A stretch of 64,000 nucleotides of DNA from the NCBI GenBank assembly GCA_029263415.1, contig JAJCXN010000037.1:1-64000 (forward strand). The letters are read 5' to 3'. Source of the DNA: Acidobacteriota bacterium (lineage in GTDB: Bacteria > Acidobacteriota > Thermoanaerobaculia > Multivoradales > Multivoraceae). The position numbers and the translations under genes are program-made. Position 1 is the first letter of the stretch. Each line of letters starts with the position of its first letter. Below, piece after piece: positions 1-64,000 of this stretch. The notes under the pieces were generated by a model. That model saw only the letters and a program-made list of their open reading frames with translations, was not told the origin of the DNA and made no database searches.

Positions 1-237
1 ACGCGTGAAGCCACTGCTATTCCAGCCATCCCTTGGAACAATTGACCTAGTGCGCGCCAAGAAACGCACGAAGTACCACCGAAGAGAGAATCGACCACCG
101 TACGGAACTCCCAGAAGCGCCATTTCCGGACAGGATCTAGCCTAGGCGGGCACATCATCGAATGCGGCGCACAGGCAACCGGCGGGCTCTTTACCGACTG
201 GCGAGAGGTTCCTGATTGGGCGCACATTGGCTATCCG

Positions 238-1371
238 GTGCTCGAGTGTTCGAGCGATGGTTCGTTCGTGGTTACCAAGCCGCCTAACACCGGCGGCCTG
301 GTGACGGAAGCAACGGTTGGTGAGCAGCTGCTCTATGAGATTGGCGATCCGCAGCGCTATTTGTTGCCCGATGTTGTGTGTGACTTCTCCGAAGTGAAGT
401 TGGAGCAGTTGGACTGCGATCGAGTTCGAGTCAGCGGATGCACAGGTCAGGCTCCGTCACCTCACTACAAGGTGTGCGCCACCTATGAGGACGGCTTTCG
501 TTGCATGGCGATGATGCCGATCGTTGGACGTGAGGCCGCTGACAAGGGTGCTCGACAGGCGGCGGCGGTGATCGAGCGGTGCGAGGAGATGTTTAGCAAC
601 AGAGGCCTCGCCCCGTTTCGCACCACCAGGGTTGAGACCCTCGGTGCTGAGTTCAGCTACGGGCCGCACTCTCGTACGGCTGACTCGCGAGAGGTGCTCA
701 CCAAGATTGCGGTGGAGCACGAGTCTAAAGTTGCGCTTAAGTTGTTCGCTCGAGAAGTGCTGTCGCCGACGACGAGTATGTCGGTTGGTTCCACGGGGTG
801 GTTCCTTGGTGGTCGACCGCAACCGTCGTCTGTCGTTCGCTTGTTCTCATTCTTGCTCAACAAGAGCGAGGTGCCGGTCACCGTTGACCTCGGCGCGGGG
901 GCGACTGCGGTGGAGATTCCTGCTGGCGTCGATGCTCCTGGCGGTCCGGGTTCGCTCGACCCGGATTCCTCCGAGTCGCTCGACTTTGGAAGCGGGACCT
1001 TGACCTCAGTCCCCTTGATCGATCTAGCTTGGGGCCGCAGCGGGGATAAGGGCAATCGCTTCAACGTCGGTGTGATGGCTCGGCGTCCAGACTTCTTGCC
1101 ATGGATTCGCAGGTCGTTGACCTGCGAGTTTGTTGCGCAGCACATGCAACACGTCTTCGATGAACAGTCGGTCGAGCGACACGCGCAGCTGGTTGAGCGG
1201 TTTGAGTTGCCCGGAATCCACGCACTCAATTTTCTTTTCGCCAACTCGCTTGGTGGAGGTGGCATGGGTAGTTTGCGGCTTGATCCTCTGGCCAAAGGGA
1301 TGGCGCAGCAGCTGCTAGAGGTTGAGATCGAGATTCCAAGCGAGCTAGTGGCGTCCCGTTCGTCTAGGTAG
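238..1371 (+). CDS. AtuA-family (DUF1446) protein, 5'-truncated
   Basis: Related to AtuA of acyclic terpene (citronellol/geraniol) utilisation; the biochemical role of the family is poorly defined. The AtuA core is visible, and the C-terminal ferredoxin-fold domain typical of the family follows (DLAWGRSGDKGNRFNVGV, then ALNFLFANSLGGGGMGS). Family-like sequence already begins upstream of this GTG, around base 154 (GHIIECGAQATGGLFTDW), in the same frame. That frame is closed by TGA at 49-51 and has no ATG, GTG or TTG between 52 and 238. Family members normally carry over 200 further N-terminal residues, and I do not find them in any forward frame of bases 1-150. The gene is therefore a fragment: a decayed gene, a deletion, or an assembly join. 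GTG 238 is the only start available. Confidence 0.75.
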   Translation: MLECSSDGSFVVTKPPNTGGLVTEATVGEQLLYEIGDPQRYLLPDVVCDFSEVKLEQLDCDRVRVSGCTGQAPSPHYKVCATYEDGFRCMAMMPIVGREAADKGARQAAAVIERCEEMFSNRGLAPFRTTRVETLGAEFSYGPHSRTADSREVLTKIAVEHESKVALKLFAREVLSPTTSMSVGSTGWFLGGRPQPSSVVRLFSFLLNKSEVPVTVDLGAGATAVEIPAGVDAPGGPGSLDPDSSESLDFGSGTLTSVPLIDLAWGRSGDKGNRFNVGVMARRPDFLPWIRRSLTCEFVAQHMQHVFDEQSVERHAQLVERFELPGIHALNFLFANSLGGGGMGSLRLDPLAKGMAQQLLEVEIEIPSELVASRSSR

Positions 1372-1499
1372 GACCTTGTACCTTTGGTGCCAGAGGAAGG
1401 CGCGGTCACAGGCTAAGATCGACCCTCCTGTTTGCGGGCGTAGAGGCGATCTGCCGATTCCAGCCCCATGACCTTTGTTATGCCTCTGAGGAGTGAGAC

Positions 1500-2660
1500 G
1501 TGAGCGAGCTATCGAAGCAACATCAGATGATCCGCGACGCAGCGCGCGAGTTCGCCAAACAACACATTGAGCCGATCGCCGCTGAGTTCGATGAGGCCGG
1601 AGAGTTCCCAATCGAGACGGTTCGGGGTCTAGGCGAGCAAGGTCTGATGGGGGTGAGTGTTGCGCCGGAGTATGGTGGCGCTGGCATGGACGCTCTAGCC
1701 TATGTGCTTGCGCTGATCGAGATTTCGAAGGTCGATGCGGCGCACGGCACCATCATGTCCGTCAACAACAGTCTCTATGGTGCCCCGCTCGAAATGTACG
1801 GCACCGAGCAGCAAAAGCAGAAGTACCTGACTCCGGTGGCATCGGGGGAGAAGATTGGTGCGTTCAGTCTTACCGAGCCGATGAGCGGCAGCGATGCCGG
1901 CACCATGAAGAGTCGTGCCGTACTCAGTGAGGATGGCTCTCACTACGTGATCAACGGCACCAAGTCATGGGTGTCAAATGCGCCCTATGCGGACTTCATC
2001 GTGCTCTACACGCTGACCGATCCCGAGCAAAAGCACCGGGGAGTGACCGCGTTCATCATCGACACCACCGTCGCCGGTTTCGCTCGCGGTAAGAAGGAGC
2101 CGAAGCTCGGTATTCGTGCAAGTGCCACATCTGAGATTCTGTTCGAGAACTACCGCTGCCCGGTTGAGGATCGACTCGGGGAGGAGGGGCAAGGCTTCAA
2201 GATCGCTATGACCACACTCGATGGTGGCCGCATTGGTATTGCGGCGCAAGCGGTGGGGATCGCGGAGGCGGCTCTGGAGGCGAGCATCGCCTATGCCCGT
2301 GATCGCGAGGCGTTCGGCCAGAAGATCGGCCAGTTCCAAATGATTCAGCAGAAGCTGGCGGACATGAAGACCCGGGTCGAGGCGGCCCGCCTACTCACCT
2401 ATTCGGCCGCTCATAAGAAGAATGCGGCATCGCCGGGCGATGGCAGCTACGCGCTCGAAGCCAGCATGGCGAAGCTCTACGCTAGTGAGGCCGCGACCTG
2501 GGTCGCGAATCAGGCGATTCAGGTGCACGGCGGCATGGGCTACAGCAAGGAGATGCCCTTGGAACGCTACTATCGCGACGCGAAGATCACGGAGATCTAT
2601 GAGGGCACCAGCGAGATCCAACGGATGGTGATCTCCCGTGCGTTGACTGGCCTGAGGTAG
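1500..2660 (+). CDS. short-chain acyl-CoA dehydrogenase
   Basis: FAD-dependent alpha,beta-dehydrogenation of acyl-CoA, passing electrons to electron-transfer flavoprotein; cytoplasmic. At 386 aa it has the usual length. Both family signatures are present: GAFSLTEPMSGSDAG in the middle domain, and QVHGGMGYSKEMPLERYYRDA followed by ITEIYEGTSEIQR near the C-terminus. Glu368 in YEGTSEIQ is at the catalytic-base position of butyryl-CoA-type enzymes. GTG 1500 was chosen because a GAGGAG Shine-Dalgarno lies just upstream (1488-1493). It follows the AtuA fragment on the same strand and may belong to the same branched-chain or terpenoid acyl-CoA pathway. The exact substrate (butyryl, isovaleryl, 2-methylbutyryl) cannot be read from the sequence. 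Confidence 0.93.
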   Translation: MSELSKQHQMIRDAAREFAKQHIEPIAAEFDEAGEFPIETVRGLGEQGLMGVSVAPEYGGAGMDALAYVLALIEISKVDAAHGTIMSVNNSLYGAPLEMYGTEQQKQKYLTPVASGEKIGAFSLTEPMSGSDAGTMKSRAVLSEDGSHYVINGTKSWVSNAPYADFIVLYTLTDPEQKHRGVTAFIIDTTVAGFARGKKEPKLGIRASATSEILFENYRCPVEDRLGEEGQGFKIAMTTLDGGRIGIAAQAVGIAEAALEASIAYARDREAFGQKIGQFQMIQQKLADMKTRVEAARLLTYSAAHKKNAASPGDGSYALEASMAKLYASEAATWVANQAIQVHGGMGYSKEMPLERYYRDAKITEIYEGTSEIQRMVISRALTGLR

Positions 2661-2669
2661 GCACACTCG

Positions 2670-3686
2670 CTAGTGGGCTTGAATGTTCCTCAAGGGTAGA
2701 CGGGCGCCGAACCGCGGCGGCCCTGATCCCTCAAGCTCCATCAACCTGAGTACTCGAGCACGTTGGCCACGGAACGGCTCGAGGAGTTCGAGCAGACGCT
2801 GATCGTCGGCACGTGCAACGTCCTCGAGATTCCATGCAGCGAACGACGGCAGGTTGTAGTCGCCGATCCAAACTGCGTCCGAATGGCCCAAGGCGTAGAG
2901 CAGTCGGTTGGCGGTCCAGGGGCCGATGCGAGGAATGGCGGTGAGGTTGGAGTAGAGGGTCTCGGTGTCGAGATCCCGCCACGATTCGAGGCGACTCGCC
3001 TCGGCGGCGCAGCGATGAATGAGGCGGGCCCGGCTACGTTCCAAGCCCATCTGATGCCAGGTTTCATAGCCGATATTGCGCAGCGCCTCCGGTGAAGGAG
3101 GCACCTTGATGCCTGGCGGCCCGGGTGCTTCCTCCGCTGCATAGCGGAAGAGACGACGATGGATGTGTTTGGCTTCCTTGCCGAGAATTCTCTGGGCGAT
3201 GATGATGGGCACCAAGGTGTCGAGCACTGAGAGGTTCTTGGTGAGCCGGAGGCCTGGATGCTTCGCGTGCCACGCCGTAACCCGCTGCTGCGGTGTGAGC
3301 TCACCGCGGTGAGGCTCGAACGTGTCAGCAATTCGGCTGGGCTCGAAGTCGCGAGCGGTTCGGTCGTTGAAGCCGAGTAGGTCCGGGACCTTTGTGGCGA
3401 GTTCGTCGGCGTGGGCACCCCAGGCCCGGATCTGGATCACGAGGGGTTGGTTGGGCCAACTGACCGCTACTTGATGCGGTTCTTGATGCAATCGGCTGGC
3501 GATCCGGAGGACGCCTCCCAGAGTCGGCCTCCCTGCGCGTTCTGACGGTGACGGAAGACGGTGGTGACTAGGTGCGGCCAAATAGCGTAGGTCGATTCCC
3601 TGGGGCACCGAGAGTGTGCTCTGGTGATCCGGAGGCGTGGGTTCCGCGCTCTGCTGTGTGTTTGGTGTTGTAGATGGTGTCTTCAT
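2670..3686 (-). CDS. HhH-GPD DNA glycosylase (AlkA / 3-methyladenine glycosylase-like)
   Basis: Base-excision repair of alkylated bases is the likely role. The protein is 338 aa. A helix-hairpin-helix (IPRIGPWTA, about residues 251-259) is followed by a Gly/Pro-rich loop and an Asp at 276 (WIGDYNLPS), the position of the catalytic aspartate in HhH-GPD glycosylases. No Fe-S cluster cysteines follow, which argues against MutY/Nth. The N-terminal 60 residues are Pro/Ser/Thr-rich and low complexity. The start could lie inside this part, but ATG 3686 is the longest frame. It converges with the acyl-CoA dehydrogenase, with 9 bp between stop codons. Confidence 0.85.
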   Translation of the reverse strand: MKTPSTTPNTQQSAEPTPPDHQSTLSVPQGIDLRYLAAPSHHRLPSPSERAGRPTLGGVLRIASRLHQEPHQVAVSWPNQPLVIQIRAWGAHADELATKVPDLLGFNDRTARDFEPSRIADTFEPHRGELTPQQRVTAWHAKHPGLRLTKNLSVLDTLVPIIIAQRILGKEAKHIHRRLFRYAAEEAPGPPGIKVPPSPEALRNIGYETWHQMGLERSRARLIHRCAAEASRLESWRDLDTETLYSNLTAIPRIGPWTANRLLYALGHSDAVWIGDYNLPSFAAWNLEDVARADDQRLLELLEPFRGQRARVLRLMELEGSGPPRFGARLPLRNIQAH

Positions 3687-3865
3687 TTACTGATCGGACA
3701 GGCGTTAGTTGGATCGACTTCACCCTACCGGTGCCTCTCAATGTTTGTCACGGTGTCGGTCACAGCGCAACCGTTTCCGCCCCAGCGACCAGCAGTTCAA
3801 CGGCCAGGGTTGAGTTCTTGCGGCTTTCGTCCTGAGGGTGCTGGTTCCAGTCTCCGCTGACGACT

Positions 3866-4330
3866 ATGATGCTGGCGCCAATGAACGCGAAGTACCCAAC
3901 GATAATTCCGACGCACCCATCGACGTCCCCGACGCGGGGTCTTGCGCTATTCGCTTTGGCTCTCTTCCCCTTGCTGCTTGCTTGCAGTGATCGGACCCTT
4001 CAGCGTGAGGGCGAATCAGAACTCGAATGGGGCGAGCGATTGTTCGCTCATCTTGGCTGCGTCACTTGCCACTCGCTGAGCGGCGCACAGCTGCAAGGGC
4101 CAGTGATGGGGCAGGCATGGCTGGGGGAGGTTCCGCTACGGACTGGTGAGACAGCCATCTTGGACGAAGACTTCGTGCGCCGCTCGATCTCCGACCCTAC
4201 CGCTGCCGTACGCCAGGACTTCTTTCCGGTCATGGTGCCCTATCTCGATCTCACCGAGGGCCAAGTCGATGCGCTGGTCGCCTTCTGGCGCGAGAAATCG
4301 GTCGTCGCAGAGGGTGCCGATAACGAGTGA
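3866..4330 (+). CDS. cytochrome c lipoprotein
   Basis: Small periplasmic mono-haem c-type cytochrome tethered as a lipoprotein. An N-terminal hydrophobic stretch ends in LLLAC with the acylated Cys at residue 40. The haem-attachment motif CVTCH is at 65-69, and a Met in PVMVPY (Met123) is the likely distal ligand. The arrangement (CxxCH, then a proline-flanked Met followed by a short helix LTEGQVDALVAFW) resembles the cytochrome c domain fused to subunit II of caa3-type oxidases, but no oxidase genes lie nearby. Likely an electron carrier. No clear ribosome-binding site marks the start; ATG 3866, 3869 or 3881 are all possible. Confidence 0.85.
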   Translation: MMLAPMNAKYPTIIPTHPSTSPTRGLALFALALFPLLLACSDRTLQREGESELEWGERLFAHLGCVTCHSLSGAQLQGPVMGQAWLGEVPLRTGETAILDEDFVRRSISDPTAAVRQDFFPVMVPYLDLTEGQVDALVAFWREKSVVAEGADNE

Positions 4331-4472
4331 GTGGGTGCGAGTGCGTTGATCAGCCGTTTGGCGCTTAGCGATCGCGCAGGGCCTCTTGGGTTAGAGCCTT
4401 GGCCATCGACCGAGGTCTGGCGGCGTCAGCTCTTGTTGGCCGTCGCCCCCGCTTCACTCCACGATCGTGCGT

Positions 4473-4700
4473 CTAGCGGAGGGCGGCGATTGAGGCGAGG
4501 ATCTCTTTCGCTTCAGGGTAGCGACCGGTTTGATGCTTGGAGAACACCAGTAAGTCACCGACTGTGACGTCAAAGACACCGCCGCCACCGCGAATCAGCT
4601 TGATCTCCGCGTTTGGGTGTTGTTCTTGAATCTGGGCCTCCAAACTGGAGGCGCGGGGCAGGTAGTTTCAAGCTCCGCAGTAGTCGATCAAGATCTTCAT
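4473..4700 (-). CDS. selW: SelW/Rdx-family selenoprotein (in-frame UGA = Sec)
   Basis: A 75-residue SelW-like thioredoxin-fold protein missed by ordinary ORF calling because codon 11 is TGA (4670-4668). Reading through TGA gives a CxxU redox motif, Cys8-Gly-Ala-Sec11, followed by NYLPRA. The C-terminal half is diagnostic of the Rdx family: GGGGVFDVTVGDLLVFSK, then GRYPEAKEI. The frame stays open to TAG 4475-4473, and 75 aa is the family length. ATG 4700 has a GGAG Shine-Dalgarno 7 nt upstream. A hairpin suited to bacterial SECIS function starts 15 nt after the UGA (listed separately). It lies 22 nt downstream of the racemase gene on the same strand, so it is probably co-transcribed. Rdx proteins are thought to be thiol/selenol oxidoreductases; the partner is unknown. 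The Sec reading is inferred; selA, selB, selC and selD are not in this window. Confidence 0.92.
4636..4652 (-). promoter_or_regulatory. bacterial SECIS-like stem-loop of selW
   Basis: On the minus strand a perfect 6-bp stem, GCCTCC/GGAGGC, closes a 5-nt loop, AGTTT. It begins 15 nt after the UGA, so the apical loop starts 22 nt downstream. This matches the known rules for bacterial SECIS elements: loop 16-37 nt from the UGA, short GC-rich upper stem, and a G within the first two loop bases (here position 2). The hairpin sits inside the coding sequence, as SelB-dependent decoding requires. Confidence 0.8.
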
Positions 4701-4722
4701 CTGTGGTCTCCGTGATGGGTCG

Positions 4723-5859
4723 CTAGATGGCGCCAGCGTTTTCGGCCGCACCGATTTCGTCAGAAGAAAAGCCCCAAGCGGTGAGCGCCTCTTGATTGTG
4801 CGCACCGGCTTTGGGCGGCCCTGACGATACCGCACCCGGCGTCCGAGAAAAGCGCGGCGCCGGTGCTGGTTGCTCGAGGCCATCGACTGCAACGAAGGTG
4901 TTGCGTTCCAGGTTGTGCGGGTGAGCCTTGGCTTCATCGAAGTCCAAGACCGGGGCGAAGCAGACGTCGGTGCCCTCCATGATCTCGCACCATTCATCTC
5001 GGGTCTTTGTGGCCATGACCTGGGCGAGCCGAGCTTTGAATTTGGGCCAGGCCTTGGGGTCCATTTGTTGGCTGGCGAGTTCTTCGTCGTCGGTCAGTTC
5101 GGTGAGTTCAAGCAACAATTTGTAGAACTGTGGTTCGATCGAACCGAGGGAGACGAATTTCTCGTCTGCGCAAGGATAGACATCGTAAAAGTGGGCGCCT
5201 GAATCTAGAAGGTTGCGGCCGCGTTGGTTGCTCCAGGAGCCAGCGGCGTTCATGCCAAAAATGGGCGTCATCAGTAGTGCCGAACCGTCGGTCATGGCAG
5301 CGTCGACGACCTGTCCTTGGCCCGAGCCCTTCGCTTCGAGCAGGGCGCACACCATACCGAAAGCGAGCAGCATGCCGCCGCCGCCGAAATCACCGACCAG
5401 ATTGAGAGGCGGCACCGGCGCTCCACCGTCGCGACCGATCGCGTGGAGGGCGCCGGAGAGGCTGATGTAGTTGATGTCGTGGCCTGCAGCCTTGGCCATC
5501 GAACCGGACTGGCCCCAGCCCGTCATGCGACCGAACACCAGCTTTGCGTTGCGCTCTTGGCAAACATCGGGGCCGAGACCTAGGCGTTCCATCACGCCCG
5601 GTCTGAAGCCCTCGATCAAGCCGTCTGCGTTTTCCACCAGGCGCAGCACTAGCTCGATGCCTTCTGGAGACTTAAGGTCGACCGCGATCGACTTGCGGCC
5701 GCGATTGAGGAAGTTGAACTTGCTGCCGGTGCCCGCCGCACTCTTGCGGTCGATGCGGATCACCTCTGCGCCTTGATCGGCGAGCATCATGGCGCAGAAG
5801 GGACCTGGGCCGATGCCAGCGATCTCGATGATCTTGAAACCTTGAAGTGGGCCGGACAT
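4723..5859 (-). CDS. alpha-methylacyl-CoA racemase (CaiB/BaiF CoA-transferase family III)
   Basis: Interconverts (R)- and (S)-2-methylacyl-CoA so that branched chains can enter beta-oxidation; cytoplasmic. The 378-aa length and residues fit the racemase subgroup. His127-Asp128 lie in [11 protein letters not shown] and Asp157 in VGDFGGGGM, matching the His126/Asp156 pair described for the mycobacterial racemase MCR. The frame is open further upstream, but ATG 5859 ([15 protein letters not shown]) is chosen: it matches the family N-terminus and has AGGAG 7 nt upstream. It lies 65 nt after the symporter gene on the same strand and is followed by selW. With the nearby AtuA-like and acyl-CoA dehydrogenase genes it suggests methyl-branched acyl-CoA degradation. 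Confidence 0.92.
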
Positions 5860-5924
5860 ACGGAGTCTCCTGAGGGTTTTGATTGGAAGGCGGGAGCGAG
5901 TTCGCTTCGATTTGAGCAGTGATG

Positions 5925-7328
5925 TTAACTGGACGAGGTTTGCTTCGAGTACCGGTTGATGTTGGTGAACTGAGAACCGACGACTAGCGCGATGGTTGAA
6001 GCCACCACACCTGGAAGTACGGGGTCGATGCTCGCTGGACCGAGAGCTTTCCAACCAATGCAGGCGGTCAGCCCGCTGAGCATCGCAGCGATCGCTCCGA
6101 CATGGTTGGCCCCACGCCAGAAGAGACCGAGCACCACGGGTGCGAGGAAACAAGAAGCCATCATTGCGGAGAACAACAGCACGATGAACTGCACCAACTC
6201 CCCCTTGCCGACACCCGCAAGCAAGAGTCCGAGTGGGATTGCGCCGGTGACGATCACGCCGAGCCGTCGCACCCAGGCCTTTGCTTGTTCTGATGACTGC
6301 GGTCGCCAGCGCGCGTAGAGGTCCAAAGAGAGAGCCGAAGAGGCCACGAGGAGCAGTGAGTCGACGGTGGACATCATTGCCGCTGTGATGGCGGCCAGCA
6401 ACAAAGAGCCCAACACTGGTGGCAGCACTTCGCGTGCGAGCACCGGCATTGCTAGGTCTCCGGTGGACAGGTCTGGAAACAAGACCAGGCTGACCAAAGC
6501 TAGCGTCATGACCGCCAAGTTCATGGTCAACGTGGTGACGATCGCGAGCAACGTTCCCTTGCGAATGGTGGGGAGATCCTTCATCGCGTAGAGCCTCATC
6601 AGCTTCTCAGGCGTCGCGATCGAGCCTAGGGTGAACGCGAGGCCCATGGTCAGCAACAGCGACGTAGGCATGGCGTTCCAGGAGAAGACATTCGGCTTTA
6701 CCGCTTCTGCTTGACGGAGGAGACTGCCCAATCCTCCGACGCGATGGAGCGCGAAGGGCAGTGCCAACAGTGCTCCGAAGAACATGATGATCAACTGCAA
6801 GAGGTCCGTGTAAACCACGGCCATCATGCCGCCGATCATGGTGTAGGCGATCAGGATGATGGTGAAACCGACCATGCCCCACAGCGGCGGGATATCGAGC
6901 ACGACATGAGCGACCAGTCCGCCGGCCACCACTTGCGCTTGCACATAGACCACAATCGCGACCAGCACCACAACGGCGGCAACACTGCGCACCGCGCCTG
7001 ATTCATAGCGATGTTCTAAGAATCCAGGCAAGGTTAAGTGGCGGCGCTTTGTCAGTCGCGGTGCAAGGACTGCCGCGAGAAACCAGTAGGCCGCGGGGAT
7101 CGACAAGATCAACCAAGCGAACGACCAACCAACCGAGTAGACAACACCGATGGTGCCGATGAAGGTGCCGGCGCTGGCGTGGGTTGCGGCCAAGGTGGCG
7201 CCACCTAAGATCCAACCAAGCTTGCCGCCTGCGATGTAGTAATCGTCGTCGCCTTCGCTCTGTTTCGCGCTCCAGCCTGCGATCACAAAGAGCAGCGTCA
7301 GATAGCCCACGAGGATCGCGACCGTCAT
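5925..7328 (-). CDS. sodium:solute symporter family transporter
   Basis: Inner-membrane Na+-coupled transporter of the SSS family (467 aa, about 13 hydrophobic segments). The N-terminal pattern [28 protein letters not shown] is split here as [11 protein letters not shown] and [14 protein letters not shown], both typical of SSS proteins. An internal YTDLLQ motif and [14 protein letters not shown] are also typical. Substrate cannot be assigned; neighbouring genes (dipeptidase upstream, racemase downstream) suggest an amino acid, peptide or organic acid. ATG 7328 follows the stop of the 42-residue peptide by 3 nt and has AGGAG about 9-10 nt upstream, so translation of the two is likely coupled. 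Confidence 0.92.
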
Positions 7329-7331
7329 GGT

Positions 7332-7460
7332 CTAAGCACTCCTGGAACCCTTGCTCCCGGCCTCTCTGCGTGTGACCCAGAACATCCATGCAAGGTAGGC
7401 GACGACCACCGCACCGCAGGCCAGGAACACGCCCCAGTAGAGGAATCCCGGATAGGGCAA
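7332..7460 (-). CDS. 42-residue single-pass membrane peptide, probable symporter partner
   Basis: A short frame between dipeptidase and symporter. Translation gives a 42-aa peptide, PYPGFLYWGVFLACGAVVVA followed by YLAWMFWVTRREAGSK: one hydrophobic helix and then a basic tail (inside-positive). It starts at TTG 7460-7458, directly after the dipeptidase stop TAG (7463-7461). A GAGGTG Shine-Dalgarno lies 6 nt before the TTG, overlapping the end of the dipeptidase frame. It ends 3 nt before the symporter ATG. Some SSS transporters have tiny membrane partner proteins encoded just upstream; this position and topology fit that role, but I cannot name a family. Confidence 0.6.
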   Translation of the reverse strand: MPYPGFLYWGVFLACGAVVVAYLAWMFWVTRREAGSKGSRSA

Positions 7461-8732
7461 CTAGCGCACCTCGCTTGTGCTTGATGCGCGCTCAGACGGC
7501 GCACCGCTCGGCCACACTTGTTCGAGCACGCGCAGCGCATTGCCGCCCATAACCTTGGCGATGTCTTCGTCTGAGTATCCAGACTTAATCAAGAAGGCCG
7601 GGATGTTGACCGACCCTTCGGTGGGGTTCTCGAGTCCAGCGACGTAGGCGACCTTCTCGAAGGGCGGGTTGCCGTCGGGCTCACCCGTGTGTTGGCCAGC
7701 GCGCGACTCCTTGAGCGAGAGACTTGCGGTGTAAGCGTTGTGTAGACCAACGTGATCCCCGTAGACGCAATCGGGCCCGAAGGTGACGTGGTCGATTCCA
7801 ACCAGGGCCTTGATGTACTCGAAGTGATCCATCACCGATTCGAGCGAATGGTTGGTGTGATCAGGGGAGAGCGTGGTGTGAGGCGCCGCTTCAATACCGA
7901 TGACGCCGCCCTTGGCGGCACACGCTTCGAGTACGTCGTCTGGCGCCAGTCGATTCGAGTTCCACACCGCTCGCGCTCCAATGTGACTCAGCAGAATCGG
8001 ATGTTCGCTCACTTCGATGGTGTCGAGCGTCGTTTGATCGCCGCAGTGAGAGCAATCGATCATCATGCCGACATGGTTCATGCGTGCAACCGCCTGGCGG
8101 CCAAAGACGGTGAGGCCACCATCGCGGGGCTCACGTAGGCCGGAACCGAGGGCGTTGGACTCAGAGTAGGTGATGCCCAGTGCGCGGACTCCAAGACCAA
8201 ACAGCAAGTCGATGCGATCGAGCTCGTTCTCAATCATCGCCGCGCCCTCCATCGAAGCAACCCAGGCCAGGCCCCCAGACGAGTGTGCGTCGTGAATGTC
8301 GCTCACCGAACGGCAGTGAGTGACAAAGTCCTGTTGGGCAATGTCACACAGACGCATGCCGAGGTCGTGGATGACCTCGCTCCACTTCCATCCGCCTTGA
8401 CTGTGGATTTGGCAGATGCCGTCGAGCATGTTGTCGAAGACGCAGTCCCAGTGCGATGCGGCCAGTGCGTCGAAGGCGGTGGCCATTCGGCCGTAGCGGG
8501 CATACTCAGGTGTGGTGGTGACATCATCTGGAAAGATGCCCAGATGTTCGTGAAGCGAGATCAGGACGGTTTCCGCGAGCAGGCCTTCGAGTCGCGTAAG
8601 CTGCTCGGCGGTCAACTCCACTGGATGCTGGGGCGCTCGGCCCAGTTCAGCTGCTAGCGGGAAGGTGTGCACAGGATGATCGGGCAAGTAGGAGAAGGAA
8701 CGGTAACTGGTGCTGCGCTTGTTTGATCCCAT
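7461..8732 (-). CDS. membrane dipeptidase, peptidase M19 family
   Basis: Zinc dipeptidase of the renal dipeptidase family (423 aa). Metal-ligand regions appear in the expected order: His61/His63 in SLHEHLG (in place of the usual HxD), a bridging Glu in ASMEGA, GMMIDCSHCG, ILLSHIGARAVWN and FGPDCV. The signatures NALGSGL...DGGLT and NHVGM are also typical of M19. No signal peptide is seen, so the enzyme is probably cytoplasmic and cleaves dipeptides after uptake. It is the first gene of the minus-strand run with the small membrane peptide and symporter, suggesting dipeptide uptake and hydrolysis. Substrate could include D-amino-acid dipeptides, as in other M19 members. Confidence 0.92.
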   Translation of the reverse strand: MGSNKRSTSYRSFSYLPDHPVHTFPLAAELGRAPQHPVELTAEQLTRLEGLLAETVLISLHEHLGIFPDDVTTTPEYARYGRMATAFDALAASHWDCVFDNMLDGICQIHSQGGWKWSEVIHDLGMRLCDIAQQDFVTHCRSVSDIHDAHSSGGLAWVASMEGAAMIENELDRIDLLFGLGVRALGITYSESNALGSGLREPRDGGLTVFGRQAVARMNHVGMMIDCSHCGDQTTLDTIEVSEHPILLSHIGARAVWNSNRLAPDDVLEACAAKGGVIGIEAAPHTTLSPDHTNHSLESVMDHFEYIKALVGIDHVTFGPDCVYGDHVGLHNAYTASLSLKESRAGQHTGEPDGNPPFEKVAYVAGLENPTEGSVNIPAFLIKSGYSDEDIAKVMGGNALRVLEQVWPSGAPSERASSTSEVR

Positions 8733-8905
8733 GGGACTCCCGCTGGTTGCTTGGACTCGTTCTATGTTCGATTTGGAGCAGCTGCTCGATGATCCTAGCG
8801 CCTGCTTGCCACGAGCACCGGAATAGCGGATCGCGCTGGTTCGTAGGGCAGTGCTCCGAACACCGATAGACGATTGACAGACAACTGATACACAGGGAAC
8901 CGACC

Positions 8906-10357
8906 ATGAAACCGATCGCGATTCAACTCAGGACAGTTGTGCTGGGAGCCGCACTGATGGCAGTCGCGCTGATGGCAGGAGCACTGATGGCAGCGCCAGC
9001 CGTTGGCCAGGACCTTTCTGGGCATTGGGAAGGAGAGATCACGATCCCTGGCCAACCGCTCGCAATCAAGCTTGATCTAAGCCGGAGCGGTGAGGAGTGG
9101 GAAGGCTCAATCGACATTCCGATGCAAGGTGCCAAAGGACTTGCGCTCGGAGCCTTCGACGTCATCGGTGAGACTGTCGAGTTCCAGATCAGCGGCGTTC
9201 CGGGCACACCGACGTTCGTTGGCACCTTCAGGGACGACCGGATCGAAGGAGATTTCAAGCAGGCTGGAGCGACCATGAAATTCTGGCTGGGGCGGGAGAC
9301 CCTAGCTGGGCCAAACAGGCCTCAGGAACCTAAGCCTCCGTTCCCGTACCGCGAAGAAGAGGTGGCGTACGAAAACGGTGCGGTCGGCCTTGCTGGGACG
9401 TTGACGCTTCCTCCCGGTGAGGGGCCGTTTCCAGCCGCACTCCTGATCACCGGCAGCGGGCCTCAAGACCGCGACGAGGCGTTGGTGGGACATCGGCCTT
9501 TCTGGGTCTTAGCGGACCATCTGACGCGAGCGGGAATTGCTGTTCTGCGCGTCGACGATCGCGGAGTTGGCGGTTCTAGTGGCGGAAGCGTGATGGAGTC
9601 GACCAGTGCGGACTTTGCCACCGACGTCATCACCGGTGTTGAGTTTCTCAAAGCAGACGTGCGGATTCGTGAGATCGGCGTCATCGGACATTCTGAGGGC
9701 GGCGTGGTTGGGCCCATGGCAGCGGCGCAGAGCGAAGACATCGCTTTCGTTGTGATGATGGCTGGCACCGGGGTCTCTGGTAGCGCAATCTTGATCGAGC
9801 AGCTTGAACTGATCGCGCGCGCCCAAGGAGCGACCGAGGAGATGGTTGCGTCATCACTGAAGCTGCAACGCCGCGCGATTGCCATCATCAGCGACGATGG
9901 TCCCAGGGACGAGCGCAAGGAACAGATGCGGGCGGTGGTCGAGGAGCAACTGGCCGCGGCTCCTGAGACAGCTGCACTGAGCGGCCAAGAACGTGAGCAG
10001 GCGATCGACCAGGCGGTTGCGGGCGCGCTCAATCCGTGGTTTGAGGCTTTCGTCAAGCTCGACCCGCGCGTTGCTCTGCGTCAAGTCAAGGTGCCAGTAC
10101 TAGTGCTGAATGGGGACTTGGATCTGCAAGTCGATGCTGATCAGAACCTTGGTGAGATTGCCCAGGCTCTGATGGAGGGCGGCAACAAGGACGTGACCAT
10201 TCGTCGTTTTGACAAGCTCAACCATCTGTTCCAGACGTCGACGACCGGCTCACCAAGCGAGTACGCCACCATTGAAGAGACCATTGCACCGGTGGTGTTG
10301 AACACCATGTCTGACTGGATCTTGGATCGCTTCTTGGATCGACAGCCGGAACCGTAG
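8906..10357 (+). CDS. secreted alpha/beta hydrolase with N-terminal beta domain
   Basis: A 483-aa exported serine hydrolase. Residues 1-34 form a signal peptide with cleavage likely after AVG or VGQ. Residues about 38-130 form a small beta-rich domain (GHWEGEITIPGQPLAIKLDL ... GTFRDDRIEGDF), commonly fused to such hydrolases. The alpha/beta hydrolase fold follows, with an oxyanion region ITGSGPQDRDE, a conserved LRVDDRGVGGSSG, and nucleophile Ser263 in GHSEGG. The probable Asp is in LNGDLDLQVD and the His in LNHLFQ. Substrate unknown; likely esterase or peptidase activity in the periplasm. The signal peptide contains three near-identical codon blocks (see repeat). Confidence 0.87.
   Translation: MKPIAIQLRTVVLGAALMAVALMAGALMAAPAVGQDLSGHWEGEITIPGQPLAIKLDLSRSGEEWEGSIDIPMQGAKGLALGAFDVIGETVEFQISGVPGTPTFVGTFRDDRIEGDFKQAGATMKFWLGRETLAGPNRPQEPKPPFPYREEEVAYENGAVGLAGTLTLPPGEGPFPAALLITGSGPQDRDEALVGHRPFWVLADHLTRAGIAVLRVDDRGVGGSSGGSVMESTSADFATDVITGVEFLKADVRIREIGVIGHSEGGVVGPMAAAQSEDIAFVVMMAGTGVSGSAILIEQLELIARAQGATEEMVASSLKLQRRAIAIISDDGPRDERKEQMRAVVEEQLAAAPETAALSGQEREQAIDQAVAGALNPWFEAFVKLDPRVALRQVKVPVLVLNGDLDLQVDADQNLGEIAQALMEGGNKDVTIRRFDKLNHLFQTSTTGSPSEYATIEETIAPVVLNTMSDWILDRFLDRQPEP
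8951..8995 (+). repeat. three tandem 15-bp repeats in a signal-peptide coding region
   Basis: Three consecutive 15-bp units of the form GC(A/G)CTGATGGCA plus 3-4 variable bases encode three Ala-Leu-Met-Ala blocks of the hydrophobic core of the hydrolase signal peptide (8951-8965, 8966-8980, 8981-8995). The 12-bp core is identical except for one base in the second copy. Confidence 0.9.
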
Positions 10358-10387
10358 GGAGCAGATTTCTTGTGGCGAGACTGAAGG

Positions 10388-11830
10388 CTACTCGTCTCCC
10401 TCGTCTCCCTCGTCTTCCTCGTGTGCCTTGATCTTGTCCGCGTTGGACTGAAATCCTTTGGCCTGCGGCAATGATTGGATCAAGAAAGGTGACTTGAACT
10501 CGGTGTTGCGATCGTCAAAGTGACCGACCACTCGACCATTTTTGAGCTTGAGCCCCAGTTTCTCATCGGCCAACACAACGTGGGACCAGGAGTTGATCAT
10601 CTCGTCTTCGGTCCACGGCCCGTAACGGACCGTGGCCGAGGGGTCCGGGTTGTAGGGGTTGTTTGCTGAGTTGTCCCACACTGAGGTCACCCGTAGCTTC
10701 GAGCCCTTTGGCATGAACACCGGGTCTTGGAGCTTGTAGTTGCTCTGCCAGTTGAAGTCGTAGTTGGGGACCTCGGTGACGAGCTCCACAGCGCCATCGG
10801 GTTTGACCACTTCCATGGTGTAGGCGCTGCCGCGCAGGTGCATGTGAGCGCCACTAGACAGCGCGTACATGTCGAAGAGGAGGTCGATTTCGTCGATGAT
10901 TTCGTAGTGCGACTCGTTGGGAGGAATCTCGAGGGCGCGATAGTCGGTACCCACCACGCGCACCAACTGGTCGACACGGCCCTCGGCGAGGTGCACACCG
11001 AACAAGAGCTCGTCCTCGACCTCTTCACCGACCGAGACGTAGTGCACTTGGATGCCGAGGTGCGAACCCTTGGGAAGCTTGTAGGCCATGCTGGCCGGGT
11101 ATTCGACTGCGTTGTGACCCGGCAGGTAGCTGCCAATGTAATCGCCACCCTTCATCACCGCGCCAGCGATGCCGACGCTTTGACCATCTAGACTGGAGGG
11201 GGAGCGCACTAGATTGGCGTGATGCACGACTCGCAAGTCCGACGGCCGGATCTCCCACGATCGCACATAGAGATCTTCCGGCACTTCGACGTGGAAGGTG
11301 ATCGACTGGTACGGAATCTCATCATCCGTGACCGGCACGACGAACTTCTTCTTGGCACGAAAGACCAGGTCTGGTTCGCCCAAACGCCAACCTTGCTCAA
11401 ACTGAGGCGGAGCCGGCGCTGCTGCTAGGTCGCCTGATTTAGCGCCGCCATTGACCCAATCGACGATGGTCTTGATCTCGTTGGCGCTGAGGGATCGATC
11501 GTTGCTATAGGCCTTCTTCGACGAATCTGCGTGCCAGGGCGGCATCACTCCGGCTTGCACATTGGCGCGAATCGATTTCGCCCAGGGTCGCGTTTGGTCG
11601 TAAGTCAGGAGTGACATCGGCGCGATCTCGCCTGGTCGATGGCATGAAGCGCAGTGTTCGTGAAGGATCGCTGCAACGTCGCTGCTGTAAGTTGGTGCCT
11701 CGTCGGTGGAGGCCGTCGTGCTTGCAAAGCTTAGGCTGGAGACCGCCAGGGCCATTGCGAGCACCAGCGACATGGCTATGACGAGTGAGCGAGTGGAGCT
11801 GCGATGAGGGTCCTTACTTGCATTGCGCAT
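10388..11830 (-). CDS. exported haem c protein with Cu type II monooxygenase-like domain
   Basis: A 480-aa exported protein. A signal peptide (about residues 1-37) precedes a haem-binding cytochrome region with CASCH at 60-64 followed by PMSLLTYDQTRPWAKSI. The rest resembles the C-terminal half of copper type II ascorbate-dependent monooxygenases (dopamine beta-monooxygenase/PHM fold), with His-rich candidates VVHHANL, QVHYVSVG and GAHMHLRG. The last 10 residues are almost all Asp, Glu or Gly. ATG 11830 was chosen over the longer frame because AGGA lies about 7 nt upstream and a clean signal peptide follows. Whether it oxidises a substrate or only binds copper and haem is unknown. Confidence 0.8.
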   Translation of the reverse strand: MRNASKDPHRSSTRSLVIAMSLVLAMALAVSSLSFASTTASTDEAPTYSSDVAAILHEHCASCHRPGEIAPMSLLTYDQTRPWAKSIRANVQAGVMPPWHADSSKKAYSNDRSLSANEIKTIVDWVNGGAKSGDLAAAPAPPQFEQGWRLGEPDLVFRAKKKFVVPVTDDEIPYQSITFHVEVPEDLYVRSWEIRPSDLRVVHHANLVRSPSSLDGQSVGIAGAVMKGGDYIGSYLPGHNAVEYPASMAYKLPKGSHLGIQVHYVSVGEEVEDELLFGVHLAEGRVDQLVRVVGTDYRALEIPPNESHYEIIDEIDLLFDMYALSSGAHMHLRGSAYTMEVVKPDGAVELVTEVPNYDFNWQSNYKLQDPVFMPKGSKLRVTSVWDNSANNPYNPDPSATVRYGPWTEDEMINSWSHVVLADEKLGLKLKNGRVVGHFDDRNTEFKSPFLIQSLPQAKGFQSNADKIKAHEEDEGDEGDE

Positions 11831-11964
11831 GGCGACATCCTGTTCCTTGTGATTGGGCCGGCACGAGTTGGACGGTGCCTGGTGATGCGATCCTAACAAC
11901 GCTGGCTGCGGCGCCCTTCCGTTTGGCCCGAGGGTCGCCCCTTCGGTTGACCGCCGATGGCCGC

Positions 11965-13554
11965 CTATGACGGTCGATGTTGGATCTCGAGCTTGCGCTC
12001 GAAGGCCAGCTCGAACAGTTCAGCGTCCTTGCGCGCCTCCCAGATCTCGACTGTTGGCGGAACCTTCGACTTGAGGTGCAGGGTGGCGACATCGTCTGCG
12101 ATCTTGAACTCTAGGTCGCCTATCCGACCGGTCCGTGAACGCTCTAGGTGTTCCGCAAGCCTGAGGCAGGCTGCGAGCGACCACAACCGGCGCTCGTCCT
12201 CTTCGCCAGCTAGCAGCGTGGCGAACGCGCCGCGGCTCGGGATGCTCTTCCGGTGATATCTCACCAACAACGACAACATGGCGATCTCGTGATGCTCGAA
12301 ACCATCCAAACCGGCGGCTTCGAGCAAGAACGCACCATGCCGATGGTGTCGGTAGTAGGAGACCGCCATCCCGATGTCGTGAAGCCCGGCCGCTGCCTCG
12401 AGTAGGAGACGGTCGGCCGCCGCGAGTCCATGCAGAGGTTGAAGTTGGTCGAATAGCTGCAGTGCTAGACGCACTACATTCTCGGTGTGCACCACAGGTT
12501 GAGGATAGTGACTCGCCACGTTGCCGATGGAGAAGCGGCGGACATCCTCGATCAAGTGGGGGGCGGGCAAGAGTCGACGCAGCAAGGCGCCCTCGCGCAC
12601 GCCGGCGCCAGAGATCACCAACTCTTTGCGTTGGGACTTACGCAGTAGCCACCTGAAGGTGATGGCGCCAGCCCCGATGACATCAGCGCGATCTGTACTG
12701 AGGCCCGGTAGTGCCTGCCGTTCGTTCACGGTTCGCTGCAGTACCAGTCGGGTCAACTGTTCGAGCGGTTGCTGGCGTAGTCGGTAGCCATGCAGCAGGT
12801 TCAGTGGGTATTGCTGTTGGTGTTGTGCCGCGCTCGCAAGGTTGCGTACCGTACCGCCCATGCAGACCAGCGGGTAGGGCTTCTGCCGCAACGCTTCGAG
12901 CGCCGGGCCGAGCGTCTTCTCCAAATGGTTCTCAACCTCGCGCACTTGCGCAGGTGTCACCGGTCTTGTGTGCTCGCTTGCAAGAAACGCCTCGGTGAGT
13001 CGGAGTGTGCCAAGTTGGAAGGCCTCGCCATGTTGGTAGGTACGATGTTCCATCAACGAGAGCTGGAGACTGCCGCCGCCCTGGTCGATGACCCAGGCGT
13101 TGTCGACGCAGCTGGTATTGGCCACCGCTAGCACACCGTAGGCCGCTTCGAGATGACCGTCGAGAACTCGCGGTTCGAGACCCAGTTCGCGGAGTGGACC
13201 GAGGATCTCCTCGCGGTTGGCCGCGTCACGGACCGCGCTGGTGGCGATGACTTCGAGACCGTCGAGTCCAACTGCCATGACGAAGTCGTGAAACAACTCC
13301 ATCGCCGCCAGTGCCCTCGAAATTGCTGCTGGCTTAAGAGTGCCGTCCTGGTTGAGGCCTTCGGCCAAACGCACTCGCTCACGGACCGAGTCGACCATCC
13401 GGTACGAAGAAGTACCGTTGCACTCGAAAACGACCAAACGTGCCGTGTTGGAGCCGAGGTCGATGACGCCAATCCGCCGAGCCTCGTCGGCTGTGGGTGC
13501 TCGCTGGTCTCCTGGGACAACTGCAGCTGCTAGTGGTTCGGAGGACTCGATCAT
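11965..13554 (-). CDS. Ppx/GppA phosphatase (exopolyphosphatase / pppGpp hydrolase family)
   Basis: Hydrolyses terminal phosphate of polyphosphate and/or pppGpp, linking phosphate storage and the stringent response; cytoplasmic. The 529-aa protein shows the actin-like ATPase-fold motifs: IGVIDLGSNTARLVVFE (about residues 28-44), the catalytic-Glu region ATSAVRDAANREE, and the second phosphate loop VIDQGGGSLQLSL. A C-terminal HD-type helical domain (AAGLHDIGM) follows, as in long Ppx enzymes. PPX and GppA cannot be separated from sequence alone. The 25 residues before IGVIDLG are extra, and the true start may be slightly internal. No polyphosphate kinase gene is adjacent. Confidence 0.9.
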   Translation of the reverse strand: MIESSEPLAAAVVPGDQRAPTADEARRIGVIDLGSNTARLVVFECNGTSSYRMVDSVRERVRLAEGLNQDGTLKPAAISRALAAMELFHDFVMAVGLDGLEVIATSAVRDAANREEILGPLRELGLEPRVLDGHLEAAYGVLAVANTSCVDNAWVIDQGGGSLQLSLMEHRTYQHGEAFQLGTLRLTEAFLASEHTRPVTPAQVREVENHLEKTLGPALEALRQKPYPLVCMGGTVRNLASAAQHQQQYPLNLLHGYRLRQQPLEQLTRLVLQRTVNERQALPGLSTDRADVIGAGAITFRWLLRKSQRKELVISGAGVREGALLRRLLPAPHLIEDVRRFSIGNVASHYPQPVVHTENVVRLALQLFDQLQPLHGLAAADRLLLEAAAGLHDIGMAVSYYRHHRHGAFLLEAAGLDGFEHHEIAMLSLLVRYHRKSIPSRGAFATLLAGEEDERRLWSLAACLRLAEHLERSRTGRIGDLEFKIADDVATLHLKSKVPPTVEIWEARKDAELFELAFERKLEIQHRPS

Positions 13555-13744
13555 TAGTGGTGTTTGTGTTGCCTTTCAGGCATTCGAGTGCTTGAAGAAT
13601 GGCTCTTTCTGAGAGCCTGCCGCCGGAGGGTCGATCATAGTGCCTGTTGGCGTAGCATGAGCTGCAGGTTTCAAGCCCCGCTTGTACCACTGATCGATCA
13701 TCCCCAACGTCTGTCGGCGGGAACCGCTTTTTCAAGGAGTCGCA

Positions 13745-15358
13745 ATGCGCAGTACTACCCCCTTTGTATCGAATCGAGCGCTGATGCTGATCGCCCCTGA
13801 CCTTCGTGGGTTGTTGATCGCTGTAGCGGTGTTGTTCGCGTGCCCGCTTTGGTCGCAGTCAACAGAGAGCATGGCACCAGAGAGCCCGGCGCCAGCAGGT
13901 GATGACGTTCAGTTCGAGACCGAGCTGATGTCGTCCAAACGAGGCTCAGTTGCCATCGGAGGCGAGACCGTTGAATACACAGCGACGGTCGCTGATCTGG
14001 TGACTCGTCACGAAGACGGTGACAAGGCGGGCAAAGCCAAAGCACGGTTCACCTATGTCAGCTACGTGCGTACCAACGGGGAGGACAGTGTTGATCGGCC
14101 CGTCACCTTTGCTTTCAACGGTGGACCGCTGTCGGCATCGGTATGGGTGCATCTCGGTCTTTACGGCCCGAAACGATCGCAGCTCGACGCCGAGGGATTT
14201 CCCGATACGAATCCGCCCGGTCGCCTGATTGACAACCCATACTCAGTCCTCGACGTGAGCGATCTAGTGTTCATCGATCCGGTGAGTTCTGGGTTCTCGC
14301 GTCCTGCACCCGGTGAGGACGAGTCTCAGTTTTATGGTTTCACCAATGATGTTGAGACCATCGCCGAATTTATCAATCTTTGGATCAGTCGCAACGGCCG
14401 TTGGAGTTCGCCGAAGTTCCTTGCCGGCGAGAGCTACGGAACGACGCGTGCAGCCGGGTTGGCTGAGGAACTTCAGAACGGTCACGGCATGTACCTCAAC
14501 GGCATCGCGCTGGTCTCCTCGGTGCTCGACTGGGGAACCAAGGTCTTCAACATCGGTAATGACCTTCCACATGCCCTGATCCTGCCGACCATGACCGCTA
14601 GTGCCTGGTACCACGGTCGATTGTCGGAGGAGTTCTCTGACCTAGAGACGGCGCTCGATGCAGCTGAAGAGTTCGCGCTTGGGGACTACAACTCGGCTCT
14701 CATGCTGGGCGATCGTCTCCGAGGAGAGGATGAGGAACGACTCGTCGAACGGCTGTCGTCGCTTACGGGTCTTTCGCCGACCTACATCCGTGAGACCAAT
14801 CATCGCCCTGAGATCATGCGCTTCACTAAAGAGCTGCTGCGCAGCGAGGGCAAAACGATCGGTCGTTTGGACTCACGCTATACCGGCTCCGACCTCGATT
14901 CAGCCGGCGAGCGCTTTGAGTACGACCCGGCGGGCGCTCTGACCAGCGGCTGGTACGTCTCCTTGATCAACGACTATCTGCGTCGCGAGCTCGGCTATCC
15001 CCGGGAAATACGCTTTCGCCCGTCAGCTGGCGGACGCGTGCGTCCTTGGAATTACCACGAGAATTCGCGTCGACAAGGCTACAACACAAACGGCTACGCC
15101 AACTACGCGGAGACCTTACGCGCTGCCATGGTCAGGAATCCACGACTCCACGTGTTGGTTCAATCGGGCTACTACGATCTAGCAACCCCTTACTTCGCGA
15201 GCGACTACACCGTCAGTCACATGCAGTTGCCTCGATCACTCAGGCGCAACATCCAAGTGGAGTACTACGAGGCAGGTCACATGTTCTACCTGAGGGAGGC
15301 GGATCACGCCAAGTCGCGCAAGGATTTCATCGACTTCGTTGGCCGCGCTTTAAACTAG
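13745..15358 (+). CDS. exported S10-family serine carboxypeptidase-like peptidase
   Basis: A 537-aa secreted serine peptidase of the S10 family. An N-terminal hydrophobic segment (about residues 14-38) serves as signal peptide. The catalytic Ser230 is in AGESYGTTR, the Asp is in QSGYYDLATPYF, and the His is in YEAGHMFYL. The oxyanion-loop motif, usually NGGPGS(S/A)S, reads NGGPLSAS, so the conserved Gly is Leu129 (CTG). In carboxypeptidases that position acts through its backbone amide, so activity may survive but is not certain. ATG 13745 has AAGGAG 6-7 nt upstream. Probably removes C-terminal residues from peptides in the periplasm or outside the cell. Confidence 0.88.
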   Translation: MRSTTPFVSNRALMLIAPDLRGLLIAVAVLFACPLWSQSTESMAPESPAPAGDDVQFETELMSSKRGSVAIGGETVEYTATVADLVTRHEDGDKAGKAKARFTYVSYVRTNGEDSVDRPVTFAFNGGPLSASVWVHLGLYGPKRSQLDAEGFPDTNPPGRLIDNPYSVLDVSDLVFIDPVSSGFSRPAPGEDESQFYGFTNDVETIAEFINLWISRNGRWSSPKFLAGESYGTTRAAGLAEELQNGHGMYLNGIALVSSVLDWGTKVFNIGNDLPHALILPTMTASAWYHGRLSEEFSDLETALDAAEEFALGDYNSALMLGDRLRGEDEERLVERLSSLTGLSPTYIRETNHRPEIMRFTKELLRSEGKTIGRLDSRYTGSDLDSAGERFEYDPAGALTSGWYVSLINDYLRRELGYPREIRFRPSAGGRVRPWNYHENSRRQGYNTNGYANYAETLRAAMVRNPRLHVLVQSGYYDLATPYFASDYTVSHMQLPRSLRRNIQVEYYEAGHMFYLREADHAKSRKDFIDFVGRALN

Positions 15359-15493
15359 AAACTAGTTGGAGGGGTCGCCTTGAGGGGATGGCGGTGGCGA
15401 TGTTGGACCGAGTCGCTGTGAGGCCCTGCGGTGACAGCTTCGCACCTGCGAGTCTGCTTGGTGTCGATGAGCCGCGTCCGGCGCTCCTGCGAA

Positions 15494-16084
15494 CTAGTCC
15501 GTGGGCTTGTTGAACACCCGCCACGTCACCAGCGCGCCCACGAGCAGCAGCGAGACCGCCCAAACGATCTGCGCTGAAGGCAGCAAGTCGCGTAAGAAGT
15601 CAAACCGAGAGAAGTAGCCGAGGAAACCGACTGCGATCACGACCAGCGCGGCGGTGAAAAGGCCAGTGTCTTTGCGACCCGCTGCGGCCCAGGTAGTGAG
15701 CATGGCCAACCCGATGATGATCGGCAGTGCCGGCAGCCAGTCCAAGACCTCGCCCCAGCCGGCGTTGCCGGTAGAGAAGACGAATCCGACACCTGCACTC
15801 AAGAGCCCGAAGACTGCTTGCCCGAGCGAGCGCGCCCGTCGACTGATTGTGAGGTAGTCCAGTAGAGAGGCGAGACCGCCGACCCCGAGGAAGACGGGCC
15901 AGATCTTGGAGAATGACGGAACCGAGACTCCGAAGGCCTCGAGCAACAGCCAAGCCCCGATCAGCATCACCACAAGGGCGAAGATCAGTGGGCCGCGCTT
16001 CGATTTGCGGCCATGCTTGGGTGCTGCGGGCACTGACGCCTTAGCGTTGGTCTTGGGCGGTGTGGTTGGGGTGGGCTCAGTCAT
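15494..16084 (-). CDS. small integral membrane protein (DUF5668/LiaF-like region)
   Basis: A 196-aa protein with a Thr/Pro/Ala/Lys-rich hydrophilic N-terminus (residues 1-30) and about six hydrophobic helices grouped in hairpins. Pairs such as LIFALVVMLIGAWLLLEAFG and PALPIIIGLAMLTTW are typical of DUF5668-type membrane proteins, which often have cell-envelope stress or sensor roles. No catalytic residues are evident. It stands alone between a plus-strand peptidase and a minus-strand lipoprotein gene. Confidence 0.75.
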   Translation of the reverse strand: MTEPTPTTPPKTNAKASVPAAPKHGRKSKRGPLIFALVVMLIGAWLLLEAFGVSVPSFSKIWPVFLGVGGLASLLDYLTISRRARSLGQAVFGLLSAGVGFVFSTGNAGWGEVLDWLPALPIIIGLAMLTTWAAAGRKDTGLFTAALVVIAVGFLGYFSRFDFLRDLLPSAQIVWAVSLLLVGALVTWRVFNKPTD

Positions 16085-16179
16085 CGGATCTCCAATCTAC
16101 TGCCAGCCTATACCGCTCACCTTCTGCTCTGTGGGGGAAGCGGGACTGTCCTGGAAGAGTCTCCCGTGCCCAACTTTCC

Positions 16180-16626
16180 TTAGAGGACTGCGCGTCGGCA
16201 GGAAACAACCCTGAAGGGGCCGTTTTTCTTGGTTGCGAGTTCAACCTGGATGTCATGGCCGGAGTGCAGTTGCTGCCAGATCTCGTGGTCGGCGCCGGGG
16301 CAGACCCGCGTCCCGACTATCTTGCGGCGCTCACGCGGAGACATGCGAACCAGGTCGCCGGCGAGGTCCGCTTGGACTTGGATCTTGTGCTGGATCAACT
16401 GAGGCTTATCCACTAGCCGGCCAACCCAGACCCGATTCCAGCCGCGTCCGACCGGACCGATTGGCACGCTGGTGCGGTAGCTATGGGCCACTTCTGAGTC
16501 GATGTGGGGCGCGTTGGAACAGCCCGAAATGAGCCCGGTAAGGCCAATCCAAAGGCCGACGAAAACGAGAGCCGAAGTGGCGTGAGTGGTCTTGATGGCA
16601 GAGCTTGATGTCTTGAAACGATGCAC
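16180..16626 (-). CDS. hypothetical lipoprotein
   Basis: A 148-aa protein I do not recognise. A signal peptide with lipobox GLISGC (Cys36) indicates a lipoprotein. The mature part carries VGRGWNRVWVGRLVDKPQLI and a Cys-His-containing tail (GTRVCPGADHEIWQQLHSGH). The open frame runs further upstream, but GTG 16626 is preferred: AGGGGA lies about 9 nt upstream and the signal peptide then starts near residue 17. Ordinary base composition; no close operon partner. Confidence 0.6.
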   Translation of the reverse strand: MHRFKTSSSAIKTTHATSALVFVGLWIGLTGLISGCSNAPHIDSEVAHSYRTSVPIGPVGRGWNRVWVGRLVDKPQLIQHKIQVQADLAGDLVRMSPRERRKIVGTRVCPGADHEIWQQLHSGHDIQVELATKKNGPFRVVSCRRAVL

Positions 16627-16960
16627 TGGGCCGAATCCCCTGTAGGTTAGGTGGAGGTAATGCGCGGCGGCGAGGTTGAGAGTCGTTGCTGTCTCTTCCC
16701 CATGAAAACGAAACTGCAATTCAGAGGCCAGCATTCCGATCGTCCGGCAACCGGGCGCTTGACGCCTCGAGTGCGCTGGCATCACAGAGCCGAGGGCCAA
16801 ATTGACACGCTTGCCTGGTCAAAACAGCTCCGCGAGGTCCACCTGTCAGGGCAGTCGCTGGCTCGGCGTTTGCTCGGGAGTTTTGCTTAGGCGCTTGGTC
16901 TTGGGGCGCTTGTTCTTAAACGTTGGGTTCCCTCAGGGGTCTTCGGCTTAGGCGTTGGGG

Positions 16961-18265
16961 TCAGTCGCGGGATCGCAAGATCGGTGCGAGCGCATCCAGT
17001 GAACCATCGTTCGTGGCAGGTTCGACCCCCAGCAACTCGCAAAGGAGCGAGTACACGTCGACGTTCTGAATCGGGCCTAACTCGCCCGGAAGGATCCTAG
17101 GGCCCGATGCGACGAACAGCGCGCCCATGGAATCGATGGTGGGGTCGTAGCCGTGTTGCCCGCCAAGACGTACTTGTGGCCTCGATCCCTCTCGCGCTCG
17201 GAGTGCAAAGCGCCATCCGTCGTTGGCTAGCGCGAGCACCGGGGCGACGCGATCGTTGGAACCGTGCCGAAGATGTTTTGGCAGATCCTTCTTACGATAG
17301 GCCTCAAGGTGCGGCGAGCGACGCAAGGACGAAACCAAGCGATCTTCCCACCCAGGAGAGGCTTCGTGGTCGGTGTTGGGAGCGATCGCCAGCACTGGGC
17401 TGGTGTCGATCAAATGGTACTGATCTAGATCAACGTAGTCGTCAACCATGATCACGCGGTCAGGCGCGGTTTCAGCCATGCCGTGGTCGGAAACGATCAC
17501 CCAATGAATCGGTTGGCTCATGGCTTCAAGACGGACGTTGAGCTCGCCGAGGAGGGCGTCGACCTCCATGACCGCTGTGCGCGCTTGATGGGAGAGCGGG
17601 CCGTAGCGGTGACTCGCAGAATCTACGCGACTGAAGTAGAGCGTGAGAAAGCGTGGACGTTCGGCTTCTGGCAGCGCCAGCCATTCGATGATCTTGTCGA
17701 GACGGTCAGCGCCAGGAAGATCGTCGTCGTAGGGAAGCCAGAAGTCCGGACGGTCACCGTTGATCTCTGCTTCGGACCCTGGCCAAAAAAGCGCCGCCGA
17801 GGGTAGGCCGTTGTTCTGCGCGGTAGTCCAAACGGGTTCGCCGCCCCACCAGCGCCCGTCGCTGACTGCATCGCGGTTGCCGAGCGAGAACTTGCCAAGC
17901 TTAGGATCCACGATGTTGTTCGACACGATGCCGTGGTTGTCTGGCACCAGTCCCGTTACCAAGGTGTAGTGGTTCGGAAAGGTCTTTGAGGGGAACGAAG
18001 GGACCAGGCGTTCTGCTCTCGCCCCGTTTGCCGCGATCGCCAAGAGGTTGGGTGGTTCGAAGACATCGAGGTAGTCGTATCTGAACCCGTCGATGCCGAC
18101 CAGCAGGACCGGGGTTGGATAGTCACCCAGTGCTCGTGTTCGTTGGGGCGCGGTTGAGCCGGGCTCGACGCGCTCAACTGCTTGGCGCTGATGTGCGCAG
18201 GCCGACGCTAAGATGGACAGGGCGAGCAGGGTCCAGCCGGCGGACGGGTGCTTGCTGAGAACCAT
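16961..18265 (-). CDS. ectonucleotide pyrophosphatase/phosphodiesterase (NPP) family lipoprotein
   Basis: Alkaline-phosphatase-superfamily phosphodiesterase, 434 aa, exported as a lipoprotein (lipobox SILASAC, Cys23). Asp59 in VGIDGFRYDYLD is the first zinc ligand. Thr95 in PSFPSKTFPNHY is the NPP nucleophile. Later metal ligands appear in DSASHRYGP, VSDHGMAE and GQHGYDP. Such enzymes split nucleotides or phosphodiester lipids in the periplasm to release phosphate or nucleosides. The family length and every key motif are complete. Confidence 0.92.
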   Translation of the reverse strand: MVLSKHPSAGWTLLALSILASACAHQRQAVERVEPGSTAPQRTRALGDYPTPVLLVGIDGFRYDYLDVFEPPNLLAIAANGARAERLVPSFPSKTFPNHYTLVTGLVPDNHGIVSNNIVDPKLGKFSLGNRDAVSDGRWWGGEPVWTTAQNNGLPSAALFWPGSEAEINGDRPDFWLPYDDDLPGADRLDKIIEWLALPEAERPRFLTLYFSRVDSASHRYGPLSHQARTAVMEVDALLGELNVRLEAMSQPIHWVIVSDHGMAETAPDRVIMVDDYVDLDQYHLIDTSPVLAIAPNTDHEASPGWEDRLVSSLRRSPHLEAYRKKDLPKHLRHGSNDRVAPVLALANDGWRFALRAREGSRPQVRLGGQHGYDPTIDSMGALFVASGPRILPGELGPIQNVDVYSLLCELLGVEPATNDGSLDALAPILRSRD

Positions 18266-18282
18266 CCTAGATCCGAGTGTGC

Positions 18283-18846
18283 TTAGGTCAGCGAGGTGAC
18301 GTCGACCGACATGACCACCAGATCATGGGTCTGGCCTTCGCGATCCATCACCCAGTCGGCGAGCAAAGCTTCCGCGCTAAACCCGAGCCGCTCGAACATG
18401 CGGCGGGCGCCCGTTTGGCGCAGCGGCATCCTGGCGATGACCTTGAGGAGATCGAGCTCTTGGCAGATGCCGAAGATCTCTTCAGTCAGGTTCGCACCGA
18501 GACCGATCTTCCGGTGCTCCTGATTGACGATCGCGCGGATCTCGCCCAGGTGACGGGTCCACGATAAAGGCTGGCGGCTGAGCGAGCTGTAACCAAGAAC
18601 CCGGTCCTTGCCCTTTTCAAGAGCAATCACCGTTACCCGCTGGTTGTTTGCCTCGCCCTCGAGCCACTGGTCTATGGTTGCCTCTTTGGTGATGTCGAAG
18701 CGCAGAAAGAGCAGGTCCTCCTCACCCAAGGATCGAGCGAACTCAAGCATCGCGTTGCGGTGCTCTGGCGCAAACCGTCGGATCTCGATCTTGGTCTCGT
18801 CGAGTTCGACGTACTTGGGATAACGCTTGGTGAAGGCGGAACTCAT
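18283..18846 (-). CDS. GNAT-family N-acetyltransferase
   Basis: A 187-aa acetyltransferase. The acetyl-CoA-binding segment reads EIRAIVNQEHRKIGLGANLTEEIF, with the (R/Q)xxGxG/A turn as RKIGLGA; the usual C-terminal strand GARRMFERLGFSAEALL follows. The longer frame (to 19113) is antisense to the wax synthase start. ATG 18846 is chosen, with GGAG 8 nt upstream. The sequence after residue 100 resembles the GNAT modules used in lysine acetylation, but the substrate is unknown. It is 17 nt upstream of the NPP gene on the same strand, so the two are likely co-transcribed. Confidence 0.82.
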   Translation of the reverse strand: MSSAFTKRYPKYVELDETKIEIRRFAPEHRNAMLEFARSLGEEDLLFLRFDITKEATIDQWLEGEANNQRVTVIALEKGKDRVLGYSSLSRQPLSWTRHLGEIRAIVNQEHRKIGLGANLTEEIFGICQELDLLKVIARMPLRQTGARRMFERLGFSAEALLADWVMDREGQTHDLVVMSVDVTSLT

Positions 18847-19045
18847 GGAGGCATCTCCGGGGAAGCACCCATTCCGGTGGAGGCTCTGGGAACCTAAGGG
18901 TGCTGGAACGTTTTTCGAAGAGCGCACTGTAGCAGTAGATGGACGCTGGTTTCGCCTCACGCTCCTAGAGAAGATGCGGAGCGTCGTGATACTTTGCCGC
19001 CCCGGATAGCGCCGTCTTTCACCCCATTTGAGGACTCGAGATTCC

Positions 19046-20764
19046 ATGAGCGATCGATCCAAGAGTTCGCCGGTAGCGCAAGCGCCGACCCACAACGGCC
19101 GACTTAGCTCCATGGACGCTTCGTTCTTGTACTTCGAGCGCGATAGTGCACCAATGCATATTGGCGCCTTGTGTGTGGTCGAAGGCGAAATAGAGGTCGA
19201 GTCCTACCTCAAACAAGTCGAGAACCGAATTCGATTGCTACCACGGTTCAGAGAACGAGTAGTGCCTCCGCCGTTCTATGTGGGCCACCCCACGTGGGAA
19301 ACGGATCCGGGCTTTGATCTGCGGCAGCACATGCCGGTGCATCATCTCGAGGCTCCCGGCACCATGCAGCAATTGCGTGAGTTGACCAACCGGTTGATCG
19401 AAGGGCAGATGGATCGCACTCGGCCTTTGTGGGAGATCCACCTGATCCAAGGCGTGAGCGGAGGACGAACGGCCATGGTGTCTAAGATCCACCATGCGAT
19501 GGTGGATGGGGTCGGCGGCAACGCGATCATGTTAGCGCTGTTTGACCTCGAGCCAAATCCGCCGGCGAAGCAGTTCGAGGATCGCTACATCGCGAGCCAG
19601 CCTCCGGGCAGCGCCAAGCGCGTCGGCGAGGCGATGTGGGATAACGTGCGCGGACAGATCGAGACGTGGTCGTCGCATCTCACTAAGCTCACCGAGATTG
19701 GACAGTCTGCTGATCTCGGCGCCATGCGCAAAACGTTCTCGTCTTTGTCCGAAAACGTGCCGGACATGATGACCCCGCCTAAGCGCTTGCCCTTCAATAA
19801 GCGGTGCACGGGTGAACGTGACTTCACCTGGACCGAGCTTTCGTTCGGTGAAGCACGGGCGATCAGGCGATCCATCGGCGGTACGGTGAACGACGTGATC
19901 TTGACTGCGCTAGCGGGGGCCCTGGCCAAGTACGCTCGGCACCACGGCCAAGAGACAGACGGGCGCACCGCCAGTGTGATGGTGCCGGTCAATGTGCGTC
20001 CTGAGGGCGAGACTGGCAACCTCGGCAACCTGGTGTCGATCTTGCCGGTGCGAGTGCCGCTCGATATCGAGGACCCGTCGATGCGCCTGCAGTCAGTTCG
20101 GGTTGGGACTAGAACGCTCAAGGAGAGCCGGGTCGCTGAGGGGGTCAGCATGATGACCAACCTCGCATCGGCTGTTCCAGCGCCGTTTCAAGCAGCGTTT
20201 GGAGCCATCGCAGCGTCGCCCTATCCGCTCTTCAATCTTGTATGCACCAACGTTCCTGGCCCCCAAATTCCGTTGTACGCCCAAGGCAAGCGTTTGGGTT
20301 GTTATTACCCAATCGTTCCAGTGGGTTTCGAGATGGGTGTGTGCTGCGCGATCTTCAGTTACGCTCAGACCTTGTACTTCGGTCTCAATAGCGATGTCGG
20401 CGCTTGCGATGACATTGATGTCCTGCGCGACTTCTTAGATGAATCGTTTGCCGAGTTGAGTGCGGCTGCCGCTGGTGGGGAGCCCGAGTCCGGGCGCATC
20501 ACTCTGCGGCGGGTACCGATCCGCAGACCCAAAGCCCCGGCCGCAAAGAAGAAGGCACCAAGCAAGACGTCGACCAAGAAGACGTCGACCAAGAGGAAGG
20601 CGGCTAAGAAAGGGCCGGCGAAGAAGAAGGCGGCGAAGAAGAAGGCGGCGCAGAACAAGGCGGGCAAGAAAGCGGTCGCTAAGAAGAGTGTCAGCAATCC
20701 GGCCGCTAAGAAGGCGAGTCAGGTGAAGGCCTCCAAGAAGAAAGTCGCTCGCGCAAGTTCCTAA
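19046..20764 (+). CDS. wax ester synthase/diacylglycerol acyltransferase (WS/DGAT) with lysine-rich tail
   Basis: Bifunctional acyltransferase that joins acyl-CoA to fatty alcohols or diacylglycerol, making storage lipid at the inner membrane. From ATG 19046 the protein is 572 aa. The opening MDASFLYFERDSAPMHIGAL and the catalytic HHxxxDG motif (KIHHAMVDGVGGNA) are diagnostic, and NVRPEGETGNLGNLVSILPV and FNLVCTNVPGPQ follow as expected. The last 80 residues (from about 493) are unusual: about 28 Lys, with Ala/Ser/Thr between, in AAKK/KKAA blocks like histone H1 or PHB-granule phasin tails. This tail lies beyond the catalytic domain and may bind DNA, RNA or lipid-body surfaces. Confidence 0.92.
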   Translation: MSDRSKSSPVAQAPTHNGRLSSMDASFLYFERDSAPMHIGALCVVEGEIEVESYLKQVENRIRLLPRFRERVVPPPFYVGHPTWETDPGFDLRQHMPVHHLEAPGTMQQLRELTNRLIEGQMDRTRPLWEIHLIQGVSGGRTAMVSKIHHAMVDGVGGNAIMLALFDLEPNPPAKQFEDRYIASQPPGSAKRVGEAMWDNVRGQIETWSSHLTKLTEIGQSADLGAMRKTFSSLSENVPDMMTPPKRLPFNKRCTGERDFTWTELSFGEARAIRRSIGGTVNDVILTALAGALAKYARHHGQETDGRTASVMVPVNVRPEGETGNLGNLVSILPVRVPLDIEDPSMRLQSVRVGTRTLKESRVAEGVSMMTNLASAVPAPFQAAFGAIAASPYPLFNLVCTNVPGPQIPLYAQGKRLGCYYPIVPVGFEMGVCCAIFSYAQTLYFGLNSDVGACDDIDVLRDFLDESFAELSAAAAGGEPESGRITLRRVPIRRPKAPAAKKKAPSKTSTKKTSTKRKAAKKGPAKKKAAKKKAAQNKAGKKAVAKKSVSNPAAKKASQVKASKKKVARASS

Positions 20765-20879
20765 CCGCGAACCCAAGTTCGCCATTGGCGAACAACTCTC
20801 CTAGTTGAGGCAACCGGCGCTAAGGTCTGACGCGTAAAGGCTTTCAAGCGCTCGACTTGCACTCCAGGAGAACTTCACC

Positions 20880-23558
20880 ATGGCATCGGTCAAGACCCAA
20901 CAAGACGTGGACCCTCAAGAGACGAGGGAATGGCTCGACGCGCTCGACGGCGTGCTTGAGAACGAGGGTACTGAGCGCGCGCACTACCTGTTGGAAGTGC
21001 TGATTGATAAGGCGCGGCGTTCCGGCGCCTATCTGCCTTACAACCCCACAACGGCCTATCGCAACACCATTCCGGTTGCCAAAGAAGAGCGGTCACCGGG
21101 CGACGCGGAACTCGAGTGGCGCATCCGGTCGATGATCCGTTGGAACGCGATGGCGATCGTCGCGCGAGCGAACAAGAAGAACCCGAGCCTAGGTGGCCAT
21201 ATCGCGTCGTTTGCGTCCGCTGCGACACTCTACGACGTGGGCTTCAATCACTTCTTTCGTGGGCGCAACGAAGAGTTCGGTGGCGACCTGGTGATGATTC
21301 AGGGGCACAGCTCGCCGGGAATCTACGCGCGTGCCTTCCTTGAGGGGCGTCTAGAAGAGAAGGACCTAGATCGCTTTCGCCAAGAAGTTGGCGGCGGACT
21401 GGCCTCGTACCCGCACCCCTGGTTGATGCCCAAGTTCTGGCAGTTCCCAACCGTGTCGATGGGACTAGGGCCGATGTCCGCGATCTATCAAGCGCGCTTC
21501 ATGAAGTATCTAGGAAATCGGGAGTTGCTCGATCCGGAGAAGAATGCTGACCGCAAGGTGTGGGCATTCATGGGGGATGGCGAGATGGACGAGCCCGAGT
21601 CATTGGGTGCGATCTCGCTTGGCTCGCGCGAGAAACTGGACAATCTGATCTTCGTGGTCAACTGCAATCTGCAACGCCTCGATGGGCCGGTGCGTGGCAA
21701 CGGTAAGATCATTCAAGAGTTGGAGTCGGTTTTTCGAGGTGCTGGTTGGAACGTGATCAAGGTGATCTGGGGTTCCTACTGGGATCCGCTTCTGGCGCGC
21801 GACAGCCACGGCCTTCTGCGTCAGCGGATGGAAGAGGCTGTCGACGGCGAGTATCAGGCCTACAAGGCAAGCGGTGACGGTGCGTATGTGCGCGAACATT
21901 TCTTCGGCAAGTATCCCGAACTCAAGGAGATGGTTGCCACCATGACCGATGAGGACATTTGGCGGTTGAACCGCGGTGGTCACGATCCTCACAAGATGTA
22001 CGCCGCGTACCACGCCGCTAGCCAGCACAAGGGACAGCCGACGGTGATCCTTGCCAAGACTGTCAAGGGCTATGGCATGGGCGAGGCGGGCGAGGGCCAG
22101 AACCCGTCGCATCAACAGAAGAAGATGGATGCGGAGGCCCTGATGCACTATCGGGATCGGTTTGGCATTCCCATCGCCGATGAAGAACTCGCCGACGCTA
22201 TGCCGCCTTACTACCGCCCGGAACCCGATAGCCCAGAGATGGAGTACCTACGGACTCGGCGCGAAGCACTCGGTGGGGATTTGCCAGCGAGATCGGTCAG
22301 TGTGCCTGCCTTGCCAGCGCCGCCGCTGGAAACCTTCGACAAACTACTCAACGCCGCTTCCGATCGAGAGATTTCGACCACCATGGCGTTCGTTCGTTGC
22401 TTGACCTTGCTCATTCGGGATAAGGCGCTCAAGCCGTACATTGTGCCGATCGTGGCGGACGAAGCGCGGACCTTCGGGATGGAAGGCATGTTTCGTCAGT
22501 TGGGTATCTATGCTCCGTTCGGCCAGCTCTACGAGCCGGTCGACGCGGGCCAGATTGCGCCTTACAAGGAGGCCAAGGACGGTCAGATTCTGCAAGAGGG
22601 AATCAACGAGGCGGGTGCACTGTGCTCTTGGACGGCTGCAGGCACGTCGTACGCAAACCACGGCCTGTCGATGATTCCGTTCTACATCTTCTACTCGATG
22701 TTTGGGTTCCAGCGTGTTGCCGATCTGATCTGGGCGGCCGCAGACATGCAGGCGCGCGGTTTTCTGATTGGCGGCACCGCTGGGCGAACGACGTTGAATG
22801 GTGAGGGCCTGCAACATCAGGACGGCCATAGCCATCTGATGGCGAGTTCAGTGCCGAACTGCATTGCTTACGATCCGACCTATGGTTACGAGCTGGCGGT
22901 GATCATCCAAGATGGCCTGCGCCGCATGTACCAAGAACAAGAGCGCGTCTTCTACTACATCACCACGATGAATGAGAACTACCCGCAGCCGACCATGCCC
23001 GAGGGTGCGGAGGAGGGGATCCGTCGAGGCCTCTATCGTTTGCGGTCAGCCGCTGGGGAAGGCCATCCGGTGCGTTTGATCGGCAGCGGCACCATCCTAC
23101 GAGAGGTCGAGGCTGCTGCAGAGATGCTCCAGGCGGACTGGGGCGTGGCGGCCGAGGTGTGGAGTGCAACTAGCTTCAACGAGCTGCGACGGGATGGCCT
23201 GGCTACCGATCGCTGGAATCGACTGCATCCAACTGCTGAGCGCAAGAAGAGTTTTGTTGAAGAACAGTTCGAATCGAGCGACGCACCAGTGATCGCCGCC
23301 ACCGACTACATGAAGACTTACGCCGACCAAATCCGCAACTGGATTTCGGGTCGTTATCGAGTGCTCGGCACCGACGGCTTTGGTCGCTCCGACACGCGCG
23401 AACAGCTCCGCGCGTTCTTCGAAGTGGATCGCCGACATGTGGTGGTCGCGGTCCTCTCAGCGCTCGCTGAGGACGGTAAAGTCAAAGCCGAAACGGTGCG
23501 CGGTGCGATCAAGAAACTTGAGATCGATCCCGAAACTGCCGATCCAACCACCGTCTAA
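20880..23558 (+). CDS. aceE: pyruvate dehydrogenase E1 component (homodimeric type)
   Basis: Thiamine-diphosphate-dependent decarboxylation of pyruvate and reductive acetylation of E2. At 892 aa it matches the AceE-type homodimeric E1 (E. coli about 887). The ThDP/Mg motif is GDGEMDEPESLGAI...NLIFVVNCNLQRLDGPVRGN (split), and the C-terminal transketolase-like part is complete. ATG 20880 has AGGAG 9 nt upstream. It is followed within 41 bp by aceF and then lpd, giving the complete complex in one operon. A second, unrelated E1 type is present at 41.5 kb. Confidence 0.97.
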   Translation: MASVKTQQDVDPQETREWLDALDGVLENEGTERAHYLLEVLIDKARRSGAYLPYNPTTAYRNTIPVAKEERSPGDAELEWRIRSMIRWNAMAIVARANKKNPSLGGHIASFASAATLYDVGFNHFFRGRNEEFGGDLVMIQGHSSPGIYARAFLEGRLEEKDLDRFRQEVGGGLASYPHPWLMPKFWQFPTVSMGLGPMSAIYQARFMKYLGNRELLDPEKNADRKVWAFMGDGEMDEPESLGAISLGSREKLDNLIFVVNCNLQRLDGPVRGNGKIIQELESVFRGAGWNVIKVIWGSYWDPLLARDSHGLLRQRMEEAVDGEYQAYKASGDGAYVREHFFGKYPELKEMVATMTDEDIWRLNRGGHDPHKMYAAYHAASQHKGQPTVILAKTVKGYGMGEAGEGQNPSHQQKKMDAEALMHYRDRFGIPIADEELADAMPPYYRPEPDSPEMEYLRTRREALGGDLPARSVSVPALPAPPLETFDKLLNAASDREISTTMAFVRCLTLLIRDKALKPYIVPIVADEARTFGMEGMFRQLGIYAPFGQLYEPVDAGQIAPYKEAKDGQILQEGINEAGALCSWTAAGTSYANHGLSMIPFYIFYSMFGFQRVADLIWAAADMQARGFLIGGTAGRTTLNGEGLQHQDGHSHLMASSVPNCIAYDPTYGYELAVIIQDGLRRMYQEQERVFYYITTMNENYPQPTMPEGAEEGIRRGLYRLRSAAGEGHPVRLIGSGTILREVEAAAEMLQADWGVAAEVWSATSFNELRRDGLATDRWNRLHPTAERKKSFVEEQFESSDAPVIAATDYMKTYADQIRNWISGRYRVLGTDGFGRSDTREQLRAFFEVDRRHVVVAVLSALAEDGKVKAETVRGAIKKLEIDPETADPTTV

Positions 23559-23598
23559 CGCTGCCAGATCTGAATAGGTTCGCCTGAGGAGAAGACCC

Positions 23599-24963
23599 GT
23601 GAGTGATGTTCGCGAAGTGAAGGTTCCGGACATCGGTGATTTCGACACTGTCGATGTCATCGAGGTATTGGTTGCTGTTGGTGATGTGGTGTCCGAGGAT
23701 GATTCCTTGGTGACGCTCGAAAGCGACAAGGCGTCGATGGAGATTCCGTCGCCGGTCGCTGGCAAAGTGCTCAGTCTTGAGGTCGCCGTGGGTGGTCAAG
23801 TGGGTGAGGGCGATGTGGTTGCAAAGGTCGAGGTTGACGCTGCCGGTCAGGCCGCGACGGCCGAACCTGAACCTGTACCTGGAGAATCTGAACCTGAACC
23901 GTTACCCGAGGTCGTACCTGAACCTTCTGCGGTAGTCGAGCCGGAAGCTTCGCCCGCGCTAGCCGTTACCCCGGCTGCCGCGCCGGTTCCGGAGTCTGGA
24001 CCGGCCAGCTCGAGTGTTGCCAGTGGGTCGAAGGTGCCTCACGCGAGCCCTTCCATCCGTCGGTTCGCGCGCGAGCTAGGTGTTGATCTGAGTCAAGTCG
24101 CAGGGTCGGGAGCCAAGGGCCGCATTCTGCGTGAAGACGTGCAACGGTTCGTCAAAGCGGCGATCGCCGGGGACAGTGGCCGTACCGGTACCGGTGCAGG
24201 TTCACGCGCTGACGTTGGAGGCGGCTCAGGAATCCCAGCAGTGCCCACGATCGACTTTTCGAAGTTCGGGCCGATCGAAGACAAGGCTCTCAGTCGGATC
24301 CAGCGAGCCTCTGCTCGCAACCTTTGGCGGAGCTGGTTGAACGTGCCCCACGTGACGCAGTTCGATGAAGCTGACGTCACCGAACTGGAGGCGTTCCGCA
24401 AAAGCCTCAAGTCCGAAGCTGAGCAACGCGGCGTGAAGCTGACCCCGTTGGCCTTCCTGATGAAGGCCGCTGTGGCTGCCCTGAAGGAGTTTCCCAATTT
24501 CAACTCGTCGTTGAGTGCCAACGGTGAGAGCCTTGTGCTCAAGCGCTATTACCACCTGGGCATCGCGGTCGATACGCCCAAGGGGTTGGTGGTTCCGGTG
24601 ATCCGCGACGTCGACCAGAAGAGCCTCTACGACCTGGCCGCTGAACTGGGCACGGTTTCCGAGCGCGCCCGTGCGGGGAAACTCTCACCGAACGACATCC
24701 AAGGAGCTTCATTCACCATCTCGTCGTTGGGCGGGATCGGCGGAACTAACTTCACCCCCATCGTCAACGCGCCGGAAGTGGCAATCCTCGGGGTAGCTCG
24801 CTCCAAATGGCAGCCGGTGTACGACGGACAAGAGTTCCAACCGCGCATGATCTTGCCGTTCTCAGTATCGTATGACCATCGGGTCATCGACGGTGCGGCC
24901 GGGGCTCGGTTCACTGGTTTTCTGTCCCGAGTGCTCAGCGACGTCAGGCGGTTGGTGTTGTGA
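23599..24963 (+). CDS. aceF: pyruvate dehydrogenase E2, dihydrolipoamide acetyltransferase
   Basis: Core of the complex: receives acetyl on lipoate and passes it to CoA. One lipoyl domain is at residues 1-80 with lipoyl-Lys44 (ESDKASM). A Pro/Glu-rich linker follows (residues about 90-125, repeats of EPEP/VPE), then the peripheral subunit-binding domain (ASPSIRRFARELGVDLSQV ... GRILREDVQ) and the catalytic domain ending in SYDHRVIDGA with His427. The linker is flexible like the Ala-Pro linkers of other E2s, but is acidic. GTG 23599 has GAGGAG upstream (TGAGGAGAAG). Its stop overlaps the lpd start by one base. Confidence 0.97.
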   Translation: MSDVREVKVPDIGDFDTVDVIEVLVAVGDVVSEDDSLVTLESDKASMEIPSPVAGKVLSLEVAVGGQVGEGDVVAKVEVDAAGQAATAEPEPVPGESEPEPLPEVVPEPSAVVEPEASPALAVTPAAAPVPESGPASSSVASGSKVPHASPSIRRFARELGVDLSQVAGSGAKGRILREDVQRFVKAAIAGDSGRTGTGAGSRADVGGGSGIPAVPTIDFSKFGPIEDKALSRIQRASARNLWRSWLNVPHVTQFDEADVTELEAFRKSLKSEAEQRGVKLTPLAFLMKAAVAALKEFPNFNSSLSANGESLVLKRYYHLGIAVDTPKGLVVPVIRDVDQKSLYDLAAELGTVSERARAGKLSPNDIQGASFTISSLGGIGGTNFTPIVNAPEVAILGVARSKWQPVYDGQEFQPRMILPFSVSYDHRVIDGAAGARFTGFLSRVLSDVRRLVL

Positions 24964-26846
24964 TGGCCAGAGGAGTAGACGCGAGAGCAGCCACCAGAGC
25001 GGTCGTGGTCCCCGATATCGGCGACTTCGACTCCGTCGATGTGACCGAGGTGTTGGTGTCGGTAGGCGATGTGATCTCGGTAGACGACTCGTTGGTGACG
25101 CTCGAGAGCGACAAGGCATCGATGGAGGTGCCGAGCCCGGTCGCTGGCACGGTCGAATCGATCACGGTCAACGTCGGGGATCAGGTGGCAGAGGGCGCCG
25201 ACCTGGTGACCGTAGCCGTTGCGGAAGCGCCGGAGACTGTTGCTCCCGATGCCGATGCCGATGCCGATGCCGATGCCGATGCTGATGGCGACGCCGATAC
25301 CGCAGCGAAGGCCGACGGCGATGTGGCTGCGCAGTCAGCTGCTCCCGCCAAAGCCACAGTGCCACCGGCGGCGGTTGGCGAGGCAACGACAGTCGCTGAG
25401 GCGGTGAATGCTGCGCACGACTACGACTTCGACTTGGCGGTCCTAGGCTCAGGACCAGGCGGCTACGCGGCGGCCTTCCGCGCAGCGGATCTGGGGCTGA
25501 GGGTTGCACTGGTCGAGCGCCACGCGACCTTGGGTGGCGTATGTCTGAATGTGGGTTGCATTCCGTCGAAGGCACTGCTGCACGCAGCCAAAGTGATCGA
25601 TGAAGCGCAATCGTTTGCCGAACACGGCATCAAGTTTGGTGCACCTCAGATCGACCTCGACCGCCTGCGTGCATGGAAGGAGAGCGTGGTTGGCAAACTC
25701 ACCGGCGGGTTGGGTGGATTGGCCAAACGCCGCAAAGTCGAGGTCATTGCTGGGTCCGGCACGCTGGACGGGCCGCATTCGATGCGCGTTGCGATGAGTG
25801 ATGGCGATGCTGCTGAGACGCGAACAGTCAGCTTTAGCAAGCTCGTTCTGGCTGTTGGCTCGCGAGTGGCCAAGATTCCAGGTATCCCTTATGAGTCGGA
25901 CCGGGTCTGGGATTCCACCGCCGCACTCGAACTTCGAGAGGTACCACCTCGGCTGCTTGTGATCGGTGGAGGCATTATCGGGCTCGAAATGGCTACGGTG
26001 TATGAGGCTCTTGGCACCAAGGTCTCGGTGGTTGAGCTGATGCCAGAGTTGATGGTGGGAGCCGATCGCGACTTAGTCAAGCCGCTGCTGCGTCGTATCA
26101 AGAAGCGCTACGAGAACATCTGGACCGACACCAAGCTCGTGGAGGTTCGGGTCAAGGGCGACGAACTGATTGCACAATTCGAAGGAAAGAAGGCGCCCGA
26201 TACGGCGGCTTTCGACGCGATCCTGGTTGCTGTTGGTCGCCGGCCTAACGGAGACTTGATTGCGGCCGAGAAGGCCGGGATCGCGGTCAGCGATAGAGGT
26301 TTCATTGAGGTCGATTCACAGCAGCGCACGAACGTGCCTCACATCTTCGCCGTCGGCGATGTGGTGGGGCAACCGATGTTGGCGCACAAGGCGACTCATG
26401 AAGGGCATGTGGCGGCGGAGGTCGCGGCTGGTCTTAAGAGCGGCTTTGATGCTCGAGTGATCCCAAGTGTCGCCTACACCGATCCAGAGATTGCCTGGGT
26501 CGGCCTGACTGAGACTGCTGCTAAGGAGCAGGGTATTGCGTTTCAAAAGGGCGTTTTCCCTTGGGCTGCGAGTGGGCGGGCCCTTGCTCTAGGTCGCGAT
26601 GAGGGTCTAACCAAGCTATTGTTCGATCCCGACAGCCATCGGCTGCTCGGCGGAGGCACAGTGGGACCGAATGCCGGCGATGTCATCGCTGAGATTGGGC
26701 ACGCCATCGAGATGAACAGCGACGCTAGCGACATCGCCCTCACCATTCACGCTCACCCGACCTTGTCTGAGACAGTAGGCCTTGCGGCTGAAGTCTTCGA
26801 GGGCACGGTCACCGATATCTACGCACCCAAGAAAAGGCGTAGATAG
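24963..26846 (+). CDS. lpdA: dihydrolipoamide dehydrogenase (E3) with N-terminal lipoyl domain
   Basis: Reoxidises lipoyl groups and reduces NAD+. Residues about 14-85 form an extra lipoyl domain (Lys51 in ESDKASMEVPSP) closely similar to that of aceF. An Asp-Ala linker follows, then the FAD/NAD disulfide reductase with GGVCLNVGCIPSK as redox-active pair. The C-terminal HxxxxE region is AHPTLSETV. Lipoyl-E3 proteins occur in several Proteobacteria (for example Neisseria, Xanthomonas). ATG 24963 overlaps the aceF stop codon (TGATG), implying translational coupling; the alternative GTG 24960 adds one residue. Confidence 0.97.
   Translation: MARGVDARAATRAVVVPDIGDFDSVDVTEVLVSVGDVISVDDSLVTLESDKASMEVPSPVAGTVESITVNVGDQVAEGADLVTVAVAEAPETVAPDADADADADADADGDADTAAKADGDVAAQSAAPAKATVPPAAVGEATTVAEAVNAAHDYDFDLAVLGSGPGGYAAAFRAADLGLRVALVERHATLGGVCLNVGCIPSKALLHAAKVIDEAQSFAEHGIKFGAPQIDLDRLRAWKESVVGKLTGGLGGLAKRRKVEVIAGSGTLDGPHSMRVAMSDGDAAETRTVSFSKLVLAVGSRVAKIPGIPYESDRVWDSTAALELREVPPRLLVIGGGIIGLEMATVYEALGTKVSVVELMPELMVGADRDLVKPLLRRIKKRYENIWTDTKLVEVRVKGDELIAQFEGKKAPDTAAFDAILVAVGRRPNGDLIAAEKAGIAVSDRGFIEVDSQQRTNVPHIFAVGDVVGQPMLAHKATHEGHVAAEVAAGLKSGFDARVIPSVAYTDPEIAWVGLTETAAKEQGIAFQKGVFPWAASGRALALGRDEGLTKLLFDPDSHRLLGGGTVGPNAGDVIAEIGHAIEMNSDASDIALTIHAHPTLSETVGLAAEVFEGTVTDIYAPKKRRR
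25248..25301 (+). repeat. 6-bp tandem repeat (GATGCC) in lpd linker
   Basis: GATGCC is repeated about six times from 25248 to 25283 with one variant unit, then degenerates (GATGGC GACGCC GATACC). It encodes an Asp-Ala run in the linker between lipoyl and reductase domains. Length is likely to vary between strains by slippage. Confidence 0.9.
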
Positions 26847-26905
26847 CCGATCCGCGGGGTTGAGTACAGCCGCTGATTTCAACGCCTCTTTAGGAGATTC
26901 CTGCT

Positions 26906-28213
26906 TTGATTCGATGTGACGCCACGCATTCCTCGGACCTCGCGTCTTGGGTGGAATCGGCCCGCGCCGCCGACACCGACTTTCCCATTCAGAACCTGCC
27001 GTTCGGTTGCTTCAGCGTAGAGCAGCGGCAATCGATCGGAATCGCGATCGGCGACGAGATCGTCGACCTGAATCTTTGTGTTCAGAACCAAGACCTCGTG
27101 GCCGCCTTCGACGTCGATCTTAAGAGCGCTTGCGCGGCGCAGAATCTCGATGCGCTGATGGCGCTCGAGCGCAGTGCTTGGCAGGCCCTGAGAGGTTGGG
27201 CAAGCGCTGGTTTGAGCACTGACGCTGACCCGCAGACAAGAGCGGCGCTAAAGCAATGCTTGATAGCCCAAAGCGATGCCGAGATGCTCGTGCCCGCCAC
27301 TATCGGCGACTACACCGACTTTTACGCCTCGGTGTTTCACGCAACCAATGTGGGCAGCTTGTTCAGGCCCGACAACCCGCTATTGCCCAACTACAAGTAT
27401 GTGCCGATTGGCTACCACGGTCGCGCGTCAACCATCGTCGTCTCCGGCACCGAAGTACGTCGGCCCTGCGGTCAGCGCAAGGGACCAGATGACGCGGAAC
27501 CAACCTATGGTTCATGCAGGCTACTGGACTACGAGATGGAGGTCGGTTTGTGGGTCGGAGGAGCGGTCAATCCACGCGGTGAGGTTGTACTCATTGAAGA
27601 TGCGGAAGACCGTCTGTTTGGCGTTTGCTTGCTCAACGATTGGTCCGCACGCGATCTGCAGGCTTGGGAGTATCAGCCGTTGGGCCCCTTCCTAGCCAAG
27701 AGTTTCGCAACGTCGATCTCGCCGTGGATAGTCACACTCGAAGCGCTCGCACCCTACCGTTGCGAAGAGTTCGCGCGGCCCGAAGGCGATCCAGCTCCAT
27801 TGCCGTATCTCCAATCAACGACCGAGCGGCCCGGATTCGACATGCAGGTCCAAGTCTTCCTTGCCAGCGAGAAGATGCGGACTGAAGGGGTGGAGCAGAA
27901 GCTTAGCGAAACGACTGTGGCGAACCTCTATTGGACGCCCGAGCAGATGATCACGCACCATGCATCTAATGGTTGCGACCTGAATCCGGGTGACCTAATC
28001 GGCACTGGGACGGTGTCAGGTCCTGAAGCGGGCGAACTAGGAAGTTTGCTCGAGATCACCCGTCGAGGCGCGGTGCCGCTACAGCTTGTGGACTCGACCG
28101 AGCGGAAGATGCTGAATGATGGCGACGAAGTCATCATGAGAGGCTATTGCGAAAGCAAAGACGCGATTAGGGTTGGCTTCGGTGAGTGTCGAGGTGTCGT
28201 AGTCGGCAGTTAG
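26906..28213 (+). CDS. fahA: fumarylacetoacetase
   Basis: Last step of tyrosine/homogentisate degradation: cleaves fumarylacetoacetate to fumarate and acetoacetate. The 435-aa length and N-terminus (SWVESARAADTDFPIQNLPF) match the family. The metal-binding Asp is in TIGDYTDFYASVFHATNVG; Glu residues in DYEMEVGLWVGG and Asp in NDWSARDLQAWEYQPLGPF also match. TTG 26906 is used, with AGGAG about 9 nt upstream. Homogentisate dioxygenase is not adjacent. It is 59 bp after lpd on the same strand and could be read through from that operon. Confidence 0.95.
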   Translation: MIRCDATHSSDLASWVESARAADTDFPIQNLPFGCFSVEQRQSIGIAIGDEIVDLNLCVQNQDLVAAFDVDLKSACAAQNLDALMALERSAWQALRGWASAGLSTDADPQTRAALKQCLIAQSDAEMLVPATIGDYTDFYASVFHATNVGSLFRPDNPLLPNYKYVPIGYHGRASTIVVSGTEVRRPCGQRKGPDDAEPTYGSCRLLDYEMEVGLWVGGAVNPRGEVVLIEDAEDRLFGVCLLNDWSARDLQAWEYQPLGPFLAKSFATSISPWIVTLEALAPYRCEEFARPEGDPAPLPYLQSTTERPGFDMQVQVFLASEKMRTEGVEQKLSETTVANLYWTPEQMITHHASNGCDLNPGDLIGTGTVSGPEAGELGSLLEITRRGAVPLQLVDSTERKMLNDGDEVIMRGYCESKDAIRVGFGECRGVVVGS

Positions 28214-28362
28214 ACGCACCAGCTCAGGGCATCGTAACTCAGCATGAGAGCACTGCCAAAGCTCCCAGACCCCTTGTGCTAGCTTCATGGCTGGCTCTGT
28301 CATTTTGGACAAAAGGGGCCAACCTCCGACTCAGAGTTCATCGAACGAGGCTTCACGCAATA

Positions 28363-29523
28363 ATGGCTCCTTCGCAACCTGTTGTGGCGTCGCAACCCGC
28401 TGGCCCACAACGCACATATCCTTGGCAAGAGACTCTTGCCGAAGGGCTAGACCTGACCTGGTCTCCGAGTCCCTACCTTCACGTCGGCGACGATGCGATC
28501 TATAACCCCCACACTGATTCAACGATCACTGAAGGAGATCCGCACTATTCGTTTCTTCGCCAATGGACGGAGCATGGATCGCCGCCGGTAGCTGGAAAGA
28601 CTGAGGAGATGGGGCCACTGATCGAGAGCGCCTGGGTGGTGCGCTCCGACCATGATCTGGACAACCAGTACCGCATCAAATACGTCCAGCTTGAAGCGCA
28701 TACGGTGTGCAATCAGTCTTGCTACTTTTGCCCCGTTTCGCTCGCGCCGCGAGCCGCTCACTCCATGTCCATGGAGCTTTACGAGGACATTGCGCGCCAG
28801 ATCGCTGAGCTGGGTGAGCCGATCGAATCGGTGTTCATGATCGCCTACAACGAGCCGACCGCGGATCCTCGGTTCATTGAACAGGTAGCAACCCTCAAAC
28901 GGTTCGGGTTGCCGCCCAGTACCTTGACCAACGGTAGCGGCTTGACTCATCGCCGGGTTGACCAATTGATCGAGCTTGGCGGGCTCCGCTTCATGTCGAT
29001 CAATCTTTCGACCATGGATCGCGAGCGCTATGCGAAGGATCGAGGCAAGGACCAACTGCCGATGGTGATGCGGCACCTGGACTACGCTAAGGACAAGCAA
29101 GTCGCTGAGCAGATGGACATTGTCGTGTTGGGCACGGACGATGAGCACCACCATCAAGATTTTGAAGAGATCAGTCGGTACTTCGAGGGCACGCGTTTTA
29201 CCACCAAGAGTTTCGTGGTCAACGATCGAGCGGGGTACCTAGATATCGGCTTGACCGGTGATGGGGGCAAGAGACGCCTTGGGGGATGCGACTACATGGG
29301 TTCGCGTCCGATTCAACATCTCCACATCAACCCGCATGGTCAATGCCTCCTGTGCTGCCAGGACTACGACGAAAAGGAAGTGGTCGGCGACCTTCGAGAG
29401 CACTCGCTTGCGGAGGTCCTGGTGTCACCAGCGTTTGCTAAAGCGCGTCGACTGGTCTATGGCCTGGATGCGGCGCCCGAGCGCTACATCTGCAAGGGCT
29501 GTCGATACTCGCTGAAGCGCTGA
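28363..29523 (+). CDS. radical SAM protein with SPASM-like C-terminus
   Basis: From ATG 28363 the protein is 386 aa. Cysteines 116, 120 and 123 form CNQSCYFC, the CxxxCxxC radical SAM cluster site. The core TIM-barrel pattern YNEPTADPRF (in place of the usual GGEP) and LTNGSGLTHR follows. The C-terminus has auxiliary-cluster cysteines (GGCDYMGSRP, GQCLLCCQDYDEKEVVGDL, YICKGC), as in SPASM proteins that modify peptides or carry out thiol/C-C chemistry. The frame is open upstream to 28186, but that part overlaps fahA and lacks a family N-terminus. A glycosyltransferase gene follows 8 nt later. Substrate unknown. Confidence 0.82.
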   Translation: MAPSQPVVASQPAGPQRTYPWQETLAEGLDLTWSPSPYLHVGDDAIYNPHTDSTITEGDPHYSFLRQWTEHGSPPVAGKTEEMGPLIESAWVVRSDHDLDNQYRIKYVQLEAHTVCNQSCYFCPVSLAPRAAHSMSMELYEDIARQIAELGEPIESVFMIAYNEPTADPRFIEQVATLKRFGLPPSTLTNGSGLTHRRVDQLIELGGLRFMSINLSTMDRERYAKDRGKDQLPMVMRHLDYAKDKQVAEQMDIVVLGTDDEHHHQDFEEISRYFEGTRFTTKSFVVNDRAGYLDIGLTGDGGKRRLGGCDYMGSRPIQHLHINPHGQCLLCCQDYDEKEVVGDLREHSLAEVLVSPAFAKARRLVYGLDAAPERYICKGCRYSLKR

Positions 29524-29531
29524 GTTAGCCC

Positions 29532-30599
29532 TTGGCGAGGAGAGCGTTCGACGCGCACATCATCTACTTGCTGGATGGAGCACCTCTGTTTGGTGGGGTC
29601 AAAGTTGTCTTGGATCAAGCGAACCTAATGGCGGCCCGTGGCTACGATGTCACTGTCCGGTGTACTGAGCCGCGGCCAGACTGGATGGATGTCGCATTTC
29701 GATGGGATGAAACGGTCGACTTGGCCTATCTAGAGCATTCATCAGGGCCTGGTGAGGAAGCCGATCACGAGGCGATTGTTATCGGTACCTACTGGACAAC
29801 ACTGGGTGCGGCGGCAGTTCTCGGTGGAAGGCGAGCTGTTCACTACTGCCAAGGCTACGAGGGGCTCTATAGCCACAACAAGACCGATCATCCCGCTATC
29901 CGAGAAGCCTATTCACTGCCTATGCCCGCGCTCACTGTGTCGCCGCACCTCAACGGGTTATTGGCGCGGGAGTTCGGGCGCCGCGCTGAGGTGGTGAAGC
30001 AGCCGCTGTCAACCGGGTTCAGTCCCTGCCGGGGCAGCGTCAATAGCGGGCTTTCAGGATCTCGAACGCCGCGAGTATTGGTGATGTCTCCAATTGAGGT
30101 TGATTGGAAGGGTGTCGAGACGGGTTTGCGCGCGCTGGTGAAACTCCGTGATCGCGATGTTGATTTTGATCTGGTGCGAATTTCGCAATTCGAGCAGAGT
30201 GAACTGGAGCGGGGTTTCGATCTCGGCGGCGAGTACCATTGCCGCGTCAGACCGGAACGAGTGCAGGAAATCATGCGCAACTGTGACCTGCTACTGGCCC
30301 CGTCCTGGGAGCCGGAGGGTTTCGGACTACCGGTGCTTGAAGCCATGGCTTCAGGGGTACCGGTGGTCGCGTCGGATGTCAGTTGCTTTCGAGCATGGTG
30401 TGGAGGGGCGGCACTGTTGGTGCCACCCAAAGAACCTGACCTGTGGGCAAACACAGTACAACGAGTGTTACAGCACTCGGACGAGAGGCTGGCATTAAGA
30501 CGCCAAGGGCTCGGGCTAGCCGGTAGCTATCAGCCGGCGGACAGCGTTCGCTCGTTGGAGCAGGCTCTGTGCACATTGCTCGACCTTGGTAGTAGCTGA
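29532..30599 (+). CDS. GT4-like glycosyltransferase
   Basis: A 355-aa glycosyltransferase of the GT-B fold. The N-terminal Rossmann region reads IIYLLDGAPLFGGVKVVLDQANLMAARGYDVTV; the C-terminal nucleotide-sugar region reads LLAPSWEPEGFGLPVLEAMASGVPVVASDVSC, with the retaining-type EPEGFGLPVLE (ExxxxxxxE) motif. TTG 29532 is the only upstream start for the GT-B N-terminus; no clear ribosome-binding site is seen. It is tightly linked to the radical SAM gene (8 nt), suggesting that the two modify one product, such as a glycan or peptide. No transporter or precursor is visible beside them. Confidence 0.83.
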   Translation: MARRAFDAHIIYLLDGAPLFGGVKVVLDQANLMAARGYDVTVRCTEPRPDWMDVAFRWDETVDLAYLEHSSGPGEEADHEAIVIGTYWTTLGAAAVLGGRRAVHYCQGYEGLYSHNKTDHPAIREAYSLPMPALTVSPHLNGLLAREFGRRAEVVKQPLSTGFSPCRGSVNSGLSGSRTPRVLVMSPIEVDWKGVETGLRALVKLRDRDVDFDLVRISQFEQSELERGFDLGGEYHCRVRPERVQEIMRNCDLLLAPSWEPEGFGLPVLEAMASGVPVVASDVSCFRAWCGGAALLVPPKEPDLWANTVQRVLQHSDERLALRRQGLGLAGSYQPADSVRSLEQALCTLLDLGSS

Positions 30600-30750
30600 T
30601 CGCGGTCGGTTGATTCGGAGCGTAGGGACTAAGGAGCATTCCGCCTTTTCGGCCAAGAACTGGAGGCCGACTTAGGAGATCGTGTTTCGGAGCCTGGCTC
30701 AGGCGTAGCCTAGAGGGCCGGGCCTGGGGTTGCACGCAGCAAAACCGCAA

Positions 30751-33171
30751 CTAGGGCGACTCGCTTGGTGCCAGTGAGGTGTCGAAGATCCGGGGGATGA
30801 GCTGCTGCAGCGGGAACCGACCAAGCGCTCCTTCTTCGACGCTTCGTTCACCGAAGCTGGCCACCCGATCGGCGGCGAAAGACGCGCCAAACACCAGGAT
30901 CGGAACCGGCTCCGGCCCATGCTGTCCGGTCTCGGAGTAGGTCGTGTGATCGGACGCGACGGCAAGATTCAAGGCACCGCTCTCGAGGGCTGCATTGGTC
31001 TTGGGAAGGGCAAGGAAGCCCCCGAGGGCCACATCCAGCCGTTCGATATAGCGCACCTTTTCGTGCACCAGGCGATCATGCGCAGCTATGTCAGCACCCT
31101 TGAAATGGATAACCACGAGATCGTTGTGCTCAAGTTGCTCCGTTGCGAGCTGGAACTTGACCTCGAGGCTCGAGTCGAGATTGGCGGTGATTGCAGGGTC
31201 GGTAACAGCCTTTCCTCCGAGGCTGCGGGCGACGCCCGAAACCGTCAGGTCGGCGCTGACGCAGGAGATCCTCAGCGCTTGACCGGATCGGCTGGGAGGC
31301 GTCAGCTGGTGAAACCTACCTGGGCCGCGAGTGAGCAGTCCGTTTGCGACCGGAAGCCCTTCCTTTTTGCGGCGCTGGTTGATCGCGTGAGGGCCGAGGA
31401 TGGTCGCAGCGCGTTCTTCGAACATGCGAAGAGCTAGCGCCGTACGTTCGCCAAGGTATTCGCCTGGTACCAGGCTAGTTGGGGCCAGAGGGTGACGGTC
31501 GGTCTTGGCGTCGCCGGGGTCAGAGCCTGAGATTTCGGCTGAAAGCTGTGCGCCTCTGAGGACGATCGCAAGTCGATGTTCGGTGGCAGGTTTAACGAGC
31601 ACTTCTACCGGCAGGCCATCTGGCATATCCAGCACCATCCCGCCGATCGCATCGGCTAGGAGCTGAGCGTCTTGGCGGATGCGGCCAGCGCGGCGATCCA
31701 GAATATTGCCGTCAACGTCGAAGCTCGCAAAGTTGCCGCGAATCGCGATGTCATCAGCGCGGAGCTCAACCCCCGCCCCAACGGCCTCGATGGGACCGCG
31801 CTTCATCGAATAGGGCGACACCCCGAAAGCTGCCTGAGTTCCGGCAGCTGTGTCTGGTGTCACTCCGGAACCGACCGGATCTGCAAGACCGGTCAGACCT
31901 AGCCGAGCAAGCCGATCGAGGTTGGGTGTGTTGGCTGCTTCCAGAGGTGTTTGAGAATCGAGGCTATCGATTGGCGCGTCGGGCAAGCCGTCCACCAAGA
32001 GCAGTAGCGTCTTGGAGGTAGCGCGTGCAGGTACGGTTGCGCTAGGCAACAAGGTCTCGAGGTGGTCGATGATCACGCGTGCCGTCTCGCGCACGCTGTT
32101 TTCGCGTTCGCCTGTGTCGACGACGGGGAGGTCATAAGCGGTGGCTCGCTCCAGCAGAATCCTCTGGTGGCGCCGGATCACCGCGAGGTTATCGAGGTAC
32201 CGGGGTGCTGGCCGATCGGACTCGACCGCTCGCGCTAACAGGTGGCTCCGATGAACTTCTTCGTCCAACGTGGTCATCAAGGTGAAGACCTGGTAGGCGG
32301 CGCCATCCAAATCTGCGAACGGGACCAGTGGCGGGAGCAGGTGAACGCCCTCGACGAAGATGCTGAGGTTCTCGGCCACGGCCCGTTCAACTACCGCCCG
32401 CACGCCAACGCACACTTGGACGGCCTGCTCCTCAAGCGCGGTCTCCACTCGCTGCTCATCGCTACTCTCGTCCATCTCGAAGGTTGAGCGGTGCAGAGAG
32501 GGCAGCATTGCCTGGTTGAACACCATGCGCATGACTTGGCGGATGGTGTCGGTCGAGTTGATGCGGTAGATACGAAGCAGCGGTGCCACCTCGAGCGATA
32601 GGGTGGACTTACCGGTTCCGCTGACGCCACCGATGTAGACCACCAGCGGCTTGGGCAGGGCGCGGACTCGTCGGATCAAGCGGTATCGTTTTGCAGTTGG
32701 AGAGCCCTCATGCTGCTCGAGATGATCTGCCATGCGCCGGGCAAGATCATCATTCTCGAGCTTACGAGTCTGCTCATTGAGTAGAGCGCTTTGCACTTCG
32801 AGCACCCGTTGATAGGCGCGGTCGTAGTTAAGGCCGGCAGCGACCAGACTTTGTGCCAAGACTCCCCGACTAAATGGTTGGGCCTCACCCTTGTAGGTGA
32901 CGCTGAGCCGTGGCGGGCGAGCGGCGAGGACGGCACCTTGCGGTAGCGACTCTTCGAGCTCTTCATCGACCAGTTCGCGCAGCTCCGCAACCCCCACGGT
33001 CTTCCGGCTCTGTAGCTTGGATTTGATCGACCGGGCCAGCGCGTAGGCGGTATCGAAGTCGACCCCGCGCCCGATCAGGTGATGGGTCAAGACGCCGCGC
33101 AAAAACGGCGTCGCGCTGCCCGAATCGTCGAGCACCAGGAGAGGGCTTGTTTCGACCTTGCGATCGGCCAT
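30751..33171 (-). CDS. 2-phosphoglycerate kinase / cofactor-independent phosphoglycerate mutase fusion
   Basis: An 806-aa three-part protein. Two ATP-cone-like regions (about residues 8-75 and 86-155: FLRGVLTHHLIGRG and FSRGVLAQSLVAAG) are followed by a P-loop kinase resembling archaeal 2-phosphoglycerate kinase (Walker A GGVSGTGKST, 181-190). The C-terminal half (about 388-800) resembles archaeal-type iPGM: metal Asp394 in LLVDGLPD, TPLEAANTPNLDRLA, ligands in HFKGADIAAHD, ASDHTT and QHGPEPVP. The nucleophile position, usually Ser, is Thr441 (TPDTAAG). Together they would convert 3-PG and 2-PG to 2,3-bisphosphoglycerate or phosphorylate an analogue. ATG 33171 follows nqrM by 18 nt. Family placement of the kinase half is less certain than that of the mutase half. 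Confidence 0.82.
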   Translation of the reverse strand: MADRKVETSPLLVLDDSGSATPFLRGVLTHHLIGRGVDFDTAYALARSIKSKLQSRKTVGVAELRELVDEELEESLPQGAVLAARPPRLSVTYKGEAQPFSRGVLAQSLVAAGLNYDRAYQRVLEVQSALLNEQTRKLENDDLARRMADHLEQHEGSPTAKRYRLIRRVRALPKPLVVYIGGVSGTGKSTLSLEVAPLLRIYRINSTDTIRQVMRMVFNQAMLPSLHRSTFEMDESSDEQRVETALEEQAVQVCVGVRAVVERAVAENLSIFVEGVHLLPPLVPFADLDGAAYQVFTLMTTLDEEVHRSHLLARAVESDRPAPRYLDNLAVIRRHQRILLERATAYDLPVVDTGERENSVRETARVIIDHLETLLPSATVPARATSKTLLLLVDGLPDAPIDSLDSQTPLEAANTPNLDRLARLGLTGLADPVGSGVTPDTAAGTQAAFGVSPYSMKRGPIEAVGAGVELRADDIAIRGNFASFDVDGNILDRRAGRIRQDAQLLADAIGGMVLDMPDGLPVEVLVKPATEHRLAIVLRGAQLSAEISGSDPGDAKTDRHPLAPTSLVPGEYLGERTALALRMFEERAATILGPHAINQRRKKEGLPVANGLLTRGPGRFHQLTPPSRSGQALRISCVSADLTVSGVARSLGGKAVTDPAITANLDSSLEVKFQLATEQLEHNDLVVIHFKGADIAAHDRLVHEKVRYIERLDVALGGFLALPKTNAALESGALNLAVASDHTTYSETGQHGPEPVPILVFGASFAADRVASFGERSVEEGALGRFPLQQLIPRIFDTSLAPSESP

Positions 33172-33189
33172 TAGGAGAGCCTCGTGTTC

Positions 33190-33378
33190 TTAGGCTTGAG
33201 CCGGTGTTTCGTCGGCTCGACTGGGGCAGGTTGCACACAACAGGGACTCCCCATCGGAGCCGACGATGTCGGGGCCACCGCAGGATCCACGTAGGCACTT
33301 TCCGCTCAACATGACTCCGACGGCCATCGCAAGCATGACAATCGCAAAGGCGGCGACGGTGACGAGTACCAAGAGCAA
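33190..33378 (-). CDS. nqrM: NqrM, Na+-NQR maturation factor
   Basis: A 62-aa membrane-anchored small protein. One N-terminal helix (LVTVAAFAIVMLAMAVGVML) is followed by KCLRGSCGGPD and a second Cys pair LLCATCPS; the LRGSCGG and CxxC cysteines match the pattern of NqrM, thought to deliver iron to the Fe site between NqrD and NqrE. TTG 33378 is preferred because GAGG lies 9 nt upstream; TTG 33384 or 33393 are possible. It is in the expected position after apbE. Confidence 0.85.
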   Translation of the reverse strand: MLLVLVTVAAFAIVMLAMAVGVMLSGKCLRGSCGGPDIVGSDGESLLCATCPSRADETPAQA

Positions 33379-33462
33379 AGGCAAAGTCCTCAATGAGAAA
33401 GCGCGGGAGAGCGGTGAAGAGCCGTCAAGGCGTTGGAGAGCGGTGAGGAGCGTTGGGTAGCC

Positions 33463-34533
33463 CTAGTTTGGAGCGGAATCAACCAGCAGCGCATTCATCT
33501 GATTGGTACGGCGCTCAACCAGAGAACCGTCTTCATTGTAGACGAGGAACAGCGCCGCAATGCTATTTCGCTCGGCCCAGGCCAAGCCGCGCTCCGGTCC
33601 CATGACTAGTAGCGCGGTGGCGAGCGCGTCCGCTCGGCTGCACGTCTCGGTGAGAACCGAAACTGAAGCTCCGCGGTGGGTCACTGGCCGAGCGGTTTCT
33701 GGGTCGATGGTGTGCGAGTAGCTGATGCCGTCGATCTCGTAGCGGTTGCGATAGTCACCGGACGTTGCAAGAGCACCGTCTTGCAAGTGAAGTAGCCGAT
33801 GAACTTGCCGTGCGCCCGGCGCCGACGGCGGCGCCTCAATGCCAACCAGCCAGCTGTCCTTCGAGCCCGGTTGGCGGTAGCCTGAGGCCCGGAGTTCGCC
33901 GCCAACCTCGACCAAGTAGTGCTCGAGGCCGGCTTCCTGAGCTCTTTCGGCGAGTTGATCGACTGCATAGCCCTTGGCAATCGCCGATAGATCAATGTTG
34001 AGCGCGGCCGTCGTCTTGAGAATGGTTGAGGACTGACGATCGAGCCGCACTTTCGACCAGCCGAGCAGGGCGAGAGCGTCCCCGATTGCTTGATCTGAGG
34101 GTACGCCGAGGCTTGCAGAAGTCCCGGCCCCGAAGCCCCAAAGATCAACCGCGGGGCCGACAGTAGGATCGAATGCCCCCTGCGTTGCTAGGTACACATC
34201 TTCGGCCTCGATCAGCACGCTCAAGAGTGCGGTCGAGATGGCGTAGGGCTCCCCAGCGCCGAACTGATTGAAGCGCGAGAGCTCAGAGGTGGAGATGTAG
34301 GTCGACATCTTCTGGTTGATGTCGGCCAGCGTGTCTTCGAATGAACGACGGAGAAGCTCAAGGGCATTACCACTCAGGGGCGCTAGGGTTGCGACCTTGA
34401 CGGAGTAGGTGGTGCCCATAGTGGCGCCGTCGAAGGTGACCAGGTGGCCGGTCGGAGCGCAACTAAACGCGCCGAGCAGGGCGATGACACAGAGTGCAGC
34501 TTTGGCCCCGCTCGGCTGTGTGGGATGGACCAT
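33463..34533 (-). CDS. apbE: FAD:protein FMN transferase ApbE
   Basis: Attaches FMN covalently to threonines of NqrB and NqrC, using FAD as donor; exported lipoprotein. 356 aa with lipobox LLGAFSC, then the ApbE core: GTTYSVKV, LSAIAKGYAVDQLAE, YLVEVGGELRASG and SYSHTIDPETARPV, with DALATAL near the C-terminus. All key blocks are present. It sits 27 nt after nqrF and before nqrM, in the standard NQR maturation set. Confidence 0.96.
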   Translation of the reverse strand: MVHPTQPSGAKAALCVIALLGAFSCAPTGHLVTFDGATMGTTYSVKVATLAPLSGNALELLRRSFEDTLADINQKMSTYISTSELSRFNQFGAGEPYAISTALLSVLIEAEDVYLATQGAFDPTVGPAVDLWGFGAGTSASLGVPSDQAIGDALALLGWSKVRLDRQSSTILKTTAALNIDLSAIAKGYAVDQLAERAQEAGLEHYLVEVGGELRASGYRQPGSKDSWLVGIEAPPSAPGARQVHRLLHLQDGALATSGDYRNRYEIDGISYSHTIDPETARPVTHRGASVSVLTETCSRADALATALLVMGPERGLAWAERNSIAALFLVYNEDGSLVERRTNQMNALLVDSAPN

Positions 34534-34560
34534 TGCCGTTGTGGGCTTTTGGAAGACGCC

Positions 34561-35784
34561 TTAGCCGAAGTCGTCGAAGAGGATGTTCTCAGGCTCGACC
34601 CCAAGATCGTCCAACATCTTCATGCAGGCCTGCAGCATCATCGGGGGGCCACACAGGTAGTACTCGATGTCTTCAGGCGCAGGATGATCCTTGAGGTAGT
34701 TGTCCAAAACCACCTGATGGATAAAGCCGGTGTAGCCGGTCCAGTTGTCTTCAGGAAGTGGGTCAGACATCGCCAGATGCCATTCGAAATTGTTGAACTC
34801 GTTTGCGATGGAATCGAAGTGATCAATGTAGAAGGCTTCTTTGTCGCTACGTGCGCCATACCAGAAGGTGACCTTGCGATCGGTTCCAACGCGCTTAAAC
34901 TGATCGAAGATGTGCGAGCGCATGGGTGCCATGCCCGCGCCACCGCCGATGAACAGCATCTCGTTCTGAGTGTCGCGCGCAAAGAACTCGCCGTAGGGGC
35001 CTGAAATCGTGACCTTGTCGCCGGGCTTGAGGTCGAAGATGAAGGACGACATCTTGCCGGGCGGCAGTTCAGGCTGGCGCGGTGGCGGGGAAGCGATGCG
35101 CACGTTGAGCATGATGATGCCATGCTCTTCTGGGTAGTTGGCCATCGAGTAGGCACGGCTGACATCTTCGTCGACCTTGGACACGAAATCCCAGATCTTG
35201 AACTTGTCCCAATCCTCGTGGTACTCCTCTTCGATATCGAAGTTCTTGTAGTCAGCAACGTGAGGAGGACACTCGATCTGGATGTAGCCGCCCGCTCGGA
35301 ACGGCACATCTTCGCCCTCTGGGAGTTCGAGAATTAGTTCCTTGATGAAGGTAGCAACGTTGTGATTCGAGCGCACGGTGCACTCCCACTTGCGCACACC
35401 GAAGATCTCGTCCTCGACATCGATCTTCATGTCCTCTTTGACCTTCACCTGACAAGACAAGCGAACCCCTTCACGAGCCTCACCTCGCGAGACGTGCCCA
35501 GCCTCGGTCGGCAACAAAGCTCCGCCACCCTCGTGCACGTGCACTTTGCAAACTCCACAAGTGCCCTGGCCACCACAAGCCGAAGGAATGAAGATTTTGT
35601 TGTCGGCCAACGTGTTGAGCAAGTTACTGCCCGCCTGCGCAACCAGAGCCTTGTCAGGATCCCCGTTAATCAGGATTGTCACGTCGCCAGTAGCGACCAA
35701 CCGCTTGCGTGCCGCCATCAAAATGGCAACCAGAGAAAGGATAAGGATGCTGAACATCACGACGCCGAGTAAGACTGTGTTCAT
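34561..35784 (-). CDS. nqrF: Na+-translocating NADH-quinone reductase subunit F
   Basis: NADH-oxidising entry subunit, membrane-anchored, 407 aa. One N-terminal helix ([20 protein letters not shown]), then a plant-type [2Fe-2S] ferredoxin domain with [10 protein letters not shown] and LSC, then FAD-binding ([11 protein letters not shown]) and NAD-binding ([13 protein letters not shown]) domains. C-terminus has CGPPMM and ends DDFG, as in other NqrF. It is separated from nqrE by an unusual 417-bp gap with inverted repeats. Confidence 0.98.
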
Positions 35785-36201
35785 GAGCGATCTCTAAGGA
35801 CTAGTTGGGTGTTCTGTCTGCAGAGGATTCGAGGAGGCGAAACCTAAAGAGACAATCCGTGGATGAGTGCGAGGCGTTCTGAAGAGACTGATCGATATGC
35901 GCGACGCGAGGGAAGGAGCTGGTCGACCGGCGCGGAGCGTTTCGCAGGGAGCTGATGGGGAAGCGCAGAGCGTCAGAACGATTGATGAGCGAGGGCGAAG
36001 CCATCGAGCGAGCCCCCCTCGAGGGGGCCCGGGGGTGGAGAGACTGCTCTGATTTCGCTGCACGCCTAGCGGGATAGTTGTGGAAGCTCCGAATTCTTAA
36101 TGGTGGAGGGGACGAAGTGAATCTGTGAGGAAGACAACTTCAACGGGCAAAGAGCACCCTCATCAAACAGCGCGCTCTGATTTCCCTGCTTCGCAGCGAA
36201 A
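35785..36201. other. intergenic region between nqrF and nqrE, no credible gene
   Basis: 417 bp within an otherwise tightly packed operon. Short frames on both strands lack ribosome-binding sites and family features. The region holds the 16-bp element above, the palindrome at 36014-36027, and an inverted pair CGTTCTGA (35876-35883)/TCAGAACG (35972-35979). Looks like structured or repeated non-coding DNA. Confidence 0.6.
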
Positions 36202-36208
36202 TCAGAGC
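36046..36208. repeat. 16-bp element in three copies (two direct, one inverted) at the nqrE-nqrF junction
   Basis: GCTCTGATTTCGCTGC occurs at 36046-36061 and, with one mismatch, at 36174-36189 (plus strand). Its exact reverse complement is at 36193-36208. The last two copies can form an 11-bp hairpin over the end of nqrE: the stop codon (36204-36202) lies within the right arm. The element is in the leader of nqrF on the transcribed strand. It may act as an attenuator, mRNA-stability hairpin or remnant of a small mobile repeat. Nearby, CCCCCTCGAGGGGG (36014-36027) is a perfect palindrome. Confidence 0.85.
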
Positions 36209-36819
36209 TGAATGCCTCCGAAGGCCAGGAAGCCGATACCGATCAGGCCAGTGACAACGAAGGTCATACCGAGACCGCGGAGTCCCATGGGAACGTTGCT
36301 GTAGCGCATGCGCTCGCGCACGGCGGCCAGCGCAACAATCGCGAGGAACCAGCCGACTCCGGAGGCAAAGCCGAAGACGGTGCTTTCCGCCAGCGTGTAG
36401 TCGCGCTCGACCATGAACAGCGAACCGCCCAGGATGGCGCAGTTAACTGCGATCAGGGGTAAGAAGATGCCTAGGGTGGAGTAGAGCGCTGGGAAGAACC
36501 GATCCGTAGCCATCTCAACAAGCTGCACCATGGCCGCAATCGTACCGATGAAGACCAGCAGGTTGAGGAAGGACAAGTCATAGCTCGCGAGCGACGGGCT
36601 GATCCAGGCGAGGGCGCCTTCCGACAACAGCTTGTCTTGGATGAGCTGGTTCGCAGGCACTGTAATGGTCAACACGAAAATCACCGCGATGCCGAGGCCC
36701 ACGGCGGTTTCGACCTTCTTGGATACAGCGAGAAACGAGCACATGCCCAAGAAGAAGGTCAGCGCCATGTTCTCGACGAAGATCGCCTTGAGCGCGAGGT
36801 TGAGGTAGGTTTCTAACAT
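36202..36819 (-). CDS. nqrE: Na+-translocating NADH-quinone reductase subunit E
   Basis: Six-helix membrane subunit of the sodium channel part of NQR, 205 aa. [10 protein letters not shown] and [11 protein letters not shown] contain the two conserved cysteines, which with those in NqrD hold the intramembrane Fe-S centre. The length and helix pattern are complete. Its stop codon lies in the hairpin-forming repeat. Confidence 0.98.
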
Positions 36820-36844
36820 TGTCTTTAGCTCCTAGCGAGACGGC

Positions 36845-37471
36845 TTAGCCGTCGACCTCGATTTGTTCAGGCTTCCAGGTGCGAATCGCCCAGATGATGG
36901 CGCCGATGATGAAGAACGCGGCTGGCGAGAGCAGCATCATGCCGTTGGGTTGGTACCAGCCACCTTCGGAGACCAGTGGCATGACCGAAACACCGAACAG
37001 CTTGCCCGAACCGAACAGTTCGCGAAGGAAGGCGACCACCATCAAGACGGCCGAGTAGCCGATGCCGTTGCCCAGGCCGTCTAGTGCCGAAAGCAGTGGG
37101 CCGTTTTGCATGGCGAAGGCTTCGGCGCGGCCCATGATGATGCAGTTGGTGATGATCAGGCCGACGAACACCGACATCTGCTTCGAGATCTCGAAGACGA
37201 ACGCCTTCAAGATCTGGTCGGTGATGATCACCAACGAGGCGATGACTACCAGCTGAACGATGATCCGGATGCTTCCAGGAATCTGATTGCGTAGCAGGCT
37301 GATGGTGACGTTGGAGACCGTGATCACCGCAATCACCGCGATGCACATGACCAGTGCTGTCTCTAGCTTGGTTGTGACCGCTAGGGCCGAACAAATACCC
37401 AACACCTGGAGTGCAATGGGATTGTTGTTGAACAGCGGGTCGAGTACCGCTTCACTCTTCTTGGTTGCCAT
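36845..37471 (-). CDS. nqrD: Na+-translocating NADH-quinone reductase subunit D
   Basis: Six-helix membrane subunit paralogous to NqrE, 208 aa. Conserved cysteines lie in [11 protein letters not shown] and [13 protein letters not shown]; partner of NqrE in the intramembrane Fe-S site that lies on the electron path. Opens with [19 protein letters not shown], typical of NqrD. It is 25 nt upstream of nqrE. Confidence 0.98.
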
Positions 37472-37573
37472 CTGTTTCTCGTTCGTTCTTCAGTTTGAAG
37501 GGGAGGTTGCTCGAGTTTCGAATGTCGCTTCTTCGGTGGCCGAGGTGGGCCTCCGTTGATTGGGCCGCGTTGA

Positions 37574-38353
37574 TTAGACCGCGGGCTGCTGTTTGAGGCT
37601 CTTGATGTAGGGGCCGAAGCCACGATCGCCCATCCAAAAGTCGAGCATCTTGGTGACGCCCTGCCCGGTGATCGTTGCTCCTGAAAGTCCGTCAATCTTG
37701 AACGGAGCTTCGGCGGCTGGTGCCGCTTCACCCTTGATCACGGCGATCTCGACCCCGCCATCGGGTCCATAGATCTTGCGGCCGGGCCACTTCGCCTTCC
37801 ACCGGGTATTGTCCACTTCGCCGCCGAGGCCGGGGGTTTCTTTGTGGAGGTAGTAGGTGATACCGCGTACGGTGTCGAGGTCAGCATCGACCGCGAGGAA
37901 GCCATATAGCGTGCCCCAAAGACCTAGACCTTCGATCGGTATGACGATCTGTTGCAGGGTGCCTGCGTCGTCGTTGACCTTGAAGATCTGGGCGTGCGTG
38001 GGTACGCGCTTGATGGCAGAGCGGTTGGCAGGCGCTGTGAAGCTGCGATCCGGGTCCTGTGAGGCTTTGACCTGATCGTAGCCCTCGAGATCGAAGGTCG
38101 GATCTTCGGTGCCGTTCTCAAGGTTGATCGCAACCGATTCGATGTTGGCGAAGAGACCATCGATCTTGACGGCGTCTGTCGGCTCGCCATCCTCGATCAG
38201 GCCCGCAGCAATCAGTACGTTCTTCTTCTTGTCCAAGGCTGCATTGAAGTCTTGCTTCTCTTTGAGCGAGACCGCGGATGTGGAAACTAGGACGCCACAC
38301 ACCACGCAGATGATGGCGGCGAAGACGAAGGTGTAGAGAACGCTATGTCGCAT
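37574..38353 (-). CDS. nqrC: Na+-translocating NADH-quinone reductase subunit C
   Basis: Periplasm-facing flavoprotein subunit, 259 aa. N-terminal helix ([20 protein letters not shown]) anchors it; the covalent FMN site is [17 protein letters not shown] (Thr in SGAT). ATG 38353 is chosen; it overlaps the nqrB stop (TAG 38345-38343) by 11 nt. The longer frame upstream would lie inside nqrB. ApbE for flavinylation is in the operon. Confidence 0.97.
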
Positions 38354-39566
38354 AACGGGCCCCTCGGCGTTTGATGTTGGCCTGAATGACGTAGTGGTCG
38401 ATGAGCGCAGCAAAGATGTTCATGAACAGGATCGCGAGCATCCAGCCCTCGGGGAAAGCCGGATTGATCGAGCGGATCAGAATGCCGAGCACGCCGATCA
38501 AACCACCGTAGATCCAGCGCCCCGTGTTGGTCTGTGATGCACTGACCGGATCCGTGGCCATGAAAACTGTGGCAAAGGCCCAGCTACCGATCACCATGTG
38601 CCACCAGAACGGAATTTCGAACATCGGGTTGGTGTCGGAACCGACCATGTTGAGCAAGGTCGACATGAGAATCGTGCCGATGACGACTCCGGCCATGACC
38701 CGCCAGGATCCAACCCCAGTGATCAGCAGCACCGCGGCGCCGAGCAAGCAGGCCAGCGCCGACGTTTCCCCCATTGAGCCAGCGATGTCGCCAAAGAATG
38801 CTTGATTCCAGGTAAGGCCTTGCTCTAGAGCGGCTTTGCCCTCGACTGCAGCTTTTGACAGCCAGGTCGCGCCACTAAAGCCGTCAGGAGATGTTTGAGC
38901 AGCGATCCATGGTTTGTCGCCCGAGATTTCAGCGGGGTAGGCGAAGAACAGGAACACCCGCGCTGTCAGCGCCGGGTTCAGAATGTTCATGCCAGTGCCA
39001 CCGAAAATCTCTTTGCCCACCACAACGCCGAATGCAGTGCCCAAAGCGACTTGCCAGAGTGGGATTGTAGGCGGCAGAGTCAGGGGTAGGAGCATGCCGG
39101 TGACTAAGAATCCCTCGTTGATCTCGTGCTTGCGAATGACGGCGAAGATGGCTTCGATGTTGCCGCCGACCATGAACGTCACCGCGAGCACCGGCACGTA
39201 GTAGAGCGCGCCGTGAACGAAGTTGGCCAAGATGCTCGACGGATCGAACGCTGCTAGTCCCAGAGTCTCCATGGCTTTGGTTTGCCAGGTAGCAAGCGGC
39301 AGGGCGCCACCTTGGATCGCCAGATGAGCTTGGCGTCCGGTATTCCACATGGCCATCAAGATACAAGGCCCGAGGGCGACCACGACGGTCACCATCAAAC
39401 GCTTCAGGTCGATCGCGTCACGCACGTGCGATGGGGCCTTGGTGGTCTCGCCGGGCGTGTAGAGGAAGGAGTCTGCAGCTTCGTATAGGGCGTAAAGCTT
39501 CTCGAACTTGCCACCAGGCTCGAACTGCTTGCCCTGTTGATCGAGGATTGTGCGAAGGAACTTCAT
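38343..39566 (-). CDS. nqrB: Na+-translocating NADH-quinone reductase subunit B
   Basis: Large membrane subunit with covalent FMN, riboflavin and quinone sites, 407 aa. The flavinylation motif is [39 protein letters not shown] and [20 protein letters not shown] are typical. The N-terminus [20 protein letters not shown] is the usual start. It overlaps nqrC and follows nqrA by 3 bp, so the three are tightly coupled. Confidence 0.98.
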
Positions 39567-39569
39567 TGT

Positions 39570-40976
39570 CTAACCCTCCTTCTCAAGGATGGTTAGGGTG
39601 TCGCGCAGATGCGGGCCGTAGTCGATCTTGCCCGGGCAAACGAATGTGCAAAGGCTGAGGTCCTCTTCAACCAACTCCAGCGCGCCGAGCGCTTCAGCCC
39701 GCTCAACGTCACCCATGACGATGGACTTGAGCAAGAACGTGGGCAGTACGTCGAACGGAACCACTTTCTCGTAAAGGCCGATTGGCACGATGGCACGGTG
39801 ACTGCCGTTGGTTGAAGTAGTGAGCTTGAACTTCTTGCCCGGCGTGAGCGCCGAGACGAACAGGTTAGCGACCGAGAACTGATTGACGCCTGGTCCCATC
39901 CAGCCCAGGAATTCGCGCTCTGCGTGCTCTTGAATGACCGTGACCTGTTGGTCAAAGCGGCCGAGGTAGCCGTGCACGTCCCCTTGAGCGCGCCGCCCAG
40001 AGAGCACTGAGCCAGCGATCACACGATGGCTGGGGCCGGAGCCGAGTTCACGCACCGAGGTTCCGTCTTCGAGTTGGCCTGGTTCGTCGATCTCGCCAGA
40101 AACCAGCGTGTCGATCGAATGGCCTTGTCGGACTCGCAGGTGGCGCGGACGCCGGACGGCGGGGCCAGCCAGAGAAATTGTGCGGTGAAGGTCCAGCTCT
40201 CCGGACTCGAACAACGCGCCAATCGCCAGCAGGTCCTGGACACCAATGGTCCAGACCAACTTGTTCCGGTCTACTGGGTCCAAGGTGTGCACGTGTAGAC
40301 CGGCGGTGCCGGCCGGATGCGGCCCTTCGAACTCTTCGTTTGCGACACGGTCGAGTTGCGGGACGGAGAAGCTGGCGCCCGGTTCGCGGCAGACGTAGAC
40401 CTTGCCGGCGGTGAGCTTGGTCAGGGCAGCTAAGCCCCGCTCGAAATCGGAATCGCGTCCGTCGATTGCCAAGTTCAAGTCTGGTGCCAGCGGATTCGAA
40501 TCCATGGCAGTGACGAAGATTGACTTGGGCTCGGTACCGGGCACCGCGACGCGACCGTAGGGCCTAGCTCGCAGCGTTGTCCACATCCCTGACTCGATCA
40601 ACAGCTCCTGAACCGAAGCCCGATCAAGCGCTGACGGATGTTGGCCAGTGTGACTTGCGAAGCGCACGGCTTCGTTGCCTTCGCCGTCGAGTTGAACGAC
40701 GACCGACTGCAGCGCACGCTTGGCCCCACGGTTGATCGCTGCAACAGATCCTGCGCCCACCGAGGTGAACAGGACGCCGGGATTCTTCTTGTCTTCGAAC
40801 AGAGCCTGGCCGACGCGAACGCGATCGCCTTCGGCGACCATCATCTGCGGCTTCATGCCAGGAAAGTCGAGAGCAACTACAGCTACTTTGGTCGGGTGCG
40901 GTGCCTGCTCAAGATCGGCCGCCGGTGGGCCTGCGAGCGGAAGGTCCAAACCCTTCTTGAATCGATGCAAACCCAT
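39570..40976 (-). CDS. nqrA: Na+-translocating NADH-quinone reductase subunit A
   Basis: Cytoplasmic subunit that interacts with NqrB near the quinone site, 468 aa. Typical blocks: HRFKKGLDLPLAGPP, KVAVVALDFPGMKPQMMV, FTSVGAGSVAAINRGAKRAL and the C-terminal ELVEEDLSLCTFVCPGKIDYG. First gene of the nqrABCDEF-apbE-nqrM set. The 559-bp region upstream, shared with the divergent fused E1 gene, has a candidate Crp/Fnr-type site. Confidence 0.98.
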   Translation of the reverse strand: MGLHRFKKGLDLPLAGPPAADLEQAPHPTKVAVVALDFPGMKPQMMVAEGDRVRVGQALFEDKKNPGVLFTSVGAGSVAAINRGAKRALQSVVVQLDGEGNEAVRFASHTGQHPSALDRASVQELLIESGMWTTLRARPYGRVAVPGTEPKSIFVTAMDSNPLAPDLNLAIDGRDSDFERGLAALTKLTAGKVYVCREPGASFSVPQLDRVANEEFEGPHPAGTAGLHVHTLDPVDRNKLVWTIGVQDLLAIGALFESGELDLHRTISLAGPAVRRPRHLRVRQGHSIDTLVSGEIDEPGQLEDGTSVRELGSGPSHRVIAGSVLSGRRAQGDVHGYLGRFDQQVTVIQEHAEREFLGWMGPGVNQFSVANLFVSALTPGKKFKLTTSTNGSHRAIVPIGLYEKVVPFDVLPTFLLKSIVMGDVERAEALGALELVEEDLSLCTFVCPGKIDYGPHLRDTLTILEKEG

Positions 40977-41535
40977 GAGTTTGTGGCTTCCTCGAGTCGA
41001 TGGTCAGAATCGATTGGATGCAGGCAAGCGAGGGGCCAGCGTGCGTTGCCTGACCGAGGCAGGTCGCCTCTCGCCGGTGCAGCGCGAACAATCGATGGGG
41101 GGAGTCTCAGTGGTCGCGCCACCATTCGGCGAAGCGGTAAGAGCAGTCAATCTAAGGGCGTGGGGTGATGCAGGGATCACCCGGGTCGCCTTCTGTCGGG
41201 TTGTCTGGGTTGTGAGAGCGATTGAGCCAACTCGGTTCAAGCGCTCCGAAGCCGATCCGTAGCGCACTGTGGATCGCCGCCCAGCATCCGCTTGTGAATT
41301 ATTTCACAAAGTCCGGACCTCGCATCGGTCAAATCAACAGTCAATCGCCCGAGGTGGAATCAAGAAGATGCACCTTGAGCCCGTAAATGGTCTCCGATCG
41401 GTTGCTGGACGTGTATCCTAGGCGCTTGGCCGACAGCCGCTGAACTTGCAGTTCGCGGCCGTCAACGCGGTGATCGGAAGCGATCCAAACGTTAGATGAA
41501 TGTCGGTCGCTCCACACCCAAAGAGGAGTTTAGAT
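40977..41535. other. 559-bp divergent intergenic region, nqrA / fused E1
   Basis: No convincing gene on either strand. It must hold promoters for both divergent transcription units. A strong palindrome of the Crp type is at 41292-41309 (listed separately). GAGGAG at 41521-41526 is the ribosome-binding site of the E1 gene. Confidence 0.7.
41292..41309. promoter_or_regulatory. Crp-like operator between nqr and fused E1 genes
   Basis: TTGTGAA-TTAT-TTCACAA is a perfect 7-bp inverted repeat and contains TGTGA-N6-TCACA, identical to the core of the enterobacterial Crp consensus. It lies 315 bp from the nqrA start and 226 bp from the E1 start. Binding by a Crp/Fnr-family regulator is inferred; no regulator gene is nearby. 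Confidence 0.55.
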
Positions 41536-43953
41536 ATGACCACGACTACCCCCTTTCGAGCGGGTGCGTTGGATATAGGGGCCGAGTCCGCGTTGCGGGA
41601 CTACAGGATGGCTGTGCGCAGCCGGCAGGTGAGTTTGCTGAGCCGTCAGGAAGTGCTCACCGGCAAGGCGAAGTTCGGCATCTTCGGTGACGGCAAGGAA
41701 GTCGCCCAGCTCGCCATGGCGTATGCGTTCAGGCCAGGCGATGTACGCGCTGGCTACTACCGTGATCAGACCTTCATGTTCGCCCTGGGCTTGCTCACGC
41801 CAGAGCAGTTCTTTTCGCAGCTGTACGCAAATGCGGACGGAACTGCCGAACCTTGGTTTGGCGGGCGCGCGATGACTGGCCATTTCGCGACCCACTACTT
41901 GAACGAAGACGGCTCTGAGTGGCTTGACCAACTCGCCGGCTACAACTCGACCGCTGATCTCTCGCCGACTGCTGCGCAGATGCCAAAACTGGTGGGACTC
42001 GGCTACGCCTCCAAGCTCTATCGAGGAATCCCAGAACTCGAGCATCACTCGGAGAAGTTTTCGCGCGGTGGCACTGAAGTGGCGTTCGGCACGATCGGTA
42101 ACGCCAGCTGCGCCGAAGGTCTGTTCTGGGAAGCCATGAACGCGATCGGAGTGCTACAGGTACCGGTCCTACTTTCGGTTTGGGACGATGGCTATGGCAT
42201 TTCGGTGCCCAATCATGTGCAGATGATCAAGAACGACGTGTCAGCTGCGCTCAGCGGGTTCTCGCGCACCGCCGACCAGGACGGGTTTCACATCTACCAC
42301 GTGCGCGGTTGGGACTATCCGGCCCTTTGCAAGGCGTACATGGAGGCAGCTGAGGCTGCCCGTCGCGATCACGTGCCGGCCTTGATTCATGTACACGAGT
42401 TGACCCAGCCCCAAGGACACTCCACGTCCGGAAGCCACGAGCGCTACAAAAGTAAGGAACGCCTCGCCTGGGAACGTGAGCACGACTGCCTGGTCAAGAT
42501 GAGCGAGTGGGTCGAGGCTGAGGGCGTGGCGAGCAGCGATCAGCTGGCGCAGATCGAGAACGAGGAGCGGGCTCTGGTGCGCGAGGCGCGAGATAGTGCC
42601 TGGGAAGCTTTCCGGGAACCGTTGGCAGCCGAGCGAAAGAGCGTCATCGGACTTCTGCGAGCGCTGAGCGAGGGCACGGATATTCAGTCGAGCGAAATTT
42701 CACGGGTAGCCAAGCGGCTCGAGCGGAAAAGCGCGTTCGGGCGTCGCGATTTGATTGCGTCGGCTCAGGAGGCGGAGCTACTGGGTCAGGCGAAGGGAGC
42801 CGACACGCAGGCTCTTCGTGAGTGGCGACTCCAGCAACTAGCGGTGGGGGAGCAGCGCTATGGCTCCGATTTGTACGCGGTTGGATCCACCTCAGCGCTT
42901 GAGGTGCCGGTGGTGGACGCCCAGATTGACGATGAGTCCCCTAAGCTGAACGGGTTTGAGATCCTTAATCGGTGCTTTGACCTCGCCTTCGACCGGATGC
43001 CGGAGCTGGTTGCAATGGGCGAAGACGTTGGCCGATTGGGTGACGTCAATCAGGGAATGGCCGATTTGCAAGAGAAGTATGGCGAGCTCCGCATCACTGA
43101 TACCGGGATTCGGGAAGCGACCATCATCGGGCAAGCGATTGGGCTAGCAGCACGCGGTTTGCGTCCAATCGCGGAGATTCAGTATCTCGACTACATGCTG
43201 TACGCCTTGCAGGTGATGTCAGACGACCTTGCAACATTGAGATGGCGGACTCGTGGCCGACAGGCGGCTCCGGTGATCATTCGCACACGTGGCCATCGAC
43301 TCGAAGGCATCTGGCACTCAGGGTCGCCGATGTCAGGCATCGTCAACATGTGCCGTGGCATTTATGTTTGCGTTCCGCGTGATGCGACCAGAGCCTGTGG
43401 CATGTACAACACGCTGTTGATGTCGCAAGACACGGCTCTTGTGGTCGAAGTACTGAACGGCTATCGCAAGAAAGAGCGTTTGCCGCACAACCCCGGGCAG
43501 ATGACGGTGCCACTTGGCGTTCCCGAAGTTCTTCGGCAAGGTACCGACTTGACTCTGGTGACATACGGCGCCTTGTGTTGGATAGCCCTGGAAGCTGCGG
43601 AACGTTTGAGCCAACTAGGGATCGACATCGAAGTGATCGATGTGCAGACACTTGAACCGTTTGATCGGCGCGGCATGATCACTGAGTCGCTCCAGAAGAC
43701 CAACCGTGTTCTGTTTGTGGACGAGGACGTTCCGGGTGGTGGGACCGCATTGATGATGCAACGTGTGATCGACGAACAGAAGGGGTTTGATTGGCTTGAT
43801 AGTGCGCCGCGGGCGTTGTCGGCCTCGGCGCATAGGCCGCCGTATGGGTCGGATGGGGACTTTTTTGCGAAGCCGAGTCGGGAGTCGATTGTGGCGGAGG
43901 TGTTGGAGATGATGGGGGAGGCTGAGCCTGGGAAGTATCCGCAGTTGCGGTAG
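41536..43953 (+). CDS. 2-oxoacid dehydrogenase E1, fused alpha and beta subunits
   Basis: ThDP-dependent decarboxylase of the branched-chain/pyruvate E1 type with alpha and beta in one chain, 805 aa. The alpha half (about 1-350) has GDGKEVAQLAMAYAFRPGD, YYRDQTFMFALG and IGNASCAEGLFWEAMN...WDDGYGIS (split). The beta half (from about 470) has NGFEILNRCFDLAFD, GEDVGRLGDVNQGM and DIEVIDVQTLEPFD. ATG 41536 has GAGGAG 9 nt upstream. Such fused enzymes occur in Bacteroidetes and Acidobacteriota. No E2 or E3 is adjacent, so it may use those of the pyruvate complex, or others elsewhere. Substrate may be a branched-chain 2-oxoacid. Confidence 0.9.
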   Translation: MTTTTPFRAGALDIGAESALRDYRMAVRSRQVSLLSRQEVLTGKAKFGIFGDGKEVAQLAMAYAFRPGDVRAGYYRDQTFMFALGLLTPEQFFSQLYANADGTAEPWFGGRAMTGHFATHYLNEDGSEWLDQLAGYNSTADLSPTAAQMPKLVGLGYASKLYRGIPELEHHSEKFSRGGTEVAFGTIGNASCAEGLFWEAMNAIGVLQVPVLLSVWDDGYGISVPNHVQMIKNDVSAALSGFSRTADQDGFHIYHVRGWDYPALCKAYMEAAEAARRDHVPALIHVHELTQPQGHSTSGSHERYKSKERLAWEREHDCLVKMSEWVEAEGVASSDQLAQIENEERALVREARDSAWEAFREPLAAERKSVIGLLRALSEGTDIQSSEISRVAKRLERKSAFGRRDLIASAQEAELLGQAKGADTQALREWRLQQLAVGEQRYGSDLYAVGSTSALEVPVVDAQIDDESPKLNGFEILNRCFDLAFDRMPELVAMGEDVGRLGDVNQGMADLQEKYGELRITDTGIREATIIGQAIGLAARGLRPIAEIQYLDYMLYALQVMSDDLATLRWRTRGRQAAPVIIRTRGHRLEGIWHSGSPMSGIVNMCRGIYVCVPRDATRACGMYNTLLMSQDTALVVEVLNGYRKKERLPHNPGQMTVPLGVPEVLRQGTDLTLVTYGALCWIALEAAERLSQLGIDIEVIDVQTLEPFDRRGMITESLQKTNRVLFVDEDVPGGGTALMMQRVIDEQKGFDWLDSAPRALSASAHRPPYGSDGDFFAKPSRESIVAEVLEMMGEAEPGKYPQLR

Positions 43954-44140
43954 GTGGTCGTGGTTGTGCTTGTGGGTGGGCGATAGCGTTTATTCTGGTT
44001 GATCGCGATTGGAGCAGCGTCTTCGCTCCTTTCGCCGGATCGGGGATCCCCCCGGTAGGCACCGGCTTCGACCTTTAGTTGAGTGGACAGGGGTCCCACG
44101 AGAGGCTTAGCACTGGTCTCGCCTGCGCACTCCCACGGGA

Positions 44141-44185
44141 CGCTTCGCAGTCAGTCGCCCGTAAGGTGCCCGGCTTCACGAAGCG
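44141..44185. repeat. inverted repeat downstream of fused E1
   Basis: CGCTTCG (44141-44147) pairs with CGAAGCG (44179-44185), and a second 12-bp palindrome GCTTCACGAAGC lies at 44173-44184. They are in a GC-rich 271-bp gap between convergent genes (43954-44224) that also contains GGAGC...GCTCC near 44010. A weak terminator or structured spacer is possible; there is no T-run. Confidence 0.45.
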
Positions 44186-44224
44186 TGCGGCGAGTCGAGG
44201 TGGGGTGCGGGGGGCCGTTTGCCT

Positions 44225-45073
44225 TCAGTTCCCTGCGAATGTTGCGAAATGAGCGACCATGATTTCTGTCTTGGAGGAGTTGCCCGATTCGTAGGACGGC
44301 ACGCGGATCTCTAGCAGTGGTCGGCCGGTGCGGAGCTTCTCTGTGGTCAAGGCGCGTTCGCCTTCGAATCGATAGGTGAAGGTGGGCGCCGTGAACTCGT
44401 GCTTGGCAATGACTAGCTCTCCGTGATCGACGCGACCCGATGACGAGTCGACGAACGTGAAGGCAGCTCGCGCCGTTGCGTTGCTTGATTCAGAAGGCTG
44501 CTCTTCGATCGCGGTGACCACGACGTGATGGCCGAAGATCATCCGAGGGCGTCCGCCGTGGGAGGTGCGTTGGTAGCGGCGCATGTACTGGATCACTGGA
44601 ACACCGGATTCGATAGATCGCGCAAACCAACCGGTGATGCGTTTGAGATGGTCTTCGGGCGACTCACTGTCTATTCGGTGCAGGTACTCACCACGCAGTG
44701 ACCGTGGCGAGTCCAGGTGATCGCTCAGCAGGTCCTTCGCCATCAGCAGGAGGTTGACCGAACCCACCCCTCCGTTGTGCGGGCCATAGCGTTTGACTGA
44801 CGGGTTTGTCGCAGATTGGCGCTTGCCGTATTCATCGATGATGTGCTGGACGGTTTGCACCGGCGTCCTGCCGCTAGAGAGCTCCGCCAGAACGCCTTTT
44901 AGCTCTAGATCACCGTGTGACATCCAGTTGAACAATGAGCTTGGGCCGCAGGCAATGTCGGCGATGGCTCCTTGCCGGAAGATGCCCTCCTCGTTCTGTC
45001 CGAATGCCACCGGCGCCTGGCAGCCGAGCGTGGAGATGGATGCGAAGAAGAGGAGCGTCAGTGCAGGTTTCAT
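44225..45073 (-). CDS. exported papain-fold (C39-like) peptidase candidate
   Basis: A 282-aa exported protein I place only by motif. After a signal peptide (residues 1-25; a Cys18 lipobox LGC is imperfect), Cys42 in IADIACGPSSLFNWMSHGD is a nucleophile candidate like the ACGP-type motif of C39 and related cysteine peptidases. A His (182/183) in GHHVVVTAI and Asp209 in FVDSSSG follow at spacings expected for the His and Asp/Asn. ATG 45073 has AAGGAA just upstream; the longer frame does not give a signal peptide. No partner exporter or precursor is adjacent. Confidence 0.6.
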   Translation of the reverse strand: MKPALTLLFFASISTLGCQAPVAFGQNEEGIFRQGAIADIACGPSSLFNWMSHGDLELKGVLAELSSGRTPVQTVQHIIDEYGKRQSATNPSVKRYGPHNGGVGSVNLLLMAKDLLSDHLDSPRSLRGEYLHRIDSESPEDHLKRITGWFARSIESGVPVIQYMRRYQRTSHGGRPRMIFGHHVVVTAIEEQPSESSNATARAAFTFVDSSSGRVDHGELVIAKHEFTAPTFTYRFEGERALTTEKLRTGRPLLEIRVPSYESGNSSKTEIMVAHFATFAGN

Positions 45074-45573
45074 GGGTTTCCTTGGTTTGCACTTTGGGTA
45101 TCGGAGCGCCGGTGCAGCGCAGGCAAACGGTGGATCGCCGATGCGACGCCCTGCTCCTTCTTTGAGATCCATGGACGCGATCACCCAAGAACCCGGTCCG
45201 AAACCGGCTGTGGTTGGTCGGGATCTTTCACTGGCTTGAGTGATTGTGCCGTCGTATCGACCCTTCTGATGTGCACCTCCCCAGTCTGAAGAGTGCGCCG
45301 AGTAGTAGTCCTTGCCTTGCCAGGAACCGCTCCGATCTCGAACAGCACGCCCAATTTTTCAAGTGAAGCAACCATCGTCAAGGCGCGCATGTTGGTGTCG
45401 GAGTGTTCTGCGATGTCGGGTTCCTCCTTGGGTTGTGCAACCACAGAGTTTGTGATCGCGTAGTCGTAGCTATCCTCTCAATCGCTAGCGTCGCATCGAA
45501 CCGACGCCCAAGAGTGTGTTGCGAGCACCTCGTCGAAGTCCTGACCTAGAGTTGAAAGAGAAGTGACCTAGCG
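45074..45573. other. 500-bp divergent intergenic region, nothing convincing
   Basis: Between the divergent cysteine-peptidase-like gene and the wHTH-TolB gene. One 87-residue minus frame (45181-45444) is open but lacks a usable start near its SD-like AAGGAGG. Promoters for both flanking genes are expected here. No clear repeats or hairpins. Confidence 0.5.
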
Positions 45574-47781
45574 ATGACCACGCCGCTCCGGACCCAAGGA
45601 CCAGGCAGGCTTGAGCCTCCAATGAGGGCTGTTGATGAAGCTGCCTTGCGCTCGGAGGGATTCACAGTCGGTCAGTGGCGGGTGGAGCCGCGGCGTCAGC
45701 GGATCGTGCACGGAGACCTGGAGAAGCGTCTGGACCCGCGTTTGATTGATGTCCTGATCGAGCTGGCTAGCGCGGGCGGCGAGGTGGTCACGCGCGGCCA
45801 ACTCCTGGACATGGTGTGGAAGGACACCCACGTCAGCGAGAACACGCTGTCGCAGGCGGTGTCGCGATTGCGTCGGGCTCTGGAGGACTCCACCAGTCAG
45901 CCGCGCTTTATCGAGACGATCAGCAAGTCCGGCTATCGGCTACTAGTGCCGGTCGGCTTTGAGCTGCGCAAGCCAGGGCCTGTTCCTCAACAGGCTGCTA
46001 CCGGGTCACAGCCGGGGAATGTGGAACCACAGTCGCTCTCGGTGCCTGTGAGATCGTGGCTCTTGCCGTGGGTAGTGGTGGGTGCTCTAGCTCTCGCTCT
46101 GGTGGCGCTCGGTCTTGGTCGGGAGGCACCAGAGGCGCCGGTTGCGGTGGTGCGCCCTGAACTCACGTTGGTCGGCAATCAGTTTGGTCCGCGCATTTCG
46201 CCGGCCGGCGATCACGTTGCCTTCGCGTGGCAGGCGCCTGATTCGACCTCGAGTTTTGATATTTGGATACAGCAGATCGGTGGAGACAGCCCGGTCAGAG
46301 TGACGAATTCTCCGGACCCTGTGCGTTTGCCTGCTTGGTCACCAGACGGCCAGCGGTTGGCATACGTCGAAGTCTTGCAGGAGCAGCGTGAGTGCTCACT
46401 ATTCGCCGTCCATGTTGTTGGCGGTCCGGCCGAGCGACTCGGCGAGTGCGCCGAGGGGCAGCGTTCGCTTGCCTGGTCGCCCGATGGCAGGACCCTCGCG
46501 CACGACGGTCTATCGTTGGATGGCTCCGGGGTGCGAGCACTCTTCCTCTTAGAAATCGCTAGCGGGAAGCGGACTCAGTTGACCTCGCCGCCCGCAGGAA
46601 TCGTCGGCGATACCGGTCCTCGGTTCTCGCCAGATGGACGGATGCTTGCCTTCGAGCGTGAGATCGGTGCGTCTCGCGATGACATCGCTGTGATCGCGGT
46701 GCGCGGTGGGGAGCCACGCACCCTGACGAAGGATGCATGGGGCAAAGTGCGAGGGGTCGACTGGGCCTCAGATGGAGGTTCCCTATTGTTCGCCTCGAAC
46801 CGCGTCGGTCAGTACTCCTTGTGGCGGGTGCCTGTGGCAGGCGGGGAGCCCGCGCGCGTTCCTATTCTCGATGCATGGGTCACACAGCCGAGCGTGTCGC
46901 GAGCTGGGGGCCGACTCACCTATCGGACCTTCCGCGACGCGGTTGACATATGGGAGTTGCCACTGGATGCCAGTGGCGAGGCTAGGGGAGAACCCGTCTT
47001 AAGAATGCCCTCGACGCGGAGCGAGCGTCAGCCGACGTGGTCGCCGCGTGGAGACGGGATCGCCTTCATTTCGGATCGAAGTGGCTCGACCGAACTGTGG
47101 TCTGGTCACGTGGACGGCTCCGATCTGGTGCGACATACCGACTTGAACGGACCGCTGCCTGCGTCTCCGGCTTGGTCGCCAGACGCGAAGCGCATCTTGT
47201 TCGACGCCGCGATCGATGGAGACTCCGATCTGTTCGTGGTTGATCGGCAGAGTCGTCGGCCGCAGCGATTGACCACCGAGTCGTCGGAGGAGCGCAATGG
47301 CACGTTCTCTCGCGATGGCACGCAGATCTACTTCGCCTCCAACCGACTGGATGGATGGGAAGTGTGGCGGATGCCTGCTATTGGCGGTACAGCGCTTAGG
47401 GTGACCACCGGAGGTGGCTTCTTGGCCCAAGAATCGCTCGACGGGCGCGATCTCTTCTATGTTCGCCAGGAACAACCTGGGATCTGGACGGTGCCGGTGG
47501 TAGGCGGCGTGCCAAGACAAGTGCTTGCTGACCTAGATCTAGCTGACTGGGGAAGCTGGGTCCTCGCGACAGAGGGCATCTACTACCTGCGCCGAGGACC
47601 CACGACCATCGGCTTCGCTAACTTCGACAGTACGCCAACGCAAGTGGTGTTCGAGCCTTCCAAGCAGATGCCGTATCTGAGTCGAGACGTGTCGCTCAGT
47701 CCGGACGGTCGCTCCTTGCTGTTTAGCATGATCGACCACAGTGACGATGAGGTGATGACGGCGGACTTGATCGGGCTCTAA
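45574..47781 (+). CDS. membrane-bound winged-helix regulator with TolB-like beta-propeller (CadC-like)
   Basis: A 735-aa one-component transcription regulator. Residues about 30-115 are an OmpR/PhoB-type winged helix (RQRIVHGDLEKRLDPRLIDV ... SENTLSQAVSRLRRAL ... ISKSGYRLLV). One transmembrane helix at about 155-182 (WLLPWVVVGALALALVALGL) separates it from a periplasmic seven-blade-like TolB/PD40 region with repeated DG-rich motifs (ISPAGDHVAF, WSPDGQRLAYVE, FSPDGRMLAFE, WSPRGDGIAFISD). It may sense an envelope signal and bind DNA at the membrane. Target genes unknown. Confidence 0.9.
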   Translation: MTTPLRTQGPGRLEPPMRAVDEAALRSEGFTVGQWRVEPRRQRIVHGDLEKRLDPRLIDVLIELASAGGEVVTRGQLLDMVWKDTHVSENTLSQAVSRLRRALEDSTSQPRFIETISKSGYRLLVPVGFELRKPGPVPQQAATGSQPGNVEPQSLSVPVRSWLLPWVVVGALALALVALGLGREAPEAPVAVVRPELTLVGNQFGPRISPAGDHVAFAWQAPDSTSSFDIWIQQIGGDSPVRVTNSPDPVRLPAWSPDGQRLAYVEVLQEQRECSLFAVHVVGGPAERLGECAEGQRSLAWSPDGRTLAHDGLSLDGSGVRALFLLEIASGKRTQLTSPPAGIVGDTGPRFSPDGRMLAFEREIGASRDDIAVIAVRGGEPRTLTKDAWGKVRGVDWASDGGSLLFASNRVGQYSLWRVPVAGGEPARVPILDAWVTQPSVSRAGGRLTYRTFRDAVDIWELPLDASGEARGEPVLRMPSTRSERQPTWSPRGDGIAFISDRSGSTELWSGHVDGSDLVRHTDLNGPLPASPAWSPDAKRILFDAAIDGDSDLFVVDRQSRRPQRLTTESSEERNGTFSRDGTQIYFASNRLDGWEVWRMPAIGGTALRVTTGGGFLAQESLDGRDLFYVRQEQPGIWTVPVVGGVPRQVLADLDLADWGSWVLATEGIYYLRRGPTTIGFANFDSTPTQVVFEPSKQMPYLSRDVSLSPDGRSLLFSMIDHSDDEVMTADLIGL

Positions 47782-47914
47782 AGAAGCCCACGGAGTGTGC
47801 GGGAGCAGGTTTGAGGTGACCGAAACCGCCGATAGGCGCCAGCTAGACAGACCCGCGGCTGGCGATGGCGCACGTTCCCCGGCGCACCTCGTCTTCGACC
47901 GTCAACTCAGATGG

Positions 47915-48484
47915 CTATGCGATGTACGGATTCTCACCAGCCGAGTGATCGGTCGAATCTTTGACGGCGGTGATGTCCGGAACCGCCTCCATGATCATGC
48001 CCTCAATCCCTTGCTTCAGGGTCACGTCGGCCATGCCGCATCCTTGGCAGCCACCACCCATGGTGATGTAGGCCACCTTGTCTTTGACGTCGAGCAAGGT
48101 GACGAAGCCGCCGTGGCTCGCGATCTGTGGATTCACCTTGCTGTCGATCACCTGAGCAACATCAGCCGCAAGAGGGTCCGACCATGGTGAATTTGGGTTG
48201 TCGAACTTAAAGCCCGCTTCTTGTAGCTTCTGAACGAAGTCAACGGTGGCTCCCTCTAGTTTAGGAGCGGAGGCAGGGTCGACATAAATGTCGAAACCTT
48301 CCGAAGGGAGGACGATGTCGTCCTCGCGCTTTTCGTCGGTGCCGACCAGGTCCATTTGGTACTGGAAACCGTTCGGTCCACGGCCGTTGATGCCGATCCG
48401 CAGAGCGAGCTCTTTTCCCTCCTCGTCCTCCATGGCGAGGTGAATTTGCTTTCGGGCGATATCGGTCATTTCGAGTTGGAGCAT
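47915..48484 (-). CDS. nfuA: NfuA Fe-S cluster carrier
   Basis: Carries [4Fe-4S] clusters to apoproteins such as aconitase and respiratory enzymes. From ATG 48484 the protein is 189 aa: an N-terminal degenerate A-type (IscA-like) domain without its cysteines (TDIARKQIHLAMEDEEGKEL) and a C-terminal Nfu domain with Cys146-x2-Cys149 (GGGCQGCGMADVTLKQGIEG). This two-domain form is typical of NfuA in Gammaproteobacteria. The longer frame upstream is not needed. Confidence 0.95.
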   Translation of the reverse strand: MLQLEMTDIARKQIHLAMEDEEGKELALRIGINGRGPNGFQYQMDLVGTDEKREDDIVLPSEGFDIYVDPASAPKLEGATVDFVQKLQEAGFKFDNPNSPWSDPLAADVAQVIDSKVNPQIASHGGFVTLLDVKDKVAYITMGGGCQGCGMADVTLKQGIEGMIMEAVPDITAVKDSTDHSAGENPYIA

Positions 48485-48581
48485 GGGTCTTGAATCTCGC
48501 TTTCGTGGCGGCACCGGATCGCGCACTTGGCCACAGAATGTGTTGAGTCCAATTCTACCGAACAGAGGGCGCCGCTGGACC

Positions 48582-49382
48582 TTAGCTGCCGGTGAAGTTT
48601 GGGGCGCGCTTTTCCCGGACCGCGTTGATGCCTTCCATGGCATCAGTGGTAGTGAAGGTCATCGCCTGCTGGTCAGCCTCCATGCCGATCGCATCCTCGA
48701 TTGACCGATCAAAGGTGCCACGGAGCGTCTCCTTGACGGCTCGCACCGCCACCGGTGCTGACGCTGCGACGGCGCTCGCGAGCTCGTCGACCACGTCGTC
48801 AAAGGTCTCAGCGCTAGCGCAACGGTTAGCGAGCCCGCAGCGCACGGCTTCGTCGCCGCCGAACAGGCGACCGGTGTACAGCAACTCGGCTGCCATTGCT
48901 GAGCCTACGAGTCGAGGCAGATTCCAGGTCGCTGCCATGCCTGGGTGGATGCCGAGCTTGACGAAGGTCATGCCCAGCTTCGCGCGCTCGTGCACTACAC
49001 GCATGTCGCAGCCCAAGGTGAAGCACAGACCAGCGCCGATGGCGTGGCCGTTGATCGCTGCGATGGTGGGAACGTTGAGGTCTCGGATTGAGAGAAAAAG
49101 ACTGTAAAAGCTGCGACCCCCGCCGATGCCCTGGCCGGTCTTCTCGCCCTTCGCTGCTTGCGCCTCTTCCTCTAAGCGGTCGAGGTTGCCACCTGCACTA
49201 AAGGCCTTACCCGCTCCGCGGATCACCGCCACCCGGACGTCGGAGCGTTGGTTGAGGTCGTCGACCAGCTGCCGTATGTCTTGACCCATCTCAGGGGACA
49301 TCGCGTTCAGTTGGTCCGGCTGATTCAGGGTGATTCTGGCGATGTGGTCTGTGACGTCGAGCAGCAGATTGTCGTAGGTCAT
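48582..49382 (-). CDS. enoyl-CoA hydratase/isomerase family protein
   Basis: Crotonase-fold enzyme, 266 aa. Oxyanion-hole blocks are AGKAFSAGGNLDRLEEE and AINGHAIGAGLCFTLGCDMRV; the Glu region FVKLGIHPGMAATWNLPRLVG is also typical. One catalytic Glu of canonical hydratases (usually GG..E.. ) is not obvious, so isomerase or other crotonase activity is possible. ATG 49382 is used over TTG 49397. It is 97 bp before nfuA on the same strand. Confidence 0.88.
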   Translation of the reverse strand: MTYDNLLLDVTDHIARITLNQPDQLNAMSPEMGQDIRQLVDDLNQRSDVRVAVIRGAGKAFSAGGNLDRLEEEAQAAKGEKTGQGIGGGRSFYSLFLSIRDLNVPTIAAINGHAIGAGLCFTLGCDMRVVHERAKLGMTFVKLGIHPGMAATWNLPRLVGSAMAAELLYTGRLFGGDEAVRCGLANRCASAETFDDVVDELASAVAASAPVAVRAVKETLRGTFDRSIEDAIGMEADQQAMTFTTTDAMEGINAVREKRAPNFTGS

Positions 49383-49481
49383 GGCATTAGGTCCCAAGGA
49401 AACTGTTGTGAGGGTCGTTAAAACGAAGGTGTGAACTCTAGCGGAAGCGTGCCGGGCGTCTTTGCTGGGGGATTGGGGGCA

Positions 49482-52418
49482 TCAGTCGGCGTTGACGGCG
49501 TCATAGTCCCGTTGAGAGAGCCAGCCGCCATCCGAGCGCAGCTGGACCGTAGCGTCACGCCGCCAAGACCGCTCGCAGGTCGGCTGATCGCGGAGATCGA
49601 TCACCTCGATCATCTCGCTCTCGCCAGCGACGATCTCGATTCTCGAAACCCCGAACAAGTCATCAAGATCAGCTGCAAAGCCTTCAAGGTCCAGCACAGA
49701 CGTGATTCGCAGGCCTGCGTCGAGGGTGTTCTCGATGCCATCCTTCTTGGCAGCTTCCAGTTGGATGGTCACTCGATTGCGCAATTCGAAGACTTCCGGC
49801 CACAGCGAACTTGTCGGAACCTCGGCAACGCGATAGTAGGTCCCGAGATGGACCGATTGCTGGGCTATGCCTAGATGCTCGTTGAGAGCCAGGAACGCCT
49901 CGTCCGCTGTGTGCGGCAGGATTGGCGCTAGCAAGGATGCCAGCGACCTTGTGACCTCGGCCATCACCGTTTGCGCGGCTCGTCGCCTATCGGAATCGGC
50001 ACGATCGCAGTACAGACGATCTTTGCAGGTGTTGAGGTAGATGGCCGACAGCGTGTCGTTGCAGAAGTCGAACAAGCGCAAGTGCGCACGACGGAAGTCG
50101 TAGGCTAGATAGGACTCACGAACGCTGTCGTGAAGTTCTCTGGTTTGCTCGAGCAACCAGGCCTCGAGCGAGGTTGAAGGCAGGGTTGCCAGGTCGATCG
50201 CCTTGCTGGAGTCGAAGTCACTTAGATTGGACAGCAGGAAGCGCAGTGTGTTGCGCACCTTGCGATACGACTCGCCGGCCAGTTCGAAGAATCCGTAATC
50301 GACCTTGATGTCGTTCTCAAACGCGAGTGAAGAGACCCACCAGCGACAGACGTCGGCACCGAATTCCTCGAGGAGTTCAGTTACCGCCAGAGCGTTGCCA
50401 CCTGACTTGCTCATCTTGCGACCGTCCTTGTCGACGATGAAGCCGTGGGTGAGCACGGATCGATAGGGTGCTTCGCCGGTAGCTCCGAGTGCGCACATTA
50501 GCGACGACTGAAACCAGCCTCGGTGCTGGTCAGAGCCCTCGAGATAGAGGTCGGTCGGGAAGGGTAGACCGCGTTGCCGCATGACCGAGTTCCAGGACGA
50601 ACCAGATTCGAACCAGACATCGAAGATGTCGTAGCGCTTGTGCAAGGCGTCGAGGCTCAACGAGCCGTCGCGCAGAGCTTCAGGCGCCTCAGCGTCAGCG
50701 CTTGGGTCGTAGGCAGACAGGAGGGCTTCCGGTTCCTGATTGAACCACTCATCCGAGCCTTGGCCCTCAGCGAAACACAGGGCGATGGCGCGCGTGCTGG
50801 CGGCGGTCATGAACGATTCCCCGCTCGGCAGTTCGAACGCTGGGATCGGAAGCCCCCAGGACCGCTGTCGTGAGATGCACCAGTCCGGGCGGGACTCGAG
50901 CATGCCGCGCATGCGCTTTTCGCCCCACTCGGGGATGAACTGGATCTCGTCGCGGGTCTTGGTCAGTGCCGAGCCGCGAAGCGAGCCGCCATCGCGTCGC
51001 TCCCGATCCACTGAGATGAACCACTGCTCGGTGGCGCGAAAGATGACCGGGGTCTTCGAGCGCCAGTCGTGTGGGTAGGAGTGCTCGAACTCGAACGCAT
51101 GATAGAGGTGGCCCGATGCCTCGATGGCGCTGATGATCAGCGGGTTTGCGTCCCAGATCGACATGCCACGGAGCTTCTCTGGCACAGTCTCATCGTAGGT
51201 ACCGTCGCCGCGGACAGGGCAGTACACCGGTGCCTGTTCGCGCAGGCCCGTCTTGTAGTCATCCGCGCCGTGGCCGGGTGCCGTGTGAACTAACCCGGTT
51301 CCGTCTTCGAGCGTGACGTAGTCGGCTTCGACCACGCGTCTTGAGTGATCTGCGCCCTTGACCGAAGGAGCCGTTGCGTTGAGCGGGTGTTTGTACTCGA
51401 GTCCGAGGAGCGCCTTGCCTTTGACCGTTGCTAGCGTCTCGACGCTCTCGGGATCGTCGCCCTTGGTCTTGGCCACGGCTTCGACTAGCTCAGTTGCCAC
51501 CACGCCGCAGCGATCGCCGATGCGAACCAAGGAGTAATCGAAAGCTGGGTCGACTGCGATTAGAAGGTTGGCGGGCAGGGTCCAAGGGGTGGTGGTCCAG
51601 ATCATCAAGCCGGGCTTTGGGTCGACCACTTGGGCTGGGTCGACTCCGAACGCTGCTGCTAGCGCAGCCCGGTCTGAGGCCTCAAACCAAACGTAAATGG
51701 AAGGGTCAGGTCGATCCATATACTCGAGTTCGGCTTCGGCCAAGGCGGTCTCGTTCGCGATTGACCAATGCACCGGCTTGAGATCTCGATAGACAATGCC
51801 TTGGTCGAGCATGTCTGCGAAGACCTCCAACACCCCACGCTCGAAACGAGGTTCCATGGTGAGGTAAGGATCAGCGTAGTCGGCCAAGGTCATTAGCCGC
51901 TCCATCTGGCTGGCCTGGATGTTCTTGAACTTGGAGGCGTAAGCGAAGCATGCTTTGCGTACTGCCATGCGCTGGGTTTCTTCGGGCAGATTCTTGATCT
52001 TCTCTGCCTTGCCCGAGGCGACCATCTCGGTCATTACCTTGTGTTCTATGGGCAGACCATGGCAGTCCCAACCGGGAATGAAGCCACATCGCCGGCCAGC
52101 CATGGTTTGTGTGCGCACAACCAAGTCCTTGAGCGTTCGATTCAGTAGATGCCCGACATGGATGTCGCCGTTGGCATAGGGCGGGCCGTCGTGGAAGGTG
52201 AACGGCTCGGCATTGCTAGTCGCTTCTTGGATCGCATCGTAAAGCTTGGCCTGCTGCCAGCGCTTGATCGACTGGGGTTCAGTTTGCCGCAGATTGCCCT
52301 TCATCGGGAACGTTGTCTTGGGCAGGTTGAGGCTCTTCTTGTAGAGCTTCTTTCGAGCCTTGGCGAGCTCGAGAGCTGGATCACTCGATGGGGTGTTGGA
52401 GTCGTTTTCGGTGCTCAT
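49482..52418 (-). CDS. ileS: isoleucyl-tRNA synthetase
   Basis: Charges tRNA-Ile, 978 aa, class I. HIGH-type motif is HVGHLLNR in GPPYANGDIHVGH; KMSKS motif is intact (RKMSKSGGNAL). The editing domain is complete. The C-terminal zinc knuckle of bacterial IleRS (normally two Cys pairs) has lost three of four cysteines (TCERSW, then LSQRD), so zinc binding there is unlikely. A 10-bp GC-rich hairpin (52489-52512) lies in its leader. No lspA follows. Confidence 0.97.
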   Translation of the reverse strand: MSTENDSNTPSSDPALELAKARKKLYKKSLNLPKTTFPMKGNLRQTEPQSIKRWQQAKLYDAIQEATSNAEPFTFHDGPPYANGDIHVGHLLNRTLKDLVVRTQTMAGRRCGFIPGWDCHGLPIEHKVMTEMVASGKAEKIKNLPEETQRMAVRKACFAYASKFKNIQASQMERLMTLADYADPYLTMEPRFERGVLEVFADMLDQGIVYRDLKPVHWSIANETALAEAELEYMDRPDPSIYVWFEASDRAALAAAFGVDPAQVVDPKPGLMIWTTTPWTLPANLLIAVDPAFDYSLVRIGDRCGVVATELVEAVAKTKGDDPESVETLATVKGKALLGLEYKHPLNATAPSVKGADHSRRVVEADYVTLEDGTGLVHTAPGHGADDYKTGLREQAPVYCPVRGDGTYDETVPEKLRGMSIWDANPLIISAIEASGHLYHAFEFEHSYPHDWRSKTPVIFRATEQWFISVDRERRDGGSLRGSALTKTRDEIQFIPEWGEKRMRGMLESRPDWCISRQRSWGLPIPAFELPSGESFMTAASTRAIALCFAEGQGSDEWFNQEPEALLSAYDPSADAEAPEALRDGSLSLDALHKRYDIFDVWFESGSSWNSVMRQRGLPFPTDLYLEGSDQHRGWFQSSLMCALGATGEAPYRSVLTHGFIVDKDGRKMSKSGGNALAVTELLEEFGADVCRWWVSSLAFENDIKVDYGFFELAGESYRKVRNTLRFLLSNLSDFDSSKAIDLATLPSTSLEAWLLEQTRELHDSVRESYLAYDFRRAHLRLFDFCNDTLSAIYLNTCKDRLYCDRADSDRRRAAQTVMAEVTRSLASLLAPILPHTADEAFLALNEHLGIAQQSVHLGTYYRVAEVPTSSLWPEVFELRNRVTIQLEAAKKDGIENTLDAGLRITSVLDLEGFAADLDDLFGVSRIEIVAGESEMIEVIDLRDQPTCERSWRRDATVQLRSDGGWLSQRDYDAVNAD

Positions 52419-52488
52419 GACTTCGGTGGCTCGCTACTGATTGAAGGGAGTGAAGAAGGGCTTTGAAGTAGGGGTGGCCAAACGACAA

Positions 52489-52512
52489 CGGCCTCGCCGG
52501 GAGGCGAGGCCG
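52489..52512. promoter_or_regulatory. 10-bp GC hairpin upstream of ileS
   Basis: CGGCCTCGCC and GGCGAGGCCG enclose a 4-base loop. On the minus strand it is followed by a T-rich stretch (TTGTCGTTT), so it looks like a terminator or attenuator about 70 nt before ileS. No T-box features (specifier, TGGNACCGCG) are seen. Confidence 0.55.
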
Positions 52513-53354
52513 CTCTAAGGATGCCGGTTGACCCCGGTGCCCGATGCTACGGCAAGAGATCAATGGCGCTCGAGTTGAGCGGAGCGCTGGAGGTGATAAT
52601 CGACCCGAATTCGTGGTTGAGCCGGCGCTGACGGTCGCATCGCCGGTGGCTGGGCGCGGGATCGTCGAGGCGTGTTCCTGGATGGCCGTCAGCGGTGTAA
52701 TCGACGGAGGGCCTGCTGGCTAGTGACAGTCGTTCGCTCATCAGATTCTGGAGGATATCCGGTCCGGGTGCCGGTTTCCACCCGAGCTGTGGGGGTAACA
52801 TCGGTCTCTTCAAGCGGCCGAGTGAGGGTGCCGAAGGTGGATTTTTGTGCTGCCCGCTGGTAATATTAGCCCGAAGGGCTGCGGCGGAGACGAAACAAGT
52901 TCCACCGTTTCTACTTCTTACAGGCCAGCACTGGTCTCACGGTCCCACGCACCGCTGCGAGCGGAAACACCATCTGGCCGTGCACCTTTTGCCGTATGCG
53001 TCGCTAGTTTCTTGGCTCAAGGCCCTCGGCTGCGAACTGAAACCCTCAGTTTGCGACCGCCGCCTGGATCGCCTCTGCACCGCAAATGCGGGCATCAAGG
53101 ACTTGTCTGCGCGCCGTCCGCTTCAGCTCGCGCCTCCGTCAGAAAGATCTTTCCGCCTCCAAGGCGACACCGATCACCACACCCCTTCGTTTTGTCAATG
53201 AGCCCCTACACCCATTAAGGGGCTGTTCATTTGCTCACTTCTTGACTGCCAGTCAGAGCTGCCGCCCACGTGTGGCGTTGCTTTTCATCAGGCACTACCA
53301 GAAAGAGCTGATCGAAGCGGATTTGAGCCACCCAAGTCCGCAGGAGAATCGCCA
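52513..53354. other. intergenic region between ileS and rpoD
   Basis: Over 840 bp without a credible gene. Frames at 52845-53218 have the Pro/Ser/Arg-rich composition of non-coding GC-rich DNA. I checked for tmRNA, 4.5S, RNase P and 6S RNA hallmarks and saw none I could defend. A hairpin lies at 53201-53224, and the rpoD promoter region should be in the last 130 bp (TTGACT at 53242-53247 is a possible -35). Confidence 0.5.
53201..53224 (+). terminator. possible hairpin terminator upstream of rpoD
   Basis: AGCCCCT and AGGGGCT form a 7-bp stem with a 10-base loop, followed by GTTCATTTGCTC. The T content downstream is modest, so this could be a leader hairpin or weak terminator. No gene is seen that would need it, which leaves an unannotated small RNA possible. 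Confidence 0.35.
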
Positions 53355-55076
53355 GTGACTGTTTCAGCACGTACCAAGAGCGCGAAAGCGCCGATCGAAG
53401 AACGTTATGCCGCCGTCCGCCAGCTCATCGAGCTCGGCCGGAACAAGGGCTATCTGCTGTTCGATGAGATCCACGAAATCCTTCCAACGGAAGTCGTTGC
53501 CGTTGAAGAAGACCTAGAAGAAGTTTCTCGGCGCTTCTATCAGCTCGACATTGAGGTGATCGACCGTCCCTACGTCTTTATGACGCGAGAAGAGAACGAC
53601 GTCGTCGAGCTCGACAAGGGTGACGATGACGGCCCCTCTGCGTCTGCCGAACAAGGCACCACCAGCGATCCAGTTCGCATGTATCTGCGTGAGATGAGCA
53701 CAGTGCCCTTGCTCGATCGTGACGGTGAGGTCGAAATTGCTCGTGACATTGAGCAAGCGGAGTGGCTGACCTATCGAGCTCTGGGCGCAAACCCGGAGAT
53801 CCTGGCGCAGCTCTTGAAGATGAATGCGTACGTTGAGCGTCGCGGGATCCGCCGCACCTTTCGTGACCTTCTTGAGATCGAGGACATTGCCGAGCAACTC
53901 GACCAGCGAGCCACGGACGCTGTTGCCAAATCGCGCGAGCAATTTAAGCTGATCGCCAAGTACGACAAAGAGATCGAGAAGCTGCAGAAACGACAGGGCC
54001 GCTACAGCCCCAAGGGCGATCGCTATCAGGAGATCGAACGCCAAGTCGATCGTGAGCAGGAGAAGATCGCTCAGGCCATCGTCAAGATCGACTTCACGGT
54101 TCAGTCCCGCAACCGAGTGATTGAATTCCTGCGCGATGTTGAACGTGAGTTCAATCGCTACGAGCGGGATATCCGCCGCGCACAGACCACCCTTAAGCGT
54201 GAGAACAACAGCGAGCTGCAGTCGTTGCATCGCCGGCGTATTCAGAAGTACCGGAAACAGCAAAAGGTGCTCGAGGAGCGTTTCGGGATTTCTCAAGGCG
54301 ACCTACGCGCCGCCACTGGCAGGATTCGCAAGAGTGAGTACCGCTGTGAGCGGGCCAAGGAACGACTGATCGTCGCCAACCTCCGCTTGGTTGTCTCGAT
54401 CGCGAAGAAGTACACCAACCGCGGCTTGCAGTTCTTGGATTTGATCCAGGAAGGAAACATCGGCTTGATGAAGGCGGTGGAGAAGTTCGAGTATCGGCGT
54501 GGTTACAAGTTCTCGACCTACGCCACCTGGTGGATTCGTCAGGCGGTTGCGCGCGCGATCGCTGATCAGTCGCGGACCATCCGCATCCCGGTCCACATGA
54601 TCGAGAACATCAACAAGCTCACCCGGACTAGCCGTTCGCTGGTGCAGGAACTTGGTCGCGAACCCACCGCTGAGGAGATCGGCGAGCACATGGACTTGCC
54701 GGCATCGAAGGTGCGAAAGATCATGAAGATCGCTCAGGCACCGATCTCGTTGGAGACACCTGTAGGTGAAGAGGAAGAATCGCATCTCGGTGACTTCATT
54801 GAAGACAAGAGCGCAATTTCACCTGTTGAGGCACTCATCGGAACCAACTTGCGCGAGCAGACGGGCAGCGTGCTCCGCACCCTGACCCCTCGTGAGGAAC
54901 TGGTCTTAAGGATGCGCTTCGGTGTTGGCGAAGGGTCCGAGCACACCCTCGAAGAGGTCGGCAAGTCGTTCAACGTGACCCGCGAACGGATTCGTCAGAT
55001 TGAGTCCAAGGCGTTGCGTAAGTTGCGTCAACCGCAGTGGGTGACCAAGCTCAAACCGTTCCTCGACGATCAGTAG
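53355..55076 (+). CDS. rpoD: RNA polymerase primary sigma factor (sigma 70)
   Basis: Housekeeping sigma factor, 573 aa. Region 1.1-like N-terminus is at about residues 15-80; region 1.2 starts [18 protein letters not shown] long charged helical spacer (non-conserved region, about 160-310) follows. Regions 2.1-2.4 ([34 protein letters not shown]), 3 and 4.2 (SHT-type helix [20 protein letters not shown]) are intact, consistent with recognition of -10/-35 promoters. GTG 53355 has AGGAG 8 nt upstream. The stop codon is in a short duplicated segment. Confidence 0.97.
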
Positions 55077-55113
55077 GCCAAGATCTCTAGGCCAGACCAG
55101 TAGGCCAAGATCT
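55071..55113 (+). repeat. 27-bp direct duplication across the rpoD stop codon
   Basis: CAGTAGGCCAAGATCT occurs at 55071-55086 and again at 55098-55113, 27 bp apart. The first copy holds the last codon and stop of rpoD (Gln-TAG). The second copy repeats Gln-TAG in the same spacing. Both contain the AGATCT palindrome. Confidence 0.85.
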
Positions 55114-55164
55114 ACAGGTCGATGACTTCCCGGCGAGAACCGCTCGGTGTCGTCGATCGTCGAG

Positions 55165-55989
55165 CTAACGCTTCGACAACCAGTCCGCGTACAACTCCGG
55201 CCGACGATCGGGCAGGAAGAGTTTGCGGGCTGGGCTTTCGGCGTTCTGGCTAAAGTCGATGTGGGTGTAAAGGATCTCGTCGACAGCTCCGGCCGCTCTG
55301 GCGATGATTTGCCCCTTGGGATCACAGACGAAGGACTCGCCGGCGAACTCTAGGTTGGGCTCCTTGCCGACTCGGTTGCAGAGACCCACGAAGCAACCGT
55401 TGTGAAACGCAGTGACGCGCATTTCGGCTTCAAATAGTCCTTCCGGCCACTCGCCTACCGCACCCGCCTGAGGGACCAGAATCAGGTCAGCGCCCGCTAG
55501 CGCGAGAGCTCGGGTGTACTCAGGAAAGTGTCTGTCGTAGCAGATCGCGACGCCAATCTTGCCGAACCGAGTGTCGTAGACAGCAGCGCCCTTGTCGCCC
55601 GGGTGGTAGTACTCGCGCTCGTGGAAGTGTTTGTAGTCCGTGATGTGAACCATGCGCGTAACACCTAGGAGGCTGCCGTCGGCGTCGATCACGGGTGAGG
55701 TGTCGTAGGTGCTGCCGCCGTCGCGCTCGAACTGGTTGAGCACGATCACGACGCCAAGTTCTTGGGCCAGAGCACAGAACGTTTCTGTGGTGGGGCCGGG
55801 AACGGGCTCGGCCAACGCGGTAACGTCACCATCCGCATGTCGCTGCGGATAGAACGGTTCGAAGGCGAGTTCGGCGAAGCACAGAACTTCGGCTCCTGCT
55901 GCCGCTGCTTGTCGCGCGGCGGCAAGGCCTCGCTGCCGATTGGCGTCGATGTCGTCGGTTGCGTGTTGCTGAATTAGGGCCAGTTTCAT
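55165..55989 (-). CDS. carbon-nitrogen hydrolase (nitrilase superfamily amidase)
   Basis: A 274-aa nitrilase-fold amidohydrolase. Glu40 is in CFAELAFEPF and Cys150 in AICYDRHFPEY, the catalytic Glu and Cys positions. The third residue, normally Lys in RKxH, is Met113 (TRMVHITDY), so the triad may be incomplete; Lys120 is nearby. ATG 55989 has GAGGAA just upstream. Related enzymes hydrolyse N-carbamoyl compounds or amides (for example N-carbamoylputrescine amidase); the substrate here is unknown. It stands alone between rpoD and the FHA-EAL gene. Confidence 0.83.
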   Translation of the reverse strand: MKLALIQQHATDDIDANRQRGLAAARQAAAAGAEVLCFAELAFEPFYPQRHADGDVTALAEPVPGPTTETFCALAQELGVVIVLNQFERDGGSTYDTSPVIDADGSLLGVTRMVHITDYKHFHEREYYHPGDKGAAVYDTRFGKIGVAICYDRHFPEYTRALALAGADLILVPQAGAVGEWPEGLFEAEMRVTAFHNGCFVGLCNRVGKEPNLEFAGESFVCDPKGQIIARAAGAVDEILYTHIDFSQNAESPARKLFLPDRRPELYADWLSKR

Positions 55990-56232
55990 GGAGGTTCCTC
56001 TCAATGGCGAAGCAAAGTTCTATGATCGGACGCTAACCGGGTCGGGCGGTCAAATACCGATTTGACCCGAAAGCCAAGACTTTTTGGGTGATTTGAGGGA
56101 AGATTCTGGCCTCCGGTTCCTCTGTTGCAGGCTTAGTCCAGCTGTCTCGACGGTCAATACTCCAAAGATAATGATCAACCAGTCTCCACTGCTACACCGC
56201 TCAATCTTGGCACCCATGTGGAGCTCGCCGGC

Positions 56233-57345
56233 ATGACGTGGTACCTCGAAGCTCTTGGTGATGAGCGCGGAGCCTGGCGAACGGAGATCACGCCCGTGCC
56301 GTTTCGCATCGGTCGACAAGATAGTTGCCATCTGCGGCTCAGCTCTGCGTCGATTTCTGGACAGCACGCGCTCATCGACTATGGGCCACTCGAGACGTTG
56401 GTGATCGAGGATCTAGGCAGCACCAATGGCACGTTCGTGAACCTGCATCGCGTCGATGGTCGCGCACGTCTGTCGAACGGCGACGTCATTCACTTCGCTG
56501 ACCAGGAGTACCGAGTTTGCGGTGAAGAGCCGGCCAATGTTCGCAGTACCGCCGCCGTAAATCCGGATGTCATCCGGGCCATGCGCAGCGCTGCTGAGCG
56601 CCGCAAGGCGCTAGAAGAGTTCATTCGCGATCGACGGTTCCAGGCCCTGTTTCAGCCGATCGTGGATCTCAAGTACGGACGGACCATGGGCTACGAGGCT
56701 CTCGGTCGCGCGGTCGCGGCCGACTTCTTCCGTAGCGTCGACGAGTTGTTCACCGAGGCGAAGCGACTTTCGCTCAGTTTGGAACTCTCTGAAGCGCTTC
56801 GCTTCGTTTCCGCTGGGGAGATTCAGAACCTGCCGCTTGATCTGTCGGTGTTCATCAACACCCACCCGTTCGAGTTGCATGACCAGCCGCGATTGCTGAA
56901 ATCGATCGATGAGTTCTTGGAATCGGTTGGATCACGCAAGGTGGTGATTGAGATTCACGAAATGGCGATCACCGACGTGCCGCAGTTCCTCGACCTGCGC
57001 AATGAGTTGGAGCGTCGCGGGGTCGCGCTTGCCTTCGATGACTTTGGCCGCGGCCAGTCGCGCTTCTTAGAACTAGCGGCGCTGAAGCCACAGTACGTCA
57101 AGTTTGATCGAGCCGCCATTGAGGGAGCCAGTGACGGCGGTGAGTCGCGAGCGAGCATGATAGGCACGTTGGTGGACCTCGTTCACAAGATGGGTCAGAT
57201 GGCCATCGCAGAAGGCATCGAGACTCAAGCGGAGCTCGACTTCTGTCGCGAACTCGGTTTCGACTACGGGCAGGGCTATCTGCTGGGTCGCCCCAGGCCT
57301 AGTGATGAATCTCCCACTGTTGGGGGAGTTGACCTGGTCCGTTGA
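56233..57345 (+). CDS. FHA-EAL domain protein
   Basis: A 370-aa signalling protein. The FHA domain is at residues about 24-96 (FRIGRQDSCHLRLSSASISG, then DLGSTNGTFVN), which recognises phosphothreonine. The EAL domain is at about 136-355: the EAL motif YEALGR (155-157), an Asn in FINTHP, Glu residues in VIEIHE, DDFGRGQSRF, YVKFDR and AEGIETQAEL, so most metal-binding and catalytic residues of c-di-GMP phosphodiesterases are present. ATG 56233 has GGAG 9 nt upstream; GTG 56218 is an alternative. A Ser/Thr kinase gene follows 26 bp later, which makes a phosphorylation-linked c-di-GMP switch plausible. Confidence 0.9.
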   Translation: MTWYLEALGDERGAWRTEITPVPFRIGRQDSCHLRLSSASISGQHALIDYGPLETLVIEDLGSTNGTFVNLHRVDGRARLSNGDVIHFADQEYRVCGEEPANVRSTAAVNPDVIRAMRSAAERRKALEEFIRDRRFQALFQPIVDLKYGRTMGYEALGRAVAADFFRSVDELFTEAKRLSLSLELSEALRFVSAGEIQNLPLDLSVFINTHPFELHDQPRLLKSIDEFLESVGSRKVVIEIHEMAITDVPQFLDLRNELERRGVALAFDDFGRGQSRFLELAALKPQYVKFDRAAIEGASDGGESRASMIGTLVDLVHKMGQMAIAEGIETQAELDFCRELGFDYGQGYLLGRPRPSDESPTVGGVDLVR

Positions 57346-57371
57346 GGGTAATGACTGCAAGCGGGGGATGA

Positions 57372-58469
57372 ATGAGGTCGCGCGACGAATGGTTGTTGGT
57401 TGAGCCTCTATTTGATCGAGCGTTAGATCTCGATGCTGAGGGGCGCAAGGCGCTCGTCGAGACTGTGAAGCAAGGCTCGCCGCAGCTCGCTGGAAAACTG
57501 CTGCAGTTGCTTGATGCGGCTGAGGGAGCGAGAGAGGTCATCATTGACCGCTCGCTGAGTGAGGTCGCTGCAAGCTTTGTTGAGCATTTGCCGCGCGAGC
57601 GCACTAGCGGGCTGACCATCGACTCGATGGTCGGCGAGTACAGGTTGCTGGAACTCTTGGGCGAGGGCGGAACTGGTCGGGTTTTCCGGGCTCGTAGAGA
57701 ACAAACGATGCCGACCGCAAGCCCAGAGCTTGATGTTGCGCTCAAGGTGCTCCTGACGATCGATGAAGGTGGCGCAGTGACCGATCGGTTCGATCGAGAG
57801 ATGCGAATCCTCGAGAAGCTCGATCATCCAGGCGTCGCGACAGTCACCGGCGTCGGCTTCAGCGATCAGGGTTTTCCGTACTACGCGATGCGTCTCATCA
57901 AGGGGCCTGAGATCACGGCTTTTGCTCGGCAGCATTCGCTCACCACTGACGCCAGGATCGGGCTGTTGCGAGGGGTTTGCGACACGATGCAGGCGGCACA
58001 CGACAAGGGCATTATTCACCGCGACCTCAAGCCCTCCAACATCTTGGTCGAGGGTGGCCCCGCGCGAGGATTCCCGGTGGTGTTGGACTTCGGTATCGCG
58101 CGAGAGAACAGGAGGGTTGGGCTCACCCTCACTGGGCAGATTCTTGGCACCCCCGGCTACATGTCACCTGAGCAAGGACGCGGCGATTCGCGTGAGGTGA
58201 CGGTGCGCAGCGATGTTTTCTCGCTTGGGGTGGTGGCTCACGAGCTGTTCAGCGGTTCTAACCCGTTTGCTCGTGGTAGCGGTGTGGAGACCGTCGCAGC
58301 GGTGGTCCGAGACCCGGCTCCGCCGCTCTCCTTGCACGGATTCGACGGGTTCCTCAGCTCGGTGGTCGAGCGCTGCTTGACCAAGGATCCCAAGCAGCGC
58401 TTCGACTCGATGAGGGACTTGGAAGTCGCGCTGACGGCGGTGCAGATTGGTTTGCCTGAAGTTCACTGA
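57372..58469 (+). CDS. Hanks-type Ser/Thr protein kinase
   Basis: A 365-aa cytoplasmic kinase. An N-terminal 85-residue region (DEWLLVEPLFDRALDLDAEG ...) is like the short helical leader of many Acidobacteria/Gammaproteobacteria kinases. Kinase domain: Gly loop LGEGGTGRVF (about 97-106), Lys125 in ALKVLL, HRDLKPSN with catalytic Asp218, DFG at 239-241 (LDFGIARE) and GTPGYMSPEQGRG. There is no transmembrane sensor, unlike larger PknB kinases. With the upstream FHA-EAL protein, it probably phosphorylates an FHA-binding partner. GGGGGA before ATG 57372. Confidence 0.92.
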   Translation: MRSRDEWLLVEPLFDRALDLDAEGRKALVETVKQGSPQLAGKLLQLLDAAEGAREVIIDRSLSEVAASFVEHLPRERTSGLTIDSMVGEYRLLELLGEGGTGRVFRARREQTMPTASPELDVALKVLLTIDEGGAVTDRFDREMRILEKLDHPGVATVTGVGFSDQGFPYYAMRLIKGPEITAFARQHSLTTDARIGLLRGVCDTMQAAHDKGIIHRDLKPSNILVEGGPARGFPVVLDFGIARENRRVGLTLTGQILGTPGYMSPEQGRGDSREVTVRSDVFSLGVVAHELFSGSNPFARGSGVETVAAVVRDPAPPLSLHGFDGFLSSVVERCLTKDPKQRFDSMRDLEVALTAVQIGLPEVH

Positions 58470-58486
58470 TCTTTTTCGTTTGGCGG

Positions 58487-58776
58487 TGTCCGTATTCGCC
58501 GTGTGCTTCCGTCTGTACGGATATGAAGGGCAACTGGGGTGTGACTAGGTGGATGCAACCTCCGCCGTGTCACATGGCCTTTCCAAGATCCCGCAGCGTC
58601 GTTCCTTGTCAGAGTCTGATTCGAGAGCAGGTTCCTTGAACCTGGAGGCTGAACGGCCGTTGGAGAGCGGCTAGGAGGAGTTCAAGCCTAAGAGGGGGAC
58701 ACTGGGCTCTGGTCTACGATGCGCGCGGTCTTTAGGAGGGCCAGGTTCGTTTTCAAACGGGCCTGGCTCTTTTTTT
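58487..58776 (+). ncRNA. candidate structured non-coding RNA ending in an intrinsic terminator
   Basis: Three hairpins and a terminator in a 473-bp gene-poor gap. 58487-58523: TGTCCGTA/TACGGATA stem. 58539-58575: about 15-bp stem (GTGTGACTAGGTGGA against TCCGCCGTGTCACAT). 58629-58644: CAGGTTC/GAACCTG. 58737-58776: terminator. No coding frame fits the gap. Function unknown; could also be the kinase mRNA 3' UTR with structure. Not matched to a known family. Confidence 0.4.
58737..58776 (+). terminator. rho-independent terminator
   Basis: AGGGCCAGG pairs with CCTGGCTCT (one G-T wobble) and extends inward through TTCGTTT/AAACGGG, giving about a 16-bp stem. It is followed directly by a run of seven to eight T residues. 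Strong intrinsic terminator on the plus strand, about 270 bp after the kinase stop. Confidence 0.9.
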
Positions 58777-58942
58777 GTGCGCCATCCATGGCGCTCTTCG
58801 GAGTACTGATCATGGTTGGTTTGCAACCGGTGAGGGAAACCGAGCCGGGAAGTGACTTGAGGGTGCGCTGTAGTTTGGCTGTCTTGTTGGTCGGATTGAG
58901 CTGTGGCCTTGGGATGTTTCGCCGCCGCCGGCGGATTTCGCG

Positions 58943-60916
58943 CTACACAGAGCCGGCGAGTTCGCGGAGCTTTGCCGTTGCCTGCCTCTTTAGGGACTTG
59001 ACTCGCGGGCCTTCCAGCTGTCGGTTCCAGTGGAGCTTGTCGAGCACGTTCTCAATCTCGAATGCCGAGGCTTCAGGTTCGCCTTGGGTCGCCAGCGCTA
59101 GGGCAGAACCGTACTGGGTCCACAGGGTCTCCAGTTCAAGCAGCCGTGCCAATTCTTGGAGTTGGTCATACAGCGAGCCTAGTTGTTCCACGGTTGCGAC
59201 CGCAGCGTCGAGACTCTCGACACGATTGGCAGCACGAGCGAGCTCTTCAGGCGCGAGAGGTGCCTGTCGATAACGGCTGAGTTCCCGGTTCAGGAGGTTG
59301 GTTTCGATCGAGCCGATGCGAAGCCAGGCGTCGCCCCAGCCGGTGGTGTCGAAACGAGGCCGCTCTCGTCGAAGCACCTTTGACGCTAGTTCGAAGCGCC
59401 CGCGTAGCGCCTGTAGCATCGCTGCTTGCACCGCGATGTCGGAACGTTGGGGCATCAAGTGGAGGGCGTCTTCGAATGCACGCACTCCTTCGTCACTGAA
59501 GGTTGGTGCTGAATCGGGTGTGCGCGGGTCGCGAATGTAGGTTTGTCCGGTGGTCAGCGCTGATGCCGGAAATCGGGGCCGGGCCTTGAGGCTTCGCCTC
59601 AATGCGGTGCGCGATTGATCGATCTGATCGATGATCGCAGCTATGTTTTCAGGTCGGCGTGGCATGGCTTCACTTAGCCCAAAGCGTGTCCGTGCCTCGA
59701 AGAGAAGAGGGAGCGGCGAATCCGGCATGAGAGGGTTCGCCTCTTGGGCAAGGAGCAAAGCCGTCTCATGATCTCCGCGGCTTGCGGCGAGTCGCGAGAG
59801 TCCGATGCTGGCGCGTCCGTAAACTTCGGTAGCGTCGGCCTGCGGTTGGGCATGGGCTGCGGTCTGGCGAGCGTTGTCGAAGAGCAATTCAGCCAGCTGC
59901 AAGTTGCCCACGGCGAGCGCTAGATCTCCGAGCGCAACATCTCTGTGGTGGCCTGAAATGCTCTCGATGAGGGGAGTCTTGGCTTTGCGAACGTCGGCGC
60001 GGAAGATGGGGAAATCAGTTGCTGCTAGGTAGTCCCGGAGGTCGCGAGAGAACGACTCCGGACCCGCTCCGAAGCTGTTCCGAAACGCATCTTCGGGCGG
60101 ATGGCCACACGCGAGTTCGCGCATGAAACCCATTGTTGCGTCAGCTAGTTCGTCGTCGCTGAGGAGGAAGTGGACTAGCGCCCAGCTTTGTGCGTAGGTG
60201 AGCGCAGCTGCGTGTCCGTCGTCAAACAGCTCTTTGCTAGACCGGGTCTGCTCGAGGTCGGAGAGGTCCCGTCGAGTGCTGTTGTAGTCGCTCGAACGAC
60301 GCAGGAGCGCGAGGTTGCGGGCGACCGGAGTGCCGACCAACCCCGAGTCGTCGCGCACGCTGAAGGTGCTGTAGTACTCGGCCAGGCCCTCGTTGAACCA
60401 GAAGGGCAGCTTGGGCAGGTTGTGTTGCGCAAAATAGTGGAGGTACTCGTGCTGAATTACTTCCTGGGCGCTGCGCGACGTTCGCAGGTTGATGGCGACG
60501 TAGTTGGCCAACTCGCGGGGCGCAAAGAACCCGCCCGTGACCGCTTTGCCTGAGCCGCGTTGACCATTCGCATGTCGGGGCTTGAATGGCTGGAGCGCTG
60601 CATCGCGAGGGAAGATGTACACCGAGGTGCCGAGGGGGGACGCGGTGTTGGTACCCGCTAGCTGCTCGAGCACAGCGTGTAGCATTTCAAGGTCGGTAGC
60701 GAGTTCGAGTCCCGCCTTTCTTCCTGAACCCGAGTAGACCTTGAAGTGCTCAGTGCTGACCAGGGTCCAGGGATTGTCGGCGTTGTCCTGCGCGCCGACG
60801 CGCGCTGGCGCGCAGGCTAGGGCCATGACGGCGTAGCCTGCGGTGACCCAAAGCCGTGCCTTGCGCGCCAGTGTGGTCTCGGGGCATCCGATGAGGTTGG
60901 GGCGTCCGTATCGCAT
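58943..60916 (-). CDS. exported zinc metallopeptidase with TPR region
   Basis: A 657-aa exported protein. After the signal peptide (about 20-45) there is a metalloprotease domain: VIQHEYLHYFAQH (HExxH) with the third ligand in NEGLAEYYS, as in gluzincin/M48-like and DUF1570-type peptidases. Residues about 350-600 hold TPR-like helical repeats (LGDLALAVGNLQLAELLF, GLSRLAASRGDHETALLLA). ATG 60916 is chosen; the longer frame to 61120 is antisense to the divergent gene. Substrate unknown, likely periplasmic protein processing. Confidence 0.78.
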   Translation of the reverse strand: MRYGRPNLIGCPETTLARKARLWVTAGYAVMALACAPARVGAQDNADNPWTLVSTEHFKVYSGSGRKAGLELATDLEMLHAVLEQLAGTNTASPLGTSVYIFPRDAALQPFKPRHANGQRGSGKAVTGGFFAPRELANYVAINLRTSRSAQEVIQHEYLHYFAQHNLPKLPFWFNEGLAEYYSTFSVRDDSGLVGTPVARNLALLRRSSDYNSTRRDLSDLEQTRSSKELFDDGHAAALTYAQSWALVHFLLSDDELADATMGFMRELACGHPPEDAFRNSFGAGPESFSRDLRDYLAATDFPIFRADVRKAKTPLIESISGHHRDVALGDLALAVGNLQLAELLFDNARQTAAHAQPQADATEVYGRASIGLSRLAASRGDHETALLLAQEANPLMPDSPLPLLFEARTRFGLSEAMPRRPENIAAIIDQIDQSRTALRRSLKARPRFPASALTTGQTYIRDPRTPDSAPTFSDEGVRAFEDALHLMPQRSDIAVQAAMLQALRGRFELASKVLRRERPRFDTTGWGDAWLRIGSIETNLLNRELSRYRQAPLAPEELARAANRVESLDAAVATVEQLGSLYDQLQELARLLELETLWTQYGSALALATQGEPEASAFEIENVLDKLHWNRQLEGPRVKSLKRQATAKLRELAGSV

Positions 60917-60965
60917 GAGAGGCAAGTGATCGATTGATCTGTTCTGGTAGATCGGTGGAGAGAAG

Positions 60966-61718
60966 ATGGATCTTCCCAGTTGGGCCAGTGCACCCGGGCC
61001 CGGTGTTGATGCCAATGATACGAGTCGGAGGCGATCGCAGTTCGCCGCGTGTTTTCGCGGAGGTAAGTTGCGCACCTTGATTGGAGGCTTTGCGGTCCTA
61101 GCGATCGTTACCTTCACCACTGGTTGCTTCCCTAAGAACGCCGGTCCTAAGTTGGCCCACTTTGCGGCTCAGGCTCCAGCAGAAGGGGAGCGGGCGCCCG
61201 ACTTCGTGCTCATCAGTCTCGACGGCGAGGAGGTTCGTCTTTCAGAATTCCGGGGTGATCGGCCTGTCGTTCTTCAGTTCGGCAGCCACAGTTGCCCCGT
61301 ATATCGCTATCGCCGGCACAGCATGCGCACCCTGGTCGAGGAGTATCAAGACCGTGTCCACTTTCTCATGGTGTACACGGTTGAGGCGCACCCCGTGGGG
61401 AGCAAGAGCCCCTATTCAACCAAGCAGTGGGATCCGTTGATCAATCGTGCGGTTCGGGTCCGAGTCGAGCAGCCGTCCACGCTCAGCGAGCGGGAGGCTG
61501 TCGCTCAGAGGTCGCACGAGAAACTGAACCTGTCGCGTCAGATGGTGGTCGATACCATGAATGACTCGGTGTGGAGCGCGTATGGTTCTGCCGCCTCTCC
61601 AGCATTCGTCCTCGACGCAGGCGGCATTGTCGTTCTGCGGCAGCCGTGGGTCAGCCCGAAGGAGATCAGGGCCAGCCTTGATCGCCTTCTGTTGACGTCT
61701 GATGATGGGGCTATATAA
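60966..61718 (+). CDS. deiodinase-like thioredoxin-fold lipoprotein, Cys form
   Basis: A 250-aa lipoprotein (TFTTGC, Cys54) with a thioredoxin-like fold. ERAPDFVLISLDGEEV and RPVVLQFGSHSCPVY (Cys110) match the region of iodothyronine deiodinases where Sec sits (NFGSCTUPPF in the animal enzymes). FLMVYTVEAHPVGS matches their YIxEAHxxDG, with Glu140 and His142. The codon at 110 is TGC, so this is a Cys homologue; bacterial deiodinase-like proteins are known. ATG 60966 has GGAG 5 nt upstream; TTG 61068 (after GGAGGT) would give a shorter, standard signal peptide. It overlaps trmH convergently by 8 bp. Confidence 0.7.
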   Translation: MDLPSWASAPGPGVDANDTSRRRSQFAACFRGGKLRTLIGGFAVLAIVTFTTGCFPKNAGPKLAHFAAQAPAEGERAPDFVLISLDGEEVRLSEFRGDRPVVLQFGSHSCPVYRYRRHSMRTLVEEYQDRVHFLMVYTVEAHPVGSKSPYSTKQWDPLINRAVRVRVEQPSTLSEREAVAQRSHEKLNLSRQMVVDTMNDSVWSAYGSAASPAFVLDAGGIVVLRQPWVSPKEIRASLDRLLLTSDDGAI

Positions 61719-62460
61719 CCACCTCATGAATCAAGCCGCTTGCGTCCCGGCGGCGACTCGCTCCGCGACGAATGCCCTCGCGATCGAGCCAATGCTTCAG
61801 GCGCTCTAGGGCTACTTTTTCGGGGAGATCGCCGCTTCGTGGTAGTTGCAGGCGCCGGCGCGCACCCGTGCGGGACAGAGCGACAGTAGCACTCACCGAT
61901 ACATTGAAGCTGCCGGTGAAGCCGTACATGGGGATGGTGAAACGTTGGTCGGCCAATGTCTTGGCGTGATCCGTGAGACCGTCTTTCTCGGTTCCCATGA
62001 TGATCGCGGTGGGGCCGGAGACATCGATTTCGTCGAGCGGCACGCATCCTGGTCCAATGTCAGCAGCCCAGGTGGTGAAGCCTTCGTCGCGCAGCGTCCC
62101 GATGCAGGATTCAATGTCTGGGTGCCTCTGAATGTCGATCCAGCGATCGGCGCCCCTCAGAATCTGATGGTGCTTCCTGAATCGGTTCGGCTGTTCCACA
62201 ACATGAACTCGATCCAGGCCCAGGCCCTCCGCTGACCGCAGGACCGCTGAACAGTTGTGCGTGTCCGCTAGATTCTCCAACACCACCGTGACCGAAGAGA
62301 TCCGTCGCGCGGCGACGCCCAACATCCGCTCATAGCGGTCCTGGCGCATGTGTAAACACGCGTGGAGGGCGCAAGTTGCCAGTCGCAAACGGTGAACCAT
62401 GCGATCTGGGGCCTCACCGTGGAGCACCGCCGTGGTGGCGTCGTTGAACGATCTACTCAT
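61711..62460 (-). CDS. trmH: tRNA (guanosine-2'-O-)-methyltransferase TrmH (SpoU family)
   Basis: Methylates G18 in tRNA, SAM-dependent, knotted SPOUT fold. 249 aa. Motif 1: LENLADTHNCSAVLRSAEGLG; motif 2: IIMGTEKDGLT; motif 3: YGFTGSFNVSVSATVAL. These are read as three separate blocks, all conserved. ATG 62460 lacks a strong ribosome-binding site, but the family N-terminus fits. Confidence 0.93.
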   Translation of the reverse strand: MSRSFNDATTAVLHGEAPDRMVHRLRLATCALHACLHMRQDRYERMLGVAARRISSVTVVLENLADTHNCSAVLRSAEGLGLDRVHVVEQPNRFRKHHQILRGADRWIDIQRHPDIESCIGTLRDEGFTTWAADIGPGCVPLDEIDVSGPTAIIMGTEKDGLTDHAKTLADQRFTIPMYGFTGSFNVSVSATVALSRTGARRRLQLPRSGDLPEKVALERLKHWLDREGIRRGASRRRDASGLIHEVVI

Positions 62461-62696
62461 TTGTTTTCAGTGATTTAGCAACTTCGACGGTTGGCGCGGC
62501 GTACCATGGCAGACTAGGAGTGCGTCGCGGAATCACGCACTTACTGACCCTTCCTCTACAAGGACAGCTCGGCGGTGTGGTGGGTATCCCCTTCATTGGA
62601 GGCTCGAGCATTCTGCTCGTTACTCGTCCGTTCTGTTTAGCACGTCGTTAGCGTAGCCGCGATCGCCAAAACTACTCTGGGAGAGACATCCAAACC

Positions 62697-63302
62697 ATGG
62701 CAAAGAACAGTAACTCGGTTTCCCTCGCTTCCCGTCGCTCGGCACCGTTTCTTGTGGCGAGTCTGCTTCTTTGCCTCCTTGCTGCACCGTCGTCCGCTGT
62801 GTCCATTTTCGCCGCCTACTGGGACACCAACGATCTGGGCGAGGCGGGTGGTCTCGGTTTGGGATTTCAGTTTGGCGGGAAGTTTGCTCTAGACATCGCA
62901 GGCACCTACTACGAGGAACTAGATGAAGACCCCCTAGCCTTGCTGGAGGACGGTGAGAGCCCTTTCATTGGCAATGGCTTGGAAGTAATCCCGATTGATG
63001 TCGGATTCCTCTATCGGTCCAACGGTGGACGAGGAGCAGGCTTCTACGTGGGTGCCGGGGCCACACTCTTTATGATCGATAGCAGTGCTCCCGGGGTGGT
63101 CACCGACGACGAGTCCGGTTGGTACCTGAAGGCAGGGTTCGATCTGGCCGGTGGCAACCGCGGCCCCACGGTGTTCATTGAAGGTCTCTTAAGACAAGTG
63201 GACGCAGAGGTGGGAACTGAGCTGGGGTTCTTGGACAACGGATCTGGCAACCTCAGCCTCGACCTCGAAGGTGTGTCCTTGCACGTGGGCGTCCGGTTCT
63301 AG
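62697..63302 (+). CDS. probable outer-membrane beta-barrel protein
   Basis: A 201-aa exported protein (signal peptide about 1-35, cut after SSA). The mature part alternates hydrophobic/polar strands and ends with a phenylalanine (SLHVGVRF), a sign of outer-membrane barrels recognised by BAM. GGLGLGFQFGGKFALDIAGTY and GAGFYVGAGATLFMID are typical strand pairs. No named family. It has 236 bp upstream for its own promoter. Confidence 0.75.
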   Translation: MAKNSNSVSLASRRSAPFLVASLLLCLLAAPSSAVSIFAAYWDTNDLGEAGGLGLGFQFGGKFALDIAGTYYEELDEDPLALLEDGESPFIGNGLEVIPIDVGFLYRSNGGRGAGFYVGAGATLFMIDSSAPGVVTDDESGWYLKAGFDLAGGNRGPTVFIEGLLRQVDAEVGTELGFLDNGSGNLSLDLEGVSLHVGVRF

Positions 63303-63423
63303 GCCAAGGTCGCACTTAGGGTTTGCGCAAGGGAAAGACCTGCTCTACAAGAAAAGAGCCAAATGTCTACCAAGGTCGTCTTATGAAGCTCAGCAGGCGA
63401 TCTCCGCGCAACCTGCAGCTGGT

Positions 63424-64000
63424 TTAGCCGCCAGCCGCGGTGGCGATGGTTTGAATCACTTGTTCGAGGCGCTCTGCTTCCTGAGTCTTGCCGGCTCTCA
63501 TGTAGGCGCGCGCTAGGCCCTGCAACGCTTGGATCCGACGAGGCGTCCGTTCGAGTTGCTTTCGAAAGGCGTCAAGCGCGGGAACGTCGGTGGCGAGTTG
63601 CTGTTCGCCAAGCAGCTCCCACGCGGGCTTGAGAACTTCCGGTGGGCCAAACGCGTAAGGCATTGACTCTTGCAACAAGGCTGCGTCGAGCAGCGTTCTC
63701 AGGCCAGCTTCGGAGCGCCCGTTTGCAATGTCGATCAACCCCCTGATTTGAAGGGCTTGAACCTTCGGAATGTCGTCGTTGCCTCGACTCGTGGCCTTCT
63801 CTAAGGGCGTGATAGCTGCATTGGCCTTGCGCGTATCGCCCGAGAGGGCTGCTTGGTAGGCAGAAAGGAAGAGGTGATCGCTAAAACCTCCCACTTCGGA
63901 GGAGATGTCGACCAGCAATTCCGGATTCGCATTGCCCTCGGGGGCGTCGAGAACTTGGCGACCTCGCATCATCGCGTAGTGCCAAAGCTCGCCTTGGTCA
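63424..64000 (-). CDS. TPR-repeat protein, C-terminal part (runs off window)
   Basis: The frame is open to the last base of the window and continues beyond it; translation upstream of the first Met gives DQGELWHYAMMRG, a pattern common in TPR proteins that end with helical pairs. At least 192 residues are present. The C-terminus has TPR-like segments (RIQALQGLARAYMRAGKTQEAERLEQVIQ). No enzyme motif is seen in the visible part. Confidence 0.8.
   Translation of the reverse strand, partial: DQGELWHYAMMRGRQVLDAPEGNANPELLVDISSEVGGFSDHLFLSAYQAALSGDTRKANAAITPLEKATSRGNDDIPKVQALQIRGLIDIANGRSEAGLRTLLDAALLQESMPYAFGPPEVLKPAWELLGEQQLATDVPALDAFRKQLERTPRRIQALQGLARAYMRAGKTQEAERLEQVIQTIATAAGG

Follow-up and report, generated by a model that had tools for sequence, protein, structure and literature searches.

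In the accessible parts of the surveys that describe them, the bacterial SelW-like proteins are widely distributed: no selenoprotein family was more abundant in the Sargasso Sea (48 genes; PMC1088965), and in ocean sampling data none was more widespread than the SelW-like family (427 genes) and SelD (PMC2398784). Their function was called unclear, a redox role being proposed from the CxxU motif (PMC1088965). A 2006 survey, as far as its accessible part goes, describes Cys homologues of the SelW-like family as absent or very rare among organisms that use Sec (PMC1794560); Cys forms of the family are on record, though, 7 and 56 being given in the accessible parts of the two ocean surveys (PMC1088965, PMC2398784). 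For the Acidobacteria, the same parts of the 2006 survey list 4 selenoproteins in 3 families (PMC1794560), and those of the 2025 deep-Sep paper list one Acidobacteriota genome with 3 selenoproteins (PMC12013277). The bacterial SECIS hairpin is constrained, in the accessible part of PMC13188914, to a loop of 3-9 nt, a stem of 4-16 bp, a spacing of 16-37 nt, a G in the first two loop positions and a folding energy of -7.5 or lower; no mention of SelW or Rdx was found in that part of the source.

The DNA analysed here (the window, 64,000 nucleotides) corresponds to bases 1-64000 of contig C37 in a host genome of 6.89 Mb (60 contigs, 99.2% complete). It includes, on the minus strand, the following features:

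4473-4700, minus strand: SelW-like (Rdx) selenoprotein gene, very probable, 75 aa, Sec at residue 11 (frame, profiles, conserved UGA)
4668-4670, minus strand: UGA codon, very probably read as selenocysteine, CGAU being the CxxU motif (UGA in 154 of 154 related frames reaching the site)
4636-4652, minus strand: bacterial SECIS hairpin, 7-bp stem GCCUCCA/UGGAGGC, loop GUU at 4645-4643 (folding, family conservation)
4708-4711, minus strand: GGAG, likely ribosome-binding site, 7 nt 5' of the ATG (direct reading of the sequence)
4723-5859, minus strand: upstream CaiB/BaiF-type CoA-transferase/racemase, 378 aa (profile matches, all below curated cut-off)

The frame of 75 codons runs from the ATG at 4700 to the TAG at 4475-4473 with one in-frame TGA, at codon 11; its read-through product, 75 residues with Sec and in short form MKILIDYCGAUNYLPRA...GRYPEAKEILASIAALR, is in full MKILIDYCGAUNYLPRASSLEAQIQEQHPNAEIKLIRGGGGVFDVTVGDLLVFSKHQTGRYPEAKEILASIAALR. 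Re-reading the sequence returned the frame and the coordinates of this CGAU protein, with its TGA at 4670-4668, exactly as claimed in the sequence-only reading. The ribosome-binding site proposed there would be the GGAG at 4711-4708, and the claim that ordinary ORF calling loses the gene was correct: the sole entry in this frame in the table 11 ORF list is a 109-aa frame with a different start, which ends at the TGA.

Profile scans of the protein, carried out with Cys in place of Sec, gave matches to Pfam Rdx (PF10262; 1.9e-19, 70.1 bits, cut-off 22.6), which spans the UGA, and to NCBIfam NF041051, 'SelT/SelW/SelH family (seleno)protein' (90.3 bits, cut-off 88), and TIGR02174 (58.4 bits, cut-off 34.2), both of which cross it. 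C8 and residue 11 are invariant in all 34 aligned sequences (picked from 149 distinct proteins), and in the AlphaFold2 model built with this alignment (pLDDT 96.1, pTM 0.84) they sit between the first strand and the first helix of the predicted fold. The top structure in a PDB search with the model was 2fa8, a SelW-related protein (TM 0.92, rmsd 1.0), and mouse SelW (2npb) gave a TM of 0.74; a sequence search for solved relatives (E up to 1) recovered 2ljk (C17orf37 = MIEN1), 2fa8, 3dex, 2oka, 2ojl, 2obk, 2p0g and 2npb. The SelW/Rdx identity first proposed from the bare sequence is thus supported by three profiles over their curated cut-offs and by a predicted SelW fold. No relative of the gene was found in a search of a viral collection.

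The UGA is conserved far beyond the host. In the host's class, 98 genomes (the host's own among them) were searched and 87 gave an Rdx match, and all 95 matches hold one TGA; the G022 match, cut at a contig start, also holds a TAG, and the G097 match lies under the Pfam cut-off. A scan of named genomes gave 59 Rdx loci, going by the record titles from Gammaproteobacteria, Acidobacteria, Planctomycetota, Myxococcales, Deltaproteobacteria, Gemmatimonadetes, Chloroflexi, Acidimicrobiia and others. Of the 155 frames read, the window's included, 154 reach the site, and every one of these has TGA at CxxU, with the protein kept on both sides; this set counts two places twice (window/L022 and L052/L055) and comprises 144 distinct post-TGA stretches, and L124 (G022:C166:1-2700), an Rdx gene cut by the contig start with an extra TAG in its first bases, stands outside the UGA count. 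No Cys form was found at CxxU among the 154 frames, which agrees with the statement on Cys homologues in the accessible part of the 2006 survey (PMC1794560). An even draw across the phylum (119 genomes) had Rdx in 42 genomes, with 46 matches: 43 with a TGA and 3 without. Twenty-eight loci of this draw were read (5 of them places read before) and 26 showed UGA at CxxU, 21 having at least 6 bp at the SECIS place and 5 having 3 bp or fewer; L202 and L203, from a more distant Rdx branch, have TGC (CTQC) at the site and no pair at the SECIS place, and the third match lacking a TGA, close to the start of its contig, sets in at position 11 of the profile. When the Rdx families were compared for aligned Cys/Sec, as had been suggested, the UGA column aligned with the Cys of TGC-type Rdx genes. 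The differences at the three codon positions after the UGA numbered 1070, 724 and 1010; the third position is not favoured, so that these counts are no separate proof of coding. Nine relatives (of the family, order and class) carry a second UGA-coded Rdx-type gene (L168-L176), in which CxSUG or CxTU takes the place of CxxUNY and the tail is longer; no second Rdx-type copy was found in the host genome (E up to 1).

The hairpin 3' of the UGA has its arms at 4652-4646 and 4642-4636 and a UGA-to-loop spacing of 22 nt. It can be drawn with 6 bp and the loop AGUUU or, as folded, with 7 bp and the triloop GUU, the G being at loop position 2 or 1 depending on whether the A-U pair is counted, and its folding energy is -12.3 kcal/mol over a 43-nt stretch. 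Taken alone, the window's own hairpin does not exceed chance: among 200 dinucleotide shuffles, 10 folded as well, and redrawing the codons of the window's protein gave a stem of at least 7 bp with G at the same place in 4.7% of cases, at least 7 bp with G anywhere in the permitted range in 9.3%, and at least 6 bp anywhere in 37.5%. The SECIS is convincing through family conservation, not from this one hairpin alone. Stems of at least 6 bp with G at the identical place are present in 106 of the 144 distinct sequences, versus 14.85 expected under synonymous recoding and a maximum of 26 in 300 recodings, all these being counts of sequences, not of independent events. Across the family, stem pairing was 84% in register versus 23-53% when either arm was shifted 1-3 nt against the other, and cells changed on both sides numbered 85 in register versus 29-67 slid; pair types (16 in the true register versus 12-19 slid) gave no separation, and the contiguous stem at the fixed place is shorter than 5 bp in 33 of the 144 sequences. 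Folding energy over 45 nt, compared with synonymous recoding, had a mean z of -0.52 (n=144; control stretch -0.08, the window's gene -0.05), only slightly low; this weak measure was replaced by the stem count at the fixed place. Rfam assigned no family to the hairpin in a scan of 4300-4900, where it gave three sub-threshold matches to unrelated families. The SECIS-like hairpin claimed from the sequence is accordingly present, with the 22-nt spacing, the G in its loop and conservation across the family; in this one sequence by itself, it does not exceed chance.

One pair of this stem deserves separate description. The pair +19/+29 (bases 4649/4639), in the middle of the 7-bp stem, is mostly G-C across the family: in 76 sequences it is G-C from GCC/GCG (Ala/Ala), in 9, the window's included, it is U-A from TCC/GAG (Ser/Glu), and in 8 it is broken, with TCC/GCG (Ser/Ala). 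As read from these codons, the double change from Ala/Ala to Ser/Glu alters both predicted amino acids, yet the predicted pair persists. A stem pair surviving such a double amino-acid change shows how an RNA signal within a coding region can pull on the protein sequence.

The sequence-only reading also implied that the host makes selenocysteine, a claim against which the absence of selA, selB and selC would have spoken; the search found tRNA-Sec, selA, selB and selD. The tRNA-Sec (C28:152-244; 71.1 bits, cut-off 47), reported by ARAGORN as tRNA-SeC with anticodon tca, has 8 bp in the acceptor and 5 bp in the T stem when folded; a second match to the tRNA-Sec model over the cut-off (49.3 bits) is a tRNA-Ser by ARAGORN. 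The matches for selB (329 bits, cut-off 242.25), selA (457.7 bits, cut-off 267.9) and selD (249.2 bits for two pieces summed in the genome search, 245.3 for the frame itself, cut-off 125) have no internal stop. In 14 control genomes, matches over the same cut-offs were obtained in 5 for tRNA-Sec, 2 for selB, 1 for selA and 2 for selD. The host selD frame (L019:220-2709) has an N-terminal pyridine nucleotide-disulphide oxidoreductase domain (TIGR03169, 376.9, cut-off 310) and also matches TIGR04369, 'fusion_not_SelD', for which its 421.1 bits fall short of the cut-off of 700; without an in-frame stop, this SelD would contain no Sec. An identical short match to the selB model is found at two contig starts (G000:C44:16-90 and G000:C45:16-90), probably a contig-end repeat.

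We consider it very probable that 4700-4473 encodes a SelW-like/Rdx selenoprotein in which the UGA is read as Sec. If the UGA were a true stop, leaving a pseudogene or a short peptide as the whole product, the end of the frame in ordinary ORF calling and a hairpin that by itself does not exceed chance would be in keeping with it; the TGA at the same codon in all the related frames reaching the site, the conservation of the protein on both sides, the Sec machinery of the host and the hairpin conserved across the family leave this explanation a very small probability. The intact read-through frame would also suit a host with an altered code, in which every UGA stood for an ordinary amino acid, but of eight tRNA-like loci scanned only tRNA-Sec has the anticodon UCA, Pfam matches in ten long window frames with one TGA each (of 21 with TGAs mapped) never extend across the TGA, and TGC-type Rdx genes have their Cys in the column of the UGA, so that an altered code is less probable still. 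A single-base change would suffice for a sequencing or assembly error turning TGC into TGA, the refuting case named in the sequence-only reading; it is very unlikely, and the least probable of the three, because all 154 related frames that reach the site, drawn from many assemblies, have the same TGA there. Under selenium insertion, the reading we prefer, the host SelB would bind the SECIS hairpin just 3' of the UGA and would deliver Sec-tRNA-Sec, the UGA would be read as selenocysteine and the frame would run on to the TAG. The product is predicted to fold as a small thioredoxin, with Cys8 and Sec11 (CxxU) directly ahead of the first helix, and probably catalyses selenol-based thiol-disulphide exchange, with a small thiol or a partner of thioredoxin type on one side and some target on the other.

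This redox role, suggested by the motif and the modelled fold, is likely. A selenoprotein with a role other than thiol-disulphide exchange (e.g. selenium storage or a redox sensor) is unlikely, with a probability well above that of the explanations weighed above: the accessible part of PMC1088965 calls the function of bacterial SelW-like proteins unclear, and the neighbouring gene is hardly conserved beside the selenoprotein gene; against it, CxxU in what is predicted to be a thioredoxin-like fold would be the usual redox site, and the same source reads CxxU as redox. The upstream CaiB/BaiF-type gene stops 22 nt ahead of the selenoprotein gene, and its seven NCBIfam matches are all under the cut-offs. 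When flanks of about 1.5 to 3 kb were compared among the 154 loci, a 71% identical CaiB-type copy was found upstream of the gene in one relative (L052/L055, same contig), and weak CaiB-type matches not directly adjoining the gene in L079, L083, L094 and L107 (27-31% over 161-267 residues). The operon context was dropped as a clue to function, since the close copy adjoins the gene only in L052/L055. What remains of the claim of an operon after a racemase is the gene 22 nt upstream, which is of the CaiB/BaiF type, a CoA-transferase or racemase, with a close copy in one relative only. On the plus strand, a convergent 154-aa ORF with a signal-like start lies behind the selenoprotein gene (window 3866-4330); we take its CVTCH to be a haem-binding motif, the ORF presumably resembling a small cytochrome c.

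The host seems, from its sequence, to depend on selenium and to make a dozen further selenium proteins. Twelve redox genes with one TGA each were found (L177, L178, L179, L183, L184, L187, L194 and L197-L201 of G000): 3 of the 4 CMD/AhpD-type matches; 8 of the 25 AhpC-TSA matches, of peroxiredoxin/thioredoxin type save for one (L201), which is GPx-like and under the cut-off; and 1 of the 7 formate-dehydrogenase-alpha matches, all 7 under the model's cut-off. Their TGA positions are CPFU, CHYU, CHYU; WUPYC, WUPPC, WUGC, WUPYC, YUGC, WUAGC, GUIFC; KUGLT; and RIUH, and we assume that these U positions are the redox active sites of their families. As a raw count, 10 of the 12 have, at a permitted spacing, a hairpin of at least 6 bp whose first or second loop base is G; the hairpins of L184 and L200 have just 4 bp. 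The predicted selenoproteins of the host from four family searches are 13, SelW included. Searches of the host with selD and PF07355 added no selenoprotein, and PF07355 (glycine/proline reductase) had no match in the host or in the controls, which makes that search uninformative.

The selA gene was matched in 93 of the 98 genomes of the class, 89 of these matches being over the cut-off, and each of the 49 genera sampled had a match; selB, selC and selD were searched in the host only. The 5 genomes with a UGA-type Rdx and no selA match (G050, G058, G069, G070, G071) are assemblies of 440 to 870 contigs, and selA was matched in every one of the 11 genomes that lack Rdx, the match of G064 being partial and under the cut-off. 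On balance, we favour the view that the host is a sign of a whole Acidobacteriota class (Thermoanaerobaculia) in which Sec is near-universal and selenoproteins are numerous (at least 13 are predicted in the host genome), where the accessible literature gives Acidobacteria very few. No report linking Thermoanaerobaculia to selenocysteine was found in a literature search with most subscription journals outside its reach, nor, in the accessible parts of that literature, a description of the class as selenoprotein-rich. What stands out is the host: a class with near-universal selA and a large predicted selenoproteome. Proteomes predicted with standard stops for such bacteria will be wrong at these redox enzymes, and the SelW-type gene is a clean example of a gene lost by standard gene calling.

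Compared with described systems, the gene belongs to a known selenoprotein family, as an unexceptional member. The solved SelW-family structures (2fa8, 2obk, 2oka, 2ojl, 2p0g, 3dex, human MIEN1 2ljk and mouse SelW 2npb) have the fold in common with the model (TM 0.74-0.94) and just 24-32% identity to the protein in the fold alignments. The window's hairpin agrees with the bacterial SECIS consensus (bSECISearch model) in the constraints given in the accessible part of the source, and no difference was seen. With the bacterial SelW-like selenoproteins (PF10262, NF041051, TIGR02174) the gene shares the CxxU, a length of about 75 aa and the hairpin 3' of the UGA; no feature excludes it from this family, within which its SECIS stem is of the rarer Ser/Glu version.
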